Assembly: GCA_016841825.1 (NCBI GenBank)
Contig: JAENYK010000015.1
Coordinates: 1 to 64,000 of the forward strand
Direction: 5' to 3'
Length of the DNA stretch: 64,000 nt
DNA from: Halothermothrix sp.
GTDB taxonomy: Bacteria; Bacillota; Halanaerobiia; DY22613
In this document: positions 1 through 64,000 of the stretch, piece after piece
How the letters are laid out: each line of letters starts with the position of its first letter
How positions within the stretch are numbered: the first letter of the stretch is position 1
Notes under the pieces: model-generated
Seen by the model: the letters and a program-made list of their open reading frames with translations, nothing else
Databases searched by the model: none
Told to the model about the DNA's origin: nothing
Program-made: the position numbers and the translations under genes

Positions 1-179
1 GTACCGGTATTATTCATATGATAGTTCATTACTGCAGTTGTTTTTCCGGTTCTACTTGCTCCTGTAATTGTAGCTACTTGACGCTTGCTCCTGGCTGTAT
101 TTATAGCATCTATAATAAGTCTTTCACTTTCCTCAACCTCAACATTCTTTGAAAATTTATCTCCGAAAAAGTTTATCAT
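1..179 (-). CDS. MuB-like AAA ATPase, N-terminal fragment (runs off the window)
   Basis: Only about the first 59 codons are visible. An ATG at 177-179 is preceded by a strong GGAGGAG ribosome-binding site. The reading begins MINFFGDKF and includes a Walker A motif GASRTGKT, followed by TAVMNYH. Together with its place downstream of a MuA-type transposase, this points to the MuB-family target-selection ATPase, which in Mu activates MuA, binds target DNA non-specifically and gives target immunity. A TnsC/IstB-type AAA ATPase would look the same over so short a stretch. The rest of the gene lies outside the window. Confidence 0.6.
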   Translation of the reverse strand, partial: MINFFGDKFSKNVEVEESERLIIDAINTARSKRQVATITGASRTGKTTAVMNYHMNNTG

Positions 180-254
180 CAGTATCTCCTCCTCAAAATT
201 TTGAAATTACTAGAGGATTTGAAGATCGTTTGCTGAATATATTATTTTGAATAG

Positions 255-740
255 TCATTTTCTAAATTGTTGTATCGTATTCGGCTTTCTTATTCCCATT
301 GCCCTGGGGTTAGAAAGCTTCTTTTTTTCCTCATTTTCCTCTATAGTATCAACAACAAAATGTATCAATGCACCTTTAAGGTGTGGTGGTATCCCACGAT
401 ACAACCACTTTCGCTTAGCATGTTCTGTAGCTTTCCATTGATAAGATAGGTAGTAGAGTTGATTTTCGTCCAAGATATATGTAGTTGATCCAACCTTTTT
501 GACTTTCAGATCTCCATTGGCAACAGCTTCCCGAATTACTTTCTTTTTGACTCCCGTTCGTTCCATTACCTGTTTTTCAGTGATAACATCTGATTTCTTT
601 TCTGGAATTTGATCTACATCAAACATCCAATGCCCCTTCGGGCTTTTTCTGGCTTTTAATTTCCCATTTCTCGCTAATTTGTTAAGATAATTCCTGGAAT
701 AGCCAGTTATCTCTGACATTTTCCAGACATCTATTTCCAT
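255..740 (-). CDS. Helix-turn-helix DNA-binding protein of the Mu-like early operon
   Basis: This 161-residue protein lies between the transposase gene and the MuB-like gene on the same strand. Its N-terminal 50 residues (EITGYSRNYLNKLARNGKL) read as an excisionase/MerR-like winged helix. Residues around 55-95 (ERTGVKKKVIREAVANGDL) repeat the same pattern, so it probably has two small DNA-binding domains. The C-terminal half is basic and lacks a recognised motif. A role in transposition or early-operon control is inferred from position only. I do not recognise a specific family member, and it could equally be a phage-specific accessory protein. Confidence 0.6.
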   Translation of the reverse strand: MEIDVWKMSEITGYSRNYLNKLARNGKLKARKSPKGHWMFDVDQIPEKKSDVITEKQVMERTGVKKKVIREAVANGDLKVKKVGSTTYILDENQLYYLSYQWKATEHAKRKWLYRGIPPHLKGALIHFVVDTIEENEEKKKLSNPRAMGIRKPNTIQQFRK

Positions 741-835
741 TTCGCTCTCACCTCCCGGTTCTCAAAAATATATTCATGAATCCAAATACCATCCCCAGAA
801 AACCTCTTTCCACATCCCACCCCGCTTCTGTATTT

Positions 836-2797
836 CTACTTACCTCGCGTCATATTTTTCCAGAGTTCAGCAGCGCTTACTTCTTGCTTAGAGTCACCTC
901 TAAATAGATTAGTGTTTTCTTCTAGCAATTGTCTTCGAATGTGATGCCGATCTTCACGCTCTTGAGTAGCCTCCACAATTTTCTTTGAAGTCTCATTAAA
1001 AGGTGTTTGAAAGATTTGAATGATATTGCTGGATTTTTCAATTTGCATAGCTTCTTTCTCAGCCTTTTTACGCTCCAGTACCCTTTTAAGATCATCAGGT
1101 TGAACAACAAGTTCCTCCTGCATAGCTCTATATGATTTTGTTAAACTTTTGACTCTCTTCTTCTCTGAATTAGCTTTGCGATAATCTTCCTGAGTTGCAC
1201 CCCAGACCACTAGTTCTTTATTTTCTGCCTGACATAAAAACCTATCATTAAGATCAAAAACATAGATTTTTCCTAATTCCTCTTGATCATATCTTGCATA
1301 TACTTTCTGCCCTTGAAGCATTGAAATTTCCTCATTCCAGAACCAATGATCAAACAACCGAATACCATTTCTCTGAACTACCCTTGCTTCTGTTGTTTTC
1401 ATCATTAAGAGTTTCAAACTATCCTCACTAGTTGTCCTTTTCGTTTGAAGCTTGGAATAATAAATTTCATCTGGTGATTTCCCGTCCATGCCTGCTCCTT
1501 CATGTTCATGACAGTTGTAAATATTTTCAATGAACTCCTCATATAATTCTGCCAATTCTTCAATAGTCATCAGCTTATCTGGATTTTTCAAAATTTTATT
1601 CAATCGCTCCGGTCGCTCCATAATGTTCGCTCCACGATAACTTTTGAACCAGGAGGAAAACCATTCTCTAATTGTCCGAAAAGACCTCTCGATATGTTTT
1701 GACTTCGCGTTATATGGGATTGCAAAATGTGGTACTATATCAAAATGCGAGATCAATCCCTTTACCTGTGGTTCGTTCACTTCTACCCTTACCCCCGATT
1801 CTCGCCCTCCTGCAAAAGCTTTTGATCTATAGTCCTTTCCATTATCAATTAGAATCTCTTTCGGCACTCCATACTTCAGAACACCTCTTCGGAAGCTGGC
1901 TAGAATCGTATCTTGATTCGGTCCAAATGAGAGCAGCCACCCAACCATTTTTCGACTCCTGGCGTCCATCCAGACAGTCGCCCACGGGAAAGCTGGTTTA
2001 CCATTTGGACCTCTGACAGCCAGATCAAGTTGATTGTGGTCGGATACCCACAACTGGTTTGGTACAATACTATCATAATCTCTCATAATATATGGCTCAC
2101 AAGAGTCTGTGTACGCCTTTACACCTTCCCTGTAGAATATTAGTACTGGTTCTGGTATTCTTTGCTTCACAAGCCTCTGAACCTGACGCAAGGACGGAAT
2201 TGTCCAACCCATCTCCCCAGCTTTCATTTCAAGAAGGTCATAACACCTAGCAATGGTTTTTCTGGACTGATCCAAAAAAATGTATTTAAAAAATTCCCAG
2301 GCATCATCATCCATTTTGGTAATTCCTTTTCTTGACCCCCACTCGGGACAAAGTCCTGGTAGTCCATTTTCTCGATACGCTTTATCCCATCGATATAACG
2401 TTGGGCGAGATAGATTATCTTGTTTATTAGATGCGTTCCACAATTCCACAAACTTATCTGTAAGCTCAACTTTCTTTCCTTCATTACGCCGGAGGAATGT
2501 TCTCCATTGCTCTATGATCTGTAGCTTCTTGTGTGCTTCCTCCCTGCTGCTTTCAGGATATGTTTCAAAAATATTCTCCTGTGGTTGATTTAGCAATCCT
2601 AATTGCTTTCTCTTGTGATATTCAATTTGTGCAGGTAGTGGTAGAGTATTCAAATCAACCTGTATCGTTTTTCCTCCCCTTCCTAGACCATTATTATTTC
2701 TACTTTTTATTTCACCCGATCTTATCCTATATCGTATAGCTCTAGGTGTTAAGTCTAACAAATCAGATACAGTTTCAACAGAAACCCATTCGGACAT
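836..2797 (-). CDS. MuA-type DDE transposase
   Basis: A 653-residue transposase. The N-terminal 60 residues form the Mu-type winged helix (WVSVETVSDLLDLTPRAIRY). A catalytic core of the retroviral-integrase fold follows, with the expected acidic triad: Asp in WVSDHNQLDLAV, Asp in ILIDNGKDYRSK, and Glu in HIERSFRTIREWF. The C-terminal 200 residues are charged and match the Mu C-terminal region that contacts MuB. It would pair the element ends and carry out strand transfer. I chose the ATG at 2795-2797 because GAGGAGGG lies just upstream. An ATG 15 bases earlier overlaps the preceding stop but has no good ribosome-binding site. Length and triad suggest an intact enzyme. Confidence 0.88.
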   Translation of the reverse strand: MSEWVSVETVSDLLDLTPRAIRYRIRSGEIKSRNNNGLGRGGKTIQVDLNTLPLPAQIEYHKRKQLGLLNQPQENIFETYPESSREEAHKKLQIIEQWRTFLRRNEGKKVELTDKFVELWNASNKQDNLSRPTLYRWDKAYRENGLPGLCPEWGSRKGITKMDDDAWEFFKYIFLDQSRKTIARCYDLLEMKAGEMGWTIPSLRQVQRLVKQRIPEPVLIFYREGVKAYTDSCEPYIMRDYDSIVPNQLWVSDHNQLDLAVRGPNGKPAFPWATVWMDARSRKMVGWLLSFGPNQDTILASFRRGVLKYGVPKEILIDNGKDYRSKAFAGGRESGVRVEVNEPQVKGLISHFDIVPHFAIPYNAKSKHIERSFRTIREWFSSWFKSYRGANIMERPERLNKILKNPDKLMTIEELAELYEEFIENIYNCHEHEGAGMDGKSPDEIYYSKLQTKRTTSEDSLKLLMMKTTEARVVQRNGIRLFDHWFWNEEISMLQGQKVYARYDQEELGKIYVFDLNDRFLCQAENKELVVWGATQEDYRKANSEKKRVKSLTKSYRAMQEELVVQPDDLKRVLERKKAEKEAMQIEKSSNIIQIFQTPFNETSKKIVEATQEREDRHHIRRQLLEENTNLFRGDSKQEVSAAELWKNMTRGK

Positions 2798-2808
2798 TAT
2801 ATCCCTCC

Positions 2809-3003
2809 TCATTGAATAAATTGTTGTAAGGCTTCCTCACCCAAAATTTTAATCAATCCATTAATCACTTCCAAAGATGGTTTTCTTTCACCCCTTTCAA
2901 CCTTTGAATAATAGCTTTGTGTAACTCCTAATTTCTGAGAAACCTTAACTTGACTTAAACCATTCTTTTCTCTTAGTGCTTTCAAGGATATTTTTTCTTT
3001 CAA
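2809..3003 (-). CDS. Small Xre-family regulator, Ner-like position
   Basis: This 64-residue protein is essentially a single Xre/Cro helix-turn-helix (LREKNGLSQVKVSQKLGVTQ, then YYSKVERGERKPSLEV). It starts at a TTG (3001-3003) preceded by AAGGTGGTG and ends just inside the upstream end of the transposase frame, so it is almost certainly co-transcribed and translationally close to it. In phage Mu the equivalent position holds Ner, a small Cro-like protein that turns down the early promoter and the repressor promoter. That role is inferred here from size, fold and position. It resembles the divergent repressor at 3208-3546 in its recognition helix, so both may read related operators. Confidence 0.8.
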   Translation of the reverse strand: MKEKISLKALREKNGLSQVKVSQKLGVTQSYYSKVERGERKPSLEVINGLIKILGEEALQQFIQ

Positions 3004-3025
3004 TGACTATCACCACCTTCAAATT

Positions 3026-3188
3026 TAGTCCTATATGTACATTATATAGTCCTTTGAGGATTATTTCAAGTGTTTTATAGTCCTATTTGTACATTTTTTT
3101 CATCTATTTGTACATAAAATTCTTCTAAATCATTAGAAGGAGAATATAGTAGGTAGGCAGAATATTTATAATAAGTCCTATAAGGACT
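3026..3188. promoter_or_regulatory. Operator cluster between divergent Xre genes
   Basis: The 204-base divergent spacer contains recurring motifs. TAGTCCTATATGTACAT lies at 3026-3042 and TAGTCCTATTTGTACAT at 3078-3094. CTATTTGTACAT lies at 3104-3115 and TAGTCCTTT at 3047-3055. The dyad AGTCC-TATAA-GGACT at 3174-3188 lies about 20 bases before the repressor start. Direct repeats plus a dyad are typical of operators shared by a repressor and a Cro/Ner-like protein. The early leftward and repressor rightward promoters must lie in this spacer, but I did not assign -35/-10 boxes with confidence. Confidence 0.6.
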
Positions 3189-3207
3189 ACGAAAGAGGGG
3201 GAATACG

Positions 3208-3546
3208 ATGACTTTAGGTGAGCGTTTAAAGATTTCAAGGAAAAAGAAGGAATTAAGTTTAGCAAAAGTAGGCGAACATACTGGGGTAACTCAATCCTAT
3301 CTTTCAAAAATCGAACGTGGAACACGCCAACCGTCCTTAGATTTACTTCATGATCTATCTAAATTATATGAAGTAGATCTCAAGTGGCTGATTGAAGGAT
3401 TTCAACAAGAAACTAATAATGAATCTTTGTTACTTAAGAGGAAAAAAGAAGAGCTTGTCGAATTAATAAATAAAATAAATATTTCGGAAGATATCGACAA
3501 ACTTACTTTAATTGTCAGAGCATTCATTAAAGAGGGGAGGGATTAA
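3208..3546 (+). CDS. Xre-family repressor (Mu c / ImmR-like)
   Basis: A 112-residue protein with an N-terminal Xre helix-turn-helix at about residues 5-60 (RKKKELSLAKVGEHTGVTQ, YLSKIERGTRQPSLDLL). A lysine/glutamate-rich C-terminal helical region (about 65-112) could oligomerise. The ATG follows GAGGGGG closely. It is divergent from the transposase operon and shares the operator-rich spacer, so it is the likely lysogeny repressor. Its stop codon lies one base before the TTG start of the next small gene, so the repressor, the peptide and the TPR protein probably form one transcript. It has no peptidase motif such as that of ImmA-cleaved systems, so how it is inactivated is open. Confidence 0.82.
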   Translation: MTLGERLKISRKKKELSLAKVGEHTGVTQSYLSKIERGTRQPSLDLLHDLSKLYEVDLKWLIEGFQQETNNESLLLKRKKEELVELINKINISEDIDKLTLIVRAFIKEGRD

Positions 3547-3547
3547 T

Positions 3548-3718
3548 TTGAAACTACTTAAAAAAATCTTATCAATAATGTTGCTCTTTAGTTGTCTTGC
3601 AGTAGGGCTAGGCTTGACAAATAATTTAAACGCGAATGATATTCAGCTTAGAGATCAAGCTACAGATCCAGGAATTGTTTCTACTAATGCTCCGGGATTT
3701 GATGATGATGAAGAATAG
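3548..3718 (+). CDS. Small exported peptide precursor (candidate signalling peptide)
   Basis: A 56-residue protein starting at a TTG (3548-3550) right behind the repressor, with GAGGGGAGGG as ribosome-binding site. Residues 1-28 form a signal peptide: KLLKK, then a hydrophobic core ILSIMLLFSCLAVGLGLT. The remaining tail is short and acidic: NANDIQLRDQATDPGIV, then STNAPGFDDDEE. A basic start, one hydrophobic segment and a short C-terminal tail are the hallmarks of Phr/AimP-type pro-peptides that are secreted, trimmed and re-imported. Position directly before a TPR protein gene strengthens this. The mature peptide cannot be predicted from one sequence. It could also be an unrelated small secreted or membrane peptide. 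Confidence 0.65.
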   Translation: MKLLKKILSIMLLFSCLAVGLGLTNNLNANDIQLRDQATDPGIVSTNAPGFDDDEE

Positions 3719-3738
3719 CATGCGGAGGGGATGTTCGA

Positions 3739-4659
3739 GTGGAAATTCTAAATCGTGGGGATAAAAAATACTCTGAGCGTAAATTTTATGAAGCATTAGA
3801 GTGCTATTTAAAAGCTTTAAACAATTGTGATTACATAACTGATAGTAACTTGCATACAAATATTAGAGAAAAAATTGCAAGATCATATTATCGGCAAGGA
3901 AATTTTTCAGAAGCAATAAGACATTTTGAGATTCTAGAAGCTTGTACCTCTGGGGACCAACTTATTAAAATCATAACATTAAAGAGCGTTTGTTTCAATT
4001 TAATTGGTAAATTTACTGACGCCCTTAAATCCCTAAATAAACTAGACTCTATTAACAGTCCTCTAGCGGTTAGAAAACGTTTATTTACTCAGGGCACAAT
4101 TTTTTTAAGATTAGGTCAATACGTTACACCAGATTATCTTGAAAAGGCAGAAAACAGTTTTTTGGAAGTGGCTAATTTAACAGATGACTCTCAAGTTTTA
4201 CAAAAAACATATAGAAATTTGGGGACTTGTTATAATTTTTTAGGTAAATTTTGTAAATCTTTGAAATATTTAAATCAAGCACTAAAATTAACAGATAATG
4301 AGCATACAATTAGCTATACCTATCATGAATTAGCAAATACATATATAAAATTAGGTGACCTTAAGAAGGCTCTAGACCTTCTCCAATATTGTGAGAAGAT
4401 CGCTTCCTCTAACGACGACCATTTCGGGTTAGCTTACACTTTCATGAATTATGGGGAATACCACTTTGCTCAAAAGTGTTTATCGGAAGGAGAGAGCTCT
4501 ACCAACATAGCCATAGATAACTTTTTGAAATCTTTAAGTTTTCCTGAAATATCCTATTGCTATAAACTATTAAATCAATATTTTCACGCTCATGATTCAT
4601 CCAAAGCTCAAGTATACTTTCGAGAATATAATAGATTTAAATCAAAACTGGTAGTGTGA
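3739..4659 (+). CDS. TPR protein, putative peptide receptor (RRNPP-like, lacking HTH)
   Basis: This 306-residue protein is made almost wholly of tetratricopeptide-type helix pairs (for example RKFYEALECYLKALNNC, RQGNFSEAIRHFEILEAC, LGKFCKSLKYLNQALKL, LGDLKKALDLLQYCEKIA). It has no signal peptide, so it should be cytoplasmic. It starts at GTG 3739 behind GGAGGGG, since an ATG at 3731 is stopped after six codons. Such arrays form the peptide-binding domain of Rap, NprR, PlcR and AimR proteins. Here there is no fused helix-turn-helix, but one is encoded two genes upstream. I infer that it binds the exported peptide and modulates the repressor, as RapI-PhrI does for ImmR in ICEBs1. A general scaffold role remains possible. 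Confidence 0.72.
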   Translation: MEILNRGDKKYSERKFYEALECYLKALNNCDYITDSNLHTNIREKIARSYYRQGNFSEAIRHFEILEACTSGDQLIKIITLKSVCFNLIGKFTDALKSLNKLDSINSPLAVRKRLFTQGTIFLRLGQYVTPDYLEKAENSFLEVANLTDDSQVLQKTYRNLGTCYNFLGKFCKSLKYLNQALKLTDNEHTISYTYHELANTYIKLGDLKKALDLLQYCEKIASSNDDHFGLAYTFMNYGEYHFAQKCLSEGESSTNIAIDNFLKSLSFPEISYCYKLLNQYFHAHDSSKAQVYFREYNRFKSKLVV

Positions 4660-4803
4660 TTAACCTGGTTTTTATCGAAATTTTTTTTAAATTAATTTCC
4701 TTAGTCATTTCCTTAGTCTAGTTTCCCTTTTTTTACCATACATTTCTCCCGAACCTCCATAAAGTTAGTAATGAACAGGATTTGAAGAGGTTCAACAAAA
4801 CAG

Positions 4804-4877
4804 AAAATTTATCACGTCATTTGTCGTAAAACTTGCAAAAATGGAGTTATCCACAGACAGATGACGTGATAAATTTT
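4804..4877. repeat. Perfect 17-bp inverted repeat with 40-base loop containing a DnaA box
   Basis: AAAATTTATCACGTCAT at 4804-4820 is exactly the reverse complement of the sequence at 4861-4877. The loop carries TTATCCACA, which equals the consensus DnaA box. It may be a regulatory or end-binding site of the prophage. It is not followed by a T-run on the plus strand in a terminator-like layout, and the loop is too large for an ordinary terminator. Confidence 0.75.
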
Positions 4878-4895
4878 TTTCTCCATAAAACAACG

Positions 4896-4937
4896 AAACC
4901 CGAAATGTCGCGGTTTATCCCACGAAATCCCGGGTTT
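4896..4937. repeat. Short inverted repeat AAACCCG/CGGGTTT
   Basis: AAACCCG (4896-4902) pairs with CGGGTTT (4931-4937). ACGAAACCCG and ACGAAATCCCG also form a direct repeat within the same 45 bases. It could be the closing hairpin of the prophage transcript or part of the transposon end. The evidence is only the repeat itself. Confidence 0.4.
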
Positions 4938-5252
4938 TCTCATTTTATCATTCTATCCGTCACATTACAAGGATATTGCATAATTATCCTCCTCCACTAT
5001 CTGAGATATATTAAACCTGACCATAATTTTTATATTTAAAGAATCATTTTTTGTCAAATACCCTATGGTAAAAAGAGTACTATCTCTCCCCGATTGACAA
5101 ATCAGTACCCTTTATATATTCTGCCAGAGAACATTATATACTCATCTACTATGATTCATCCTCTTTCGTTCATTTTACATTATCTTACCATAATATATAG
5201 TAAAGATCAAATAATCAACCTGAATTGAATTAAAGATTAAACCATCTTTATT

Positions 5253-5903
5253 TTATACAATCTCCTGACTAACAATAAAAACAAATGCTAAGCCTTCTTC
5301 AATAGTAACCCAGGCTTCATCTGTAAGAATTATATTACTGATACCCAGGGTGCTTTCACGATAGACATCATGCTTATGTAATGGGTATTTAAATCCCTGT
5401 AAAGTTACACCTTTTGCCACCTCATCTATCGGTATCAAAGAAAAAGTATCTCCCTGATGATCTACAATTCTTAATTTTTTATCGACAATTTGCACCTCAA
5501 CTGTGGGGGAGACAAGGATTACTGTAACCCCTTCCCGATAAGCATAAGTTAGTAGCACTAGATTACCCAGGAGATGATCTGGCCGTCCTCCCAGAGCACC
5601 AGTTATGAATATCTTCTGATACCCTTCATTAATCAGATAATCAATTGCCAGATGAGTATCCGTCTTATCTTTTTCTACTGGGAATACAACAAATTCAGTG
5701 CCCTTCCTTTGATAATCCGCTATCACTATAGGATCTAAAGAGTCTAAATCTCCAAAAATTCGATCAGGTTGTAACCCTAATTTACAGGCAAATTCTGCCC
5801 CACCGTCTGCACAAACCACAGTGTCCACTTTGGAAGCAAGTTGAATATGATAATCTCGATCTCCCTCCCAGCGTCCATTTGCTATTAATAATGCTCGCTT
5901 CAT
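5253..5903 (-). CDS. thiN: Thiamine pyrophosphokinase
   Basis: The protein converts thiamine and ATP to thiamine pyrophosphate and AMP in the cytoplasm. Family motifs are clear: CADGGAEFACKLG near the N terminus, the metal-binding GDLDSLD, then KDKTDTHLAIDYL and GALGGRPDHLLGN. Length (216 residues from the chosen start) is normal for the family. I chose the ATG at 5901-5903 (MKRALLIANG) because AAGGAG lies about 10 bases upstream. Two in-frame ATGs further upstream would add six residues. In many Firmicutes thiN follows rpe directly. Here it is about 16 kb away from rpe on the same strand, with hydrogenase and accessory genes between. It complements the thiT transporter at 20945-21505. Confidence 0.92.
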   Translation of the reverse strand: MKRALLIANGRWEGDRDYHIQLASKVDTVVCADGGAEFACKLGLQPDRIFGDLDSLDPIVIADYQRKGTEFVVFPVEKDKTDTHLAIDYLINEGYQKIFITGALGGRPDHLLGNLVLLTYAYREGVTVILVSPTVEVQIVDKKLRIVDHQGDTFSLIPIDEVAKGVTLQGFKYPLHKHDVYRESTLGISNIILTDEAWVTIEEGLAFVFIVSQEIV

Positions 5904-5984
5904 CTTCTCCATCTCCTTCATACCATTATAAATCTACTATATCCATATCTTCTACCTTTATTATCTAAATCCTTTACTCAATGG

Positions 5985-6090
5985 GCTTAGAAGATTTGTA
6001 CCTCCTGAAGTAAAACACTATTTTATTTAGTTATTTATACTCCCACCATCTACAGGAGTTGAGAGATTTCCTTCTGAAATATTGCAAAAA
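5985..6090 (+). repeat. Dispersed repeat family, copy A
   Basis: Matches the central and 3' parts of the family: a variant of CTTCAGAAG, then GATTTGTACCTCCTGAAGTA, then CACTATT, TTATTTATACTCCCACC and GAGATTTCCTTCTGAAAT. The 5' palindrome seen in other copies is not recognisable. It lies between thiN and the hydABC terminator. Confidence 0.65.
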
Positions 6091-6138
6091 TTGAGCACTT
6101 ATTTTGAGACCAAACTAAAACTCTGTTCATAAAATAAC

Positions 6139-6184
6139 CAAAAAACCAGAGAAGACCTACTCAAAGATCTCTCTGGTTTTCTAA
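6139..6184 (-). terminator. Rho-independent terminator of hydABC (bidirectional)
   Basis: AAAACCAGAGA and TCTCTGGTTTT form an 11-bp stem around an 18-base loop. On the minus strand the stem is followed by a T-run (GGTTTTTTGG). It lies about 190 bases beyond the hydA stop and would also stop rightward transcripts. Confidence 0.8.
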
Positions 6185-6261
6185 TTAATATCTTTTTTAT
6201 AACCTGATGATCATCTGTGGGCACTTTATATCTCTTTTTATCGGTAACCTACAGATAATGA

Positions 6262-6330
6262 AGACTTACATTCGTAGACTTTATCTTTGTAGACTTAATT
6301 CTATAGACTGATTATTCACAAATATAGACT
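6262..6330. repeat. Array of TAGACT hexamers beyond hydA
   Basis: TAGACT occurs at 6275-6280, 6290-6295, 6304-6309 and 6325-6330, with a related AAGACTT at 6261-6267, spaced 14-21 bases apart. Between the hydA stop and the terminator this would be in the hydABC 3' UTR. No function is known. Confidence 0.4.
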
Positions 6331-6374
6331 TATATTCCAAGAATCCAGAGCTTATTTGTCAAAAAACCTTACTT

Positions 6375-8087
6375 CTATAAACCTCTTGGGGTATAGTGAG
6401 TATGCAACAATTTATGAGCTTTGTGACTACCTGGTTTACCCAGATACTCATCATACAACTGTTGAACCTCTGGATTTTCGTGAGATTTACGATATCCATG
6501 GGCCAGGTCTGACTCGTAAATTGCCTCCATCCGTTTTTTGACAACTTCCATATCAGTCGGGATAGGCTGACCACCGCCACCAATACATCCACCAGGACAG
6601 GCCATCATTTCGATGAAATGATATTCTTTCCCATCTCTGATCATATTCATTAACCGTCTAACATTAGATAAACCATGAGCAACTGCTGCTTTGAGGGTCA
6701 AATCGCCCACCTTAACCTCAGCTTCCTTAATTCCCTCAATACCCCTAACTGGAGTAAAATCTATTCCAGGTAATTCTTCTCCAGTCAAAATCTCATAAAC
6801 TGTTCTCAAAGCTGCCTCCATAACACCACCAGTAGCACCAAAGATAACAGCAGCACCAGAGGAAGAACCCATCAGTTTATCATAATCTTCACCTTCCAAG
6901 TTAAGAACATCTATACCTACTTCTTTAATCATCATTGCTAATTCACGGGTAGTCAATGCATAATCTACATCTCCTGTCATCTCCGGTCTTCTGGCTTCGT
7001 ATTTTTTGGCAGTACAGGGCATAATGGAAACTACCACAATATCTTCTTTAGGAATGTTATTTTTTTCTGCATAGTAAGATTTAACTAAAGCTCCTAACAT
7101 TTGTTGTGGAGATTTACATGATGATATATTATCCAGAAACTCAGGATAAAAATGTTCAATAAACTTAATCCAACCTGGACTACAGGAGGTCAGCATCGGA
7201 AGAGTACCGCCATTCTGTATTCTACCCAGTAATTCAGTACCCTCTTCCATAATAGTCAGGTCTGCTGAGAAGTCAGTATCAAAAACTTTATCAAAGCCTA
7301 ACCGTTTCAACGCAGCAACCATCTGTTCAGTAAAGATTCTGCCTGGCTTCTCGCCAAAAGCCTCTGCCAATGCAACTCTGACTGCTGGAGCAGTCTGCAC
7401 AACTACATGTTTTGTTGGATCATGCAGAGCATCCCAAACATTCTCATAATGATAAACTTCATGTAATGCACCTGTTGGACAAGCATGAATACATTGCCCA
7501 CAGTTAACACATTCCAGATTACCCATTCCTTTATTTTTAAAGGTAGTGATCACAGCTGCTGGACCCCGATTCGCTTTAGTAAAGATCCCAATTCCCTGAA
7601 TTTCTTCACACCTTCTTACACATCGGTGACAGGAGATACATTTATTAGGTTCTCGTACTATAGAATAACTGGAATAATCATTTGACATATTTTTATCCAA
7701 TGCATTCAATCGAATCTCTCTGATCCCCAATTCCTGAGCCAATCGCTGCAGATCACAATTGTCACCTCTAGAGCAGGTCAAACAGTTCAACTTACACCCC
7801 AGATCATGGGAAGCGATCATTAATTCAAAGATAGTTTTTCTAACTTCCCGAACCTTTGGAGTATGAGTTTTGACAACCATTCCTTCTTTTACTGCAACTG
7901 CACAGGATGGTTGTAATAATCGTTCATTCTCCACTTCCACCACACAGATCCGACAACCGCCGTAAATCGACAGTTCTTCTGAGTAACATAAGGTAGGTAT
8001 CTTGATGTGAGCCATTTTGGCAGCATTCAAAATAGTAGTTCCCTCAGGGACCTGCAGTTTTTGGCCATCTATGGTAACATTTATCAT
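6375..8087 (-). CDS. hydA: [FeFe]-hydrogenase catalytic subunit HydA/HndD type
   Basis: A 570-residue enzyme for proton reduction or H2 oxidation. Domains in order: an N-terminal [2Fe-2S] ferredoxin (C34, C45, C48, C62), a His-Cys cluster region (H94, C98, C102, C105, C111), two [4Fe-4S] ferredoxin motifs (CISCHRCVRRC and CVNCGQCIHAC), then the H-cluster domain with L1 TSCSPGW (about 300-306), L2 MPCTAKKYE (about 357) and L3 MACPGGCIGGGGQP (about 495). A small-subunit region closes the chain. It follows hydB by six bases, with AAGGAGG before the start. L1 has Ser at position 303, where most catalytic enzymes carry the proton-relay Cys. The partner subunits indicate NAD(H)-linked, cytoplasmic activity. 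Confidence 0.95.
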   Translation of the reverse strand: MINVTIDGQKLQVPEGTTILNAAKMAHIKIPTLCYSEELSIYGGCRICVVEVENERLLQPSCAVAVKEGMVVKTHTPKVREVRKTIFELMIASHDLGCKLNCLTCSRGDNCDLQRLAQELGIREIRLNALDKNMSNDYSSYSIVREPNKCISCHRCVRRCEEIQGIGIFTKANRGPAAVITTFKNKGMGNLECVNCGQCIHACPTGALHEVYHYENVWDALHDPTKHVVVQTAPAVRVALAEAFGEKPGRIFTEQMVAALKRLGFDKVFDTDFSADLTIMEEGTELLGRIQNGGTLPMLTSCSPGWIKFIEHFYPEFLDNISSCKSPQQMLGALVKSYYAEKNNIPKEDIVVVSIMPCTAKKYEARRPEMTGDVDYALTTRELAMMIKEVGIDVLNLEGEDYDKLMGSSSGAAVIFGATGGVMEAALRTVYEILTGEELPGIDFTPVRGIEGIKEAEVKVGDLTLKAAVAHGLSNVRRLMNMIRDGKEYHFIEMMACPGGCIGGGGQPIPTDMEVVKKRMEAIYESDLAHGYRKSHENPEVQQLYDEYLGKPGSHKAHKLLHTHYTPRGL

Positions 8088-8092
8088 CCTCT

Positions 8093-9310
8093 CTACCTCC
8101 TTGCCAGTAATTCGTCAGTATATTTTTCCAATACAGAGCCGATAAAACACATCGAAGTCTGGCCCAGACCACAGCGAGCAGCCAAATAGATGGTTTTTCC
8201 TATATCTTTGATTAGCTTCATATCATCAGAAGTAAAACCACCTTTATTGACTGCTTCTTTCAAGAGATGATAAACCCGTCTATTACCTTCCCTACAGGGG
8301 AAACAGGTTCCACAAGTTTCATCCATAAAGAATCTGGAAACATTCTGAAGTAATTCTAATAAATCATGACCTTCTGATACGACCACAACTGCTCCGGAAC
8401 CCAGACCACTACCTACATTTGCAATATCCTCGTAAGTGTAAGGAATATCTAATTGATCGTCTGTGAGAATTGCAGTAGACACTCCTCCCGGAATGACAAA
8501 TTTCAATTCTCCAGTAGTACCTTTACCAAATTCATCAATAATCTCCCGCAGGGTCATTGCACCAAATTCAACTTCATATACTCCGGGTTCTTTTACATCC
8601 CCACTTAAACAGACCAGTTTGGTCCCTTTACTTTTATCAGTACCCAGATTGGCATAGGTTTTTCCACCCTGGGCTAGAATTTCTGCTGCTGCAGTCAAAG
8701 TTTCAACATTATTAACCACGGAAGGTTTTCCATAAAGTCCATTCTGGATAGGATATGGTGGAGTTATGCGAGAGATTCCTCGATTACCTTCGATTGAGTT
8801 AATCAAAGATGTTTCATCACCACAGACATATGCTCCTCCCCCTTTAACCAATTGTAAATCGAATGAGAAATCACTGTCCAGTATGCTGTCACCTATCAGC
8901 TTTTCTTCTTTAGCATGATTAATAGCATCCTGGAAAATATTAATAGCTTTAGCATATTCACCCCGGATATAGATATAACCTTTATTCGCACCGATAGCAT
9001 ACCCTGCAATAATAATTCCTTCCATTACTTGCAGAGGAGTATTTTCTAACAAGAACCGATCTTTAAATGTCCCAGGTTCTCCCTCATCGGCGTTACAAAT
9101 GATATATTTTTCATCTCCAGGTTCTTTCAATGCCAGCTCCCATTTCAATCCTGTTGGAAAACCTGCACCACCACGACCTTTCAAGCCAGAAGCTTTGATT
9201 TCTGCGATCACATCTTCTCTTCTCATCTTAATAACTTTTTTTAAGATGGGAAAATCATAGTGAGAATAATCTTCACTAACTTTCCTTTTCAAAAATAGGG
9301 TTTCTCCCAT
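8093..9310 (-). CDS. hydB: NuoF-like flavoprotein subunit of the hydrogenase (HydB, short form)
   Basis: This subunit binds FMN and NAD(H) and carries electrons to HydA. It has the glycine-rich FMN/NAD region (GLKGRGGAGFPTGLKWE, residues about 40-56), ICNADEGEPGTFKDR, and the [4Fe-4S] motif ETCGTCFPCREGNRR with a later Cys in ARCGLGQTSMC. At 405 residues it contains only the NuoF core. The N-terminal thioredoxin-like [2Fe-2S] domain and the C-terminal two-cluster ferredoxin domain of roughly 600-residue bifurcating HydB proteins are both absent. GAGGAGG precedes the start. It sits 14 bases after hydC in the hydCBA operon. Confidence 0.93.
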   Translation of the reverse strand: MGETLFLKRKVSEDYSHYDFPILKKVIKMRREDVIAEIKASGLKGRGGAGFPTGLKWELALKEPGDEKYIICNADEGEPGTFKDRFLLENTPLQVMEGIIIAGYAIGANKGYIYIRGEYAKAINIFQDAINHAKEEKLIGDSILDSDFSFDLQLVKGGGAYVCGDETSLINSIEGNRGISRITPPYPIQNGLYGKPSVVNNVETLTAAAEILAQGGKTYANLGTDKSKGTKLVCLSGDVKEPGVYEVEFGAMTLREIIDEFGKGTTGELKFVIPGGVSTAILTDDQLDIPYTYEDIANVGSGLGSGAVVVVSEGHDLLELLQNVSRFFMDETCGTCFPCREGNRRVYHLLKEAVNKGGFTSDDMKLIKDIGKTIYLAARCGLGQTSMCFIGSVLEKYTDELLARR

Positions 9311-9324
9311 TTTTCAGAACCTCC

Positions 9325-9735
9325 TCACATACATTCCTTTAAGATTTTCAAAGCCGCTGCTTTGCTCACATGAGTATAAATTTTATCATTAACCATCATT
9401 ACCGGACCTTCACCACAATGTCCCAGGCATTCGACAATCTCCAGAGTATACTTTTTATCCTCAGTAGTCTCACCACTCTCAACACCCAGATATTCTTGTA
9501 CACCTGTTACCACATCATCCGAACGATTCAAGTGGCAAGACAGGCTATTACATATCCGAATAAGATATTTTCCTGTAGGTTCTGTATGGAACATTGAGTA
9601 AAAACTGATCACACCATAAACTTTGGTTTTGGACATAGCATACTCATCTGCCAACTTCTCAATCTCATTTTCGGGAATATACCCGTAAGTCGTTTGAATG
9701 TTGTGCAGCTTCTCCATCATTCTACCATCATTCAT
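9325..9735 (-). CDS. hydC: NuoE-like [2Fe-2S] subunit of the hydrogenase (HydC/HndA)
   Basis: A 136-residue thioredoxin-fold ferredoxin of the NuoE family. The cluster ligands are visible as CNSLSC and CLGHCGEGP (C-x4-C and C-x3-C), preceded by the helix typical of the family (NIQTTYGYIPENEIEKLADE). It passes electrons between the flavin subunit and HydA. It is the first gene of the hydCBA operon, with AAGGGGG upstream of its ATG and a sigma-54 promoter about 100 bases before the start. It is slightly shorter than the usual 155-165 residues at the N terminus. Confidence 0.93.
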   Translation of the reverse strand: MNDGRMMEKLHNIQTTYGYIPENEIEKLADEYAMSKTKVYGVISFYSMFHTEPTGKYLIRICNSLSCHLNRSDDVVTGVQEYLGVESGETTEDKKYTLEIVECLGHCGEGPVMMVNDKIYTHVSKAAALKILKECM

Positions 9736-9845
9736 TTTTAATCCCCCTTTGAAGTTTTTTTAATTCTACTGGCCACTTCTCCCTACTCTGCTTCTCTTCA
9801 TCTGAATTCCTTATTTCTTATTAGGTTAATTTCAATAACTTATAA

Positions 9846-9862
9846 TTGCATATCTCATGCCA
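9846..9862 (-). promoter_or_regulatory. Sigma-54 promoter of hydCBA
   Basis: On the minus strand the sequence reads TGGCATGAGATATGCAA. The GG and GC elements are exactly 12 bases apart, as in the -24/-12 consensus (TGGCAC-N5-TTGC), with one mismatch in each box. The predicted start of transcription is near 9836, about 100 bases before hydC. The upstream gene encodes a sigma-54 activator, which supports the call. Confidence 0.7.
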
Positions 9863-9945
9863 AAACAGGAGACTGGACATTATTTTATCAAAAATTACTT
9901 TAATCCTTGCCATTACTTACTTCAAAGGGTAAGACTTTCAATACA

Positions 9946-9964
9946 TTCAGATTTTCAATCTGAA
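9946..9964. promoter_or_regulatory. Dyad TTCAGATT-N3-AATCTGAA upstream of the sigma-54 promoter
   Basis: A perfect 8-bp inverted repeat (TTCAGATTTTCAATCTGAA) centred about 119 bases upstream of the predicted start. This is a typical distance for an enhancer-binding site of a sigma-54 activator. No binding data are available. Confidence 0.4.
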
Positions 9965-10090
9965 AAAAAGACTCCGAATACACTAAATAATGCGTAACGG
10001 AATTACCTATATGCTCTTTGTACTAAAAATCACTTTCTCATCCATCTATAGACATTGTCAAAACAGTCACAAAGTACATATTACCTTTTT

Positions 10091-10127
10091 AATGCACCAG
10101 CGCATTGGCAAAATGCAGATTTGCATT
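10091..10127. promoter_or_regulatory. Tandem dyads AATGC-N6-GCATT (candidate enhancer sites)
   Basis: AATGCACCAGCGCATT (10091-10106) and AATGCAGATTTGCATT (10112-10127) share the same inverted 5-mers. Their centres are 21 bases apart, about two helical turns. They lie about 260-285 bases upstream of the predicted hydC transcription start, as expected of an upstream activator sequence for the adjacent activator. Confidence 0.5.
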
Positions 10128-10418
10128 CTACAAAAAATTCAGTTATATCACAATTGACAACAGTTTATTCATTTTAGAAAAAGTACTAATGTCGATTAAA
10201 TAGCCAATAATTTTACTAAAAAGATAGTGTTCATTAACTTTTTCTAAATAAGATTTTGTCTCAGCCTTGCGACAAAATGCCTATCACCTCCACAAATAAA
10301 AAAAGCCTGCAATCATAAAAATAATCATCTATAAAAGAACCTCAACTTAAGTGTGACAGTCTTTCAATTATAAAATGATTATTCCTATTTTTACAGACAC
10401 AATGTAGATATCTCATTC

Positions 10419-13061
10419 TTATGGGAAATATTTCTTTAACTTACGTACTACAGTAGATTGGTTTACTCCAAGTTTCTCAGCCATCTCATATGTTGAAGCA
10501 CAAGATTCTCTCGCCAGGTGTAATAGTTGTTTCTCTACCTCGGCTACTGCATTCTCCAAAGGTAGCAGATCATGAATCACAATCATCTGTTGGTTCTTTC
10601 CTTTCAGATCTAAAAAGATCTTAATTTTTTCTTCATCAATAATTCTCTCCTCACTAGTTACCACAATTCTCTCCATCAAATTTGCCAATTCCCGAATATT
10701 TCCCGGCCAATGATATTGAATCAATTGTTCTTTTCCATCATCCGTTATTCTTACACTTTTCGCATATTTCCGATTATATTGAGCTAACCAATATCTTATC
10801 AGAGGGCGAATATCCTCCTGACGATAACGCAGCCCCGGAATCGTTATTGGTACCACGTTTAATCGATAATACAGATCTTCACGAAACTGTTTCTCTTGAA
10901 TCATTTTCATCAGATCACGATTGGTGGCAGCTATCAATCGAAAATCCACCTCGATCAATTCAACTCCCCCAAGGCGAGTTACCCGGCGTTCCTGTAATAC
11001 TTGTAGTAGTTTGACCTGCAAATTTAAAGGCATCTCACCTATTTCATCAAGAAAAAGTGTTCCCTGATGAGCCTTTTCAATTAATCCAGGTTTCCCTTCA
11101 CGTTTCGCCCCACTGAATGCACCTGTCTCATAACCAAATAACTCTGATTCTAATAAAGTTTCTGGAATTGCCCCACAGTTAATCTTAATCAAATTATCCT
11201 TCCTTCCACTCTGTTCATGGATATAGCGAGCAATAACCTCTTTTCCTACTCCAGACTCCCCGGTAATTAAGACCGTTGAATCAGTTGGGGCTATTTTACA
11301 TGCCAGTTTTAAAACATTTCGCATCACATCAGAATTATATACAATATTTCCTGGTTCTTCAGGGGAATCTATCTGATCCAGTTTTCTAATATATTGACAT
11401 ATCTTTTTATCTTCTGCGGCTTTCATCTCAAGTTCATTTAGTTCACAAATGTCACGGGCATTTACTAAAACCCGTAAAACATTACCATTATCCTCCAGGA
11501 TCGGATTAGCACTGGCCAAAATTCGCTTACCATTCCATGTATTTTGCACCAATGTAATACATCGTTTTTCGTGTAAAGCCAGGATGGACACTGCAGGGTA
11601 GATCAATCGCTCTTCCTCCATATCCATAATATTTCGACCGACCAACTCTTCCCTCCCCTTACCAAATATTCTTTCATAAGAATCATTAACTCGTTCAATT
11701 ATGCCATCATTATTAATCACAATCATCCCATCATAAGAAGAATTAATCAAATTATCTAACTGATTGTTCAGATTCTGCACTTTTTTAATCTCCTGCCGCT
11801 TTTCTGTTAAGAGATAAGATAAGCACATCTCTACTTCTGCTAAACCTTGATATACTGCAATAGCCTTTTCTCTGCAGGTTGGGTAACCACAGGCACCACA
11901 ATTTAACAGATCCTCTGTGGTATATTTATTAGTTTGATTTAAGATATTCCAGATATCTTTCTCCCCTGGCTGGGGTAATGTTTGGTAATCAGATTTAAAA
12001 ACCAAAGACATATCTAATTGACGAGATAGTTCTGACGAATAAGTTCCCAAATTGGGAAAGATATAATCTTTTTGTTGAATATATTGCATTACAGCCTTTT
12101 CTTTTTGAAAAAAACTGGCACGTGTCAAATCAACACCATTGATACATCCTTCACAATATAGGATATCAATAAATCTAGGTTGGAGTTCTCCTTTGACCAG
12201 ACTATCCAGTAGTTCAAAAACCTTTTCTGAACCTTCCACTCGCAGAAATTCCTCAGACAAAATCTGATATTTATCGACCACTCCATCTAATAATCCACCT
12301 GCTAACGGAATCTTTCGGGCAGCTTTATTTATGTAAAGAACTGGACTGTCATCTACCGTACTCTTTTCTGAAGTCGTCAATGCTTTTGGTGTATTTTCTT
12401 CCACTAACTCAAAGTCACCTATCTCTCTGCCTAATTCCACTAATTCAGTAAAAGTAAGAACAGCGTCGATTGTATCTTCATTGTCGACCTCTTTCTTCTT
12501 TGCCAGACAGGGACCGACCAGAACTATTTTAGTTCCTGGAGGTTCACTCTTGAATATATATCTAGATAAGGCTACCATCGGAGATACAACAGGAATCAAA
12601 TTTTCAACAAGGCTGGGATAATACTTCTCAATCAAATTAACAATAACCGGACATGCTGAACTTATGGCCAAATCCTTCTCCCCAGCCTGTAAATATTTTT
12701 TATATTCTTCAATCACCAATTGTGCTCCCCAGGCGACCTCATAAATTTTTGTAAAACCGAGATTTGTTAGATAATCAACCCATTGAGAAAACTCTATCTC
12801 AATATCGAAAGCCGGAAAACTGGGAGCCAAACCGACTACAACCCGAGTATTCCCCATCAAAAAACCTTTAACCTTCTCCTTATAATCTGTTACTTTCTTC
12901 GCCTTTTGTGAACAAAGACGCACACAATTCCCACAATGAATACAACGTTCTGCTAAAACCTCTGCCTGCCCATTTGACACTCTAACTGCTTTTACTGGAC
13001 AGTTCCTCACGCATGCATAACACTCATGACAGGAGTTTTTTATAGTTTCAATTAATCCCAT
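10419..13061 (-). CDS. Sigma-54-dependent activator with hydrogenase-like sensory domain
   Basis: An 880-residue regulator. Order: two [4Fe-4S] motifs ([24 protein letters not shown]; residues 10-55); an Fe-only hydrogenase large-subunit-like domain (about 65-350) with diverged H-cluster motifs (SACPVI for L1, GPCLAKKKE for L2, CEGCINGVD for L3); a four-Cys Fe-S domain (CGACGYPTC); a PAS domain (about 430-540); a sigma-54 AAA+ ATPase (Walker [15 protein letters not shown] loop, [11 protein letters not shown]); and a C-terminal TyrR/Fis-type helix-turn-helix. It probably senses H2, redox or Fe-S status and activates the downstream hydCBA operon through the sigma-54 promoter. The missing L3 residues suggest a sensor, not a catalyst. 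Confidence 0.88.
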
Positions 13062-13697
13062 CTCTTTTTCCCCCTTCGCCAGTAGCCTTTAATTTTGTAC
13101 TACTAATGCTAGGTATAAGATTTTTGTATTTATTTTATGATGTTGACATCAAATAATTTATGTTCAGGTAGTAGAGTGAACTCCAGGTACCTGAAAACTA
13201 TTTTATTTCGCATACATCGCCGAACAATACTGTATTTTGACGTATTATAGATTTTTCTGCGATTATGACGTATATAAAAACCTGTCTAAGTTTCTACTCA
13301 GACAGGTCCTTCATTAACTTTAGTCTAATTTAATCCCCCCGGATTGTCACCTACTTAATATAATATTCATTTGTACCTTTTTTCTCAATATCCTACCATG
13401 TATTATACCACTGTTTATATTTTTTGTAAATATGTAATAGTAAACATTTTCGTTTCTCGTTAATTTTTTCTCAATTTTCTCAAAATCAAATAACTCCAAT
13501 GACTGTCAGCGTTGTCTACCATATCAGCCAGATCACTTAACAAATCTACAATTTTTATACATTTTTAATGTTTTTCCATTATATAGAGTCTGTCAAAAAA
13601 ACCATCAGGCAGCTCCGATACTAATATTAGGTATTGCGGATCCCAGACAAGATATTTAAAAATTGAAATAAGGCTAATCTGAAACTGGTGAACGCAA
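13062..13697. other. Gene-free stretch between the lipoprotein gene and the activator gene
   Basis: No gene is supported in 636 bases. One clear hairpin is listed separately. Repeated GACGTAT strings occur near 13240-13275. The promoter of the activator gene should lie in the part nearest 13061, but I did not assign it. Confidence 0.4.
13275..13308 (-). terminator. Hairpin with minus-strand T-run upstream of the activator gene
   Basis: CCTGTCT and AGACAGG form the stem. On the minus strand it is followed by TTTTTATATACG. It would end leftward transcripts from the lipoprotein gene about 390 bases after its stop, or act in the leader of the activator gene. Confidence 0.6.
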
Positions 13698-14690
13698 TTA
13701 ATTTTGTAAAGTTCTTAATGTCTGAGTCTGAAGATTTAAAATCTCTGGATCTGCATTGGTTACACTGATTTTATTCAACCATGGGCCATCAGGTACCTGA
13801 TCATAGCTGACAAATCTCCAATTAACTATAATTTTTCCCAAAACATCATTATTCAAATATTTCATTGCCTGGGGGGAGATGTCCAGACCAGCTAAGTTAG
13901 TCTCCCGATAACCATATTTGGCATTCCAACCCATATCAATCCCAATTTCCGCGTATGGACGATCATCTTCGGAACTAAATACATAATATGGATCATAATA
14001 ATTCCATGGTCCCACATCTTCCCATTGGGCATAACAATACTCGCCTGTAGCTGGATAGTAGATCTCAATCCAACGGTTCTTTACATCGGTAATACCATAA
14101 TAATCCTGTCGCTTTAGCTCTTTTTCTCCCGTAGTTCTATTCCAAACATAATAATAGAAATCACGATAGGGTAAGGCAAAAAAATATGGGTTCTCTTTAG
14201 TCAGGTCATTACCCCAGGTTCCTGAAGCAGGATCACCTGTCAGAGTCTCAGGATTAAAATAGGTTGTCACAATATGTGAATGCCAATTGGATACAAACGC
14301 TGGATCTGAAGCAGTATCAATCTTTTGTACCAGATTACCGCTAATGATTAACTGAATCTCAAAATACAGAGTATCATTTATCTCATCCAGCATAATATTG
14401 GAAAACGTAAAATTTTGACTAGAATTGGGGATGACTATTTTAGAATTATATATTGATTTTTGAGTGGTCACTTCTTTTATATGCAAAATAATCTCAACGA
14501 TTTCTTCCCCCGAATTAATTGTTATATATTCCCCCTGAACCTCAAATTCCGCACCTTCCGCTATCTGATCAGGATAGTTTAACCACTGCACTTCCTGTGA
14601 TACTTCATCCAAAACACAGGCTGTTAATAGTGAGATAATACAGATCACAATTACTATCATTCCACTTACTTTAGTAAAATTTTTGCTCAT
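13698..14690 (-). CDS. Lipoprotein with C-terminal double-psi-barrel-like (RlpA/expansin-like) domain
   Basis: A 330-residue protein with a lipoprotein signal: a basic start, then MIVIVICIISLLTAC, with LLTAC as lipobox. It is therefore exported and anchored in the membrane. Residues about 35-120 look like a beta-sandwich. The C-terminal half is rich in aromatic residues and ends with a pattern like double-psi beta-barrel proteins: YAQWEDVGPWNYYDP, then GYRETNLAGLDISPQAM and GKIIVNWRFV. RlpA and expansin domains act on peptidoglycan or polysaccharide, but the assignment here is by pattern only. The start at 14690 is chosen for the GGGGGAG upstream. A TTG two codons earlier is possible. Confidence 0.6.
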   Translation of the reverse strand: MSKNFTKVSGMIVIVICIISLLTACVLDEVSQEVQWLNYPDQIAEGAEFEVQGEYITINSGEEIVEIILHIKEVTTQKSIYNSKIVIPNSSQNFTFSNIMLDEINDTLYFEIQLIISGNLVQKIDTASDPAFVSNWHSHIVTTYFNPETLTGDPASGTWGNDLTKENPYFFALPYRDFYYYVWNRTTGEKELKRQDYYGITDVKNRWIEIYYPATGEYCYAQWEDVGPWNYYDPYYVFSSEDDRPYAEIGIDMGWNAKYGYRETNLAGLDISPQAMKYLNNDVLGKIIVNWRFVSYDQVPDGPWLNKISVTNADPEILNLQTQTLRTLQN

Positions 14691-14881
14691 CTTCAACTCC
14701 CCCTTTTTCTGTCTAATTCGACATCCAAAAGAGGTCTCCTCTCCTACTAATTTCCTACTTTTTCACTACTTATAAACATTCCAGTGAATCCGTTTTAGCA
14801 AGTTGAAGCATTGCGAAATCAGATGGAGCTTCAGCCACCACAATATGTATCATATCTCATTATCTTTTCTCCTAACACTGT

Positions 14882-15196
14882 TCAGTTATTTTTATTTTGG
14901 GCCATGGCAACCCAACGGGCAACTATCGAATGAATTTTGTTATTCCCCCAGGTACTAATCACATATTGAAAACCCTCACTGCTAATTTTTTCAACATCAC
15001 AATGAGCTGGAATTTCAAAAATTTTCATCTCTTCTTCTTCAAAAGAAATTATCACTTGTGGGATAACCTTAAAAGGTTGAACAAATTCTACAAATTCTCG
15101 AAATTCTCTTTTCCCTCTGCCACGGTTTAAATTCCATCCTGCAGTATTATCATCTGCGTAAATCATTCCACTTTGAATTGTGATTGGTTGTTCCAC
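14882..15196 (-). CDS. H-type lectin domain protein
   Basis: A 104-residue protein starting at GTG 15194-15196 behind GGGAGGGGG. Nearly all of it matches the H-type lectin pattern: a Trp early on (TAGWNLNRGRG), REFVEFVQPFKVIPQVIISF, a middle Cys, EGFQYVISTWG, and a final SIVARWVAMA strand. Proteins of this fold bind sugars such as GalNAc in animals and occur sporadically in bacteria, often as appendage or extracellular modules. There is no signal peptide, so its location is unclear. It lies between a lipoprotein gene and mug, all on the minus strand. Carbohydrate binding is inferred from the fold only. Confidence 0.65.
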   Translation of the reverse strand: MEQPITIQSGMIYADDNTAGWNLNRGRGKREFREFVEFVQPFKVIPQVIISFEEEEMKIFEIPAHCDVEKISSEGFQYVISTWGNNKIHSIVARWVAMAQNKNN

Positions 15197-15242
15197 TAAC
15201 AATCCCCCTCCCAAATTCAATAAATATTACGATTTATCTATT

Positions 15243-15764
15243 CTATCTATAGTTATCCACCAATTGTTTCAATTCTTTATATCGCTCCAACTGTTCCTCA
15301 ATAGGAGTACGATTTAGTCCACTGGGTGATGAGATTACATAATCTAAGACTCCGGGAACTACCGAATCCTGCTGCAGACCTCGTTCAAATTTCTTCACCT
15401 GTGCAAATTTTTGATAAACCCCCACTCCTAAATAGCATGCTATCTGTGGATGATATTTGATCAATTTCGCCAGTAATATCTCTCTGCCCCCCTCAAATTC
15501 CTCTTTACTTAGTTCAGCTGCTCCTTTTGATGGGCGATCAACAATATTAACTGATCCATACCCATAGGACAATAATTTATGATCCTCTTCTGCTGTTAAG
15601 GATTCTGGAATCAAACCAGACTTATACAGCAGACTCCAAAAACGGTTACTCTTACCAGCGTAATGATGTCCCAGACTGGCAGAGCGCAATCCAGGATTAA
15701 ATCCAATAAAGATAACATACAAATCATAATCAATAAGATCAGGTAATGGTTGAACTTTAGCCAT
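15243..15764 (-). CDS. mug: G/T(U)-mismatch-specific DNA glycosylase
   Basis: A 173-residue uracil-DNA glycosylase superfamily protein of the Mug/TDG branch, which removes uracil or thymine opposite guanine. Motifs: FIGFNPGLRSASLGHHYAG followed by NRFW near the N terminus (active-site Asn in GFNPG), VNIVDRPSKGAAELS in the middle, and SSPSGLNRT near the C terminus. AGGAGG precedes the ATG. Length is normal. It is a single gene in an accessory stretch, next to a MutS-like gene, so two DNA-repair-type proteins are neighbours here. Confidence 0.88.
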   Translation of the reverse strand: MAKVQPLPDLIDYDLYVIFIGFNPGLRSASLGHHYAGKSNRFWSLLYKSGLIPESLTAEEDHKLLSYGYGSVNIVDRPSKGAAELSKEEFEGGREILLAKLIKYHPQIACYLGVGVYQKFAQVKKFERGLQQDSVVPGVLDYVISSPSGLNRTPIEEQLERYKELKQLVDNYR

Positions 15765-15826
15765 CTTAACACCTCCTGTTCAGCTTAGATTATCTATTAT
15801 CATAACTCTCTAGATCGAAAGTATTC

Positions 15827-15982
15827 TCAATAACTCCAGGTAATAAAGTATAAAAGATATTCAGCAATATTTCTTGCCGCTTTAGCAACAAAACGTGAAT
15901 GTGCTATCCATAAACCGGGATTACGAATCTCAGCCTCTATAATAAACTTCTCTGCTTCTTTAATCGTTGGCACTTTTATCAA
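15827..15982 (-). pseudogene. N-terminal fragment of an HD-domain protein
   Basis: A 51-codon frame starts at TTG 15980-15982 behind GAGAGG and ends at TGA 15827-15829. Its text includes VPTIKEAEKFIIEAEIRNPG, followed by LWIAHSRFVAKAARNIAEYL. This resembles the first 40 residues of small HDIG phosphohydrolases, up to the first His helix. The rest of the domain, including the HD pair, is missing, so I read it as a remnant directly behind the MutS-like gene. It could instead be a genuine small protein. Confidence 0.4.
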
Positions 15983-15992
15983 AAACCTCTCT

Positions 15993-17825
15993 TTAACTCT
16001 CCTTAACCATATCGATCCCGACCATCTTCATCAGATATATGGCATTGGTGGTAGTAGATACTCCAGGTTTTAATTGATAATCAAAGTGAATCTCATTATC
16101 CTGGTAACTTTCTTCAAAGTGATAATTTCTTACCTGCAAACTGGATTCTTTCTCTAACTCACCTAATTCCAGGTCATGCGTGGAGACAAGGCCAATAATC
16201 CCTTTTTTGTTCATCTTTTTTAAAACTGTAATTGCACCAAGATGACGGTCTTTGGAATTAGTTCCCCGGAAAATCTCATCTAACAAAAAGATCATTGGTT
16301 TGCTCTTCCTGGAAGCATCAACTATCATCTTTACTCTAAGTAACTCTGCATAAAAAGAGGAGATATTCTGTTCCAAACTATCATTTACACGCATCGAAGA
16401 ATAGATCCCCATCATCGAACATTGCAGCTTCTGTGCACAAACTGGTGCTCCTGCAAAAGCCAGAACCAAATTAATGCCAACAGTTCTTAGTAAAGTGCTC
16501 TTTCCAGACATATTAGAACCAGTGATAATCAGGATGTTTCTTTGTTGGTTCAACTCCAGATCATTACACACCCTGGAACTATCAGGAATCAGTGGATGTC
16601 CCAAATCACTAGCCTTAAAAATTTGACCATCTGTCACAATCTCCGGAAAAACCCACTCTTTGTGGTCATAGCAAATTACAGCCAGGCTTGATAAAGCCTC
16701 TACATCTGCAACTGCCTGCAGCCATTGATGAAAGTACTTTCCAGATCGCTCTTTCCATCTTTCAAGAGCGATGATACACTGATAATCCCACATCACAAGT
16801 AGATTTAGTAATACATGAAACATGGGAACATACCTTAGATCCATATTTTCCACAATCTTGCCTAATTTACTGACCTGATGCGAAGCTAATCTTCCCCTGT
16901 CATCAAACAACTTAATCTGTAAATCTGTTAACAGATCATTTGTAAATTCCGCTTTCTCCAGAAGTCTGAACAATCCCTGATAAATTCTAGTCTCTTTCTT
17001 ATACTTTCCAGTGGACTCAACAACCTCTATAATCAGCTTTTTACCCAACCAGAGAAGAACTGCCTGAATCAAAACCGGAATGACAGCTACCAGATAATGA
17101 ACATCCGGAATCACCAGATAAACCAAAACTGCTATAGTAGTTATAATCGGCAGAATCTGCAAAATCAAAATTAACCCCGGTTTATTAAGCAACTCGTTAT
17201 CCATCCCAGTCCATTTAAGCAATCCTTCAGGATTACGACTCACACCTTTAAATCCCATACCCTCAGCTTGAAAACTCTGACGCCAATCCAGATTATCTGC
17301 CAACTCTTTAATCGCAGATTGTCTACACAAAATCTGATCTTTATCTTCTGAGGTTTTAGTCAAGATATTAGTTAATTTCCGTCTACCGAGATAAGTTGAT
17401 GTCACATTAACCCATTGAAATAACGATGCCTTCCCAAAAATATCTAAATCAATCGAATATTGATGTTCCGGATCAATAAACTCCTCTCCCATATCTGTAA
17501 ATTGTGTCCATTCACCAGTTATCCGCTTAATTGAAGCCTGATTTATTTCAATCAGTCTAGATAGTTCTTCTGTCACCGCCTGTATTTTACCATGTTGAAT
17601 TATCAAATAGACAAAAAGAATAATCGTTACCGGAAACAGTATTCCACTAAATAGATAATAACGGACAAGAAAAAGATAGATAGACAATCCCACACCTACA
17701 AAAAAGACCACTATTCTAAGATTACTCAATAGATTGTACAATCTCATCTCTTTGTTCAAAGCACGAGTGTATTCTTCAATCCGTCGAGAATACTCTTCCT
17801 CTGGACAATATTTAGATGATTCCAT
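15993..17825 (-). CDS. Membrane-anchored MutS-like ATPase
   Basis: A protein of about 610 residues. Two or three hydrophobic segments lie near residues 35-85 (LRIVVFFVGVGLSIYLFLV, GILFPVTIILFVYLII) and another pair near 215-260. The C-terminal 200 residues are a MutS-type ATPase: Walker A ITGSNMSGKSTLL, Walker B MIFLLDEIFRGTN and the switch STHDLELGELE. It lacks the mismatch-binding N-terminal domain of MutS, so mismatch repair is unlikely. This MutS-related family is widespread in Firmicutes and its function is unknown. The ATG at 17823-17825 is preferred, since AGGGGGA lies about 10 bases upstream. Confidence 0.85.
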   Translation of the reverse strand: MESSKYCPEEEYSRRIEEYTRALNKEMRLYNLLSNLRIVVFFVGVGLSIYLFLVRYYLFSGILFPVTIILFVYLIIQHGKIQAVTEELSRLIEINQASIKRITGEWTQFTDMGEEFIDPEHQYSIDLDIFGKASLFQWVNVTSTYLGRRKLTNILTKTSEDKDQILCRQSAIKELADNLDWRQSFQAEGMGFKGVSRNPEGLLKWTGMDNELLNKPGLILILQILPIITTIAVLVYLVIPDVHYLVAVIPVLIQAVLLWLGKKLIIEVVESTGKYKKETRIYQGLFRLLEKAEFTNDLLTDLQIKLFDDRGRLASHQVSKLGKIVENMDLRYVPMFHVLLNLLVMWDYQCIIALERWKERSGKYFHQWLQAVADVEALSSLAVICYDHKEWVFPEIVTDGQIFKASDLGHPLIPDSSRVCNDLELNQQRNILIITGSNMSGKSTLLRTVGINLVLAFAGAPVCAQKLQCSMMGIYSSMRVNDSLEQNISSFYAELLRVKMIVDASRKSKPMIFLLDEIFRGTNSKDRHLGAITVLKKMNKKGIIGLVSTHDLELGELEKESSLQVRNYHFEESYQDNEIHFDYQLKPGVSTTTNAIYLMKMVGIDMVKES

Positions 17826-17929
17826 CAAATTCATTCCCCCTCTCATAATTTCCCTCGTTACAATTATAATGTTCAATTTTCACGAAAGTTTCCCTTTTAT
17901 TAAAAAACTTTTTGGCATATAATTTATTA

Positions 17930-17979
17930 AAGTCACCTTAACAGTACGCTGTTAAGGTTTAGGGTTAACGATTTCCTAA
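17930..17979 (+). repeat. Dispersed repeat family, copy B (5' part only)
   Basis: Contains AAAGTC, the palindrome CCTTAACAG-TACG-CTGTTAAGG (17936-17957) and GGTTAACGA, matching the 5' part of the family. The central and 3' parts are missing. Confidence 0.6.
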
Positions 17980-17994
17980 ATTAAGATATCCCGC

Positions 17995-18030
17995 AAAAAA
18001 AGACTGACACTGCAAAGTCAGTCTTTTTTA
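17995..18030. terminator. Bidirectional rho-independent terminator
   Basis: AAAGACTGAC and GTCAGTCTTT form a 10-bp stem with an 8-base loop, with A-runs on one side and T-runs on the other. It lies just beyond the 40-residue gene at 18054-18176 and in front of the MutS-like gene. Confidence 0.85.
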
Positions 18031-18053
18031 AAATTAACTTATTACCAATCATA

Positions 18054-18176
18054 TTATTTTTGAACATCCTCCCGCTCACAATAAGACTTATTCGTTTTAT
18101 TGGCATGATAATCTCTACAGGCAACACAATTCCCGTGTCTCTCACAATCAGTATTCGAGCATGAACACTTCTGCAT
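18054..18176 (-). CDS. 40-residue Cys-rich small protein
   Basis: An ATG at 18174-18176 behind GGAGGAG opens a 40-codon frame: MQKCSCSNTDCERHGNC, then VACRDYHANKTNKSYCER and a short tail ending in K. Six cysteines, five of them within 20 residues, suggest a zinc- or metal-binding mini-domain. It ends directly before a strong terminator and lies 38 bases downstream of the exonuclease gene on the same strand, so it is probably co-transcribed with it. I do not recognise a named family. The strong ribosome-binding site, terminator and Cys pattern argue for a real gene. Confidence 0.7.
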   Translation of the reverse strand: MQKCSCSNTDCERHGNCVACRDYHANKTNKSYCEREDVQK

Positions 18177-18214
18177 AATGTCTCTCCTCCAAATAAAGTG
18201 ATAGTTTTATTTAG

Positions 18215-18838
18215 TTAACCAATACTTCTCTCAATATGCCCTGCTTCAGTTGCACGTTTACAGATAAGATACAATGCAGCTACATCAAACCGACTATCAT
18301 GGAACTTAGCATCAAACTCGCCAAAGGCCTGAACAGCCAAATCTCTAACCTCAACTTCTGGAACCTGGAAAAAATCCAGAACTTCAGAAAGTTTAGGATT
18401 TTTCAGATTACCATTCTGATTATTAATGGCACAGATAGGTTTAAAATAACCCATAGTGCAATAACAATTATTATTACTAAACTTAATCCCCCGCCGCAAA
18501 AACTCAGTCTCCATAAATTTCATGTCAAACTTAATATTATGGGCAACCAGATGTTGCTGATGAAAGTCACTATGTATCTCCATATAATAGTCATCAAATT
18601 TCTTACCACCTGAGAGTTCAAGTAATTTTTTCGTTGTCAGACCGTTAACTCGACTAGCTCCCGATGAAATCTGTTTTACAACAAAATAAAAATTCTTTGC
18701 GTGCAAAGTATTCAAATTTTGATCAGTGACCATATATGATAATTGAGCTATTTGACCTGGATAAAGATCAGTAGTCTCTGTATCAAAAAATACAAAATTA
18801 CCTGACCTCTGATGAAAAATATTTCGCAAACTTCCCAT
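18215..18838 (-). CDS. DEDDh 3'-5' exonuclease (DnaQ/epsilon-like)
   Basis: A 207-residue exonuclease with the DEDD catalytic set: FVFFDTETTDLYPGQ (Asp and Glu, residues about 17-21), LVAHNIKFDMKFME (second Asp, near 103), and HDSRFDVAALYLI (the His and last Asp, near 180). These act with two metal ions to remove nucleotides from 3' ends. There is no polymerase domain and no helicase fusion, so it may be a stand-alone proofreading, repair or RNA-turnover nuclease. GAGGGAGG precedes the ATG. The spacing between the ExoII and ExoIII motifs is normal for the family. Confidence 0.85.
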   Translation of the reverse strand: MGSLRNIFHQRSGNFVFFDTETTDLYPGQIAQLSYMVTDQNLNTLHAKNFYFVVKQISSGASRVNGLTTKKLLELSGGKKFDDYYMEIHSDFHQQHLVAHNIKFDMKFMETEFLRRGIKFSNNNCYCTMGYFKPICAINNQNGNLKNPKLSEVLDFFQVPEVEVRDLAVQAFGEFDAKFHDSRFDVAALYLICKRATEAGHIERSIG

Positions 18839-19080
18839 TACTCTGCCTCCCTCTATTAATGTTCATGCACACTTCCTGTATTCCCAAAACGCATCTTCAT
18901 AAACAACTCGAGATCTTTAAATCTATTTGGAAACGAAAGGATACATTAAGTAGTTCTCTCAATCTAGGGTGTATTCCTGCCTCAATTGTTATAAATACTA
19001 GAATACTCTGGATATTTATATGTAACTGAGAAAATATATTGATAAAAATCCATTACCACAAAATGCTAATTTTAAAATTT

Positions 19081-19177
19081 GAAGGCTTCAGAAGGGGATT
19101 TATACCTTTACTGAAGCCGTTTTGGTTATTTAACTACCTAAAGAGATTGGGAGACTTCCCTCCTGAAATGTGTTATA
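19081..19177 (+). repeat. Dispersed repeat family, copy C
   Basis: Begins GGCTTCAGAAGGGGATTTAT, with the hairpin CTTCAG...CTGAAG, then TTATTTAACTACCT, GGGAGACTTCCCTCCTGAAA and TGTGTTATA. The 5' palindrome is absent. Its end touches the stop codon (19173-19175) of the CPBP-GNAT gene. Nothing else was recognised between 18839 and 19172. Confidence 0.7.
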
Positions 19178-20606
19178 TATTATCAAACCACAAATATCTA
19201 ATTAGAATGAACTCGTTCAGACTAGTATTACAGTTCCGGTGCCCTACATCTGCTGCATCTTTACTTTGCATACCAGAGGTGTTTACTATGTGGTCACCCA
19301 TAGAGGATAAAACACGAAAATCATAATAACTTACTTCCAGAGGATACCCTAATTCCTGATATGAATAATCTGCTATTTGATTCTTAGCTATCAAAAATGA
19401 TTTGATAGCTTCTCCACTGGCCCAAAATTTAACTTTCCTCAACAATTTTGAAGCTATCCCAATCAAACGATATTCTGGCTTTGTATACAGATTAGCTAAA
19501 ATTCCCAGATTTTTGCCAATTCCATCTGGTAAGGGCGTAGTTCTAATCTTCTGAATAAAAACCTGACTAATTATCTCATTATCTCTAATAGCCACCCAAT
19601 ATGTCCAATTACCATTCATTAAGCCGTCTACCAAAGCCAGTGAACAGGATGAGATGAATTCCTCTTTTGCCATTCTGGTTCCAGTATTCTCCTGCAGAAT
19701 CTGCCATTGAAACTCAGCCAGTTCAGTGAGATCTTCTTCAGTGCACTGTCGATAAATTATCCCAGTCATAGCAAAGTGCTTTCGAATATCGAATTTAGTG
19801 AAAAACTTCTGCTCAAATCGTTGTTTGCCAAAATATTTAATGAAAAACCATAATCCACCTACTCCCAAAGCCAAAAACCATAGTGGCAAAAATTGACCAT
19901 CTAATGAATAATAACCCGGGATATTAAGTAAATATGGTACCAGAAGAACAGTACTATTATAAACACAATGGGCCAGAATTGCCATATACAATGACTCAGT
20001 CTTATAATAAATCCATCCTAAAAAGAAACCCAAAATTGTAGCCATAATCATCTGGACAGAATGTATATGCGCGATTCCAAAAAAGATTGCTGACCAGATC
20101 AAAGCTTTCCGCAAATTATATCGGCGAAACAGTCCCCGGAAAAATATTCCTCTAAATAAAATCTCCTCAACAATAGGTCCTACCAGACAAAGTAAAATGA
20201 TAACTATACACAAGTCAATTGGATTTTTGGCAAGTTTAAATAGATCCTGGTCTGGGTCGTTATAAACATAAGTGTATAATACAGCATTTACAATCGTTAA
20301 ACTGAAAAATAACAGCAAAACACAAAGATAAATTCGCTTTTTTCTAATCGTATTCCCTTTTACCGCTGCCCAATCAAGATTAAAATGATTAAATTCGTAC
20401 CAGATGATTAATAAAATCCCACAGATAGAGATTATATATTCCATACTGACAAATTGTAATAACTCAGTTGATGTAGATTCTATAATATTTGAATATATTC
20501 CCAAAAAGATTCCCAGCAAAAGTCCTATAATCGTTCTCCCTAATATGACTACTAAGAGCATAATAACAGCATGAGTTAAAGTAAAATTACGTAAAGACCG
20601 TTTCAT
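19173..20606 (-). CDS. CPBP-family membrane protease fused to a GNAT acetyltransferase
   Basis: The N-terminal 265 residues contain about eight membrane segments with the CPBP (CAAX protease/Abi) motifs: VEEILFRGIFFRG (EExxxR), FFGIAHIHSV and HCVYNS. The C-terminal part (about 280-460) is a GNAT domain: IIYRQCTEEDLTELAEFQW, then LGILANLYTKPEYRLIGIAS for the acetyl-CoA site, which has RLIGIA in place of the usual RGxGxG/A signature. CPBP proteins are glutamic-type intramembrane proteases with roles in peptide maturation or bacteriocin immunity. The substrate is unknown. The fusion is continuous in one frame, and GAGGAG precedes the ATG. Confidence 0.75.
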   Translation of the reverse strand: MKRSLRNFTLTHAVIMLLVVILGRTIIGLLLGIFLGIYSNIIESTSTELLQFVSMEYIISICGILLIIWYEFNHFNLDWAAVKGNTIRKKRIYLCVLLLFFSLTIVNAVLYTYVYNDPDQDLFKLAKNPIDLCIVIILLCLVGPIVEEILFRGIFFRGLFRRYNLRKALIWSAIFFGIAHIHSVQMIMATILGFFLGWIYYKTESLYMAILAHCVYNSTVLLVPYLLNIPGYYSLDGQFLPLWFLALGVGGLWFFIKYFGKQRFEQKFFTKFDIRKHFAMTGIIYRQCTEEDLTELAEFQWQILQENTGTRMAKEEFISSCSLALVDGLMNGNWTYWVAIRDNEIISQVFIQKIRTTPLPDGIGKNLGILANLYTKPEYRLIGIASKLLRKVKFWASGEAIKSFLIAKNQIADYSYQELGYPLEVSYYDFRVLSSMGDHIVNTSGMQSKDAADVGHRNCNTSLNEFILIRYLWFDNI

Positions 20607-20882
20607 TTTATTTCTCTCCTCTTTTCTGTGATAAGTCCATAAATCATTTTATAATTATATGTAATTCATGCACTAAAACATTCTTGAAACTTATCTTTGT
20701 ACTTCTCCTCAATATGCAGATATCCTTTTACCTCAACAAAATAAACAAATTTTTGACACAGTCCATTACTTTGAATCCTGAACACTCTATCAGTTTCCAA
20801 TGATAAAATCTAAGCATGATATCAATAACCTACCGGAGAATAATTTTTCTGTTAACTCATTTTCAATTCTATTTTTGTATAA

Positions 20883-20919
20883 TAAAAAAGCCAGAGGGTC
20901 TATTAACCCTTTGACTTTT
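20883..20919 (-). terminator. Terminator downstream of thiT
   Basis: On the minus strand GTCAAAGGG and CCCTCTGGC pair (with one G-U and one mismatch) and are followed by TTTTTTATT. It lies about 25 bases after the thiT stop. No gene was seen in the rest of 20607-20944. Confidence 0.7.
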
Positions 20920-20944
20920 ATAAACATCCATATTCTCATTGAGT

Positions 20945-21505
20945 TTATACAGTTTTATCAGATTTGATACTACCACGATCCAGAGCTTTATTAATTTGCG
21001 GTAAAAAGGCTGCCATAACAACTACACAGATCAAAATAGAGGGCAACATATAAGTCAGATTATAAGTAATTGTATATAACCAGACATTTTGCCCTTCTGG
21101 AGCATACTCTGCAAAAAAGATCGCTCCAGATAGAATATGCATTATTGCACGGGCCAAAGTTCCCAACAGAACACCCGCAGTCGCATATATTCGAGCATAT
21201 TTTCCGCTCATCTTGTGGGACACTACCCCTGCTAATCCCAGAACAGCAAAAGCCAGTGGGTAGTCCATAATCGCCTGAACTGGATAATAAATATGTGCCG
21301 AAATCAACAATTGAAGTAGACCCGAAGCCGTACCCGCCAATATACCTGCCCCTATTCCCCAACGCAGACCGATAAAGAGAATTGGGATCATCTCAAAATT
21401 AATACTTCCACCATAAGGCATCTCCCAACCAATTTTGTTCACAGCCAGGGCCAAAGCCACAGCTAACGCCGATTCCACCAACATTAGAGTCTTACGATCA
21501 CGCAT
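20945..21505 (-). CDS. thiT: ECF-type thiamine transporter substrate-binding subunit
   Basis: A 186-residue membrane protein with six hydrophobic segments and the ThiT pattern: WEMPYGGSINFEMIPILFIG near the N terminus and a later YNLTYMLPSILICVVV. It captures thiamine and works with an energising ECF module encoded elsewhere. The ATG at 21503-21505 is preceded by GAGGAGG. An earlier in-frame ATG would add 29 residues encoded by a dispersed repeat, and I rejected it. A TPP riboswitch and terminator lie upstream. thiN at 5253-5903 would then convert the imported thiamine to TPP. Confidence 0.92.
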   Translation of the reverse strand: MRDRKTLMLVESALAVALALAVNKIGWEMPYGGSINFEMIPILFIGLRWGIGAGILAGTASGLLQLLISAHIYYPVQAIMDYPLAFAVLGLAGVVSHKMSGKYARIYATAGVLLGTLARAIMHILSGAIFFAEYAPEGQNVWLYTITYNLTYMLPSILICVVVMAAFLPQINKALDRGSIKSDKTV

Positions 21506-21533
21506 AATCAATTCCTCCTCATCAAATATTGTA

Positions 21534-21652
21534 AAAATCGCATTAACAGCACTGTTAATGCTAAAATTTAACGACTTCAGAAGTGGATTCATAAGTTATT
21601 AATGCTCTCAACTACTAGAGATCGAAACACTTATTTTCTGAACTGTCGTTAA
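21534..21652 (+). repeat. Dispersed repeat family, copy D, in the thiT leader
   Basis: Contains the palindrome GCATTAACAG-CA-CTGTTAATGC (21540-21561), TTTAACGACTTCAGAAG, a diverged middle, and an end TTTTCTGAACTGTCGTTAA. It lies between the riboswitch terminator and the thiT ribosome-binding site, so it is transcribed as part of the leader (in antisense orientation to the family as written). Confidence 0.7.
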
Positions 21653-21658
21653 AATAAT

Positions 21659-21693
21659 AAAAAAACCGTACCCGACATAGGCACGGCTTTTTT
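21659..21693 (-). terminator. Riboswitch-controlled terminator of thiT
   Basis: On the minus strand GCCGTGCC and GGGTACGGT form the stem, followed by a T-run (TTTTTTATTATT). It lies 24 bases after the TPP aptamer and is the likely expression platform. Confidence 0.85.
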
Positions 21694-21716
21694 TCAAAAA
21701 AAGAAAGACTTTTAAT

Positions 21717-21801
21717 CGCTTTCCTACGCCAGCATTATCTGGATCAGGTTATAGGGTCGATGCTAAACATCCTCTCAGCCACAAGCTCCCCTAGCATTAA
21801 T
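21717..21801 (-). ncRNA. TPP riboswitch (THI element)
   Basis: On the minus strand the conserved segments occur in order: CTAGGGGAGC, GGCTGAGAGGATG, GACCCTATAACCTGATC and TAATGCTGGCGTAGGAAAG. The match to the thiamine-pyrophosphate aptamer is very clear. Binding of TPP should favour the terminator that follows and lower thiT expression. Confidence 0.97.
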
Positions 21802-22101
21802 TATTAACTTTTAATTCTATACCAAAAAGCAAGCTATTCAAAATATCTAAAACCTCATATTTTTATTACTCTATTCTAGAACTAATCCTCATATTCCTGC
21901 AAATCCAAAAAAATAATAATTTATAAAATTTTCAGATATATTAGCCAACTACCCATACTATCTCAATCTTTTTTCTATATCTTTTTCAATGCATCCAACG
22001 CTCCTGAAAATAGTTTTAAGAGACAAATTCATTACGTCTATCTCTGATGATTCCCAATTTTAGTCCTTTACCCACCCCGCAAAAGATTCCTAATCATACT
22101 C
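21802..22101. other. Gene-free stretch upstream of the TPP riboswitch
   Basis: About 300 AT-rich bases. No gene, hairpin terminator for rpe or repeat copy was recognised. The thiT promoter should lie in the part nearest 21802. Confidence 0.4.
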
Positions 22102-22767
22102 TTAGACCAACTCTACTCCCGCATTACGCAATAGATAAATCGCTTTGGCTCTATCTGCTGCACTAATGACTGCAGACCCCGCTACCAAACAAGTAGCCCC
22201 AGCATCAATTACCGCTTTTGCAGTCTTCAAATTTACTCCTCCGTCCACTTGAATCTCCAGATCAGTTAATCCTAACTGCTGAGATTTCTCGTGCACCCAT
22301 CTGATTTTATCCAGACTGGATGGTATAAAAGACTGTCCTCCAAAACCAGGATTAACACTCATAATCAATACCATATCCAGATCAGAGAGAATATGTTCCA
22401 GAGTGTAAACAGGTGTTGCAGGATTTAAAGCTACGCCTGCTTTGGCTCCCAGGTCTTTGATCATGTGAATAATTCTATGTAAATGAACAGATGTCTCCTG
22501 ATGAACAGTTACATAATCTGCTCCCGCCTTGACAAAATCAGCAATATATTTTTCAGGTTCCGAGATCATCAGATGAACATCCAGAACCAGGTCAGTATAT
22601 TGACTTAAATCAGCTACCATCTTCGGTCCAAAAGTAATATTAGGAACAAAATGTCCATCCATAACATCCAGATGTAACCAGTCTGCAGATTGAATAGTCT
22701 CCAGCTCGCTACGTAAATTGCTAAAATCTGCAGTTAAAATAGATGGAGCTATCTTCATCTTGGTCAT
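22102..22767 (-). CDS. rpe: Ribulose-phosphate 3-epimerase
   Basis: A 221-residue TIM-barrel enzyme that interconverts ribulose 5-phosphate and xylulose 5-phosphate in the pentose phosphate pathway. Motifs: IAPSILTADFSNL at the start, HLDVMDGHFVPNITFGP with metal-binding His and Asp, MSVNPGFGGQSF, and QVDGGVNLKTA followed by AGSAV near the end. AAGGGG lies 8 bases before the ATG. It follows rsgA with almost no gap, as in many Firmicutes. Here it ends the housekeeping run. Its usual neighbour thiN has been displaced. Confidence 0.95.
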   Translation of the reverse strand: MTKMKIAPSILTADFSNLRSELETIQSADWLHLDVMDGHFVPNITFGPKMVADLSQYTDLVLDVHLMISEPEKYIADFVKAGADYVTVHQETSVHLHRIIHMIKDLGAKAGVALNPATPVYTLEHILSDLDMVLIMSVNPGFGGQSFIPSSLDKIRWVHEKSQQLGLTDLEIQVDGGVNLKTAKAVIDAGATCLVAGSAVISAADRAKAIYLLRNAGVELV

Positions 22768-22768
22768 C

Positions 22769-23659
22769 TTAATAACCCCTTTCCCGTTCTTTCTCTTGAA
22801 TCTCCTTTAAAAAAATAATGTAATTTTCATATCTGTTTTCAGTAATCGCACCTTTATTAACCATCTCTTTGATCGCGCATCCAGGTTCATGGTCATGAGT
22901 ACAATCCTGATAACGACAACAGCCAATACCTTCAGACATCTCAGGAAAAAGATATGGTAACTCTTCAGGAGCTAAGGTCTCCATCTCAAAATAACTAAAC
23001 CCTGGAGTATCTGCAACCATTCCACCTCCATGTAACTGCAATAATTCAACATGACGGGTCGTATGGGTTCCGCGTTTAATCTTTTTACTGACCTCTCCAG
23101 TCTGTAACTTCAAACCAGGCTGAATGGCATTTAGTAAAGCAGATTTACCTACACCTGAAGCACCAGCAAAAACAGAGATTTTATCATGAAGTAAATTTTG
23201 CATTTCTTTGATTCCATAACTAGTTTTAGCACTACAATAAATAGTGGGGTAACCAATATTCTCATAGAGTTTGAGAAAAGCTCTTCCGGCTGATTCATCA
23301 ACCAAATCCATTTTGTTTAAACAGATAACAATATGTAATTCTGAAGCTTCTGCCATAATCAAAAATTGATCAAGGAGTTTGTAATTCAAATCTGGTTTTT
23401 GGGCAGCAAAAGTGATAATTACCTGTTCCACATTAGCTACTGCGGGACGGGTCAATAAAGTGGTCCGGGGGATGACTTCTTCAATCACCCCAGAACCATC
23501 ACTCAATTCTTCAAATTGAACCCGATCACCTGGTATTGCAGTATTCTTATTTTTATCTCTTTTTAAACGTCCTCTTAATTTGCATTGGAAGATGACACCT
23601 AACTCATCTTTTACATAATAAAATCCACTGTATGCTTTGATTACAATACCAGAATTCAT
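22769..23659 (-). CDS. rsgA: Ribosome small-subunit-dependent GTPase A
   Basis: A 296-residue circularly permuted GTPase that helps mature the 30S subunit. An OB-fold N terminus (VIKAYSGFYYVKDELGV) is followed by G4 (CLNKMDLVD), G1 (GASGVGKSALLNAI) and G3 (DTPGFS), then a C-terminal zinc site (CRYQDCTHDHEPGC). The ATG at 23657-23659 has AGGAGG upstream. A longer frame adding eight residues lacks support. It lies 10 bases after prkC and abuts rpe, so the three are translated from one message. Confidence 0.95.
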   Translation of the reverse strand: MNSGIVIKAYSGFYYVKDELGVIFQCKLRGRLKRDKNKNTAIPGDRVQFEELSDGSGVIEEVIPRTTLLTRPAVANVEQVIITFAAQKPDLNYKLLDQFLIMAEASELHIVICLNKMDLVDESAGRAFLKLYENIGYPTIYCSAKTSYGIKEMQNLLHDKISVFAGASGVGKSALLNAIQPGLKLQTGEVSKKIKRGTHTTRHVELLQLHGGGMVADTPGFSYFEMETLAPEELPYLFPEMSEGIGCCRYQDCTHDHEPGCAIKEMVNKGAITENRYENYIIFLKEIQEKERERGY

Positions 23660-23669
23660 TTTCAACCTC

Positions 23670-25583
23670 CTATAAGCCCTCACTTTGCTGACTTACTAAC
23701 TCATCATTATTGTAAACTTCGATTTTGGCAGGTCCTACCGTCCAGACGTTTTCGATCAGAATATAATCATCAGGATGATGAATCTTATCATATATAATAT
23801 CTCTGCCGTTACTATCTTCAACGACAACCTGAATTTTCTGTTCATATGGTCCCCCAGGAACCCGTATATTCACCCGGAAAGATTGAACTTCAAGGTTATT
23901 GGGATTTTTGAGTCCAGTACTAACAACCAGATTAATCGGCGTACCTTCTGAAACCTGTTTTCCTGCCTCTGGTTCCTGCTTTGCGACCAAATCAGCCGGA
24001 AAACGATTCGTCTCCTCTTCAGTGACATCACCAATGACAAAATTAGCTTCTGTTATCCGCTGCTCAGCCTCCTGACGCGACAGTCCTACCAGAGCAGGTA
24101 TTGTCCCCATCACTGGTTCAGGTCCCTTGCTCAAAACAATATTAACTGCTGTGCCACTCTTTACCGATTCATTTGCAAGTGGATCCTGGGTGATAACTTG
24201 ATCTTTTGGGATCTTGGTTGTAAACTCATATTTAGTATCACCTCTGGTTAAATCAGCCTCATTTAAGGCTACATTAACCTGACGCATATCTTTACCTATT
24301 AGGTCAGGAACAATAGTCATCGTCGCCCCTTTGCTCAAGGTCAACATGATGATTCGATTCTTTTTAACTCCTTTGCCAGGCTCTATATCTTGACTCACCA
24401 CATGCCCTTCAGCCACAGTAGGACTAGAAACCTTCAGATCATTAAAACTAATCCTTAAACCTTTTTCTCTGGCTAATTGGGACGCATCCTCTTCACTCAA
24501 ATTAACAAAGTTAGGTACTTCAACTACCGGGACTTTGGTATAGCGGTTTAACCCCCATAGAAAAGCAACTCCCAATAGTGAAAAAACAACAACCATTATC
24601 GTTAAATACTTAATTAACTGTATGGCTACACTCTTGCCAGTTCCATCCTCTTTGACCTCTTTACTGGCAGCAGATTCTTTGATTCGTTGATCCTTAACTC
24701 GGGGTAAGACCTGAGTTTTATCACTATCAACATAACTCTCACTAGTCTCATTCTTTTTGACAAAAGTTTTCTCCATCTCCTGAAGAGCAGCCAACATCTC
24801 AGAAGCATCAGTATAACGCTTTTCTGGATCTTTTGCCAGAGCTTTCATAACCAGCTTATCAATTCGTTTTGGCAGTTTATCATTCAACTGGCTTGGCGGC
24901 AGAGGTTCTTCATTAATATGTTTTAATGCTACAGTAATTGGACTATCTCCTCTAAAAGGAACCTGTCCAGTTAACATCTCATATAAGACAACTCCTAAAG
25001 AATAAAGATCGGAACTGGCATTAATGGTTCCACCTCTGGCCTGTTCTGGAGAAAAATAGTGAGCAGTACCGATTACTGTCTCAGTCTGGGCCAGCGTTGC
25101 AGAATTCACAGCCCGGGCGATTCCAAAATCTGTTACTTTAACACCATTCTCCGGGGTAATCAAGATATTATGCGGTTTAATATCACAATGGATAATATTA
25201 TTCCGATGAGCCACAACCAGTGCTTCGCAAATCTGGATAGCAATATTTAAAGCCTTTTCTGGTGCTAATATCCCAGATTTTTCAATCATCTCTTTTAAAT
25301 TTTCTCCCTGAATATTCTCCATAACCAGATAATGAATATCTCCATCCTGCCCAATATCGTAAATGTTAACAACATTAGGATGGGATAAACGGGCAACAGC
25401 TTTAGCTTCCCGATGGAATCTATTGACAAAATCTTTATCTGAGACCAGCTGAGGACGCAAAATCTTCAAAGCAACCCAACGATCCAAAATCTGGTCTTTA
25501 GACTTATATACCAGAGCCATGCCACCTTCTCCCAGTATTTCGGTTAACTCATAACGTTCATTCAAAACCTTCCCAATCATCAT
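23670..25583 (-). CDS. prkC: PASTA-domain serine/threonine kinase
   Basis: A 637-residue membrane kinase. The kinase domain (residues about 10-270) has GEGGMALVYKS, the Lys in VALKIL, HCDIKPHNIL and DFGIA. The catalytic-loop Arg of HRD is Cys here. After a charged linker there is one membrane helix (about 332-352, YLTIMVVVFSLLGVAFLWGL), then three extracellular PASTA repeats beginning VPNFVNLSEEDA, VPDLIGKDMRQV and IPALVGLSRQEA, and a further beta-rich C-terminal segment. PASTA domains sense peptidoglycan fragments, and the kinase controls wall growth and dormancy exit. It is paired with the phosphatase gene just upstream. Confidence 0.95.
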   Translation of the reverse strand: MMIGKVLNERYELTEILGEGGMALVYKSKDQILDRWVALKILRPQLVSDKDFVNRFHREAKAVARLSHPNVVNIYDIGQDGDIHYLVMENIQGENLKEMIEKSGILAPEKALNIAIQICEALVVAHRNNIIHCDIKPHNILITPENGVKVTDFGIARAVNSATLAQTETVIGTAHYFSPEQARGGTINASSDLYSLGVVLYEMLTGQVPFRGDSPITVALKHINEEPLPPSQLNDKLPKRIDKLVMKALAKDPEKRYTDASEMLAALQEMEKTFVKKNETSESYVDSDKTQVLPRVKDQRIKESAASKEVKEDGTGKSVAIQLIKYLTIMVVVFSLLGVAFLWGLNRYTKVPVVEVPNFVNLSEEDASQLAREKGLRISFNDLKVSSPTVAEGHVVSQDIEPGKGVKKNRIIMLTLSKGATMTIVPDLIGKDMRQVNVALNEADLTRGDTKYEFTTKIPKDQVITQDPLANESVKSGTAVNIVLSKGPEPVMGTIPALVGLSRQEAEQRITEANFVIGDVTEEETNRFPADLVAKQEPEAGKQVSEGTPINLVVSTGLKNPNNLEVQSFRVNIRVPGGPYEQKIQVVVEDSNGRDIIYDKIHHPDDYILIENVWTVGPAKIEVYNNDELVSQQSEGL

Positions 25584-25605
25584 CTATCACCACCTTAATC
25601 AGTTC

Positions 25606-26316
25606 CTATGAGCCCGGTTTAATCAGAATTAGTGTTATATTATCCAGCCCGCCTTTTGCATTCGCAATCTCAACCATCACATTAACTTTTTCCTGTAATG
25701 AACCTTCAGCATCCAAAATATTTTCCATATCCTCATTAGTTAACATATTACTTAAACCATCAGTACATAAAAGTATTATATCAGACCTCTCCAGTGAAAA
25801 GCAATTAATTTCGATCTTTAAATCACTTTCAATACCCAATGCCTGTAATAGTAGATTTTTTTGCGGATGATGATAGGCTTCTTCTGGTGTAATCTGTTCC
25901 GCTCTCACTAATTCGTTCACCAGAGAATGGTCTGTAGTAAGTTGTAACAGTTCATGATTGCGATATAAATAAGCTCGACTATCACCCACATGCCCTATAT
26001 ATAACAGCTTATCTCTAATTATAGCAGCAGTCAAGGTTGTTCCCATTCCCCGACATGCTTCATCAGCAAGCTGTTTTTCAAGGATGTTCTGATTGGCAAA
26101 GAGAATCATATCATTCAACAATTGACTAATATCCTCTGTTTGACTGATAAATTCTCTAACTGATTTAATTGCTAATGCACTGGCTACCTCACCAGCCTTA
26201 TGTCCTCCCATACCATCAGCAACCGCAAAAATCGGTAAGCCCTCTTCGATGATGAGATAACTATCTTGATTGATCTTTCTCACCATACCTGCATCACTCT
26301 TAAATCCATACTCCAT
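25606..26316 (-). CDS. prpC: PP2C-family serine/threonine phosphatase
   Basis: A 236-residue cytoplasmic phosphatase that reverses PrkC phosphorylation. PP2C motifs with metal-binding Asp residues are present: NQDSYLI, FAVADGMGGHKAGEVAS, IGHVGDSRAYL, TDHSLVNE, LLCTDGLSNM and GGLDNITLI. GAGGTGG precedes the ATG. It lies between the FHA gene and prkC, as expected for this conserved signalling cluster. Confidence 0.95.
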   Translation of the reverse strand: MEYGFKSDAGMVRKINQDSYLIIEEGLPIFAVADGMGGHKAGEVASALAIKSVREFISQTEDISQLLNDMILFANQNILEKQLADEACRGMGTTLTAAIIRDKLLYIGHVGDSRAYLYRNHELLQLTTDHSLVNELVRAEQITPEEAYHHPQKNLLLQALGIESDLKIEINCFSLERSDIILLCTDGLSNMLTNEDMENILDAEGSLQEKVNVMVEIANAKGGLDNITLILIKPGS

Positions 26317-26327
26317 CTAAAACCACC

Positions 26328-27062
26328 TCATTTTAAACGAAATTTCAACAGGGTAGACCCAATCTGTATCTCATCATCAGACTTTAAACGAAAAGACTTT
26401 ACCTGTCTTCCATTTACAGCTACCCCATTAGTGCTCTTCAGGTCAGCAATTCGCCAATATCTCCTGCAAATAATTCTAGCATGATATCTTGAAACATTGG
26501 TGTCATTTAATACCACCTGGTTGTCCTCTCTTCTACCTATGGTAATCACCGATCCCTGAAGAATAAATATCTTTCCTTTATCAGGGCCTTCTATAACCTC
26601 TAAATTTGGTTCTGTATCTACCTTATTCTTGAAAACAAGAGTTGTATCATGTTCTCTGGTCAAAGAAAAGTCAGGTTTATCAAAGACCATAGTATTATCA
26701 CTAACACTCTCAACCTCTCTCTGCACATTATGCAAAATAGGTATCACTTTAAAACGATTTATTTTCAAACCATTAGCAGATGACTCATCCTGAACTTCAA
26801 ACTTTACCTCTGGTTCTGATAATAGATGATATCCTTTCACATCTGCATAGTTAACAATAAACTCTGTAATCTCTTTTACCATTGAGGACTTATATGGTTC
26901 AATCTGTATCATCTCTTTATTTGATACCATTACCTCAAAACGGGCAGGTACATAAATTTTGAAGAGACTTTCTGTTTTTGAAGAATCCATTAATTTACCT
27001 ATTTTTTTAGCAACAAGTTGAGGTTTAATTCCCTTCCGGCCTAATAAATCCCACAAAACCAT
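26328..27062 (-). CDS. FHA-domain protein (FhaA-like, DUF3662 plus FHA)
   Basis: A 244-residue protein. The N-terminal 120 residues fit the DUF3662 domain (KIYVPARFEVMVS, FIVNYADVKGYHLL). A linker of 50 residues follows, then an FHA domain at about 170-244: ITIGRREDNQVVLNDTNVSR, YHARI and DLKSTNGVAVNG. FHA domains bind phosphothreonine, so it is probably a target or adaptor of PrkC in the neighbouring genes. Its ATG overlaps the rlmN stop (ATGA), which shows translational coupling. Confidence 0.9.
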   Translation of the reverse strand: MVLWDLLGRKGIKPQLVAKKIGKLMDSSKTESLFKIYVPARFEVMVSNKEMIQIEPYKSSMVKEITEFIVNYADVKGYHLLSEPEVKFEVQDESSANGLKINRFKVIPILHNVQREVESVSDNTMVFDKPDFSLTREHDTTLVFKNKVDTEPNLEVIEGPDKGKIFILQGSVITIGRREDNQVVLNDTNVSRYHARIICRRYWRIADLKSTNGVAVNGRQVKSFRLKSDDEIQIGSTLLKFRLK

Positions 27063-28105
27063 CAGGATTTCACCTCCTCATTGCGTCTTCTGAGCTGCCC
27101 ACAGGCTGCATCTATATCTGTACCCCTTTCTTCCCTGATTGAGACTTCAATACCATTATTACTAATAATCTCCATAAACCCCTGGAGATTAACTCCGGAC
27201 GGTCTGCCAAATTCAAACCCCTCTACTGGATTAATAGGTATCAAATTAACATGGCACAACAGACCTTTAATTAATCTGACCAACTGTTCTGCATGTTCGG
27301 GTAAATCATTCACTCCTGCTATCACTGCATATTCAAAGGTTATTCGCCTCCTGGTAATCTTTGTATATTCACTACAGGCACTAATTAATTCTACCAGCGG
27401 ATATTTTCGATTGATTGGCATCAACTGATTTCGTAGTGCATCATTAGGTGCATGTAGAGAAATAGCCAATACCAACTGCAAATCTTCTTTTGACAGTTGT
27501 CGAATCTGAGGTACAATTCCACAGGTAGAAAGGGTTATTTTTCTAATACCAATATTAGTTCCCAGTGGATCATTCAACAATCGGATAGCTTTAATAACTG
27601 AATCATAATTTAATAGTGGTTCTCCCATACCCATCAAAACTACATTGGTTATCCGAACACTCAAATCTCGCTGAACAGCATAAACCTGCTCGACAATCTC
27701 TGCAGGAGTAAGATTTCTGATAAATCCTCCAATGGCAGTAGCACAAAAGGAACATCCCATCCCACAGCCAACTTGACTCGAAATGCAGATACTCTGTCTT
27801 CCATCAGCATAAGGTAGATAAACACTCTCGATAGTCTGCCCATCTTCCAACTGAAAAAGATATTTGATAGTTCCGTCTTTTGCCTGATGACGGGTTACCG
27901 TGTCCAGAGTAGTAATATGTGAACTCTGCTCAAGTTTAGTCTGTAAATTATGAGAGAGATTACGCATATCAGCAAAAGTTATTACATTTTTATCATGAAG
28001 CCATTTAAATATCTGAGTAGCCCGAAAACCTTTCTCTTGAAGCTCTGTAGTCAAAAATTCCTTCAATTCATCTACATTTTTGGATTTGACATCTATTTTC
28101 CCCAT
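27062..28105 (-). CDS. rlmN: 23S rRNA (A2503-C2)/tRNA (A37-C2) methyltransferase
   Basis: A 347-residue radical-SAM enzyme that methylates A2503 of 23S rRNA and A37 of some tRNAs. The cluster motif CGMGCSFC (C-x3-C-x2-C) lies at about residue 115, VLMGMGEPLLNYD follows, and the C-terminal catalytic Cys is in DIDAACGQLR. AAAGGA precedes the ATG. Length is normal. It lies between rsmB and the FHA gene in the conserved order. Confidence 0.95.
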   Translation of the reverse strand: MGKIDVKSKNVDELKEFLTTELQEKGFRATQIFKWLHDKNVITFADMRNLSHNLQTKLEQSSHITTLDTVTRHQAKDGTIKYLFQLEDGQTIESVYLPYADGRQSICISSQVGCGMGCSFCATAIGGFIRNLTPAEIVEQVYAVQRDLSVRITNVVLMGMGEPLLNYDSVIKAIRLLNDPLGTNIGIRKITLSTCGIVPQIRQLSKEDLQLVLAISLHAPNDALRNQLMPINRKYPLVELISACSEYTKITRRRITFEYAVIAGVNDLPEHAEQLVRLIKGLLCHVNLIPINPVEGFEFGRPSGVNLQGFMEIISNNGIEVSIREERGTDIDAACGQLRRRNEEVKS

Positions 28106-28143
28106 TAATCCAAAATCCTTTCTATGGCATCTGGCTATACCGT

Positions 28144-29502
28144 TTAGTCTAGTTTGCGTAATGCAGCAATGAAAAATCCTTCAGTCTCACTGATATGTGG
28201 TAAAAATTCCAGATATGGTGTGTTGAGTCCATTCTCTTGCCAGATTTCCCGCTCTTCTACGGGTAAGCAAGGACGCAAATCCAAAAGCTCAACATTCCCC
28301 CACTCTAACAAATCTTCAATAATTCCTCTGTTCTCTTCTTCAATCAAAGTGCAGGTACTATAAACCATTATTCCGCCTGGTTTAAGCCAGGATAAACCTG
28401 TTCGGGCAAGAGTTTTCTGCAATTTGACCAATTCTGTAATCTCTTGCGGTGTTTTGAACCATCGAATCTCGGGTTTTTGTGCTAAAAGACCAAAACCAGA
28501 ACAAGGTGCATCTAACAGAACTCTATCAAATTGGCCTTCTGCAAAATCAAGAATGCTAGCATCAGCACAGATCGTTTTAACATTGGTCACCCCTAATCTT
28601 TGACAAAGACCATCAATCAACGCAATCTTATGGTCATGAATATCAATTGCCATAATCTCTCCCTGATTCTCCATCAGAGCTGCCAGATGAGTGAGTTTAC
28701 CACCTGGAGCAGCACACAGGTCAACCACTTTCATCTCAGGTTGAGGATTCAAAGCGTGCGCAACTAGCATCGAAGCCTGCCCCTGTACAGTAAACAGACC
28801 ATTTTTAAACTCTGCTAATTCAGTAAATCCACTAGCATTCTCTAACAATAGACCTTCATACGGGTAAGGAAGCAAATATACATCTAACCCATAATTTTCA
28901 GATAGAGCATCTGCTAAAGTAGCAGGATTGGTCTTCAAAGTATTAGTTCTGACAATCAAGTCAGGAATTTGATTATTTGCGTTACATAATTCCATAGTCT
29001 CCTCTATTCCAAAACGTTTAATCCACAGTTCAACTAACCATTCTGGATGAGAATAGTAAGAGCTAATATATTTAACAGGTTCGTTCTCTTTATCAGGGAA
29101 AGTAACTTCATCCAATCCACGATCTATATTACGTAAAACTCCATTGACGAATTTTACAATTCCCTGATGATGATCCTGTTTAGCCAATTCAACAGTACTA
29201 TGAACGGCTGCCCGTGAAGGAATTTTGTCTAAAAATTTAATCTGATAAACCCCCATACGTAAAAGATTCCTGACTTTGACATCCAATTCTTTGATTTGTC
29301 TACGGGAGAATTGATCAATAACATAATCAATGTGCCCTCTCATCCGTAAAACTCCATATACCAATTCAGTAACCAATCCTCGATCACGGGAATCTAAATT
29401 AGCTTTGTTAATTTCTTTATTCAAAGTTAAATTAGAGTATGCTTCTTCGCTATCTATTTTAGTTAATATTTGATACACTATTTGGCGAGCTTTGTCTTTC
29501 AT
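28144..29502 (-). CDS. rsmB: 16S rRNA (C967-C5)-methyltransferase
   Basis: A 452-residue protein. An N-terminal NusB-like RNA-binding domain (residues 1-140) precedes a SAM-dependent methyltransferase: VVDLCAAPGGKLTHLA, the motif IV Cys in LLDAPCSGFGLL and the catalytic Cys in VYSTCTLIEEEN. It makes m5C967 in 16S rRNA. The ATG at 29500-29502 follows GGAGG. It sits in the usual fmt-rsmB-rlmN group. Confidence 0.94.
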   Translation of the reverse strand: MKDKARQIVYQILTKIDSEEAYSNLTLNKEINKANLDSRDRGLVTELVYGVLRMRGHIDYVIDQFSRRQIKELDVKVRNLLRMGVYQIKFLDKIPSRAAVHSTVELAKQDHHQGIVKFVNGVLRNIDRGLDEVTFPDKENEPVKYISSYYSHPEWLVELWIKRFGIEETMELCNANNQIPDLIVRTNTLKTNPATLADALSENYGLDVYLLPYPYEGLLLENASGFTELAEFKNGLFTVQGQASMLVAHALNPQPEMKVVDLCAAPGGKLTHLAALMENQGEIMAIDIHDHKIALIDGLCQRLGVTNVKTICADASILDFAEGQFDRVLLDAPCSGFGLLAQKPEIRWFKTPQEITELVKLQKTLARTGLSWLKPGGIMVYSTCTLIEEENRGIIEDLLEWGNVELLDLRPCLPVEEREIWQENGLNTPYLEFLPHISETEGFFIAALRKLD

Positions 29503-29589
29503 CAAAAGCCTCCTAACATTACATTCGACGTCATAATTGCATTATTTATCTGATTATAAAAATCCAAAAGAGATTAATATGCTGCCATA

Positions 29590-30288
29590 TTAATCTCTAT
29601 CTCTCGACATTCCAAAAAGAGCCAGCAATCTGATCAATTGACTAATCGCTGCCAGAGCTGCTGCTACGTAAGTTAAAGCCGCTGCATTTAAGACTTTACG
29701 CGAAGCCCCAATCTCATCTCTTGATAGATATCCTCCACCTTCGAGGATAGCCAGTGCTCTAGAGCTAGCATTAAATTCAACCGGAAGAGTAACCAATTGA
29801 AAAAGCACTGCCCCAGCATAAAAAAGAATACCTAAAAGTAAAAGTTGTGAACTACGAAAGAAGAAAAAACCAAAAAGTGCCAAAGGAAGTCCCCAGCGAG
29901 AACCAATATTGGCTATTGGAAAAATGGCGTTTCTAAACCCTAACGGTGCATAACTATCTGCATGTTGAATAGCATGCCCAGTCTCATGGGCAGCAACTCC
30001 CACAGAAGCCAGGGAACGTCCACTATACACTTCTGATGAAAGACGTACGACCTGATCTCTGGGATCGTAATGATCTGTCAAACGTCCACCGATTTTTTCC
30101 ACTCTAACATTATGCAAACCTTTACTGTCCAAAATGCCCCGGGCAACCTGTTCACCAGTATACCCGTTTTTATTTGGAATCTGCAAATAATGATTAAAAG
30201 TTGACTGTACTTTAGCCTGTGCCCACATCGCGATTAAAATTGCTGGAAGAACAATAATCATCGTTGGGTCAAAAAATGGAAAATACAT
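29590..30288 (-). CDS. YugP-like membrane zinc metallopeptidase
   Basis: A 232-residue membrane protein with an HExxH-type site HETGHAIQH near residue 105, and three to four hydrophobic segments (PTMIIVLPAILIAMWA, GLPLALFGFFFF, LLLGILFYAGAVLF). It belongs to the putative zinc peptidase family typified by Bacillus YugP, whose substrate is unknown. It lies between the DUF116 gene and rsmB in the conserved run. Confidence 0.88.
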   Translation of the reverse strand: MYFPFFDPTMIIVLPAILIAMWAQAKVQSTFNHYLQIPNKNGYTGEQVARGILDSKGLHNVRVEKIGGRLTDHYDPRDQVVRLSSEVYSGRSLASVGVAAHETGHAIQHADSYAPLGFRNAIFPIANIGSRWGLPLALFGFFFFRSSQLLLLGILFYAGAVLFQLVTLPVEFNASSRALAILEGGGYLSRDEIGASRKVLNAAALTYVAAALAAISQLIRLLALFGMSRDRD

Positions 30289-31047
30289 TTACATATCCCT
30301 CCCAATAAATTTTAATATCGCCTTTTCAACTTCATCCACATCAACTAATGTATTAATACAAGGTCCTTCTGGTCGAATATTGATCACACCTGTTACAGGT
30401 AAAGGATACGTATCCTGAATACCACTGGTCAGGTCCCGCTCACAGGCGACAGCAACAATTGCTTTAGGATGTAATTGTTGCACAACTTTACGGGCCAGGG
30501 TTCCCCCAGTAGCCACAGCCATATGACATCCATACTTCTCCTTAAGATCTAATAGTTTATCGATAGGACACATACCACAACGCCGACAATTATCTATATC
30601 ACTGGTAACTTTAAATTCACAGTTAAAATTCTGAATACAATGAGGCAAAAGAATCAAAATATCTTGACCGTCAACTGTTATCTCTCTAATACCTACCAGA
30701 TGGTTGGAAACTTTAATAAAAGCTTTTTGTAAATCTTCTTTTGAAAAACCTATAAACTGCCCAAAATATAAGGTCAAAGGAAATAAATATTCAACAGCCA
30801 ATCGGGTAAACATGATCAACCAGGGTATAGGTTTTTCCAGAACCAGAGTAAGCACAACACTACCGAATCCAATGGCAAAAGTTAAAAGAATCAACGAAAC
30901 CAATAGTGCCAGCACAGTCAAAACTACCCGGGTAATTGAAGTAATTCCTACAACCTGTAAATACCAGATCGCTCCTGCTATAACACTTAAACCAGTCAAT
31001 GCTAAAAACAGGATAACCACAAAAAAACGTTCTTCTCTATTTTGCAT
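30289..31047 (-). CDS. DUF116-family membrane protein
   Basis: About 252 residues. Two hydrophobic N-terminal segments (VVILFLALTGLSVIAGAIWY, TVLALLVSLILLTFAIGFG) precede a Cys-rich cytoplasmic part with CIQNFNC and CRRCGMCPI, then CHMAVATGG, VACERDL and PEGPCINT. This is the DUF116 pattern. The cysteines suggest a metal or Fe-S site, but the function is unknown. It overlaps the end of fmt by a few codons. A GTG five codons upstream is an alternative start. Confidence 0.85.
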   Translation of the reverse strand: MQNREERFFVVILFLALTGLSVIAGAIWYLQVVGITSITRVVLTVLALLVSLILLTFAIGFGSVVLTLVLEKPIPWLIMFTRLAVEYLFPLTLYFGQFIGFSKEDLQKAFIKVSNHLVGIREITVDGQDILILLPHCIQNFNCEFKVTSDIDNCRRCGMCPIDKLLDLKEKYGCHMAVATGGTLARKVVQQLHPKAIVAVACERDLTSGIQDTYPLPVTGVINIRPEGPCINTLVDVDEVEKAILKFIGRDM

Positions 31048-31981
31048 CTCCAAACACTTCACCTTTTTTGATTTCGTGTCCGTTCAAAAAAGCGCTGGTC
31101 TTCATCCGTTTGGAGTTAGCTGGCTGAATCTCCAATAACCAGAGTCTGCCTTCACCAGTCTGTACCAGTACACCTTTTTTGGAATCTACTTCAATAATCT
31201 CACCTGGTTTACCACGATTAATCCGATCCGCAATCTCAGTTTGATAGACTTTAAAAAGATTCTTTTGATACCATGTATATGCACCAGGCCAGGGATTCAT
31301 CCCCCGAATCAGATTATAAATCTCGCTGGCTTTTATCCCCCAGTCGATCTCACCATCTTCTTTCAAAATTTTTGAAGCATATGTGGCTTCTTCATGATTT
31401 TGTGGTGTTCGGGGAGCAGTACCTGCTTCAATTTGGGCCAAAGTCTGAATCAAAACCTTACTTCCAACTTCTGCAAGTAGATCATGAAGTTCACCCACTG
31501 TCATCTGTGGGTTAATCTCCACCTCTTCTTTCAAAATCATATCTCCAGTGTCCCACCCTTTATCCATATACATTGTAGTAATTCCAGTTTTAGTTTCACC
31601 ATTTATAATGACTCTATGTATCGGACCAGCCCCACGATAATAGGGTAACAAAGAGCCATGCACATTTATACAGCCAGATGGTGTTAGCTGCAATAATTCT
31701 TCTTTCAATAGCTGTCCGTAAGCAACCACAATAATTGCATCCAGATTCATCTCTCTTAATAATTGCACAAATTCTGGATTATTAACATTTTTGGGTTGAA
31801 ATACAGGCAGATTAGCCTCTATAGCCAGTTCTTTAACAGGAGTATAGCCAACCTTCTGTCCGCGCCCTCTGGCTCTATCAGGTTGAGTTATCACTCCCTG
31901 AACCTCTACAAAATCTGCATTTACCAGACCTTTCAGGCAGGTGGCTGCAAACTCTGGTGTTCCCATAAATACTACCCGCAT
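31037..31981 (-). CDS. fmt: Methionyl-tRNA formyltransferase
   Basis: A 314-residue enzyme that formylates initiator Met-tRNA using 10-formyl-tetrahydrofolate. Motifs: VVFMGTPEFAA at the start, the active-site region INVHGSLLPYYRGAGPIHR with GITTMYMDKGWDTGDMI, and a C-terminal OB-fold with WLLEIQPANSKRM. It lies directly after def, its functional partner that removes the formyl group. Confidence 0.95.
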   Translation of the reverse strand: MRVVFMGTPEFAATCLKGLVNADFVEVQGVITQPDRARGRGQKVGYTPVKELAIEANLPVFQPKNVNNPEFVQLLREMNLDAIIVVAYGQLLKEELLQLTPSGCINVHGSLLPYYRGAGPIHRVIINGETKTGITTMYMDKGWDTGDMILKEEVEINPQMTVGELHDLLAEVGSKVLIQTLAQIEAGTAPRTPQNHEEATYASKILKEDGEIDWGIKASEIYNLIRGMNPWPGAYTWYQKNLFKVYQTEIADRINRGKPGEIIEVDSKKGVLVQTGEGRLWLLEIQPANSKRMKTSAFLNGHEIKKGEVFGDAK

Positions 31982-32004
31982 ATTTCCACCTCCGTTACGA
32001 GCTA

Positions 32005-32454
32005 TTACTCTTTTTTGTGATAAATTTTGTCAGTAAAAAGTACTCCATTCAGATGATCAATCTCATGCTGTAAAGCCCGTGCTAACATAGCTTCTCCGAT
32101 AACCTCGACAACTTGACCTTCTGCGTTAAGACCCTTTACTTTAACCCAATCAGCCCGATTTACCAAATATCTCTCACCAGGTATACTCAAACATCCTTCT
32201 TCACCAATCTGAGTACCTCTTTGCTCAATGATAACAGGGTTAATCAACTCAAAAGAATCTCCATCAACATCAATTACAATAATCTGCTGAGAGACTCCCA
32301 CCTGGGGAGCTGCTAACCCCGCTCCAGGAGCATCGTACATTGTGTCAAACATATCCTGAATCAAATTTTTAGTCTTGTCAGTAATTTTTTTTACTTCTTT
32401 TGCTTTCATTCTTAATACTGGATCCCCTACTTTTCTAATATCTCGTATCGCCAT
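32005..32454 (-). CDS. def: Peptide deformylase
   Basis: A 149-residue metalloenzyme that removes formyl groups from new proteins. All three motifs are present: GAGLAAPQVG, EEGCLSIPG and QHEIDHLNG, which supply the metal-binding Cys and two His and the catalytic Glu. The ATG at 32452-32454 follows GGAGG. A longer upstream reading overlaps priA and has no support. Confidence 0.96.
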   Translation of the reverse strand: MAIRDIRKVGDPVLRMKAKEVKKITDKTKNLIQDMFDTMYDAPGAGLAAPQVGVSQQIIVIDVDGDSFELINPVIIEQRGTQIGEEGCLSIPGERYLVNRADWVKVKGLNAEGQVVEVIGEAMLARALQHEIDHLNGVLFTDKIYHKKE

Positions 32455-32476
32455 AATACAACACCTCCAAAATTTA

Positions 32477-34753
32477 TTATAACATGCCGATCGGGTCGAC
32501 ATCAACTGTCACAGTTACAGAAGATTTTTGTCCATCATAAAATTTTTTCATTACATCCTGACAAATCATTCTGAGGACATCTCCATTATCGGCATCATTC
32601 TCAGAGTATATATTATTAGTAAGCCCTCTACTCTTTAATATAATCTGCCAACGAAATCTCCCCCGCACCCTGGATAAAGGTGCAGGAGCAGGACCCAATA
32701 GCTCAATAGGACACTCCTCTATCTTCATGGCGAAATAGTTCGCCAATCGGTGAGCTTCTTCAATCACCGCACTTTCTGATTCATCCTGAAGGATAATATT
32801 GATTAACTGACTAAACGGTGGTTGTTTAATCTCTTTTCGATACCCTATCTCTTCATGGAAAAACAGTTCATAATCATGAGTTTTGGCAGCTTTTATACTA
32901 TAGTGATCAGGAGAATAGGTCTGCACGATTACTTCCCCCTGTTCTGATCCTCTACCGGTACGTCCTGCTACCTGAGTCAATAACTGAAAAGTTCTTTCTC
33001 CACTACGAAAATCGGGAAAATGTAAAGCAGTATCAGCAATGATCACTCCTACAAGAGTTACATTAGGAAAATCATGACCTTTTGAGATCATCTGGGTGCC
33101 AATCAAGATATCAACCTTCTTTTCCCGAAAAGCTTTTAAAATCCGATCATGGGCTCCTTTTCTTCTTGTTGTATCAACGTCCATTCTGGCAATCCTCGCC
33201 TCTGGATAACGTTCTCTGGTATATTCTTCAACCTGCTGAGTTCCGATCCCAAAATGTTTGATCAGATTACTTCCACAGTTAGGACAATTTTGAGGTGGTT
33301 TTTCTGTATAATCACAATAATGGCATTGAAGTAGATTAGTATCAGCATGATATGTGAGTGAGACATCACACTGCTGACAGCGAATCACATAACCACATTC
33401 TCTGCACAGTACAAAATTAGAATAGCCACGTCTATTTAAAAATAGGATAACCTGTTTTTTCTCTCTTAACCGTTCTTTAATCGCCTGATCCAATTGATTA
33501 CTAAAAATAGTTCGATTTCCCTGTTTTAGCTCCTTTCGCATATCTATAATCTGAACAGGCGGTAATGGACTAAGATTAACTCGTTCCGGAAGAGTAATTA
33601 ACTTATAATCCCCAATCAAAGCATGATAACTACTCTCCACAGCAGGAGTCGCACTCCCCAGCAAGGTCACTGCATTCTGCAGCTCAGCCCGCTTAATCGC
33701 CACATCTCTAGCATGATATTTAACCTGATCCGTCTGTTTATAAGAAGTCTCATGTTCTTCATCAATAATAATCAGACCTAGATTTTGGAATGGTGCAAAG
33801 ACGGCAGATCTTGCACCAACGACGATCTTAACATCACCCTGATAGATCTTCTGCCATTCATCAAACCGCTCCCCCAGTGAAAGTTGACTATGCCAGACCG
33901 CTACACTATTACCAAAACGAGATTTAAAACGCTCAACAGTTTGTGGAGTCAAAGCGATCTCAGGAACCAGAACAATTGCATCCTTACCTCTACTTAAAGC
34001 TTCCTGAATTACCTGTAGATAGACCTCTGTCTTACCACTACCTGTCACTCCTTTCAATAAAATCGTACAAACTTCATCTTTATCCATGGCTTCACATATC
34101 TGGGTAATCGCCTGAAATTGATGATAATTGGGCTTTAATGGTTGGGATGACACGTAATTGCTAGCATCATAGGGATCTCTTTGTAAAGCTATCTCTTGAT
34201 TCAAAATTAATCTTTTATCCGCTAGCCCCTTTAAAGTGCTATATCCTGTGGTAAATTTACGCACCAGCTCAGCGGTCAGAAAAGATTTTGTCGGATTTTT
34301 CAGCAAAAAACTTAAAATCTCAGCCTGTTTGGGAGCCCGTTTTCCATACTCAGTGAGCCAGGACTGGCATTCTTCTTCACTGGCTAGGAGACTCACAAAC
34401 TGCTGAGTTTTGACCTGAACCCTATTCCCAACAATTCCCGTAGGAATAACTGTTTTTATCACATTGATTAAAACTGCCTGATAATAACTACTGATCCACT
34501 GCATCAGTTCTAACATTGTTTCATCAAATAACGGATAATCATGAAGTAAACGATAAATCTCTTTCGTTTGGGCAATCTCAGGAGTATCTTTTAAACCAAC
34601 AACAAATCCCTCAATCTTTCGCGGACCAAAAGGAATCAGAACATGACTACCTACTTTAATCTTGCCCAGATATCGTACGGGAATCTTATAATCAAAAGGT
34701 CGATTCACTTTCCGGGCTGGTAGTTCGACCGTTACACTTGCATATTGCTTCAT
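32477..34753 (-). CDS. priA: Primosomal replication-restart helicase
   Basis: A 758-residue DNA helicase that reloads replisomes at stalled forks. It has the N-terminal 3'-end-binding domain (RPFDYKIPVRYLGKIKVGSH), Walker A GVTGSGKTEVYLQ, DEEH box IIDEEHETSYKQ, and an eight-Cys zinc region (CRECGYVIRCQQC, then CHYCDY and CPNCG). The helicase motif VAGRTGRG follows. The ATG at 34751-34753 is chosen because GGGGAG lies 7 bases upstream. It heads the priA-def-fmt order. Confidence 0.95.
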   Translation of the reverse strand: MKQYASVTVELPARKVNRPFDYKIPVRYLGKIKVGSHVLIPFGPRKIEGFVVGLKDTPEIAQTKEIYRLLHDYPLFDETMLELMQWISSYYQAVLINVIKTVIPTGIVGNRVQVKTQQFVSLLASEEECQSWLTEYGKRAPKQAEILSFLLKNPTKSFLTAELVRKFTTGYSTLKGLADKRLILNQEIALQRDPYDASNYVSSQPLKPNYHQFQAITQICEAMDKDEVCTILLKGVTGSGKTEVYLQVIQEALSRGKDAIVLVPEIALTPQTVERFKSRFGNSVAVWHSQLSLGERFDEWQKIYQGDVKIVVGARSAVFAPFQNLGLIIIDEEHETSYKQTDQVKYHARDVAIKRAELQNAVTLLGSATPAVESSYHALIGDYKLITLPERVNLSPLPPVQIIDMRKELKQGNRTIFSNQLDQAIKERLREKKQVILFLNRRGYSNFVLCRECGYVIRCQQCDVSLTYHADTNLLQCHYCDYTEKPPQNCPNCGSNLIKHFGIGTQQVEEYTRERYPEARIARMDVDTTRRKGAHDRILKAFREKKVDILIGTQMISKGHDFPNVTLVGVIIADTALHFPDFRSGERTFQLLTQVAGRTGRGSEQGEVIVQTYSPDHYSIKAAKTHDYELFFHEEIGYRKEIKQPPFSQLINIILQDESESAVIEEAHRLANYFAMKIEECPIELLGPAPAPLSRVRGRFRWQIILKSRGLTNNIYSENDADNGDVLRMICQDVMKKFYDGQKSSVTVTVDVDPIGML

Positions 34754-34785
34754 ACCCACTCTCCCCTTTATCCATTCCAAAAAAT

Positions 34786-35820
34786 CTATTCCGTATCATT
34801 CATCATCTTCAAAGTTATAATACTGCCTATTAAAATAAAAATATAAAATGTCATAAACCGCCAGGCGACCATCAGTATTCCCAATAGATGTGTGGGAACA
34901 AAAGGTGCAAAAAAAGCTGCAAACCCCAATTCAGCTGCTCCACTGGCTCCAGGAGTTGGAATATACGGTAAGATCAAATACATAATCGTCTGCATGATAA
35001 AAGCCCTTACAAAGAAAGGTTTCCCACCTAAGCCAATCAAAATTACTGGAGCAATCATGAAAAAGAAAGTCCAAAATAATCCAGTAAAGATCAATGCCAA
35101 AAAAATAGCCATCTTTTTCTTAGCAGCTAACGTCCATAGACATTGGTGAAAAACCTCTATCTCATGAAAAGCCTGATCAATTAAAGTGTCAAATTTGATC
35201 CGCCAGTCTCCTTTAGTAAAGATTCTGTTCACCAACGGTAGCCTGGTAATCCCTCTAGCAATAATCGGGATAACCTGGGGTTTCCAGATAAAAAAAAGAA
35301 GAATAACGGTTATAGTGATACTACCCGAAACTGCAGCATTAAAAACCCCTACGGGCATCTGCCCTGGATTAATAAGATCCCGATAAAAAAAGAAAAAAAT
35401 CGGTCCTAACAAACCAAAAAAAATATTCCGCATAACCCATTGAACAATAATTATCGAAGATGCTTTTCCCAATGACATTCCCAACTGACTTAAGAAAAAA
35501 GTCTGAATAGGTCCCCCTCCGGAAGCAAAAGGAGTTACATTAGAGACAAAAGCACCCGACAAATAATTTTTAATCCCCTCTTTAAGAGTAATTTTCTCAT
35601 TTAAAGCAGTAGCAAGAATCTGCATTCTGATCCCCTGGGTAAACCACATCAAAAACATTAAACCAAAAGCCAACAATAGATAAGAAAATTTAATCTGGCC
35701 CATCTGAGTCAATTCTTTTATATCCATAGTACGAACTAGTAGCAAAACTGATACCACAATACTTATCGTCAACGAAAGTTTCAATCCTTTGATCAGACTA
35801 CTACGCTTAATTTGTTTCAT
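34786..35820 (-). CDS. Flippase-like integral membrane protein (LPG synthase TM-domain family)
   Basis: About 344 residues with eight or so membrane segments (for example LTISIVVSVLLLVRT, SYLLLAFGLMFLMWFTQGI) and the family stretch NVTPFASGGGPIQTFFL with a late PTPGASGAAELGF. This domain is shared by the membrane half of lysylphosphatidylglycerol synthases (MprF) and by stand-alone flippase-like proteins. The aminoacyltransferase half is absent here. It may move lipids, but the substrate is unknown. The ATG at 35818-35820 gives best spacing to AAAGGTG. Confidence 0.82.
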   Translation of the reverse strand: MKQIKRSSLIKGLKLSLTISIVVSVLLLVRTMDIKELTQMGQIKFSYLLLAFGLMFLMWFTQGIRMQILATALNEKITLKEGIKNYLSGAFVSNVTPFASGGGPIQTFFLSQLGMSLGKASSIIIVQWVMRNIFFGLLGPIFFFFYRDLINPGQMPVGVFNAAVSGSITITVILLFFIWKPQVIPIIARGITRLPLVNRIFTKGDWRIKFDTLIDQAFHEIEVFHQCLWTLAAKKKMAIFLALIFTGLFWTFFFMIAPVILIGLGGKPFFVRAFIMQTIMYLILPYIPTPGASGAAELGFAAFFAPFVPTHLLGILMVAWRFMTFYIFILIGSIITLKMMNDTE

Positions 35821-35843
35821 CATTGTCACCTTTATTTAATATT

Positions 35844-35990
35844 ATTGTCAAAGTCGCATCAACAGCAAACTGTTAATTTTTAAGTTAACGACTCCAGAAG
35901 GATATTTGTACCTCATCTGAAGTAAACACTATTTAGATATTTATACCTCCACCCATAAAAGCTGGGAAACTTCCATTCTGATATTCGTTA
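35844..35990 (+). repeat. Dispersed repeat family, copy E (full length)
   Basis: Shows all parts: AAAGTCGCATCAACAGCAAA with CTGTTAAT, GTTAACGACTCCAGAAGG, TTGTACCTCATCTGAAGTAA, CACTATTTAGATATTTATAC, CTCCACCCATAAAAGCTGGG, and ACTTCCATTCTGATATTCGT with a final TA. It lies between metK and the flippase-like gene. Confidence 0.75.
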
Positions 35991-36055
35991 AAAAATAATA
36001 ATTCTCAGCATTCTCTTAGTATTATTCAACATCAAACCTAATATTCCTCTAAAAG

Positions 36056-36094
36056 AAAAAGGGAGCTTTCAAAAGAAAGTCCCCCCCTTTTTTT
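36056..36094 (-). terminator. Terminator of metK
   Basis: GACTTTC and GAAAGCTCCC-type arms pair around TTTT on the minus strand (GGGACTTTC with GAAAGCTCCC) and are followed by TTTTTCTTTT. It lies about 40 bases after the metK stop. Confidence 0.8.
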
Positions 36095-36132
36095 GTCCAA
36101 TCAAATCTTTGTATACATTATTATAAAAATTT

Positions 36133-37332
36133 TTATACAGACACTTTGGAGTTACAGTAGTTTTTCAAAACTTCCACTTTATCAAGCTGCTCCCAGGGCA
36201 AATCCAGATCATTACGCCCAAAATGACCATAAGCAGCAATCTGACGATATAGAGGTCTTCGCAGATCGAGATCCCTAATAATACAAGCTGGACGCAAGTC
36301 AAAATTCTCTTTAATTGCGGCAACGATCAGCTCATCCTCTACCTTATTAGTACCGAAAGTGTCTACCATTATGGATACAGGTTCGGCAACACCAATGGCA
36401 TAAGCTAATTGAACTTCACACTTATCAGCAAGACCTGCTGCTACTACATTTTTCGCAACATAACGGGCTGCGTAGGCGGCAGATCGGTCAACCTTTGTTG
36501 GATCTTTTCCTGAAAAAGCACCACCACCGTGGCGTGCATAACCGCCATATGTATCAACAATAATCTTCCGTCCAGTCAAACCAGTATCTCCCTGAGGACC
36601 ACCAATTACAAAACGACCAGTTGGGTTAATCAAAATACGAGTTTTGTCATTCAACAGATCTTCGGAAACTGTCGGATTAATCACATGTTCGATTAAATCC
36701 TTTTCGATTCTCTCTAAAGCCACATCGGGATGATGCTGAGTAGAGATGACTATTGTATCCACACGCACAGGTTTATCATCAACATACTCAATAGTTACCT
36801 GAGTTTTACCATCCGGACGCAGATAAGATAAGGTTTTATCTCTTCTCACCTCAGATAGACGAAGAGCCAATTTATGAGCCAACATAATCGACAAAGGCAT
36901 GTATTCTTCCGTCTCATTTGTTGCAAAACCGAACATTAAACCTTGATCACCAGCACCAATAGCTTCATCAATCTTCATTGCACCTTTCTTAGACTCTAAC
37001 GCTTCGTTAACACCCATTGCAATGTCGGTAGACTGTTCATCAATTGATGTTAAAACAGCACAAGTATCAGCATCAAACCCATACTTGGCTCTGGTATAAC
37101 CAATCTCACGAACAGTTTGCCTGACCACTTTTGGAATATCAACATAGCACTGAGTAGTAATCTCACCGGAGACCACTATTAGACCAGTTGTCAATAGTGT
37201 TTCGCAGGCTACACGTCCATTGGGGTCTTCAGCTAAGATCGCATCAAGAACAGCATCAGAGATCTGGTCTGCCATCTTATCTGGATGTCCTTCAGTTACC
37301 GATTCAGAAGTAAACAGATACTTCTTTACCAT
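36133..37332 (-). CDS. metK: S-adenosylmethionine synthetase
   Basis: A 399-residue enzyme making SAM from methionine and ATP. Signatures: [19 protein letters not shown] at the start, [12 protein letters not shown] (hexapeptide region near 120) and [19 protein letters not shown] near 260. AAAGGGTG precedes the ATG. A SAM-I riboswitch and terminator lie in the leader, so expression should fall when SAM is high. Confidence 0.97.
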
Positions 37333-37487
37333 TATTAATTCACCCTTTCTTGTAGAATTTTAATAAATAATATATTGAACTAAGAATTACAATAATTCTT
37401 AATTTCGGAATCTGACCGGGAATAAATCCAGCTCTATTAAATAGATTATCAATATTTATCTTGTGGTACTTAAAAGTATTTTAACCT

Positions 37488-37519
37488 CCCAAAAAGAAAA
37501 CTCTCCGCAAGGGAGAGTT
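37488..37519 (-). terminator. Terminator of the SAM-I riboswitch
   Basis: On the minus strand AACTCTCC and GGAGAGTT pair around CTTGC and are followed by TTCTTTTT. It lies 19 bases beyond the aptamer and is its expression platform. Confidence 0.9.
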
Positions 37520-37536
37520 AAATTCGAGTATGCCAA

Positions 37537-37640
37537 ACATCTCTCAAGTACTTCTCTTGCAGGAGTTGGCACCATACACAAAATGTGATTGTGCGGTTGC
37601 CGGGTATCATCGGGCCAGTCCCTCCACCTCTCTTGATGTT
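37537..37640 (-). ncRNA. SAM-I riboswitch (S-box)
   Basis: On the minus strand the conserved text runs CATCAAGAGAGGTGGAGGGA, CTGGCCCGATGATACCCGGC, AACCGCACAATC, GGTGCCAACTCCTGC and ACTTGAGAGATG. These are the P1, kink-turn and P3/P4 elements of the S-box. It controls metK. Confidence 0.97.
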
Positions 37641-37717
37641 TTTGATATTTTATTGTCAAATTCCTATTTTTAGTATAACATTCCAAAGTTATGTTGTCAA
37701 CAACAATTTTTAAAAAT

Positions 37718-38410
37718 TTAAACTAGTTCCACGGGAATCTGCCCACTAATTCTCACAGAGTCAGAATCTACTTTACAAATATATGCTTTAGCCTGCACTC
37801 CTGACTCAACTGCTTCTTTTAAAGTATTAGCAAATTCTGGATCAGTCTCGCGATTGGGGGTAAAGATAACTGCATCATCCCTCTGAATCAGAAAAATAAC
37901 AAAAGTATCATATCCTTCCCGATAAGCCCGGATCAATTCTCGCAAATGTCTCACTCCTCTGGAAGTAGGAGCATCAGGAAACATGGCTACACCGTTTTTA
38001 ACCAGAGTAACAGATTTGACTTCACAAAAGCCCTCTCTTTTACCCGTTAATTTGATGTCTAAACGACTATCACCATAGACAACCTCCCGTCTTTCAACCT
38101 GGTAATCAACTAAATCAGTTAACAAACCCTGATTAATCGCCTCACTCACCAGATAATTGGGAAGCCGGGAATCAATAGATACCAGGAGATCCCCATATTG
38201 AGCTATAATCAGATCATAAGGAGTCTTACGTCCCTCTTTGGACTGTTCTTCCAAAACCACCCGATTACCAGGATACAATAGCTCTTTCATCCGTCCCGAA
38301 TTGGGTACATGAGCTTTAACCAATTGACCGTCAACTTCTACCAGTGCTGCAAATCTATTAGATCTCTTTACAAATCGGCCACTTCTGGTCTGATTAGTAA
38401 TCTGATACAT
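37718..38410 (-). CDS. sfsA: SfsA-family protein (sugar fermentation stimulation homologue)
   Basis: A 230-residue protein of the SfsA family, with an N-terminal OB-like region (GRFVKRSNRFAALVEVDG, VKAHVPNSGRMKELL) and a nuclease-like C-terminal part (DIKLTGKREGFCEVKSVTL, MFPDAPTSRGVRHLREL). The D...EVK arrangement resembles PD-(D/E)XK nucleases. The Escherichia coli protein was named for effects on maltose genes, but its biochemical role is unsettled. It begins immediately after the lgt stop codon, so the two are likely co-transcribed. Confidence 0.9.
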   Translation of the reverse strand: MYQITNQTRSGRFVKRSNRFAALVEVDGQLVKAHVPNSGRMKELLYPGNRVVLEEQSKEGRKTPYDLIIAQYGDLLVSIDSRLPNYLVSEAINQGLLTDLVDYQVERREVVYGDSRLDIKLTGKREGFCEVKSVTLVKNGVAMFPDAPTSRGVRHLRELIRAYREGYDTFVIFLIQRDDAVIFTPNRETDPEFANTLKEAVESGVQAKAYICKVDSDSVRISGQIPVELV

Positions 38411-39157
38411 CTATCCATTCTCCCTGGCGTTAACTTTTCGACGGATAATCGCCCAACCTACCGAAACAATGATTAAAGCCACACTAATCAATTGGGCCAC
38501 TCTGATTGGACCAAGCATCAAACTATCAGTTCGCAGACCTTCAATAAAGAAGCGACCAACTGAATAGAGAGCGAGATATGCGAAAAATACTTCTCCAGTC
38601 TTGATAAATTTTCGCCTTCTAAACCAGAGGAGGAAACCAAAGATCAATAAATTCCACAGCGATTCATATAGAAATGTCGGATGCCGATATGCACCGTCAA
38701 TATACATCGCCCAGGGTAACGAAGTTTCATAACCATAAGCCTCCTGGTTGACAAAATTACCCCACCGTCCAATAGCTTGAGCAATAATCACACTTGGTGC
38801 GGCAATATCAGCAATATCCCAAAAGTTAACTTTGTAATGTCTGGCAATTAGTATTCCAACTAATATCGCTGCAATTAAAGCGCCATGAATAGCCAGTCCA
38901 CCTTCCCAGATGTATAGTGCTCTAATTGGATTGGAGACATAATTCTTCCATTCAAAGATGACATAATATAGACGAGCTCCAATAATACCTGCAGGGACAC
39001 CAAAGATAATCAGATCATAAAACAGATCAGGATTAAAGCCCCGTCTAGTGCCTTCCCGCAAGCCTAATATAAAAGCAATAGTAACTCCAGTTCCAATAAT
39101 TATCCCATACCAATGAACTGCTAGTGGACCAATCTGAAAAGCAATTGGATCAACCAT
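38411..39157 (-). CDS. lgt: Prolipoprotein diacylglyceryl transferase
   Basis: A 248-residue membrane enzyme with about seven helices that transfers diacylglycerol to the lipobox Cys of prolipoproteins, such as the one at 13698-14690. Motifs: VHWYGIIIGTGV near the start, the Lgt signature GRWGNFVNQEAYG near 140 and RPTFLYES-like YRHPTFLYESLWN. The ATG at 39155-39157 follows GAGGGGTGAG. It begins the leftward housekeeping run. Confidence 0.95.
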   Translation of the reverse strand: MVDPIAFQIGPLAVHWYGIIIGTGVTIAFILGLREGTRRGFNPDLFYDLIIFGVPAGIIGARLYYVIFEWKNYVSNPIRALYIWEGGLAIHGALIAAILVGILIARHYKVNFWDIADIAAPSVIIAQAIGRWGNFVNQEAYGYETSLPWAMYIDGAYRHPTFLYESLWNLLIFGFLLWFRRRKFIKTGEVFFAYLALYSVGRFFIEGLRTDSLMLGPIRVAQLISVALIIVSVGWAIIRRKVNARENG

Positions 39158-39186
39158 TAATCTCACCCCTCATTTTTAATTTTTTC

Positions 39187-39337
39187 AATGTTAAAGTCGC
39201 ATTAACAGCAAGCTGTTAATGCCTTAAATTTAACGACTTCAGAAGGGGATTTGTACTTCCACTGAAGTGTACACTATTTCGTTACTTTATACTCCCACCT
39301 ATAGAGAGCGGGAGATTTTCCTTCTAAAATGTCGTTA
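39187..39337 (+). repeat. Dispersed repeat family, copy F (full length, best preserved)
   Basis: Contains the palindrome GCATTAACAGC-AA-GCTGTTAATGC (39199-39222), TTTAACGACTTCAGAAGG, the hairpin CTTCAG...CTGAAG, CTTTATACTCCCACC, GAGCGGGAGATTTTCC, and the end TTCTAAAATGTCGTTA. It lies between the divergent lgt and ABC-transporter genes. Confidence 0.8.
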
Positions 39338-39772
39338 TATCCTATCTCCATTATGTCCTTTAAATTATATTGGATAAGATAACATAAGTCAAGGTGAGCG
39401 ATGTAGGATGAACCGTTAACTACACTTCTTTTTTCTCTCTTTATACATATAATTTACATAAGCCAGGAACAAAATGTCACTTTTATCCCAGATAATTTAT
39501 TAGGAAATATCAAGAACTTCAAAAAAATTTTAAAGATTAGAGAGGGAATTTGTTCTTTTTGTTGAAAAGAAAGATTAAGAAAACATTAAAAATACATAAA
39601 TTTTCATAGACAATTTTTTGATAATTTTTTTTAAGGAAGCCTACATCATACTTTTCCATCTGGCTTGCCTTATTTATTCAATTATTTTTTTTATCTTTTG
39701 AGGAGGTGAGTTCTCTACCAAATACCAAATTCATTTTTTTAAACAGGTATCTATATTAAAGGAGGTAAAAAG
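39338..39772. other. Gene-free leader of the ABC-transporter operon
   Basis: No gene is supported. AAGGAAGCC (39632-39640) and GGCTTGCCTT (39661-39670) form an imperfect stem followed by a T-rich stretch, so a leader attenuator is possible. Runs of A and T around 39540-39630 may hold the promoter, but I did not assign boxes. Confidence 0.4.
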
Positions 39773-41419
39773 ATGAGTAGAAGATTTTTGATCCTGTGTT
39801 TAATGTTATTATTAGTGAGCAGTATTGCTTTGGCTGCAGATGGCCCTGAGTATGGTGGAAGATTTGTTGATACTGAGATTGGTGACTGGGGGGAAATGTT
39901 TAATCCAATCCTATATGAAGCTGCTTCTGATGGTGATATTATCGGCTTAGTGTTCAATGGTTTAGTTCAATATAACTCAAACTTAGAAATTATTCCTGAG
40001 CTTGCGGAAAAATTTGAGATCTCTGAAGATGGGTTAACTTATACCTTTTACCTACATAAAGGTGTTAAGTTCCATGACGGTCACGAACTAACTGCTGAAG
40101 ATGTTGCTTATACATATACTACTCTGGTTCATCCAGATTATACTGGTGTTCGAGGAGGGGACTTTTTATCTATTAAAGGTGCAAGAGATTTTAGAGATGG
40201 TAAAGCTGACTCTGTCGAAGGTATTAAGGTTATCGATGATTACACCATTCAGATTATTACTGAAGAGACTGACTCTGCTTTCTTAGCTGCCTTAACAATA
40301 GGTATTTTACCAGCACACCTGTTAAAAAATGTTCCTGTTGCTGAATTGGAGAATAACGAGTTCAACCGCCAACCAATTGGTACTGGTCCTTTTACTTTCC
40401 ATGAATATGTGAGTGGTCAATACTGGATTGGTAAAGCTTTTGATGATTATTTCCTGGGTCGTCCATATCTAGATGAGTATATGTATCGAATTGTAGCTCA
40501 ATCCTCTTTACCTATGTTATTTGAGAAAAGAGAGATTGATGTTGCTAGTTTATTACCAGATCATTTCAAGAAAGTCAAAGAACTGCCAACTGTTAAACCA
40601 TTTACTAGTCCTCGTTTCCAAATGTTATATATGGGGGTTAACCAAAAGAGTCCTAAATTTGTTAACAAACGTGTAAAACAAGCTTTGCTTTATGGTTTTA
40701 ACCGTGAAGTTATGGTTAACGCTATCTTCAAAGGTTTTGGTGAAGTTGCTCACTCTGTAATTCCAACTGTATCCTGGGCTTATAATGGTAATATGACAAA
40801 ATACAACTTTAACCAAATCACTGCTAGAAAATTATTAGAAGAAGCTGGTTATAACAAACTTGACAAAGATGGTATCAGAATGAATGCTGAAGGTCAAAGA
40901 CTAGAGATTGACTTCCTGTGCTATCAAGAGAATACTGCCATCACTAAGGTTGTTGAGCTTTATCAACAAATGATGAAATTGATCGGTGTTGAAGTTAACA
41001 TTACTATGATGGAATTTAATGCTCTATTAGACCGTGTATACAATCCAGATGGTTGGGACTTCTATATCATGTACTGGGGATTAACTCCAGACCCAGACTG
41101 GAGCTTTGCTCTCAAGAGTGATGCAGCCTGGAATGATGTATTCTTCGTTAACGAAGAAAGTGATCTACTTTTAGACGCCGGTAGAAAAGAACTAGATCAA
41201 GAAAAACGTACTGAGATCTATTATGAATGGCAAGAATTAGTTATGCAAGAACTGCCATACTACCCATTGATGTTCCCAACTGCCGCTACATGCTTAGATG
41301 TAAGAGTTCATGGCTACAACGAAAACCAAGGTCCTTTAGGTTTATTAGTTGGCCCAGAAGGTACTTTATATAATAAACTCTGGATTCCCAAAGCTGAACA
41401 ATTCCGCATTACTCAATAA
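39773..41419 (+). CDS. Extracellular solute-binding protein of a peptide-type ABC importer
   Basis: A 548-residue family-5 solute-binding protein (DppA/OppA type). Residues 1-22 are a signal peptide (RFLILCLMLLLVSSIALA), without a lipobox Cys at the cleavage site. Family text: YTFYLHKGVKFHDGHELTAE, DVAYTYTTL, PIGTGPFTF and a late DWSFALKSDA. AAAGGAGG precedes the ATG. It captures peptides or nickel/sugar-like solutes for the permeases that follow. The exact substrate cannot be told from sequence. Lack of a lipid anchor is unusual for a Gram-positive binding protein and would suit a cell with an outer membrane, but this is inference. Confidence 0.92.
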   Translation: MSRRFLILCLMLLLVSSIALAADGPEYGGRFVDTEIGDWGEMFNPILYEAASDGDIIGLVFNGLVQYNSNLEIIPELAEKFEISEDGLTYTFYLHKGVKFHDGHELTAEDVAYTYTTLVHPDYTGVRGGDFLSIKGARDFRDGKADSVEGIKVIDDYTIQIITEETDSAFLAALTIGILPAHLLKNVPVAELENNEFNRQPIGTGPFTFHEYVSGQYWIGKAFDDYFLGRPYLDEYMYRIVAQSSLPMLFEKREIDVASLLPDHFKKVKELPTVKPFTSPRFQMLYMGVNQKSPKFVNKRVKQALLYGFNREVMVNAIFKGFGEVAHSVIPTVSWAYNGNMTKYNFNQITARKLLEEAGYNKLDKDGIRMNAEGQRLEIDFLCYQENTAITKVVELYQQMMKLIGVEVNITMMEFNALLDRVYNPDGWDFYIMYWGLTPDPDWSFALKSDAAWNDVFFVNEESDLLLDAGRKELDQEKRTEIYYEWQELVMQELPYYPLMFPTAATCLDVRVHGYNENQGPLGLLVGPEGTLYNKLWIPKAEQFRITQ

Positions 41420-41429
41420 TCAAATACAT

Positions 41430-41465
41430 CCTAGGCCCTACAATGTAGGGCCTACTAGGTTTTCA
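41430..41465 (+). terminator. Intercistronic hairpin between binding-protein and permease genes
   Basis: TAGGCCCTACA and TGTAGGGCCTA form an 11-bp stem with almost no loop, followed shortly by TTTTCATTTTT. Such hairpins often cause partial termination or mRNA stabilisation, giving more binding protein than permease. Confidence 0.7.
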
Positions 41466-41485
41466 TTTTTAAGGGGGGGGAATTT

Positions 41486-42439
41486 TTGCGTACTTATCTT
41501 ATTAAGCGTATATTACAAGGGATCCCGGTTCTTTTTGCTTTATCGTTAATTATTTTCTTTGTTATCAACTTAGCCCCTGGAGATCCATTAGCTGGTATGA
41601 TGGATCCACACATTACTTCAGAAGACCTGGCAAGAAGACGGGAACAGTTAGGTTTAAATGAATCGATTATTGTTCGCTATTTTAATTGGTTGAAGAATGC
41701 GTTACGTGGAGATTTTGGTCGTTCCATGAAAGTTGGGCGAAGACCCGTAGCAGAACTTTTACAAGAAAGATTACCTAACTCTATCATTTTAAATGTTGCT
41801 GCTATGTTAATTTCCTGGTTACTTGCTGTACCAATTGGTATATTCTCAGCCCTGAAACAGTATTCGCTGGCAGATCATACGATAACTTTCTTTATCTTTA
41901 TTGGGCTATCGCTACCGAGTTTTTTCTTTGCTTTATTAGCAATTTATATTTTTTCATTTAAGATTCCAATATTCCCAATTGGTGGAATGAGAACGCCAGG
42001 TGCTCCTTTTTCTATTTTGGATATTCTCTATCATATGGCTTTACCGGCTATAGCAATGGGCTTCTTGGGAATTGCGAGTATGACACGTTTTACCCGTTCC
42101 AGTATGTTAGAAGTTGTAAAACAAGACTATATCAGAACAGCCCGTTCTAAAGGTTTAACTGAAAAAGTCGTTATTTATAAACATGCATTGCGGAATGCTT
42201 TGATTCCCATAGTGACTATTTTCGGTTTGAGTATACCTGGTATCTTTGGTGGCTCAATTATCATTGAACAGATTTTTACCTGGCCTGGTATGGGTACTTT
42301 GTCGGTAAAAGCTGTTTTTAGTAGAGATTATCCAGTAATCATGGCGGTAAATATGTTCTATGCCTTAATAACTTACTTAGGTAACCTAATTGCTGATGTT
42401 TTATATGCAGTTGTGGACCCAAGAATACGGTATGATTAA
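41486..42439 (+). CDS. ABC transporter permease, DppB/OppB type
   Basis: A 317-residue inner-membrane permease with six helices. The start is TTG 41486-41488 behind AAGGGGGGGG. Family text: LIKRILQGIPVLFALSLIIF, a later FTRSSMLEVVKQDYIRTARS, and KGLTEKVVIYKHALRNALIP (the EAA-type loop contacting the ATPase). It ends VDPRIRYD, as expected. It follows the binding-protein gene and precedes the partner permease. Confidence 0.93.
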   Translation: MRTYLIKRILQGIPVLFALSLIIFFVINLAPGDPLAGMMDPHITSEDLARRREQLGLNESIIVRYFNWLKNALRGDFGRSMKVGRRPVAELLQERLPNSIILNVAAMLISWLLAVPIGIFSALKQYSLADHTITFFIFIGLSLPSFFFALLAIYIFSFKIPIFPIGGMRTPGAPFSILDILYHMALPAIAMGFLGIASMTRFTRSSMLEVVKQDYIRTARSKGLTEKVVIYKHALRNALIPIVTIFGLSIPGIFGGSIIIEQIFTWPGMGTLSVKAVFSRDYPVIMAVNMFYALITYLGNLIADVLYAVVDPRIRYD

Positions 42440-42459
42440 TAGATGAAAGGAGGCCTATA

Positions 42460-43365
42460 ATGACTCAGAATAATGAAGTTCAAGAAAGTTTAATACACGG
42501 AACCACTGATAAGATTGAATCCCTATGGTTAATTGTTTGGAAACGTTTCAAAAAAAATAAACTTGCAGTTTTTGGTGCAATTATTCTAGTTATTCTTTCT
42601 CTTTCAGCTATTTTTGCACCATTGATTGCTCCATACAGTCTAGAAGAAATGGATTTTATGTCCATGGATCAAGGACCTAGTAAAGCTCACTGGCTAGGTA
42701 CTGATTCACTAGGTAGAGACATCTTTTCTCGTTTACTCTTTGCTGGGCGAATTTCTTTAACTGTTGGTCTAGTTGCCGAAGGTATTTCTCTGGCTATTGG
42801 AGTTATTCTAGGAGCTATCTCTGGGTTTTACGGTGGTAAAGTGGATACTTTGATTATGAGATTGGTAGACATTTTCTCCTGTATTCCATTCTTATTATTA
42901 GCTATCACCGTTGTAGCTGTAGTTGGGCCAAGCATCTACAATTTGATGGTCGTTATTGGGATTATTGGTTGGACTGGTACAGCTCGATTGGTTCGTGGTG
43001 AGTTTTTAAAACTACGAAATATGGAGTTTATTGAAGGTGCTAAAGCCCTAGGTGCTTCGGATGCTAGACTGATCTTCTTGCATATGTTACCTAACTCTTT
43101 TGCTCCTATTCTCGTTACTGCTACTTTAGGTGTTGGTAGTACTATTATGTTTGAAGCTGCTTTAAGTTACTTAGGTCTTGGTGTACAACCACCTACTCCC
43201 AGTTGGGGTAACATGATTCAGTCAGCTAATGATATCATCATCTTCCAGGATAAGCCTTACATGTGGTTACCTCCTGGTATTGCCATCCTGTTGGCAGTCT
43301 TGAGTATTAACTTCCTTGGTGATGGCTTACGAGATGCTTTAGACCCTCGGATGCAAGTCAACTAA
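42460..43365 (+). CDS. ABC transporter permease, DppC/OppC type
   Basis: A 301-residue partner permease with six helices. It has an N-terminal cytoplasmic tail (WKRFKKNKLAVFGAIILV), HWLGTDSLGRDIFSRLLF, the EAA loop (MEFIEGAKALGASDARLIF, then HMLPNS) and the ending LDPRMQVN. AAAGGAGG precedes the ATG. No ATP-binding subunit genes follow, so DppD/DppF-type ATPases must be encoded elsewhere. Confidence 0.93.
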   Translation: MTQNNEVQESLIHGTTDKIESLWLIVWKRFKKNKLAVFGAIILVILSLSAIFAPLIAPYSLEEMDFMSMDQGPSKAHWLGTDSLGRDIFSRLLFAGRISLTVGLVAEGISLAIGVILGAISGFYGGKVDTLIMRLVDIFSCIPFLLLAITVVAVVGPSIYNLMVVIGIIGWTGTARLVRGEFLKLRNMEFIEGAKALGASDARLIFLHMLPNSFAPILVTATLGVGSTIMFEAALSYLGLGVQPPTPSWGNMIQSANDIIIFQDKPYMWLPPGIAILLAVLSINFLGDGLRDALDPRMQVN

Positions 43366-43367
43366 TT

Positions 43368-43399
43368 CAAAAGGAGAGCCCCAGGGCTTCTCCTTTTTA
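43368..43399 (+). terminator. Terminator of the ABC-transporter operon
   Basis: AAAGGAGAGCCC and GGGCTTCTCCTTT pair around CA and are followed by TTTTT on the plus strand, just after the second permease stop. Confidence 0.88.
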
Positions 43400-43505
43400 A
43401 ATTGTTAAAATAATATTCATGTTTTCAGTATATAATTTAAAATTTTTTCTAAATAGATCATCATAATAGCTAATCCAGCAATTTTTTTAGAAAGGAGAAT
43501 ACATC

Positions 43506-45248
43506 ATGCTTCAAAAGTTTAAACCTTTTATACTATTTTTTGTTTTATCCTTGATGATTTTATTTATCACTGGTTATTATCATTGGTGGGAAAACACTCA
43601 AAATATCACTCAAGTGCCCTATATCTCCCATCCTGATTGGTCTAAACCTGTTGCTATTGCAACAGAGTTACAGTCAAAGGATTATCGAATAATTCCAGAA
43701 GAAGATAGGGTAATAGTCTTTTGGATAAAAAAATCAACCCAGACTTTTGTAGAAAAACTTTACGTAGAAACGATTGATTATCAAGGTCAAAGACAGCTAG
43801 AGCCAGTTTTATTAGAAGAACATCAAAATTTAAAATGTTTTGCCATCGAGAAAACCGACGATCGATATCACCTTTTCCTGTTTATGGGAGAAAGCGAGTC
43901 AAATCTAAATCTAGTTCATCGAATCCTTAATCAAGATTATCAAGTCATTTCTCAGCAAACACTGGCTCAAGGGTTTGCTTATACTACTGATATAAAAAGT
44001 TCTACTTTCAATAATGCTATTTATCTTACATGGTCTACAACCAAAGGTAAATATAACCAGATTGATCTGGCAAGTTTAGATCTATTAACTAATGCTTTTA
44101 AAATAAAATCGATCACTGAGGATAATCTACAACACCTTTATCCTAATTTTGATTTGGCAAATAACACGATTCACATAGCATACCTTCAGCGTGACCCCAC
44201 TGTATCATCTAATCTTCGAGCTGTAGATATTGGTAATGAATATCAACTATTCTATCAAAAATTTGATCTAAGATTGGATCAGAATTCTAATCCTATTTAT
44301 ATTGCCGCAGCTGCCTTAACCATGGGAACTACTGCCCCACAGATCCTTTATGATGATGGTCTTATACACATAATCTGGAACAAATTCTATGATGAGGTAA
44401 GAACTACCTCTCCTGGACGTTGGCTATATTATACCACCTTTAATCCCAGTTCAGCAGATCAGATCATGATTCATCGACTGACTCCTGACTATAGTTACGC
44501 CTTTGAACCAACTCTCCTTAAGAACAATAAGGAATTAACTCTAGCATATATAAATTCCAAAAATCAAGATTTAGTAATCTCATCTGTTGATCCTTCTATG
44601 CCTGCTTTGAAGGAAGTATCCAGATTGTTTACAGATCAAAAGATCGGTTTTCAACCACATTTATTTATAGATCCATCAGGAGATCTCAATATCTCCTGGA
44701 TTGAACTCAAGGATGGAATTATGCAACTATTCTTCGCAACCACCAAATATCCACATAAACCTGAAATTCTAGAAACTCTTGGCATGAAAATAGAAGGATC
44801 AGATAGCTTTGTTGGAGCATATCTCTGGTTTATCATTTTTTATTTCTTTATTTTTCCATTGTATAGTGTTTTTCTAAACATTGATCTTGTTCTCTGGCCA
44901 CTTGTCTTCTATTTTGGACTTCTCTTTTTGAGTTGGAGATATAAAAAACTGGCTTTCTTACAGAAGGTTAATAATGAATACATGGTCTATTTTTCTGCTC
45001 TACTGGTTATGTTGTTAAAATGTTTCAGCCATGATGGGTATGAATTTTTGATAACAAATTTTGCGATTCCTGACCCCCTAACTCCATATATTATCGGGTT
45101 ATCTTTTATCGCCAGTTTGTTTTATATGTGGCGAATTAAGTTTAACCGAAGACATGCAGTACTCATAGGTGTGGGATGTTTTATGTTCTGGATCTATCTA
45201 ATAAATCAAGCAAATTTTATCTTCCATGTTCATCAGTACACTTTTTAG
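43506..45248 (+). CDS. Unknown membrane protein with beta-propeller-like extracytoplasmic domain
   Basis: A 580-residue protein I do not recognise by name. An N-terminal helix (about 9-27, FILFFVLSLMILFITGYY) is followed by about 400 residues of beta-rich sequence with repeated short blades: AIYLTWSTTKG, TIHIAYLQRD, LIHIIWNKFYD, ELTLAYINSK and DLNISWIELKD. This spacing resembles sialidase-type (BNR/Asp-box-like) propellers. The last 150 residues contain four or five membrane helices. AAAGGAG precedes the ATG. It follows the transporter terminator, so it may have its own promoter. A surface sensing or binding role is a guess. Confidence 0.7.
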   Translation: MLQKFKPFILFFVLSLMILFITGYYHWWENTQNITQVPYISHPDWSKPVAIATELQSKDYRIIPEEDRVIVFWIKKSTQTFVEKLYVETIDYQGQRQLEPVLLEEHQNLKCFAIEKTDDRYHLFLFMGESESNLNLVHRILNQDYQVISQQTLAQGFAYTTDIKSSTFNNAIYLTWSTTKGKYNQIDLASLDLLTNAFKIKSITEDNLQHLYPNFDLANNTIHIAYLQRDPTVSSNLRAVDIGNEYQLFYQKFDLRLDQNSNPIYIAAAALTMGTTAPQILYDDGLIHIIWNKFYDEVRTTSPGRWLYYTTFNPSSADQIMIHRLTPDYSYAFEPTLLKNNKELTLAYINSKNQDLVISSVDPSMPALKEVSRLFTDQKIGFQPHLFIDPSGDLNISWIELKDGIMQLFFATTKYPHKPEILETLGMKIEGSDSFVGAYLWFIIFYFFIFPLYSVFLNIDLVLWPLVFYFGLLFLSWRYKKLAFLQKVNNEYMVYFSALLVMLLKCFSHDGYEFLITNFAIPDPLTPYIIGLSFIASLFYMWRIKFNRRHAVLIGVGCFMFWIYLINQANFIFHVHQYTF

Positions 45249-45435
45249 AAAGTTGGAGCGGTATCACTATAATGCTAATACTGGTTCTTCTTTCAATTGA
45301 ATGATATAGAAATCCAGCTTGAATCTCTAAGATTGGAGATTATGCCACAAAAGGTTTTACACTCGTAGTCTTATTTTGAATTGCTTCGTAATACATTTTT
45401 TTAACCATATATTGTATGCTGCCATGAAGCCTTCG

Positions 45436-45850
45436 TCAATTATAATCATTCATATATTCACTAGCAATAGCATATACTTCTAGGTGACATTTAAGCTCAT
45501 TACAACTATTATACTCTTCCTCAAGAATAGGATGAAATGATTCAATATGAGTGTTCATATCTGGTGTTTTAACAGGAATCCTCTGATACTCCATTTCTAA
45601 AGAATCACAGGTACCTTCAAACTTGTTATCAATGAACTTAATGACATTATCAGTTCTAAACTTTGACATGATCATTCCCTTATATGTTTGTCTCTTTTTC
45701 AATGCATTCTTGAAACTCTACTGGCACACTTAGAAATACAAGATAATCCTAAATGATGTCTATAACCATACGATCAAAAATGTCAAGCAATGACAGCTGA
45801 TAAAAGAAACGATCATCTTCAAATATATCTATACTTTAACCCAAGTTCAA
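45436..45850 (-). pseudogene. IS3-family transposase (OrfB) remnant
   Basis: Reading leftward in broken frames gives DDRFFYQLSLLDIFDRMVID, then after stops FRTDNVIKFIDNKFEGTCDS and RIPVKTPDMNTHIESFHPIL. These are the central Asp (TDN) and Glu (IESFH) regions of an IS3/IS150-type integrase. At least one stop codon and frame changes break it, and no OrfA is visible. It is inactive. Confidence 0.75.
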
Positions 45851-45964
45851 CCATTCATAGATAGGGACTAATGAAAAGCCTTAATATCAAAAATTGTACT
45901 CTAAATTAGATATATTGCGTTTAATTAACTGTTCCTTAAAAAAAGACAAAAAAGAACCCTGAGC

Positions 45965-47357
45965 TTACACTCCAGATTAATAAACCAGAAACTGAGTTCT
46001 ATCCTGTCTCACTAGTCTCTTTTAATATTGTCATTATCCTATCTACCATAGCAGTATTGTCCTTCGCCAAACTTTCCTTCAACTGCATTCCGTTCACTGG
46101 CATCCTCATATTTCTGGCGTTTACGGGTAGACTGATACTGTTTGGAAGATTATACAAATTTAGCGTCACTCAGACGGATTCCTAACTCTTTACAGTAACA
46201 AAAAATTCTCGCGGTTTCGATAGAGTTTGTCAGCAAGAATTAATTTATGATAGCAACCGAATCAACTATAAATCACTTCTACAGCGTTTTTTGGAATTGT
46301 TCCTTCGCTTAGCTAGTCTATAAAAGATATCCGGTTACAAGACCGATTGATTCTTTAGCTCTAAATTTTATTTCGGCTTTAACATTGTCTCGGACAATAG
46401 GCTCATAGGGTTGACTGATACTAACAATTATATCTTCAATTCTATGTTCTTTTGCGATCAAACATAGTTTTTTGCTTCTGAATACAGTTCTATGTATCAA
46501 TGATTCGTAAATTTCGTGCTACAAAACGGAGTTGTTATCAAACAGTTTTACGGAGCTTTTTACTATTATTTTTTACAACATTTGTTTATCACCAGATAAT
46601 TCCTACTTGCTTTTCTGCGATATGTTCTGGGCTTACGAATTTCTCAACGTAATGAATTGATTAAGAGTATCAATTATTGCTTCCAGTTTCTCACACGCTT
46701 CATTGAACAGAGATAGATAGATAGATCGATAGGATAGCTAATATCCGAAGGAACACATATGGCATCTAAGTTCAATTCACCACTCAGAGGTTAGATTGGC
46801 TGTTGCTTTGATTTTGACTTTTTTTGTTTTTTGGTTAATTCACCTTGGTCTGATGATGGTTACTGTCATAATGGTTGTCGCCTGAATCATTCTCATCAGA
46901 TTCAGTATTAGTGTCTTGTTTCCCGATGCAATAAGTTTATTGATTTCTTGGTAAGCGTCAAGGACGCTTATATTTCTTGTATGATCTCAAGCCCTAATCG
47001 TTTGCACAAATGCACCATTAATGAAGGATCGAAAGGAGCATCATCTGGAAATTCCTTTAACCCAATGAAGTATTGAAGATATAGATTTTCCATAATCTGT
47101 TTAACTGTTCCCCGATCTGAATAATCACACTTTTCCTTATTAATGCTAAGTGCACCTAAAGCCATCCGTATTGGTTTGGCAGGTACACCAAGATCATCTA
47201 TAAATAGAGCTGAAAACTTTTCTTCAATCTCTTTCCAAGGGATATCTGAGAGAGTATTTAACCCAACGATTATCACATATAATTTACCACTTAAACGGAA
47301 GGTAAAAATCATATATAAGTGATAGTTAACAATCAGGTTTATAGTACATAAAATCAC
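45965..47357 (-). pseudogene. IS5/IS1182-type transposase remnant
   Basis: Segments of one transposase appear in order from right to left. First come IPWKEIEEKFSALFIDD, GVPAKPIRMALGALSI and YLQYFIGLKEFPDDAPFDPS (46968-47357). EACEKLEAIIDTLNQFI lies near 46700, and ISQPYEPIVRDNVKAEIKFR lies near 46390. ASERNAVEGKFGEGQY lies near 46080. The parts are separated by stops and frame changes. Together they cover nearly the full length of an IS1182-like DDE transposase, so this is a decayed full-length copy. Confidence 0.75.
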
Positions 47358-47569
47358 ATTCCAAAGTGCACGGATTTTTTAGTGAAAAATAGCTTTTTCC
47401 ATCACTTTTATAATCTTATACCTTAAAAATCTATTGTTATCAAGGTTCTTTTAGCTTTTTCAACAACCCCTAAATAAAAAGAGACCTTAAGAAACCGACA
47501 TCTCGGCATTCTTATTTCTTTTCATTTTTTGATTTTCAGTGTCTGTAACTATGTTCTTGGCTTAATTTC

Positions 47570-47850
47570 TACATATAATGGATGTCTCTTGAATCTCAAT
47601 CATATTAACGATCTGACTTGTTCATTAGTTAAAATTGTTATTTTGAAAGACCTTACTAAAATTAAAAATAAATTTTCCGACCTGAATTCTACCTAATTTT
47701 CCTGAGATTACTCTAGGTGATTTGTGCTCAGTTTTCAGCAATTCTTTTAGTAATAAAGCTAACCAATTTAATAATACATAGGCTTTAATTCGGTCTTATA
47801 ACCTATGATAAACAATCCTGATAACTAAATCTTGCTTTACATTCTCAATA
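47570..47850 (-). pseudogene. Decayed transposase C-terminal remnant (IS1634/IS4-like?)
   Basis: A broken leftward reading gives DLVIRIVYHR, then a stop, then DRIKAYVLLNWLALLLKELL. This resembles the VYHR...RI.AH..L end of IS1634-type transposases. The match is short and the family call is tentative. Nothing else was recognised between 47358 and 47569. Confidence 0.35.
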
Positions 47851-47876
47851 TCAACAAGATTGTGAATGGGCAATAA

Positions 47877-48016
47877 GGTTTTACACATTTTGATCAATAA
47901 TTTTTCACACAATTTCCAGTTTGGCCTTGACAATGAGCCTCTGTGGATGTGGTTCTAATGTAAAAGACGAAGTGGAAATTATGTGTAAAAAATTATTGAT
48001 CAAAATATGTAAAATC
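47877..48016. repeat. Long imperfect inverted repeat (about 40-bp arms)
   Basis: The left arm at 47877-47918 includes TTTTACACATTTTGATCAAT and AATTTTTCACAC. It pairs with the right arm at about 47973-48016, which includes GTGTAAAAAATTATTGATCA and AAATATGTAAAA. The 54-base loop holds no gene. It resembles a MITE or the ends of a deleted IS, just beyond the MFS exporter stop. Confidence 0.75.
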
Positions 48017-48046
48017 CTAGTTATCGTTCACAGACATTAAAATAGG

Positions 48047-49345
48047 CTATAACTCTCTTATTTTAGGTACTATAAATATCCCTAAACTTGCAACAAATGA
48101 TATAAAACCTACCAACAAAAAGATATTTGCGGGAATCATATTATCAGAAACCAATCCAATAAACAGTGTACCCAATGGGGTTATCCCCATAGTAAGAGTT
48201 GTTAAAATTGAGAAAAATCTACCTCTATATATATCTGGAACTATTTTTTGAATTGTAGCTAATAACGGAACATTGACAAAAGCCAAAACTCCTCCTAAAA
48301 GTAACATTAATCCACAAAGAATCAGATATATCAAATAATTACTCAGATAAGGTTGAATTTGTGGAATAATCGGTAATCCTACCAAAAAGATAATGACACC
48401 TTCCATTACCAATCCTTTAGAGAATAAACCAAAGTTCTTCTCCCGCTCCTTTAACATAGATAACACAATCATACCCAAAATAGTTCCTAAAGGCATCATC
48501 CCATCTATTATTCCTAACTCTTTGGGACCTAAATCCAAAGTAAATTTAATAATTTTTGGCAGAACAATCACCAATAGTGGAGTAATAAAAAAGTTTAAAA
48601 TCAAAGCAAAACCAGATAGATACATTAAAACAATTTTAGATTTCAAGAAAAGCAATCCTTCTATAAAGTCATTCCAAAACTCCTTGATTTTACTAATCTT
48701 AACTACTTTCTCTTTAGTTTCATCAATCTCAATTGCAGGCATCTTAATAAACATTTCTGAGATTCCAGATAAGACATACGATACTCCATTAATAAGAAAT
48801 ACACCAAGAATTCCAAAAGGAGCGTATATAAAACCACACAAAGCAGCCCCCACAATATAACTTAGTTTAATACTCATTTCATTTAATGAATTGGCTTGAG
48901 TAAGATTATTATGATGCACAATATTCGGGATTGATGCCATTACTGCAGGATTAAAGAGAGTACCAACTATTGCATTAATGGTCGTTACGACAAATATAGC
49001 AGTTAAAGATAACCTATTGGTAAGTTGTAACATCGATAAAACTAATATACAAGCTCCTCGAAATATATCTGTTAATACAATGATTTTCTTTCGATCAATT
49101 TTGTCAACATACACCCCTAAGAATGGACTAAGAACTATCCGCGGAATTGATGAACACAAAGATAGTATAGCAATGTGGAATCCTGAACCTACTTCACCTA
49201 ATAATGACAATAAGTAAACTATTACTGCTGTATAATGTATTCCATTACCAATGTTAGATACATTTTGCCCTACTAAAAGTAACATAAAATTATAATTCTT
49301 AAAAATACTTTTTGTTTCTTTTTGACGAGCCAGTTCCCCATTCAT
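48047..49345 (-). CDS. MFS efflux transporter (MFS_3, macrolide-export-like)
   Basis: A 432-residue exporter with about 12 membrane helices. The MFS signature between helices 2 and 3 is recognisable as FLGVYVDKIDRKKIIVLTDI, and LATIQKIVPDIYRGRFFS is typical of the MFS_3 group of drug and peptide exporters. The ATG at 49343-49345 follows AAGGGG. It is intact while almost everything around it is broken IS. It lies downstream of the NRPS genes on the same strand, so export of or resistance to the peptide product is plausible. Confidence 0.88.
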   Translation of the reverse strand: MNGELARQKETKSIFKNYNFMLLLVGQNVSNIGNGIHYTAVIVYLLSLLGEVGSGFHIAILSLCSSIPRIVLSPFLGVYVDKIDRKKIIVLTDIFRGACILVLSMLQLTNRLSLTAIFVVTTINAIVGTLFNPAVMASIPNIVHHNNLTQANSLNEMSIKLSYIVGAALCGFIYAPFGILGVFLINGVSYVLSGISEMFIKMPAIEIDETKEKVVKISKIKEFWNDFIEGLLFLKSKIVLMYLSGFALILNFFITPLLVIVLPKIIKFTLDLGPKELGIIDGMMPLGTILGMIVLSMLKEREKNFGLFSKGLVMEGVIIFLVGLPIIPQIQPYLSNYLIYLILCGLMLLLGGVLAFVNVPLLATIQKIVPDIYRGRFFSILTTLTMGITPLGTLFIGLVSDNMIPANIFLLVGFISFVASLGIFIVPKIREL

Positions 49346-49780
49346 TTTTCTACCCCTTTTCTTTGTTTTAGTATACTGCTTGCTATAAAGCCTACAAAAA
49401 ACTATCAACCTTTGCCACTTTTGTGCACCAAAATCCCTGTCCCAAACGTACGTTTCAACGGTTAATCATATGTTATTATAAAATACCAAAAAAAATAATA
49501 AACACCAGATAATCCACACCTCTCAACCTCAAGAAGTGGGAAAATCTAGCCTAAAAGAATCCATTTCAAAATTAACTCTTTGAGTCCTGTCTTAGTATAA
49601 ATATACTTTTGAATCATTTCACAGCACATTAACAGATCCAAAACCATGTAAACTTAATATCAAAAACATACTTCTGTTTATAAAATATAATATATTAACT
49701 GATAAAAGACAAACTTTTCCCTTGGTTTTTATTATTCTCGAAAAACACTGGGCGAGAGATTAAGAAACTCTCTGCTGAGA
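49346..49780. other. Gene-free stretch upstream of the MFS gene
   Basis: No gene is supported. CTCAACCTCAAGAAGTGGGA near 49522-49541 faintly resembles the 3' hairpin of the dispersed repeat, but the match is too weak to call a copy. Confidence 0.35.
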
Positions 49781-49789
49781 AGAGTACCA

Positions 49790-50682
49790 CTCATATATTT
49801 CTTTCTCAGCCAGCTTTCTGACATATTCATCAAGGTGTTTTGGTACTAGATTTTTCTGGGCATGATTGAATTGTCTTGCTCAAAAGTTTCATAAAAAACC
49901 TTTTCAACATGCTGAGAATTTTTATAAAGAAGGTTATTGGTTTTTAGTCGAATAACATATTTTACTTGATACTCTTCCAGTAAGGCATAAAGCTCAGGAG
50001 AAGCAAATCCACTATCTCCCCGAAGAATTAGTTCAATTTGGGGAAAATTCTTTTCAAACCACTGCAGTACTGGAGTTAAGAATTCCACTACACCAGTAGA
50101 TGTATAAACACTACCTTTTCTAAGAATCACCCGGAAAAGATCTCCTGTCAATCCATCAAAGAGCATTAGTGGATGATCCCCTTTGGAATTGTAATGGTAG
50201 TTGTAGGCATTTTCTTCTTGATTTCCATAGGTGTCAATATGGGTAGAGTCAACGTCTAAAACCACATATTTAGGTGGTTGACGTTGATAGATCGTCTCAA
50301 AAAGTGCCAATGTAACCTGATTAAAGCACTCCAGGCCTTCTGGAGTACATTCATTAATTCTGCGAGAAATAGCTGGTTGAGATGCCAGGGTTGACTTCCC
50401 TAAAATTTATTTGAAGATCGGATCTTCACGAAGTTCATCGGAAGCATCATCTTTATGATAACCAGCGATAGTGGTATAAACTAACTGTTTAATGACATCG
50501 GCTTTGGTGTGTTTAAGATCAGCGTTTCCTTTAAAAACTTTTTCAATAAGCTTTGAAAAACCAATTGCTTGATCAAAACTACGTGGGATTAACAATCCTG
50601 TGTCAGAGGAAAGATTTCCTCCGTCATAACTTAACAAAATTTTTTTGTTGAAATTTAATGTATCATGCATTATATTATTCAT
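49790..50682 (-). pseudogene. IS1380-family transposase, broken by a stop codon and altered at the C terminus
   Basis: The N-terminal part (50407-50682) reads MHDTLNFNKKILLSYDGGNL, SSDTGLLIPRSFDQAIGF and ADVIKQLVYTTIAGYHKDDA. At 50407-50409 a TAA follows DPIFK. The same frame then continues ILGKSTLASQPAISRRINEC, TPEGLECFNQVTLALFETIY and the catalytic region VVLDVDSTHIDTYG and LILRGDSGFASPELYALL. A single CAA-to-TAA change would explain the stop. After 49846 the frame ends. A +1 frame continues for about 35 codons (PKHLDEYVRKLAEKEIYEW) without matching the family, so the C terminus is lost or rearranged. Confidence 0.8.
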
Positions 50683-51035
50683 AGAAGGGACTCCTTTTCT
50701 GATGGTTTTTGTTTGATTACTTAAATTTTATCAGAAATTGGAGTCTTTTTCTATGTAAATTTACTATTTTACCTTTCACCTAGCAGATGAAAGTATTAAT
50801 TAAGTCTAAACACTGAAAAATCAAAACCCGTACGGGGTTGCTCCTATTTTTGTAAATATAGCGAGTTTACTGTAATATTTCTGTTGAAATTTAGTGTATT
50901 ATGCATTATACTATTCACAGAAATAACTCCTTTTCTGTGGATTTTTGTTGGTTACTTAAATTTTATCAAAAAACGGGGTTCTTTTCTATATAAATTTACT
51001 TTTTTTATTTTCACCTGACAGGTGAAAAGTAAGAT
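50640..51035. repeat. Two diverged copies of the IS1380 upstream end in direct repeat
   Basis: The stretch 50640-50800 (GTTGAAATTTAATGTATCAT, then GGACTCCTTTTCTGATGG, TTACTTAAATTTTATCAGAA, TTTCACCTAGCAGATGAAAG) recurs at about 50880-51035 with many differences, ending TTTTCACCTGACAGGTGAAA. Two elements of the same family therefore inserted next to each other. Only the end of the second remains, lying within about 70 bases of the truncated NRPS. Confidence 0.75.
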
Positions 51036-51100
51036 TAGCTATGTTCACTGATATAGCAACTATGCACAAGGTTTATTAAGTTTTCATGAATAAAGCGGGA

Positions 51101-54100
51101 TTATTTATATCTTCCCAAAATTTCAATGTTGCCATTGGCTAATCTCCTACCTTTATCTCCTGTTCGATATAATACTCTATCTGGTACTAATGCAATTTTA
51201 ACAAATTTTTCTTTTGTCAACTCAGGATTATTAATGTATCCTCTAGCAATACATTCACCGCTAATGTAGATTTCACCGGGAACTCCAGGTAAGACAGGCA
51301 TTTGATATTTATCCAATATAAAGATTTGTACGTTGTCAATCGGTCTTCCCACGGGGATAGAATCTCCTGTGTCACTGTCAGGTTTGAACATATGAAGCAT
51401 GCATCCAACGGTAACCTCAGCATGACCATACTCATGATAAATTTCTAGATTATAATTAAACTTTATCATTATTTCTCTAGCCAATTCTGCCTTTAGTTCC
51501 TCACCACTAATTATAAGTCGTTTAATTTTAGATTGTATGATGTCTATTTCCAAAATTGACTGCAGATCCACCGGAGTTAACTTGATAGCTTGAACCACAT
51601 CTTCTTCAAAAATAGTTGGAATCAACTGTTTAGGATTTTGATGATCATAGATAACTAAAGTGTTACCCGAGATTATTGGCACATACAAAGATGTGACAGT
51701 TAGATCAAGCGATACAGAGGTATATAATGGAAAGTTAATCTTCTGTCCTTTAACATAAGTCTTTACCGCCCAGTTAAGATAATTTAACAAATTACGGTGT
51801 TCAACTGCTACCCCATTAGGATTGTCAGTTGAACCTGAAACATAAGTTATATATGTTAGGTCAGTTGGTGAATTAAGATTGCCCAACTGCTCTGATGGCT
51901 CTTGTTCAATTAAATCCGTTACCCTATCAATGAAAATAGTCTCTTGACCTAACTCACTAGAATCAGAATAATCGTTCATAAAATACGTTAAATTATATCC
52001 TTTGACAGTGTCTTCTGTACTCAAAAGTATAACTGTATCACTATCATTCATCATATACTTCATACGCTCTTGAGAAGTATTAGGGTCTATAAGTAGATAC
52101 GCTGCGCCAGCTTTTAGAACTCCTAGAATTGTAATTACTAAATTTATTGACCGTTGGATCATGACCCCGATAATCTGATTGGGTGTAACTCCCCTTTTAC
52201 GAATAAATCTTGCTAATTTATTAGCCCTTGCATCCAACTCCTTAAAAGTTATCTTCTCACCCTTAAATATAATTGCTATAGCATTGAAGGTTTTTAAAAC
52301 CTGTTTTTCAAATAACTGATGAACTGTTTCAACCTTATGTTCATCATATTTATATAGTAATTGCTGTAACTCTTCTGGTGAGAGCATTGTAATCTCAACA
52401 ATCTCTTTTTCTACATCCTCTACAATTTCTTGTAGAATATTCACATAGTGTTTAGCCATTTTTTCTATTGTCTGTTTTTTGAATAGTTGAATGCTATAGT
52501 TTATCCACATGTCTATCCCATGCTCTGTGTCAATACCGGCAAGAGATATGTCACCTTTAGAGATTTTAAAATCAACATCAATTGCCTGCAACTGTAAACT
52601 ACTATCACAACTATCTATAGATGATGCAATTTCAATGGTAAATCCAGTGTTCACCAGTGGATTTCTACCCATTTCCCGTTTTATATTTAACCGCTCAATC
52701 AACATATCAAATTGATACATCTGATTGTCAAAGGCTTGAAGACAATTGTCTTTCAAGTCAGCCAAAAACTCAGTAAACTTTTTCTCTCCTACAGGAGCAT
52801 TTCTCAGGGCAAGTGTATTGACAAACATCCCCACTATATTCTGAAGTTCATTATAAGGTCTTCCGTTAATGACACTACCAACAACAATATCATCTTGACC
52901 TGTATACTTTGAAAGTAGTATATAATAGGTAGCAAGCAGTAACATAAACAAAGTAACTTTTTGTTCATCAGCCAGTTTTCGTATCTTTTCTGATAACACT
53001 TGATCAATTTGGAAATATACTGTATCTCCTTCAAAAGTCATATTAGATGTTCTGGGATAATCAGTAGAGATATCTAAAACTGGAATCTCTCCCGAAAAAA
53101 TATTTAACCAATAAGTTTCGATCTCTTTCATCTTCTCTGATTTTAATAAGTGATTCTGCCATGCTGCAAAATCTTTGTACTGAATCTCTAATTCTGGAAG
53201 TTCTTCCCCATCATACAGTTTTAAAAAATCTTCGAGCAAAATATCTATAGACACCCCATCTGAGATAATATGATGAATATCGATTAAAAACAGATAGTGA
53301 TCACCCATATCACCTAATCCCACTCTAAATAAAGGTGCTTTACTAAGATCAAAAGATCGAATATACTTATTGATGAGTTTTTTAGTATTCATATTCTTAG
53401 TGTCAAGATAATCTACTGTAAAATCTATACTATTACAGATCTTTTGTACTGGTTCACCATCATAAACCTCAAAGTAAGTTCTCAATGACTCATGACGGTC
53501 CACAAGTCCTTGAATAGCCTGTTCAAATTTATCTATATTTAATTCACTTTCTATCCTTAATGCAAAAGGCATATTATAACTAATTCCACTGTTCTCTAAT
53601 TTGTTCAAGAAGTAGAGTCGTTTTTGAGCAGAAGACATAGGATAGTATTCCTTGGTATCTATAGGTTGTACAGTAAGGATACTTTCATCTGCTTTTTTGG
53701 TAGTCTGAATCTTTTCTTTGATCACCTGGCTTAACTCATAGATCGTTGATTTAGCAAAAACCTCCATCAACGAAAGCTCAACATTCATCTCTTTGAAGAT
53801 CTTAGCAGCCATCTGAGTCACTTTTATAGAATGACCACCTATTGCAAAGAAATTATCGTTCATTCCAATCTCTTTTTTCCCCAAAACTTCTTGCCAGATC
53901 TTCAATAATCGTTCTGTAATCTCACTATCAGGACAATCAACTGCTAGAGTCTCCACCATAAACGGTAAGGCCTTTTTATCCACTTTACCCGATGAGTTAA
54001 GCGGTATTTTATCTAATCTTATAAAAAATGACGGAATCATATATTCAGGAACTCTTGTACGCAAATAATTTACCATCTCTATCTCTAAATTTGGACCATC

Positions 54101-57100
54101 ATAAACTATGTAAGCACACAGTTGTCTTTCATTTTTTTCGTCCAATCTATCCACTATGACAACATCTTTGATCAACTTATGTTGCCGAAGATGACTTTCA
54201 ATCTCCTCCGGTTCAATCCTAAAACCCTGTATTTTGATCTGGTTGTCACTTCGACCCAAAAACTGTAATTTTCCATTGTCTAGCCTCTTTGCAAGATCTC
54301 CTGTCTTATACATCACTTCACCAGAAAGCCACGGATTAGTAAGAAACCGTTCTTCTGTTAGTTTCTCTCTGTTTAAATAACCTCTTGCTACTCCAACCCC
54401 AGAAATGTATATTTCCCCAACAACACCCCTGACAACAGGTTTTAAAGATTTATCTAAAAGATAGATTTGTGTATTGGAAATCGGTACACCAATTGGCACT
54501 GTTATTCCCATATCTTCATCAGGGTTAAACTTGTGAATCATACAACCAACAATTGTCTCTGTTGGCCCATATTCATTAAAAATTTCCACCTGCCCCGAAA
54601 ATTGTTGATTAATACCGACAGCTAAACTTCGTATTAACTCCTCTCCTCCAATAATAAATTTTTTTATTGATGTTTTACTGATATCCATATTTCGAATAAT
54701 TTGTAAGTGTGCAGGAGTTAATTTGATTATCTGCACTTTGGAGTCATTGATTACCTTGGTAATAACCATCTCTTTAGATTCTTTACCATAGATAATAACT
54801 TGATTACCGGAAATCAAAGGTACATAGATAGAGGTAACAGTCATATCTACAGCAATACTTGAATATAGAGGAAAATTACTCTCATTCTCTTTACTAACAT
54901 AGGTTTCCTGGGCCCAGATGACATAATTGAGCAATCCTTTATGTGTTACCATTACTCCTTTAGGATTACCTGTTGAACCTGATGTGTAAATAATATACAC
55001 TAGATTATTTCTGCTAGTAACTATGGGTAGATTAGAGATATCTCCTGTGTACAATTTTGAATCTTCCAAATTAACCTTCTCAATATCATTTTCAATCTTA
55101 TCGGTCAGTTGCTTATTAGTTAAGACTAAATCAACTCCACTATCTTCTATTATGTATCTGATTCTATCCGTAGGGTGGTCTGGATCTAATGGTAGATAAG
55201 CACCGCCAGTTTTTAAAATACCTAATATAGCTATAATAGTCTCAAATGAATTAGGAACCATCAAACCAACAATATTTTCCCTGGAAGCACCTCTCTCTCT
55301 TAAATATCTCGCCAACTGATTTGCTCTCATGTTAAGCTCTTGATAAGTCATCTGTTTTGAAATATAATCTGCTTGATATACCAATGCAACCCGATCCGGA
55401 GTCCTTGCTACCTGTTCTTCGAATATTTGACAGATATTTTTGTCTAAGTCATATTTCTCTCTGGTATTATTAAATTCAATTATATCTATCTGTTTCTCCG
55501 AATCACTTAGCATCTCAATCTCTTCTAATTTTACTTCAGGGTTTTTTACTACTTCCCATAAGATATTCTGGTAATGCTTTACCAATGCTTCAATAGTTGC
55601 TCTAGAGAATAACCTGGTATTATACTCTAATTCACAACTTATCCTACCATCGCTTATATCTAAAGCAAATCTAAAATCAAATTTGGATATTTTAAAGTCG
55701 AAATTATAATTGGTAAATTTCAGATCATTAAGCTTCACATCTAGTAAATCAGTGCTCTGAAGTACAAACACTGTATCAAATATCGGATGTCTACTCATAT
55801 CTCTTTCAATATTTAACTTATCTACTAACATCTCTAATTGATAATCTTGAAATTCAAGTGCCTGCAAAAGACTATCTTTGACTTCGATAAGGAATTCAAA
55901 AAACATTTTTTCCATAGCTGGTCTATTACGTAATGGCAAAGTATTAGCAAAAATCCCTACTACATTATATAGATCTGGATGTGTTCTTCCTGCTATCGGT
56001 AAGCCAACTACCATATCTTCTTGGCCCGAATATTTAGCTAGTAGAATGTAATATACAGATAATAAAAACATAAATTCTGTTGTCTCAGTCTTTACACCTA
56101 ACTCCTCAATCTTTTTCACCAGATTCAGATTAATGTCAAAGCTAATATTATCGCCTTCAAAAGTCATTATAGATGGTCGTGGAAAATCAGTTAATAGATT
56201 CAATGAAGGAATCTCATCGGCAAAAACATCTAGCCAGAATTCTTCCTGCTCTTTGATCGTATCTGATTCTAATAGTTCATTCTGCCAGGCAACAAAATCT
56301 TTGTACTGAATTTCTAACGGAGCTAATTCATTTCCCTGATAAAATTCAACAAATTCTTTGAAGATAATCTCTGCTGATACCCCATCAGAGATTATATGAT
56401 GAACATCCATCAAAAATAAATAGCCATTTTGCATTTTTCCTAAACCTATGCGCGTTAAAGGAGGAACCTTTAGATCAAAGGGTTTAATAAACTCCCTAAT
56501 CTTATGCTCTATCTTCTGAGAATCTGTCAATTCAAAATACTCAATCTCCATCTTAAAATCATGATTGATCCTTTGGTACACTTCCCCATCAATTGTTACA
56601 AAAGAAGTTTTAAAAGCATCATGTCTGGCAAACAAACTCATAATAGCATCTTCAAATTTAGATATATCCAAATTACCTTCGATAATCCAAATCCCAGGGG
56701 TATTATAGGCTAAGCCAATTCCTTCATACTGTTGAAGTACATATATACGTCTTTGAGCTGATGATACTGGGTAATACTCACTAACCTCTGCAGGACGTAT
56801 TTTGGAGAATTGATCCTCAGTTATACTTTCAATATAAACAGCGAGTTCCCTAATTGTTGGGTTATTGAAGAGCACCGTTAATAATATCTTTACATTCAAC
56901 TCTTCAAAGATTTTTGAGACTATTAGAGTTGCCTTTAACGAATGTCCACCTAATTCAAAAAGATTATCATTGACACCAATCTTATCTCCTCCTAAAACTT
57001 CTGACCATATTTTGACTAATTTTTTTTCTAAATCATTGGCTGGTGCCACATATTTTGTTGACCAACTTCTGGCATAATGGGTTATCAAAATTTTTTTGTC

Positions 57101-59317
57101 AATCTTACCATTTGGAGTAAGAGGAAAACTTTCTACCTGTACGATTATAGATGGAATCATATAATAAGCAAGCTTATTTGCTAGATAACTTTTAATATCC
57201 GAAACTAACACCTGTTCTTCAGCTATAAAAAATGCTAAGATATATTTACTATCATCGCTGCTGCGATGTACTAACACAATAGCATCTTTTATAGATTTAT
57301 ATTGTAACAAAACATTTTCTATCTCACCCAATTCAATTCGATAACCACGAACTTTAACTTGATTATCAATTCTTCCATAAAATTCTATAACATCATTAGC
57401 AATTTTTCCCAAATCGCCAGTTTTATATAGTTTCTGGTTAGCCAGAAAAGGATTAGTCAGAAATCTTTCTTCTGTTAAATCTTGCTTATTCCAGTATCCT
57501 TTGGCAATAGAATCACCAGATATGTATATCTCACCTATTATTCCTGGAGCTACAGGCTTTAAATTATCGTCTAAAATGTAAATTTGCGTATTATCTATGG
57601 GTATTCCTATAGGTACAGTCATCCTTGTATCTTTAACTTCGTCAAATTTATAAATCATACAACCTACTGTTGCTTCTGTTGGTCCATATTCATTGAAAAT
57701 CTCGACATTCTTGTTGAATTTGTTATATATTTCCCTTGCCAGTTCAGTCTTAAGTTCCTCACCTCCAACAATAAACCTTTTAATTCTGCTACCATCAATT
57801 TCTATCTCAGTGATTAGTTGTAGATGAGCAGGGGTTAATTTGATAAGATCAACTTTGTTTTGGGAAATTATTTTGCAAATTTGTAATTCATCATCATTAT
57901 GACCGTAGATCAATATAGTATTACCAGTTATCAAGGGTACATAGATTGAAGTTACAGTTAAGTCAAAGGAGATAGAAGTATATAGTGGCATAGTAACCTG
58001 TTTAGCTTCTACATACATATTGCTGGCCCAGGTCAAATAATTTGTCAGACCATTACGGGTCACCATTACACCTTTCGGGGTTCCAGTCGAACCAGATGTA
58101 TAGATAATATATGCTAAATGTTCTGGCTTAACCTGATTATCACAGTTTGCACCATCACCTGTATAGATAGAGTCATCATCTAAGTGTATAATTTCTCCAC
58201 TATAGTGATCTATCTTATATATATCACTAGTGGATAACAATATTGGACAAGCAATATCTTCCAATATGTACTGTTTGCGTTCAAGGGGGTATTCTGGGTC
58301 AATTGGGCAATAAGCAGCACCTATTTTTAGAACTGCTAAAATGCCCACTATTAACTCTATTGATCTATTTACCAATAATCCAACAATTGAACCAGGACCG
58401 ATCTGTTTTTTTTCTAAATATTTTGCTAGCTTATTTGCCGATTTATTTAAATGTTCATAAGTAAGGCGTTTATTCGCAAACGAGACTGCAATGTTATCTG
58501 GTACTCTTCTTACCTGCTCCTCAAACAACTGACAGATTGATGTTATATAACTTTTCTTAACTACAGTACTATTAAAATCATAAATAATCTTTTCTTTCTC
58601 TGCACATAACTCGATCTGAGAAAGTTCTATATCTGGATTATTGAGTACAGTTTTGATCACCTTCTTTAAATACTCACCTAATTGATTAATGGTACTTCGA
58701 GCATATAGGAGAGAATTATATTCAATCCTTCCTCTAATTATTCCATCTTGTTTATTGAAAATAATACTAATATTATTCTGTAGACTCTCAAGATCGCTGA
58801 TATCATTAATATTTTCTAATAAAACCGTGACATCAAAGAGCGGAGATGGATCGTCTGACAAATGTAAATTCAGTTTTGCAATTAGCTTTGCAAACGAATA
58901 TTTTTGATGAGAATAAGCCTCAGCAATTGTTTCTTTAACTCGCAAGAGAAATTGTTTAAAGCTTAAGTTTGGTTCAACAGTATTGCGCAGTGCGAGTATT
59001 GAATTTAGCACTTTAAATTTGTCGTTTGCTTTATGAATAGAAGTTCCAAGAATAATATCTCGATTACCTGTGTATTTATTTAGAGTGATATTCACAACAC
59101 TCATCACAAAGGTTAATAATAATGAATCCACATCTTTACACATTTTTATTACTGATGAACTCAATGAACTATCCAAACTTATATCTACAACACTTTTCTC
59201 ATACATTCTTTTGGCAAATCTCATATAATCCCCTGGGAGATTTGTTTTCAATATATCTCCAGAGAATTTTGATAACCAATACTGCTCTTCTTTGTTTAAG
59301 ATATCATTAATCTGCAT
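51101..59317 (-). CDS. Non-ribosomal peptide synthetase, half-C-A-PCP-C-A-PCP-C-A(truncated)
   Basis: A 2738-residue synthetase. Residues 1-260 are only the C-terminal half of a condensation domain (no HHxxxDG). A1 is at about 260-760, PCP1 about 770-835 (LGGHSLKA), C about 855-1300 (HHIISDG), A2 about 1310-1800, PCP2 about 1810-1885 (IGGHSIKV), C about 1890-2330 (HHIISDG), and A3 from about 2340 to the end. Pocket residues read DLTKIGEVG (A1) and DMTKIGEVG (A2), both close to the Asn code DLTKLGEVGK. A3 (DLTKISEVG) stops after EILGRYK, lacking motif A10, and its P-loop reads YVSGSTDNPNG. ATG 59315-59317 follows AAGGAGG. It has no thioesterase. Confidence 0.92.
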   Translation of the reverse strand: MQINDILNKEEQYWLSKFSGDILKTNLPGDYMRFAKRMYEKSVVDISLDSSLSSSVIKMCKDVDSLLLTFVMSVVNITLNKYTGNRDIILGTSIHKANDKFKVLNSILALRNTVEPNLSFKQFLLRVKETIAEAYSHQKYSFAKLIAKLNLHLSDDPSPLFDVTVLLENINDISDLESLQNNISIIFNKQDGIIRGRIEYNSLLYARSTINQLGEYLKKVIKTVLNNPDIELSQIELCAEKEKIIYDFNSTVVKKSYITSICQLFEEQVRRVPDNIAVSFANKRLTYEHLNKSANKLAKYLEKKQIGPGSIVGLLVNRSIELIVGILAVLKIGAAYCPIDPEYPLERKQYILEDIACPILLSTSDIYKIDHYSGEIIHLDDDSIYTGDGANCDNQVKPEHLAYIIYTSGSTGTPKGVMVTRNGLTNYLTWASNMYVEAKQVTMPLYTSISFDLTVTSIYVPLITGNTILIYGHNDDELQICKIISQNKVDLIKLTPAHLQLITEIEIDGSRIKRFIVGGEELKTELAREIYNKFNKNVEIFNEYGPTEATVGCMIYKFDEVKDTRMTVPIGIPIDNTQIYILDDNLKPVAPGIIGEIYISGDSIAKGYWNKQDLTEERFLTNPFLANQKLYKTGDLGKIANDVIEFYGRIDNQVKVRGYRIELGEIENVLLQYKSIKDAIVLVHRSSDDSKYILAFFIAEEQVLVSDIKSYLANKLAYYMIPSIIVQVESFPLTPNGKIDKKILITHYARSWSTKYVAPANDLEKKLVKIWSEVLGGDKIGVNDNLFELGGHSLKATLIVSKIFEELNVKILLTVLFNNPTIRELAVYIESITEDQFSKIRPAEVSEYYPVSSAQRRIYVLQQYEGIGLAYNTPGIWIIEGNLDISKFEDAIMSLFARHDAFKTSFVTIDGEVYQRINHDFKMEIEYFELTDSQKIEHKIREFIKPFDLKVPPLTRIGLGKMQNGYLFLMDVHHIISDGVSAEIIFKEFVEFYQGNELAPLEIQYKDFVAWQNELLESDTIKEQEEFWLDVFADEIPSLNLLTDFPRPSIMTFEGDNISFDINLNLVKKIEELGVKTETTEFMFLLSVYYILLAKYSGQEDMVVGLPIAGRTHPDLYNVVGIFANTLPLRNRPAMEKMFFEFLIEVKDSLLQALEFQDYQLEMLVDKLNIERDMSRHPIFDTVFVLQSTDLLDVKLNDLKFTNYNFDFKISKFDFRFALDISDGRISCELEYNTRLFSRATIEALVKHYQNILWEVVKNPEVKLEEIEMLSDSEKQIDIIEFNNTREKYDLDKNICQIFEEQVARTPDRVALVYQADYISKQMTYQELNMRANQLARYLRERGASRENIVGLMVPNSFETIIAILGILKTGGAYLPLDPDHPTDRIRYIIEDSGVDLVLTNKQLTDKIENDIEKVNLEDSKLYTGDISNLPIVTSRNNLVYIIYTSGSTGNPKGVMVTHKGLLNYVIWAQETYVSKENESNFPLYSSIAVDMTVTSIYVPLISGNQVIIYGKESKEMVITKVINDSKVQIIKLTPAHLQIIRNMDISKTSIKKFIIGGEELIRSLAVGINQQFSGQVEIFNEYGPTETIVGCMIHKFNPDEDMGITVPIGVPISNTQIYLLDKSLKPVVRGVVGEIYISGVGVARGYLNREKLTEERFLTNPWLSGEVMYKTGDLAKRLDNGKLQFLGRSDNQIKIQGFRIEPEEIESHLRQHKLIKDVVIVDRLDEKNERQLCAYIVYDGPNLEIEMVNYLRTRVPEYMIPSFFIRLDKIPLNSSGKVDKKALPFMVETLAVDCPDSEITERLLKIWQEVLGKKEIGMNDNFFAIGGHSIKVTQMAAKIFKEMNVELSLMEVFAKSTIYELSQVIKEKIQTTKKADESILTVQPIDTKEYYPMSSAQKRLYFLNKLENSGISYNMPFALRIESELNIDKFEQAIQGLVDRHESLRTYFEVYDGEPVQKICNSIDFTVDYLDTKNMNTKKLINKYIRSFDLSKAPLFRVGLGDMGDHYLFLIDIHHIISDGVSIDILLEDFLKLYDGEELPELEIQYKDFAAWQNHLLKSEKMKEIETYWLNIFSGEIPVLDISTDYPRTSNMTFEGDTVYFQIDQVLSEKIRKLADEQKVTLFMLLLATYYILLSKYTGQDDIVVGSVINGRPYNELQNIVGMFVNTLALRNAPVGEKKFTEFLADLKDNCLQAFDNQMYQFDMLIERLNIKREMGRNPLVNTGFTIEIASSIDSCDSSLQLQAIDVDFKISKGDISLAGIDTEHGIDMWINYSIQLFKKQTIEKMAKHYVNILQEIVEDVEKEIVEITMLSPEELQQLLYKYDEHKVETVHQLFEKQVLKTFNAIAIIFKGEKITFKELDARANKLARFIRKRGVTPNQIIGVMIQRSINLVITILGVLKAGAAYLLIDPNTSQERMKYMMNDSDTVILLSTEDTVKGYNLTYFMNDYSDSSELGQETIFIDRVTDLIEQEPSEQLGNLNSPTDLTYITYVSGSTDNPNGVAVEHRNLLNYLNWAVKTYVKGQKINFPLYTSVSLDLTVTSLYVPIISGNTLVIYDHQNPKQLIPTIFEEDVVQAIKLTPVDLQSILEIDIIQSKIKRLIISGEELKAELAREIMIKFNYNLEIYHEYGHAEVTVGCMLHMFKPDSDTGDSIPVGRPIDNVQIFILDKYQMPVLPGVPGEIYISGECIARGYINNPELTKEKFVKIALVPDRVLYRTGDKGRRLANGNIEILGRYK

Positions 59318-59393
59318 ATAAACAACCTCCTTCATCCACACTCATACCTAGGCTAATCCCTTACATTTGAATGTAGCCCAGGTATATTTTGTT

Positions 59394-62300
59394 TTAAAAA
59401 TCAAATTCAGTATCTATACCTGTTAGATTAGATTCACTAACGATCATTTCTTGTTCCTCTTCAGTAAAAATCTTTATAGCTTCAATTGGTAATATATCAA
59501 TCTCTTCATTAACTATTTGTTCAATGATATACTGATATTTATCACGTAAATCCACTATTCGAGATCGTTTGAAGAGACTAGTCCGATACTCTAAAGCACA
59601 TTTTAGATTGCTATCAGTAGATTCACTAATTCCTAAACTAAGATCAAACTTTGCTATCTTATTCGAATCTCTATATGGACTAATATTGCATCCACTCAAT
59701 TCAGCGATATAATCTTGAGTGTTATCCATAAAGAATAAGACATCAAATAATGGGTTTCTACCTACGCTTCTTTGCAGATTTAGTTTTTCTATAAGCACTT
59801 CGAATGGATAGTCTTGATTATCATAGGTTTCCAAAACCATAGTCTTAACAACTTCAAGGAAATTACCAAAATCGTGCTTTTCATCTACTTGAATTCTCAT
59901 GGCTAGAAGATTAACAAAATGACCTATTATCTTCTCTAGACACGAATGATGTCGCCCAGAAATTAATGTACCAACAACTAAATCACTCTGACCAATATAT
60001 TTCGCTAATAATATGTAATATGTTGCTAATAAGATCATGTATAGTGTGACATTTTTGGTTTGGGCAATTTGCTTTAACTTTATGGTAGTCTCTTCACTTA
60101 TTACAAAGGTTACCTTGTCTCCATTAAAATCTAAAACTTCTGGTCGTGTATAGTCTAAAGGAAGATTCAGCACTGGTATATTATTAGAGAACTTTTCTAA
60201 CCAGTACTCTTCTTGCTTATTAAGATAATCCGAATTTTGTAATTTATCTTGCCAGACCGCAAAGTCTTTATATTGGTATTCTAGTGGTGATAAATCCTTT
60301 CCATCATATATCTGTAGTAACTCATTTACTAAAATACTAACACCTAAACCATCGCAGACTATATGATGAATGTCTATTATTAGTAAACATTTATCTTTTG
60401 CAAATTGCACTACACCTATTCGGAACAGTGGAGGTTGACTTAAGTCGAAGGGTTGAACAAAGTTTTGTGTAATCTCTGGTAAATCACCTTCAACACCTTC
60501 CAGATATAAGACATTAAAATCCAACTGGTGAACAATATTCTGTACTATCTGCCCTTCGTGGACATGAAAATAAGTCCTTAAAGATTCATGTCTTGCGACC
60601 ATTCGATTAATGGCCTCTTCGAAGCGATCTTGGCCGAAATCACCCTGAATTATGCAGAACATAGGTATGTTATAACTGATACTATTTGGATCAATCTGAG
60701 TATGCACGAAGACCCTTCGTTGTGCAAAACTTACTGGATAACAGCTTTTCTGTTCAACTTTTTCCAGAGAAAGATAGTTGAGATTCTTGTATTTGTTAAT
60801 TGATACCGCCAATTCTCGAATTGTTGGATTTTTAAAAACCTCACTTAGTGGAATATCAACTTTGAATCTCTCTTTGATCCTGGAGATAATTTGCATCGCT
60901 TTCAACGAATGTCCACCAATCTCAAAAAAGTTATCTTCCACACTGATAAGCTGTAATTTGAGGATTTCATTCCAGATTTTGACCAGATCCCTTTCAAGTA
61001 AATTCTCTGCTGGAATATATTTTTGCTCACGTATTCTCATCTTAGTAGGAGATGAAAGATTTTTTCGATCAACCTTACCGTTAGGCGATAAAGGTAGCTC
61101 ATCTAGAACGACAAAATATGTTGGTACCATATATTCGGGGAGTACTTTTAATAGATAATTTCTAAGTTCTTTGAGAGATGGATGGTTTTTAGCAACGATA
61201 TATGCACAGAGGAATTTCTCACCAACATCATCTGACAAATCGACAACTACTGTTTCGTGGATTTTTGGATACTTTAATAAAGCACTCTCTATCTCTCCTA
61301 ATTCGATCCTATACCCCCTAATTTTGACCAGAAAATCCATTCTACCTAAAAATGCTACATTACCATCCTCACACCATTTTACCATGTCACCTGTTTTATA
61401 CATTCTTTCACCAGGAACAAATGGGTCTGGAATAAACTTTTGGGCAGTTAGTTCTTCACGGTTTAAATATCCCCTTGTCACACCAACCCCAGCAATATAA
61501 AGTTCTCCAGGAACGTTGACTGGTAACAGATTCAAATTCGCATCTAAAACATAATAGCGTACATTTGGTAACGGCTTACCGATAGGAACATTGCCTATAG
61601 CCAAGAGATTGTCGAAACTTTCTTCATAGTAACTCGAATCTATGGTGACTTCGGTGATTCCGTAACTATTAATAATCCTCATCTGGTCTCCAAAATGTAC
61701 TAATAGTTGCGAAAAATCTTTTACACTACAACTATCTGAGCCTAGAATTAACAGTTGTAAATTATCCAATGTTAACCCCTGATCTTTTATATATTGCATA
61801 AATGGGATAATTACAGTGGGTGTTGCTTCAAAGATATTGATTTCATGTCTTCTGATTAAGTCATATAAAGAAAAAGGATCTAATCTGATATCCTCTGGAC
61901 AAATTATCATTTGTCCTCCATTATGCAAGGTTCGAGCCAGATCTCCAGCAAACACATCAAATGAAAAGCTCGCCATTTGAAGTAATCTCACTGTGAACTT
62001 CCGTAACTGATACTCATACTGCCAGGCCAAACTAATCGCCACAAAGTTATCATGTTGTACCAAGACTCCTTTTGGTTTGCCAGTAGAGCCAGAAGTATAG
62101 ATAACATAAGCCAAGTCATCTGATCCATTGATTACCTCTAAATCAGCAGGATCTTCACAATCATAAACCGCAGCTTTGTCTATATATAAAACTTCTCCTG
62201 CAAAATCAAGCTGGGCTGCAAGCTGGGTCTGCGTAAGCATAATCTTCGTACCACTATTTTCCACCATATACTCCAGCCTATCTTTAGGATATTTGGGATC

Positions 62301-64000
62301 AAGAGGTAAATACACCCCTCCAGATTTCATTATTCCCAAAACACCAATAACCATTTCTATAGAACGTTCGACCATAATTGCTACAATTTGATCGGGCTTA
62401 ACTCCTTTCTTCCTCAAGACTCTTCCTAATTGGTTTGCCGAAGAATTCAACTCTTTATACGTTAAAGCCTGGTCCTGATAAATAACTGCTATTTCATCAG
62501 GTGTCTTTTTCACCTGGTCTTCAAAGATTTGTTGAAAAATCATGTTTTGAGGAAGATCTAGTCTTTTTGAGTTAAAATCTTTTAACAGCATCTGTCTATC
62601 TTCTGGAGTAACCAATGCAACTGCTGCTAGTCGTATCTTAGGATTATCAATTACTAGATCGAGTAATTGCAGATAATGTCTAGCCATCCTCTCGATAGTC
62701 TTTCGCTCAAAGAGATCAGTACTATATTCTAAATTGAACTCAATCTTATTCTCGCTTTCGATAACATCTAAGCTCAGATCAAATTTAGATGTTTTCTGAT
62801 CAATGCGATATGGATTGAGTTGTAGATCTAAAAGACTCATACCAATAGACTCAGCGTTATGTAAGGTAAACATACTATCGAATATTGAATTTCGGCTCAT
62901 ATCTCGTTTCAAATTCAACTTCTCGATCAAAGTGTCAAAAGGATAGTCCTGGTTATCGAAGGCTTCTAATAATTGAGTTTTTACATTCTTTAAAAAATCA
63001 TCAAAAGAATTTTTCTGCTCAACCTGAATCCTAATAGCCAGAGTATTGACAAAAATTCCGATAATATTAACTAAATCTTCATGATTCCTGCCAGTTATTG
63101 GTGTGCCAATCACCAGATCATCTTGTCCAGTATATTTGCTTAAAAACAAATAATAAACTGCAAATAGTAAGATAAAGTTAGTTACACCTGTTCTAGCGGA
63201 AAGTTCTTTTAACTTCCTTCTTTGTCTCTGACTAAGCTCAAAATGAATCCTGTCCCCTAAATATTTTATAATAGCAGGGCGTGGTAAATCTGTTGGAAGA
63301 TTTAAAACTGGAATTTCGCCAGCGAATTTATTTAACCAATATTTTTCCTGTTCTTTAAGTTTTTCTGATTTAAAAAACTGATTCTGCCAGACCGCAAAAT
63401 CTTTATATTGAATAGTTAATTCCTGTAATTTAATGTGATGGTACAGTTTTTTGAATTCATCTGTCAAAACCTCCATAGATCGCTCATCAGAGATAATATG
63501 ATGTATGTCATACATTAGGAAATATCTTGATCCCTTTTTGACCAACTTCACTCTAAATATAGGTGCTTTGCTCAAATCAAAAGGGCGAACAAATTCTGCA
63601 AAAATATCATCTATAGTAGAATCAATGGAAGTTTCGAAAAATTCCATTTTAAAATCTACATCCTGTTGGATTTGCTGAACTGGTTCTCCTTCTTTGATTA
63701 AAAACGATGTCCTTAGGGCTTCATGTCGTTCAACCAACTTGCTAAAAACTTGTTCGATCCGACAATAATCTACCTCGCCCTCAAGAACTAATAATCCTGG
63801 CATGTTATAGACAGTGCTTTGGTCTTCAAATCCATCCAGAATAAACATTCGTTTTTGAGCAGCAGATGCTGGATAATACTCTTGCTCTTCAACTAGATTG
63901 ATTACCAAATTGCTTTCTTCACATTCATGAATATACACTGCAAACTCCTTAATTGTTGGGTACTTGAAAACATGAGTCAACTGAACATGCACATTATATT
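59394..64000 (-). CDS. Non-ribosomal peptide synthetase, (PCP)-C-A-PCP-C, 5' end outside window
   Basis: About 1535 residues are visible and the gene continues to the right. It opens inside a carrier-domain tail (VFKYPTIKEFAVYI), then C (about 40-480, active site HHIISDE), A (about 490-985), PCP (about 1000-1070, IGGHSLKA) and a final C (about 1085-1515, HHIVCDG). The A domain has YTSGSTGKPKGV, YKTGDMVKW and SPNGKVDRK. Its ten pocket residues read DVGEIGSIDK, identical to a known ornithine code. The last C domain has no A behind it, so it should act with the first A domain of the next gene, 76 bases downstream. No epimerase or thioesterase is visible. Confidence 0.93.
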   Translation of the reverse strand, partial: YNVHVQLTHVFKYPTIKEFAVYIHECEESNLVINLVEEQEYYPASAAQKRMFILDGFEDQSTVYNMPGLLVLEGEVDYCRIEQVFSKLVERHEALRTSFLIKEGEPVQQIQQDVDFKMEFFETSIDSTIDDIFAEFVRPFDLSKAPIFRVKLVKKGSRYFLMYDIHHIISDERSMEVLTDEFKKLYHHIKLQELTIQYKDFAVWQNQFFKSEKLKEQEKYWLNKFAGEIPVLNLPTDLPRPAIIKYLGDRIHFELSQRQRRKLKELSARTGVTNFILLFAVYYLFLSKYTGQDDLVIGTPITGRNHEDLVNIIGIFVNTLAIRIQVEQKNSFDDFLKNVKTQLLEAFDNQDYPFDTLIEKLNLKRDMSRNSIFDSMFTLHNAESIGMSLLDLQLNPYRIDQKTSKFDLSLDVIESENKIEFNLEYSTDLFERKTIERMARHYLQLLDLVIDNPKIRLAAVALVTPEDRQMLLKDFNSKRLDLPQNMIFQQIFEDQVKKTPDEIAVIYQDQALTYKELNSSANQLGRVLRKKGVKPDQIVAIMVERSIEMVIGVLGIMKSGGVYLPLDPKYPKDRLEYMVENSGTKIMLTQTQLAAQLDFAGEVLYIDKAAVYDCEDPADLEVINGSDDLAYVIYTSGSTGKPKGVLVQHDNFVAISLAWQYEYQLRKFTVRLLQMASFSFDVFAGDLARTLHNGGQMIICPEDIRLDPFSLYDLIRRHEINIFEATPTVIIPFMQYIKDQGLTLDNLQLLILGSDSCSVKDFSQLLVHFGDQMRIINSYGITEVTIDSSYYEESFDNLLAIGNVPIGKPLPNVRYYVLDANLNLLPVNVPGELYIAGVGVTRGYLNREELTAQKFIPDPFVPGERMYKTGDMVKWCEDGNVAFLGRMDFLVKIRGYRIELGEIESALLKYPKIHETVVVDLSDDVGEKFLCAYIVAKNHPSLKELRNYLLKVLPEYMVPTYFVVLDELPLSPNGKVDRKNLSSPTKMRIREQKYIPAENLLERDLVKIWNEILKLQLISVEDNFFEIGGHSLKAMQIISRIKERFKVDIPLSEVFKNPTIRELAVSINKYKNLNYLSLEKVEQKSCYPVSFAQRRVFVHTQIDPNSISYNIPMFCIIQGDFGQDRFEEAINRMVARHESLRTYFHVHEGQIVQNIVHQLDFNVLYLEGVEGDLPEITQNFVQPFDLSQPPLFRIGVVQFAKDKCLLIIDIHHIVCDGLGVSILVNELLQIYDGKDLSPLEYQYKDFAVWQDKLQNSDYLNKQEEYWLEKFSNNIPVLNLPLDYTRPEVLDFNGDKVTFVISEETTIKLKQIAQTKNVTLYMILLATYYILLAKYIGQSDLVVGTLISGRHHSCLEKIIGHFVNLLAMRIQVDEKHDFGNFLEVVKTMVLETYDNQDYPFEVLIEKLNLQRSVGRNPLFDVLFFMDNTQDYIAELSGCNISPYRDSNKIAKFDLSLGISESTDSNLKCALEYRTSLFKRSRIVDLRDKYQYIIEQIVNEEIDILPIEAIKIFTEEEQEMIVSESNLTGIDTEFDF

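Follow-up and report, generated by a model that had tools for sequence, protein, structure and literature searches.

A probable peptide-signalling pair in the immunity operon of a Mu-like transposable element

What is a small gene for an export-type peptide doing between a repressor gene and a TPR gene, at the place where phage Mu keeps its lysogeny repressor? The question is raised by a locus in the window (the whole 64,000-nucleotide stretch of DNA that was analyzed) in which an xre gene, a propeptide ORF, and a gene for a TPR-only protein follow one another head to tail, with 1 nt between the first two, 20 nt between the last two, and good ribosome-binding sites at all three. Our reading of the open reading frames and our domain searches confirmed the coordinates, spacing, and tandem order given in the original prediction, and the three genes form a tight operon (Table 1). 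We consider this trio to be the immunity operon of a Mu-like transposable element that has been extended by an RRNPP-type peptide-signalling pair, a reading to which we assign a probability of roughly 0.7.

The map of Mu runs from the element end through the c operon to the divergent ner, A, and B genes. The element in the window follows this map, with the c position filled by the repressor-peptide-TPR operon; this operon is divergent from the ner-like gene and MuA, and to the left of MuA, toward the contig start, lie a small HTH protein and then the edge of the MuB region (MuB being assigned by position). Domain searches together with comparisons of MuA and of the element end showed that the end of the element holds a MuA, a divergent repressor, and a ner-like gene, which supports both its Mu-like character and the predicted placement of the trio where Mu has its lysogeny repressor. 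The best named relative of this MuA belongs to BalMu-1, a Mu-like phage of a Firmicute (32% amino acid identity over 95%), but BalMu-1 has a single cI-like repressor gene (~225 aa) at this position and neither a TPR nor a peptide gene. Inverted repeats at 4804-4948 (22 nt, 95% complementary) adjoin the element end and are candidate transposase-binding sites.

The original prediction spoke of a Mu-like prophage, and the second half of that term is less secure than the first, since the contig starts inside the MuB side of the element, only ~5 kb of each copy is assembled, and this part shows no structural genes. The host genome (G000; 5.08 Mb in 43 contigs) holds a second copy at C35:1-4974 (locus L009), and the contig of the window and contig C35 both start inside the element, at the identical base, and match each other over 55 nt. 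A continuation of the element past the contig start was searched for in the host assembly and is absent from it; the shared remainder seems to have been dropped during assembly. A search of the genome for a Mu portal gave no match, as it did in the controls, the rest of the element lying outside the assembly, and the viral contigs scanned contained no close relatives of MuA or of the TPR protein. Because this remainder is missing, the element may be defective or a Mu-like transposon.

Table 1. Coordinates of the element's features in the window (a point in the strand column marks features given without a strand)
Feature	Position	Strand	Details
MuA-type transposase	836-2812	-	phrog_310 E=8e-127; DDE_2, Mu-transpos_C
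Candidate immunity cassette	2638..4790	.	block diverged between the window copy and the C35 copy
ner-like Xre protein, 64 aa	2809-3003	-	HTH_3 E=2.8e-16; directly before MuA, position of Mu ner
Operator-like word AGTCCTATATGTACA	3027..3041	+	AGTCCT word
Putative early promoter TTGAAA-N17-TATAAT	3041..3069	-	11/12 matches; reads into ner-like gene and MuA
Operator-like word AGTCCTTTGAGGATT	3048..3062	+	inside early promoter spacer
Operator-like word AGTCCTATTTGTACA	3079..3093	+	AGTCCT word
Perfect palindrome AGTCCT-ATA-AGGACT	3174..3188	+	upstream of xre gene
xre	3208-3546	+	ATG start, 112 aa; HTH_3 E=5e-14; occupies position of Mu c repressor
Exported propeptide ORF (predicted)	3548-3718	+	TTG start, 56 aa, LKLLKKILSIMLLFSCLAVGLGLTNNLNAN-DIQLRDQATDPGIVSTNAPGFDDDEE; ribosome site GGGAGGG
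Putative mature pheromone region STNAPGFDDDEE	3680..3715	+	kept in C35 while the remainder diverged
TPR-only receptor-like protein	3739-4659	+	GTG start, 306 aa, 16 helices; TPR_12 E=1.4e-20
Element end	4790..4976	.	conserved, last bases ...TCACATTACA; identity to C35 stops at 4976; 22-nt inverted repeat at 4804-4877

Between the divergent genes, AGTCCT words at 3027, 3048, 3079, and 3174 form four repressor-like putative operators. The C35 copy has none of these words and instead carries ATATTCCTA words at 3044, 3084, and 3156. The early promoter hexamers and their spacing are identical in the two copies, and in each an operator word stands just before the -10 element (AAGGACTA in the window, TAGGAATA in C35); the two copies hold different but complete operator sets.

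Comparison of the copies shows that this divergence extends well beyond the operators. DNA identity of 82 to 100% falls to 45 to 58% from about codon 58 of MuA to about position 4790 (54% for MuA 1-58, 52% for the ner-like gene, 45% for the operator region, 58% for xre, 50% for the peptide ORF, and 54% for the TPR gene), whereas the flanks are conserved, with 87% identity at the element end and 92% in the region left of MuA. The two MuA proteins have 85% amino acid identity overall, with the divergence concentrated in residues 1-58 and an abrupt change thereafter. A diverged block between conserved flanks looks like a swapped immunity cassette, which here would include the peptide and TPR genes. 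The presence of the MuA N terminus inside the block fits this view, since in Mu this part of the transposase and the repressor bind one and the same operator region. The complete reading frames are all open in both copies, with 45 to 85% protein identity, and because the C35 copy retains the same genes, order, and spacing at 45 to 47% protein identity (Xre and TPR proteins) together with a conserved peptide tail, the arrangement of the trio is not due to chance. The two copies, which appear to be heteroimmune, offer a natural specificity experiment in which repressor, operators, and receptor are swapped while the peptide tail is related.

We examined each of the three products in turn for features of known signalling systems. 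In structure comparisons, the HTH part of the Xre model is closest to SinR, DdrO, ICEBs1 ImmR, and the repressor of phage phi106, with an rmsd of 0.9 over 61 columns to ImmR (7t8i). The TPR protein is predicted to be all helical, with 16 helices in regular succession (pLDDT 95.9) and TPR-type helix pairs from residue 2 onward; the N-terminal three-helix bundle of Rap-type proteins, which carries their effector contacts, is absent from the model. No HTH was matched in the TPR protein, and none is included in the 25 Pfam families found most often in 35 relatives, so that the domain searches agree with the prediction of a receptor-like TPR protein that lacks an HTH of its own and is paired with a separate Xre protein.

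Neither AimR nor any other known receptor-family model matched the TPR protein, and its PDB profile match to the TPR regulator chain 5dbk (2e-14) was weaker than those to many unrelated TPR proteins. When solved structures were ranked by E value, LGN-type TPR proteins came first; by TMq, the model scored 0.69 against Rap-pLS20 with Phr (6t46), 0.5 to 0.64 against LGN, and 0.75 against TONSOKU. Because the 6t46 match lies above LGN and below TONSOKU, the predicted fold is compatible with a Rap-like receptor but is not proof of one, and many unrelated TPR proteins match the protein equally well or better in both sequence and fold. A viral structure library returned distant TPR proteins only, mostly from giant viruses; relatives were absent from the GTDB contigs scanned and from named phages, and plasmids yielded a single CHAT-TPR protein at E=2e-4. 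A defence-system reading of the TPR protein was considered and rejected, as it drew generic TPR matches only. The operational signature of RRNPP systems is a receptor of 250 to 500 aa with TPR repeats adjacent to a propeptide of 10 to 100 aa that has a Sec signal peptide (PMC10075063); the TPR protein, at 306 aa, has the size and the repeats, and a 56-aa propeptide lies beside it.

The N terminus of this propeptide is basic and hydrophobic by a hydropathy rule, which was used instead of SignalP for all signal-peptide calls reported here. An ORF with such a predicted signal peptide lies beside the receptor gene in both the window copy and the C35 copy (L009:3539-3706), as anticipated, on the same strand and upstream of it. 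The signal parts of the two element propeptides are hardly alike, and their ends are kept (STNAPGFDDDEE versus TTNGPAYDDDESN, with the conserved tails STNAPGFDDDE in the window and TTNGPAYDDDE in C35). One host propeptide, on C43, has a similar tail (TTSNWPGFSED; shuffle p ~0.01, which is the limit of 100 shuffles, in 1 of 31 comparisons), and the tails of other host propeptides are only loosely alike in type.

The host chromosome contains many more such pairs. A profile of the TPR protein gave 48 matches in the host and 26 in a related genus of the same family (G001), and the 57 other genomes of the class yielded no strong relatives at E<=1e-20 with the single protein or at E<=1e-25 with the profile; as judged by these sequence searches, the radiation is confined, within the class genomes examined, to the host and its one family-mate. 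Of 47 well-matched TPR genes in the two genera, 28 have an adjacent same-strand signal-peptide ORF, which lies downstream within ~60 nt in 23 cases and upstream in 5, 2 of these being the element's own, and the remaining 19 paralogues have no adjacent peptide ORF. Most host propeptides are thus downstream of their receptor genes, whereas those of the element are upstream in both copies. Under a stricter rule, a peptide ORF was found on either side of 26 of 60 TPR genes versus 3 of 55 control genes (Fisher p=3e-6) and directly downstream of 25 of 60 versus 0 of 55. The original prediction had raised the question whether a small signal-peptide ORF is always found between an Xre and a TPR gene; the association of peptide and TPR gene held in both element copies and in 28 of 47 paralogues, and an Xre gene is near ~10 of the host cassettes.

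Many TPR genes of the radiation are followed by signal-peptide ORFs of 40 to 70 aa with an acidic, proline-containing tail (radiation loci in the two genera include L016, L029, L062, L064, L066, L067, L071, L073-L076, and L079-L081). The putative mature parts of 32 peptides contain 12% proline and 173 D+E versus 24 K+R in 1,027 residues. Tandem units occur in paralogous peptides, with (GPTAPIE)x4 and DPQNGGDEPF units on C22, and GPIEQP-type units accompany orthologous receptors of the two genera (L016 and L029); RRNPP propeptides are known for carrying the mature peptide in tandem copies (PMC9765709). Some receptors are peptide-less in both genera (e.g., L005/L026 and L008/L022), so some members of the TPR family may not be quorum sensors. 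These dozens of host receptor-peptide pairs, with their near-uniform format and repeat-containing propeptides, apparently constitute an undescribed receptor-pheromone family in this bacterial family, as we found no description of them in the literature searched, and they make a new radiation of peptide signalling directly testable. In a tree, both element TPR proteins share one long branch that lies within the radiation; the receptor family belongs mainly to the host chromosome, and it is from this radiation that the element probably acquired its module.

Xre genes of 170 to 183 aa lie within 1.5 kb of ~10 host TPR loci, usually on the opposite strand (a raw count), and most of the host Xre proteins beside TPR or TPR-peptide genes have two HTH domains. 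Host loci with an Xre protein of ~175 aa include L020, L025, L028, L031, L053, L055, L069, and L083. There is a hint that two short helices recur, in a loose pattern, at the ends of both the host and the element Xre proteins, a part that the element Xre model renders with low confidence.

Peptide-guided lysogeny is known from SPbeta-type phages of Bacillus, and peptide-guided transfer is known from a plasmid and an ICE. Here a Mu-like element shows this logic at its immunity locus, and its host lineage is anaerobic and far removed from Bacillus. The trio had been described as RRNPP or arbitrium-like, and the RRNPP-like logic is upheld; the arbitrium comparison is less apt, as AimR has its own DNA-binding domain, and the closer parallels are Rap-Phr pairs that act with a separate Xre repressor. 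The arbitrium system (AimR-AimP-AimX of SPbeta-type phages) resembles the present one in combining a phage-type element with a small peptide for export and with a TPR receptor, which would here be expected to control lysogeny, but AimR binds DNA itself, and searches gave the TPR protein in the window neither an AimR family match nor a relative in the phage collection. In pLS20, a conjugative plasmid of Bacillus subtilis and thus likewise a mobile element, neighboring genes (rco-rap-phr) encode a separate Xre repressor, a TPR protein without a DNA-binding domain, and an exported peptide; Rap binds directly to Rco, the Xre repressor, and Phr breaks up this complex and restores repression (PMC3814332, PMC7430634). 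The present element differs in being a Mu-like transposer, in having the peptide gene between repressor and receptor, and in having a receptor of TPR helices only. In ICEBs1 (ImmR-RapI-PhrI), a TPR protein and a peptide likewise control how an Xre immunity repressor is antagonized, and the HTH of our Xre protein is close to that of ImmR; unlike ICEBs1, the present cassette shows no ImmA-type protease gene, and its three genes form one operon. Since a Rap-Phr pair already acts with a separate Xre repressor in pLS20 and ICEBs1, the "split" arrangement named in the original prediction is not new in itself. The statement that no such module was known on a Mu-like phage fared better: our literature search found no paper joining RRNPP with Mu-like elements and, as far as titles and abstracts tell, none reporting an arbitrium module on a transposable phage.

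By analogy with these systems, the element probably decides on dormancy by sensing neighbors that carry the same element. The Xre protein would bind the operators, repress the early promoter of ner and MuA, and keep the element dormant, with repressor, receptor, and peptide made from one transcript in lysogens. The propeptide would be exported, and its acidic, proline-containing C-terminal tail would be cleaved outside and then brought into cells by Opp-type importers, while the cytosolic TPR receptor would contact Xre; free TPR protein would most likely be an anti-repressor, and the returned peptide would block it, as in pLS20. Where carriers are common, the peptide would return, the receptor would be blocked, and the element would stay silent; where carriers are rare, the receptor would weaken the repressor and MuA would be expressed. 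We infer export and cleavage, uptake, both binding steps, and the sensing of density by lysogens from the known systems. As to polarity, we lean toward a peptide that favors dormancy, and the opposite polarity is a serious possibility.

Several other explanations of the trio deserve consideration. The peptide and TPR protein may be a true signalling pair aimed at a host regulator (of sporulation, competence, or similar) and merely located beside the repressor, which would suit the largely chromosomal distribution of the TPR relatives, many without an Xre neighbor, and the presumption that Rap-Phr pairs of Bacillus phages act on host pathways (PMC10075063). We regard this as unlikely, because the pair shares the repressor's operon, at distances of 1 and 20 nt, and has diverged together with the repressor, the operators, and the MuA N terminus in one block.

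A still less probable alternative is that the small ORF encodes a membrane-active protein (holin-like, type I toxin-like, or for superinfection exclusion) and that the TPR protein acts either as a chaperone or as an accessory repressor subunit. The hydrophobic N terminus on its own would suit a small membrane protein, but it is this hydrophobic part that diverges and the hydrophilic C-terminal tail that is kept, the reverse of what would be expected, and the tandem-repeated tails of paralogous peptides are typical of pheromone precursors. Least probable of all, and very improbable in our view, is that the element is a Mu-like transposon, decayed or not of phage kind, and that the trio survives in it as a relic that no longer functions; the short assembled length of each copy and the portal search without a match (controls likewise) would be in keeping with decay, yet the reading frames remain open at the protein identities given above, and operator sets that differ between the copies are complete in each. 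An immunity operon extended by a peptide-signalling pair remains our preferred reading. More tentatively, and at slightly less than even odds, we suggest that a transposable phage took a receptor-pheromone pair from the large radiation of its host lineage into its immunity operon, in which case heteroimmune relatives would differ in pheromone specificity and phage and host peptides (tails TTN-x-P-x-x-D-D-E) may cross-talk.

Some further observations concern the surroundings of these loci. The C35 copy adjoins a repetitive array (L009:5760-13966) in which YD-repeat (RHS-like) genes are interleaved with similar 267-aa genes. At L072 (G000:C14:242747-247781), five TPR paralogues stand in tandem, and a single small peptide ORF separates two of these. 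Opp-family binding proteins are present in both genomes (G000 and G001), and a gene for a substrate-binding protein of this family (PF00496) lies in the window at 39986-41110.
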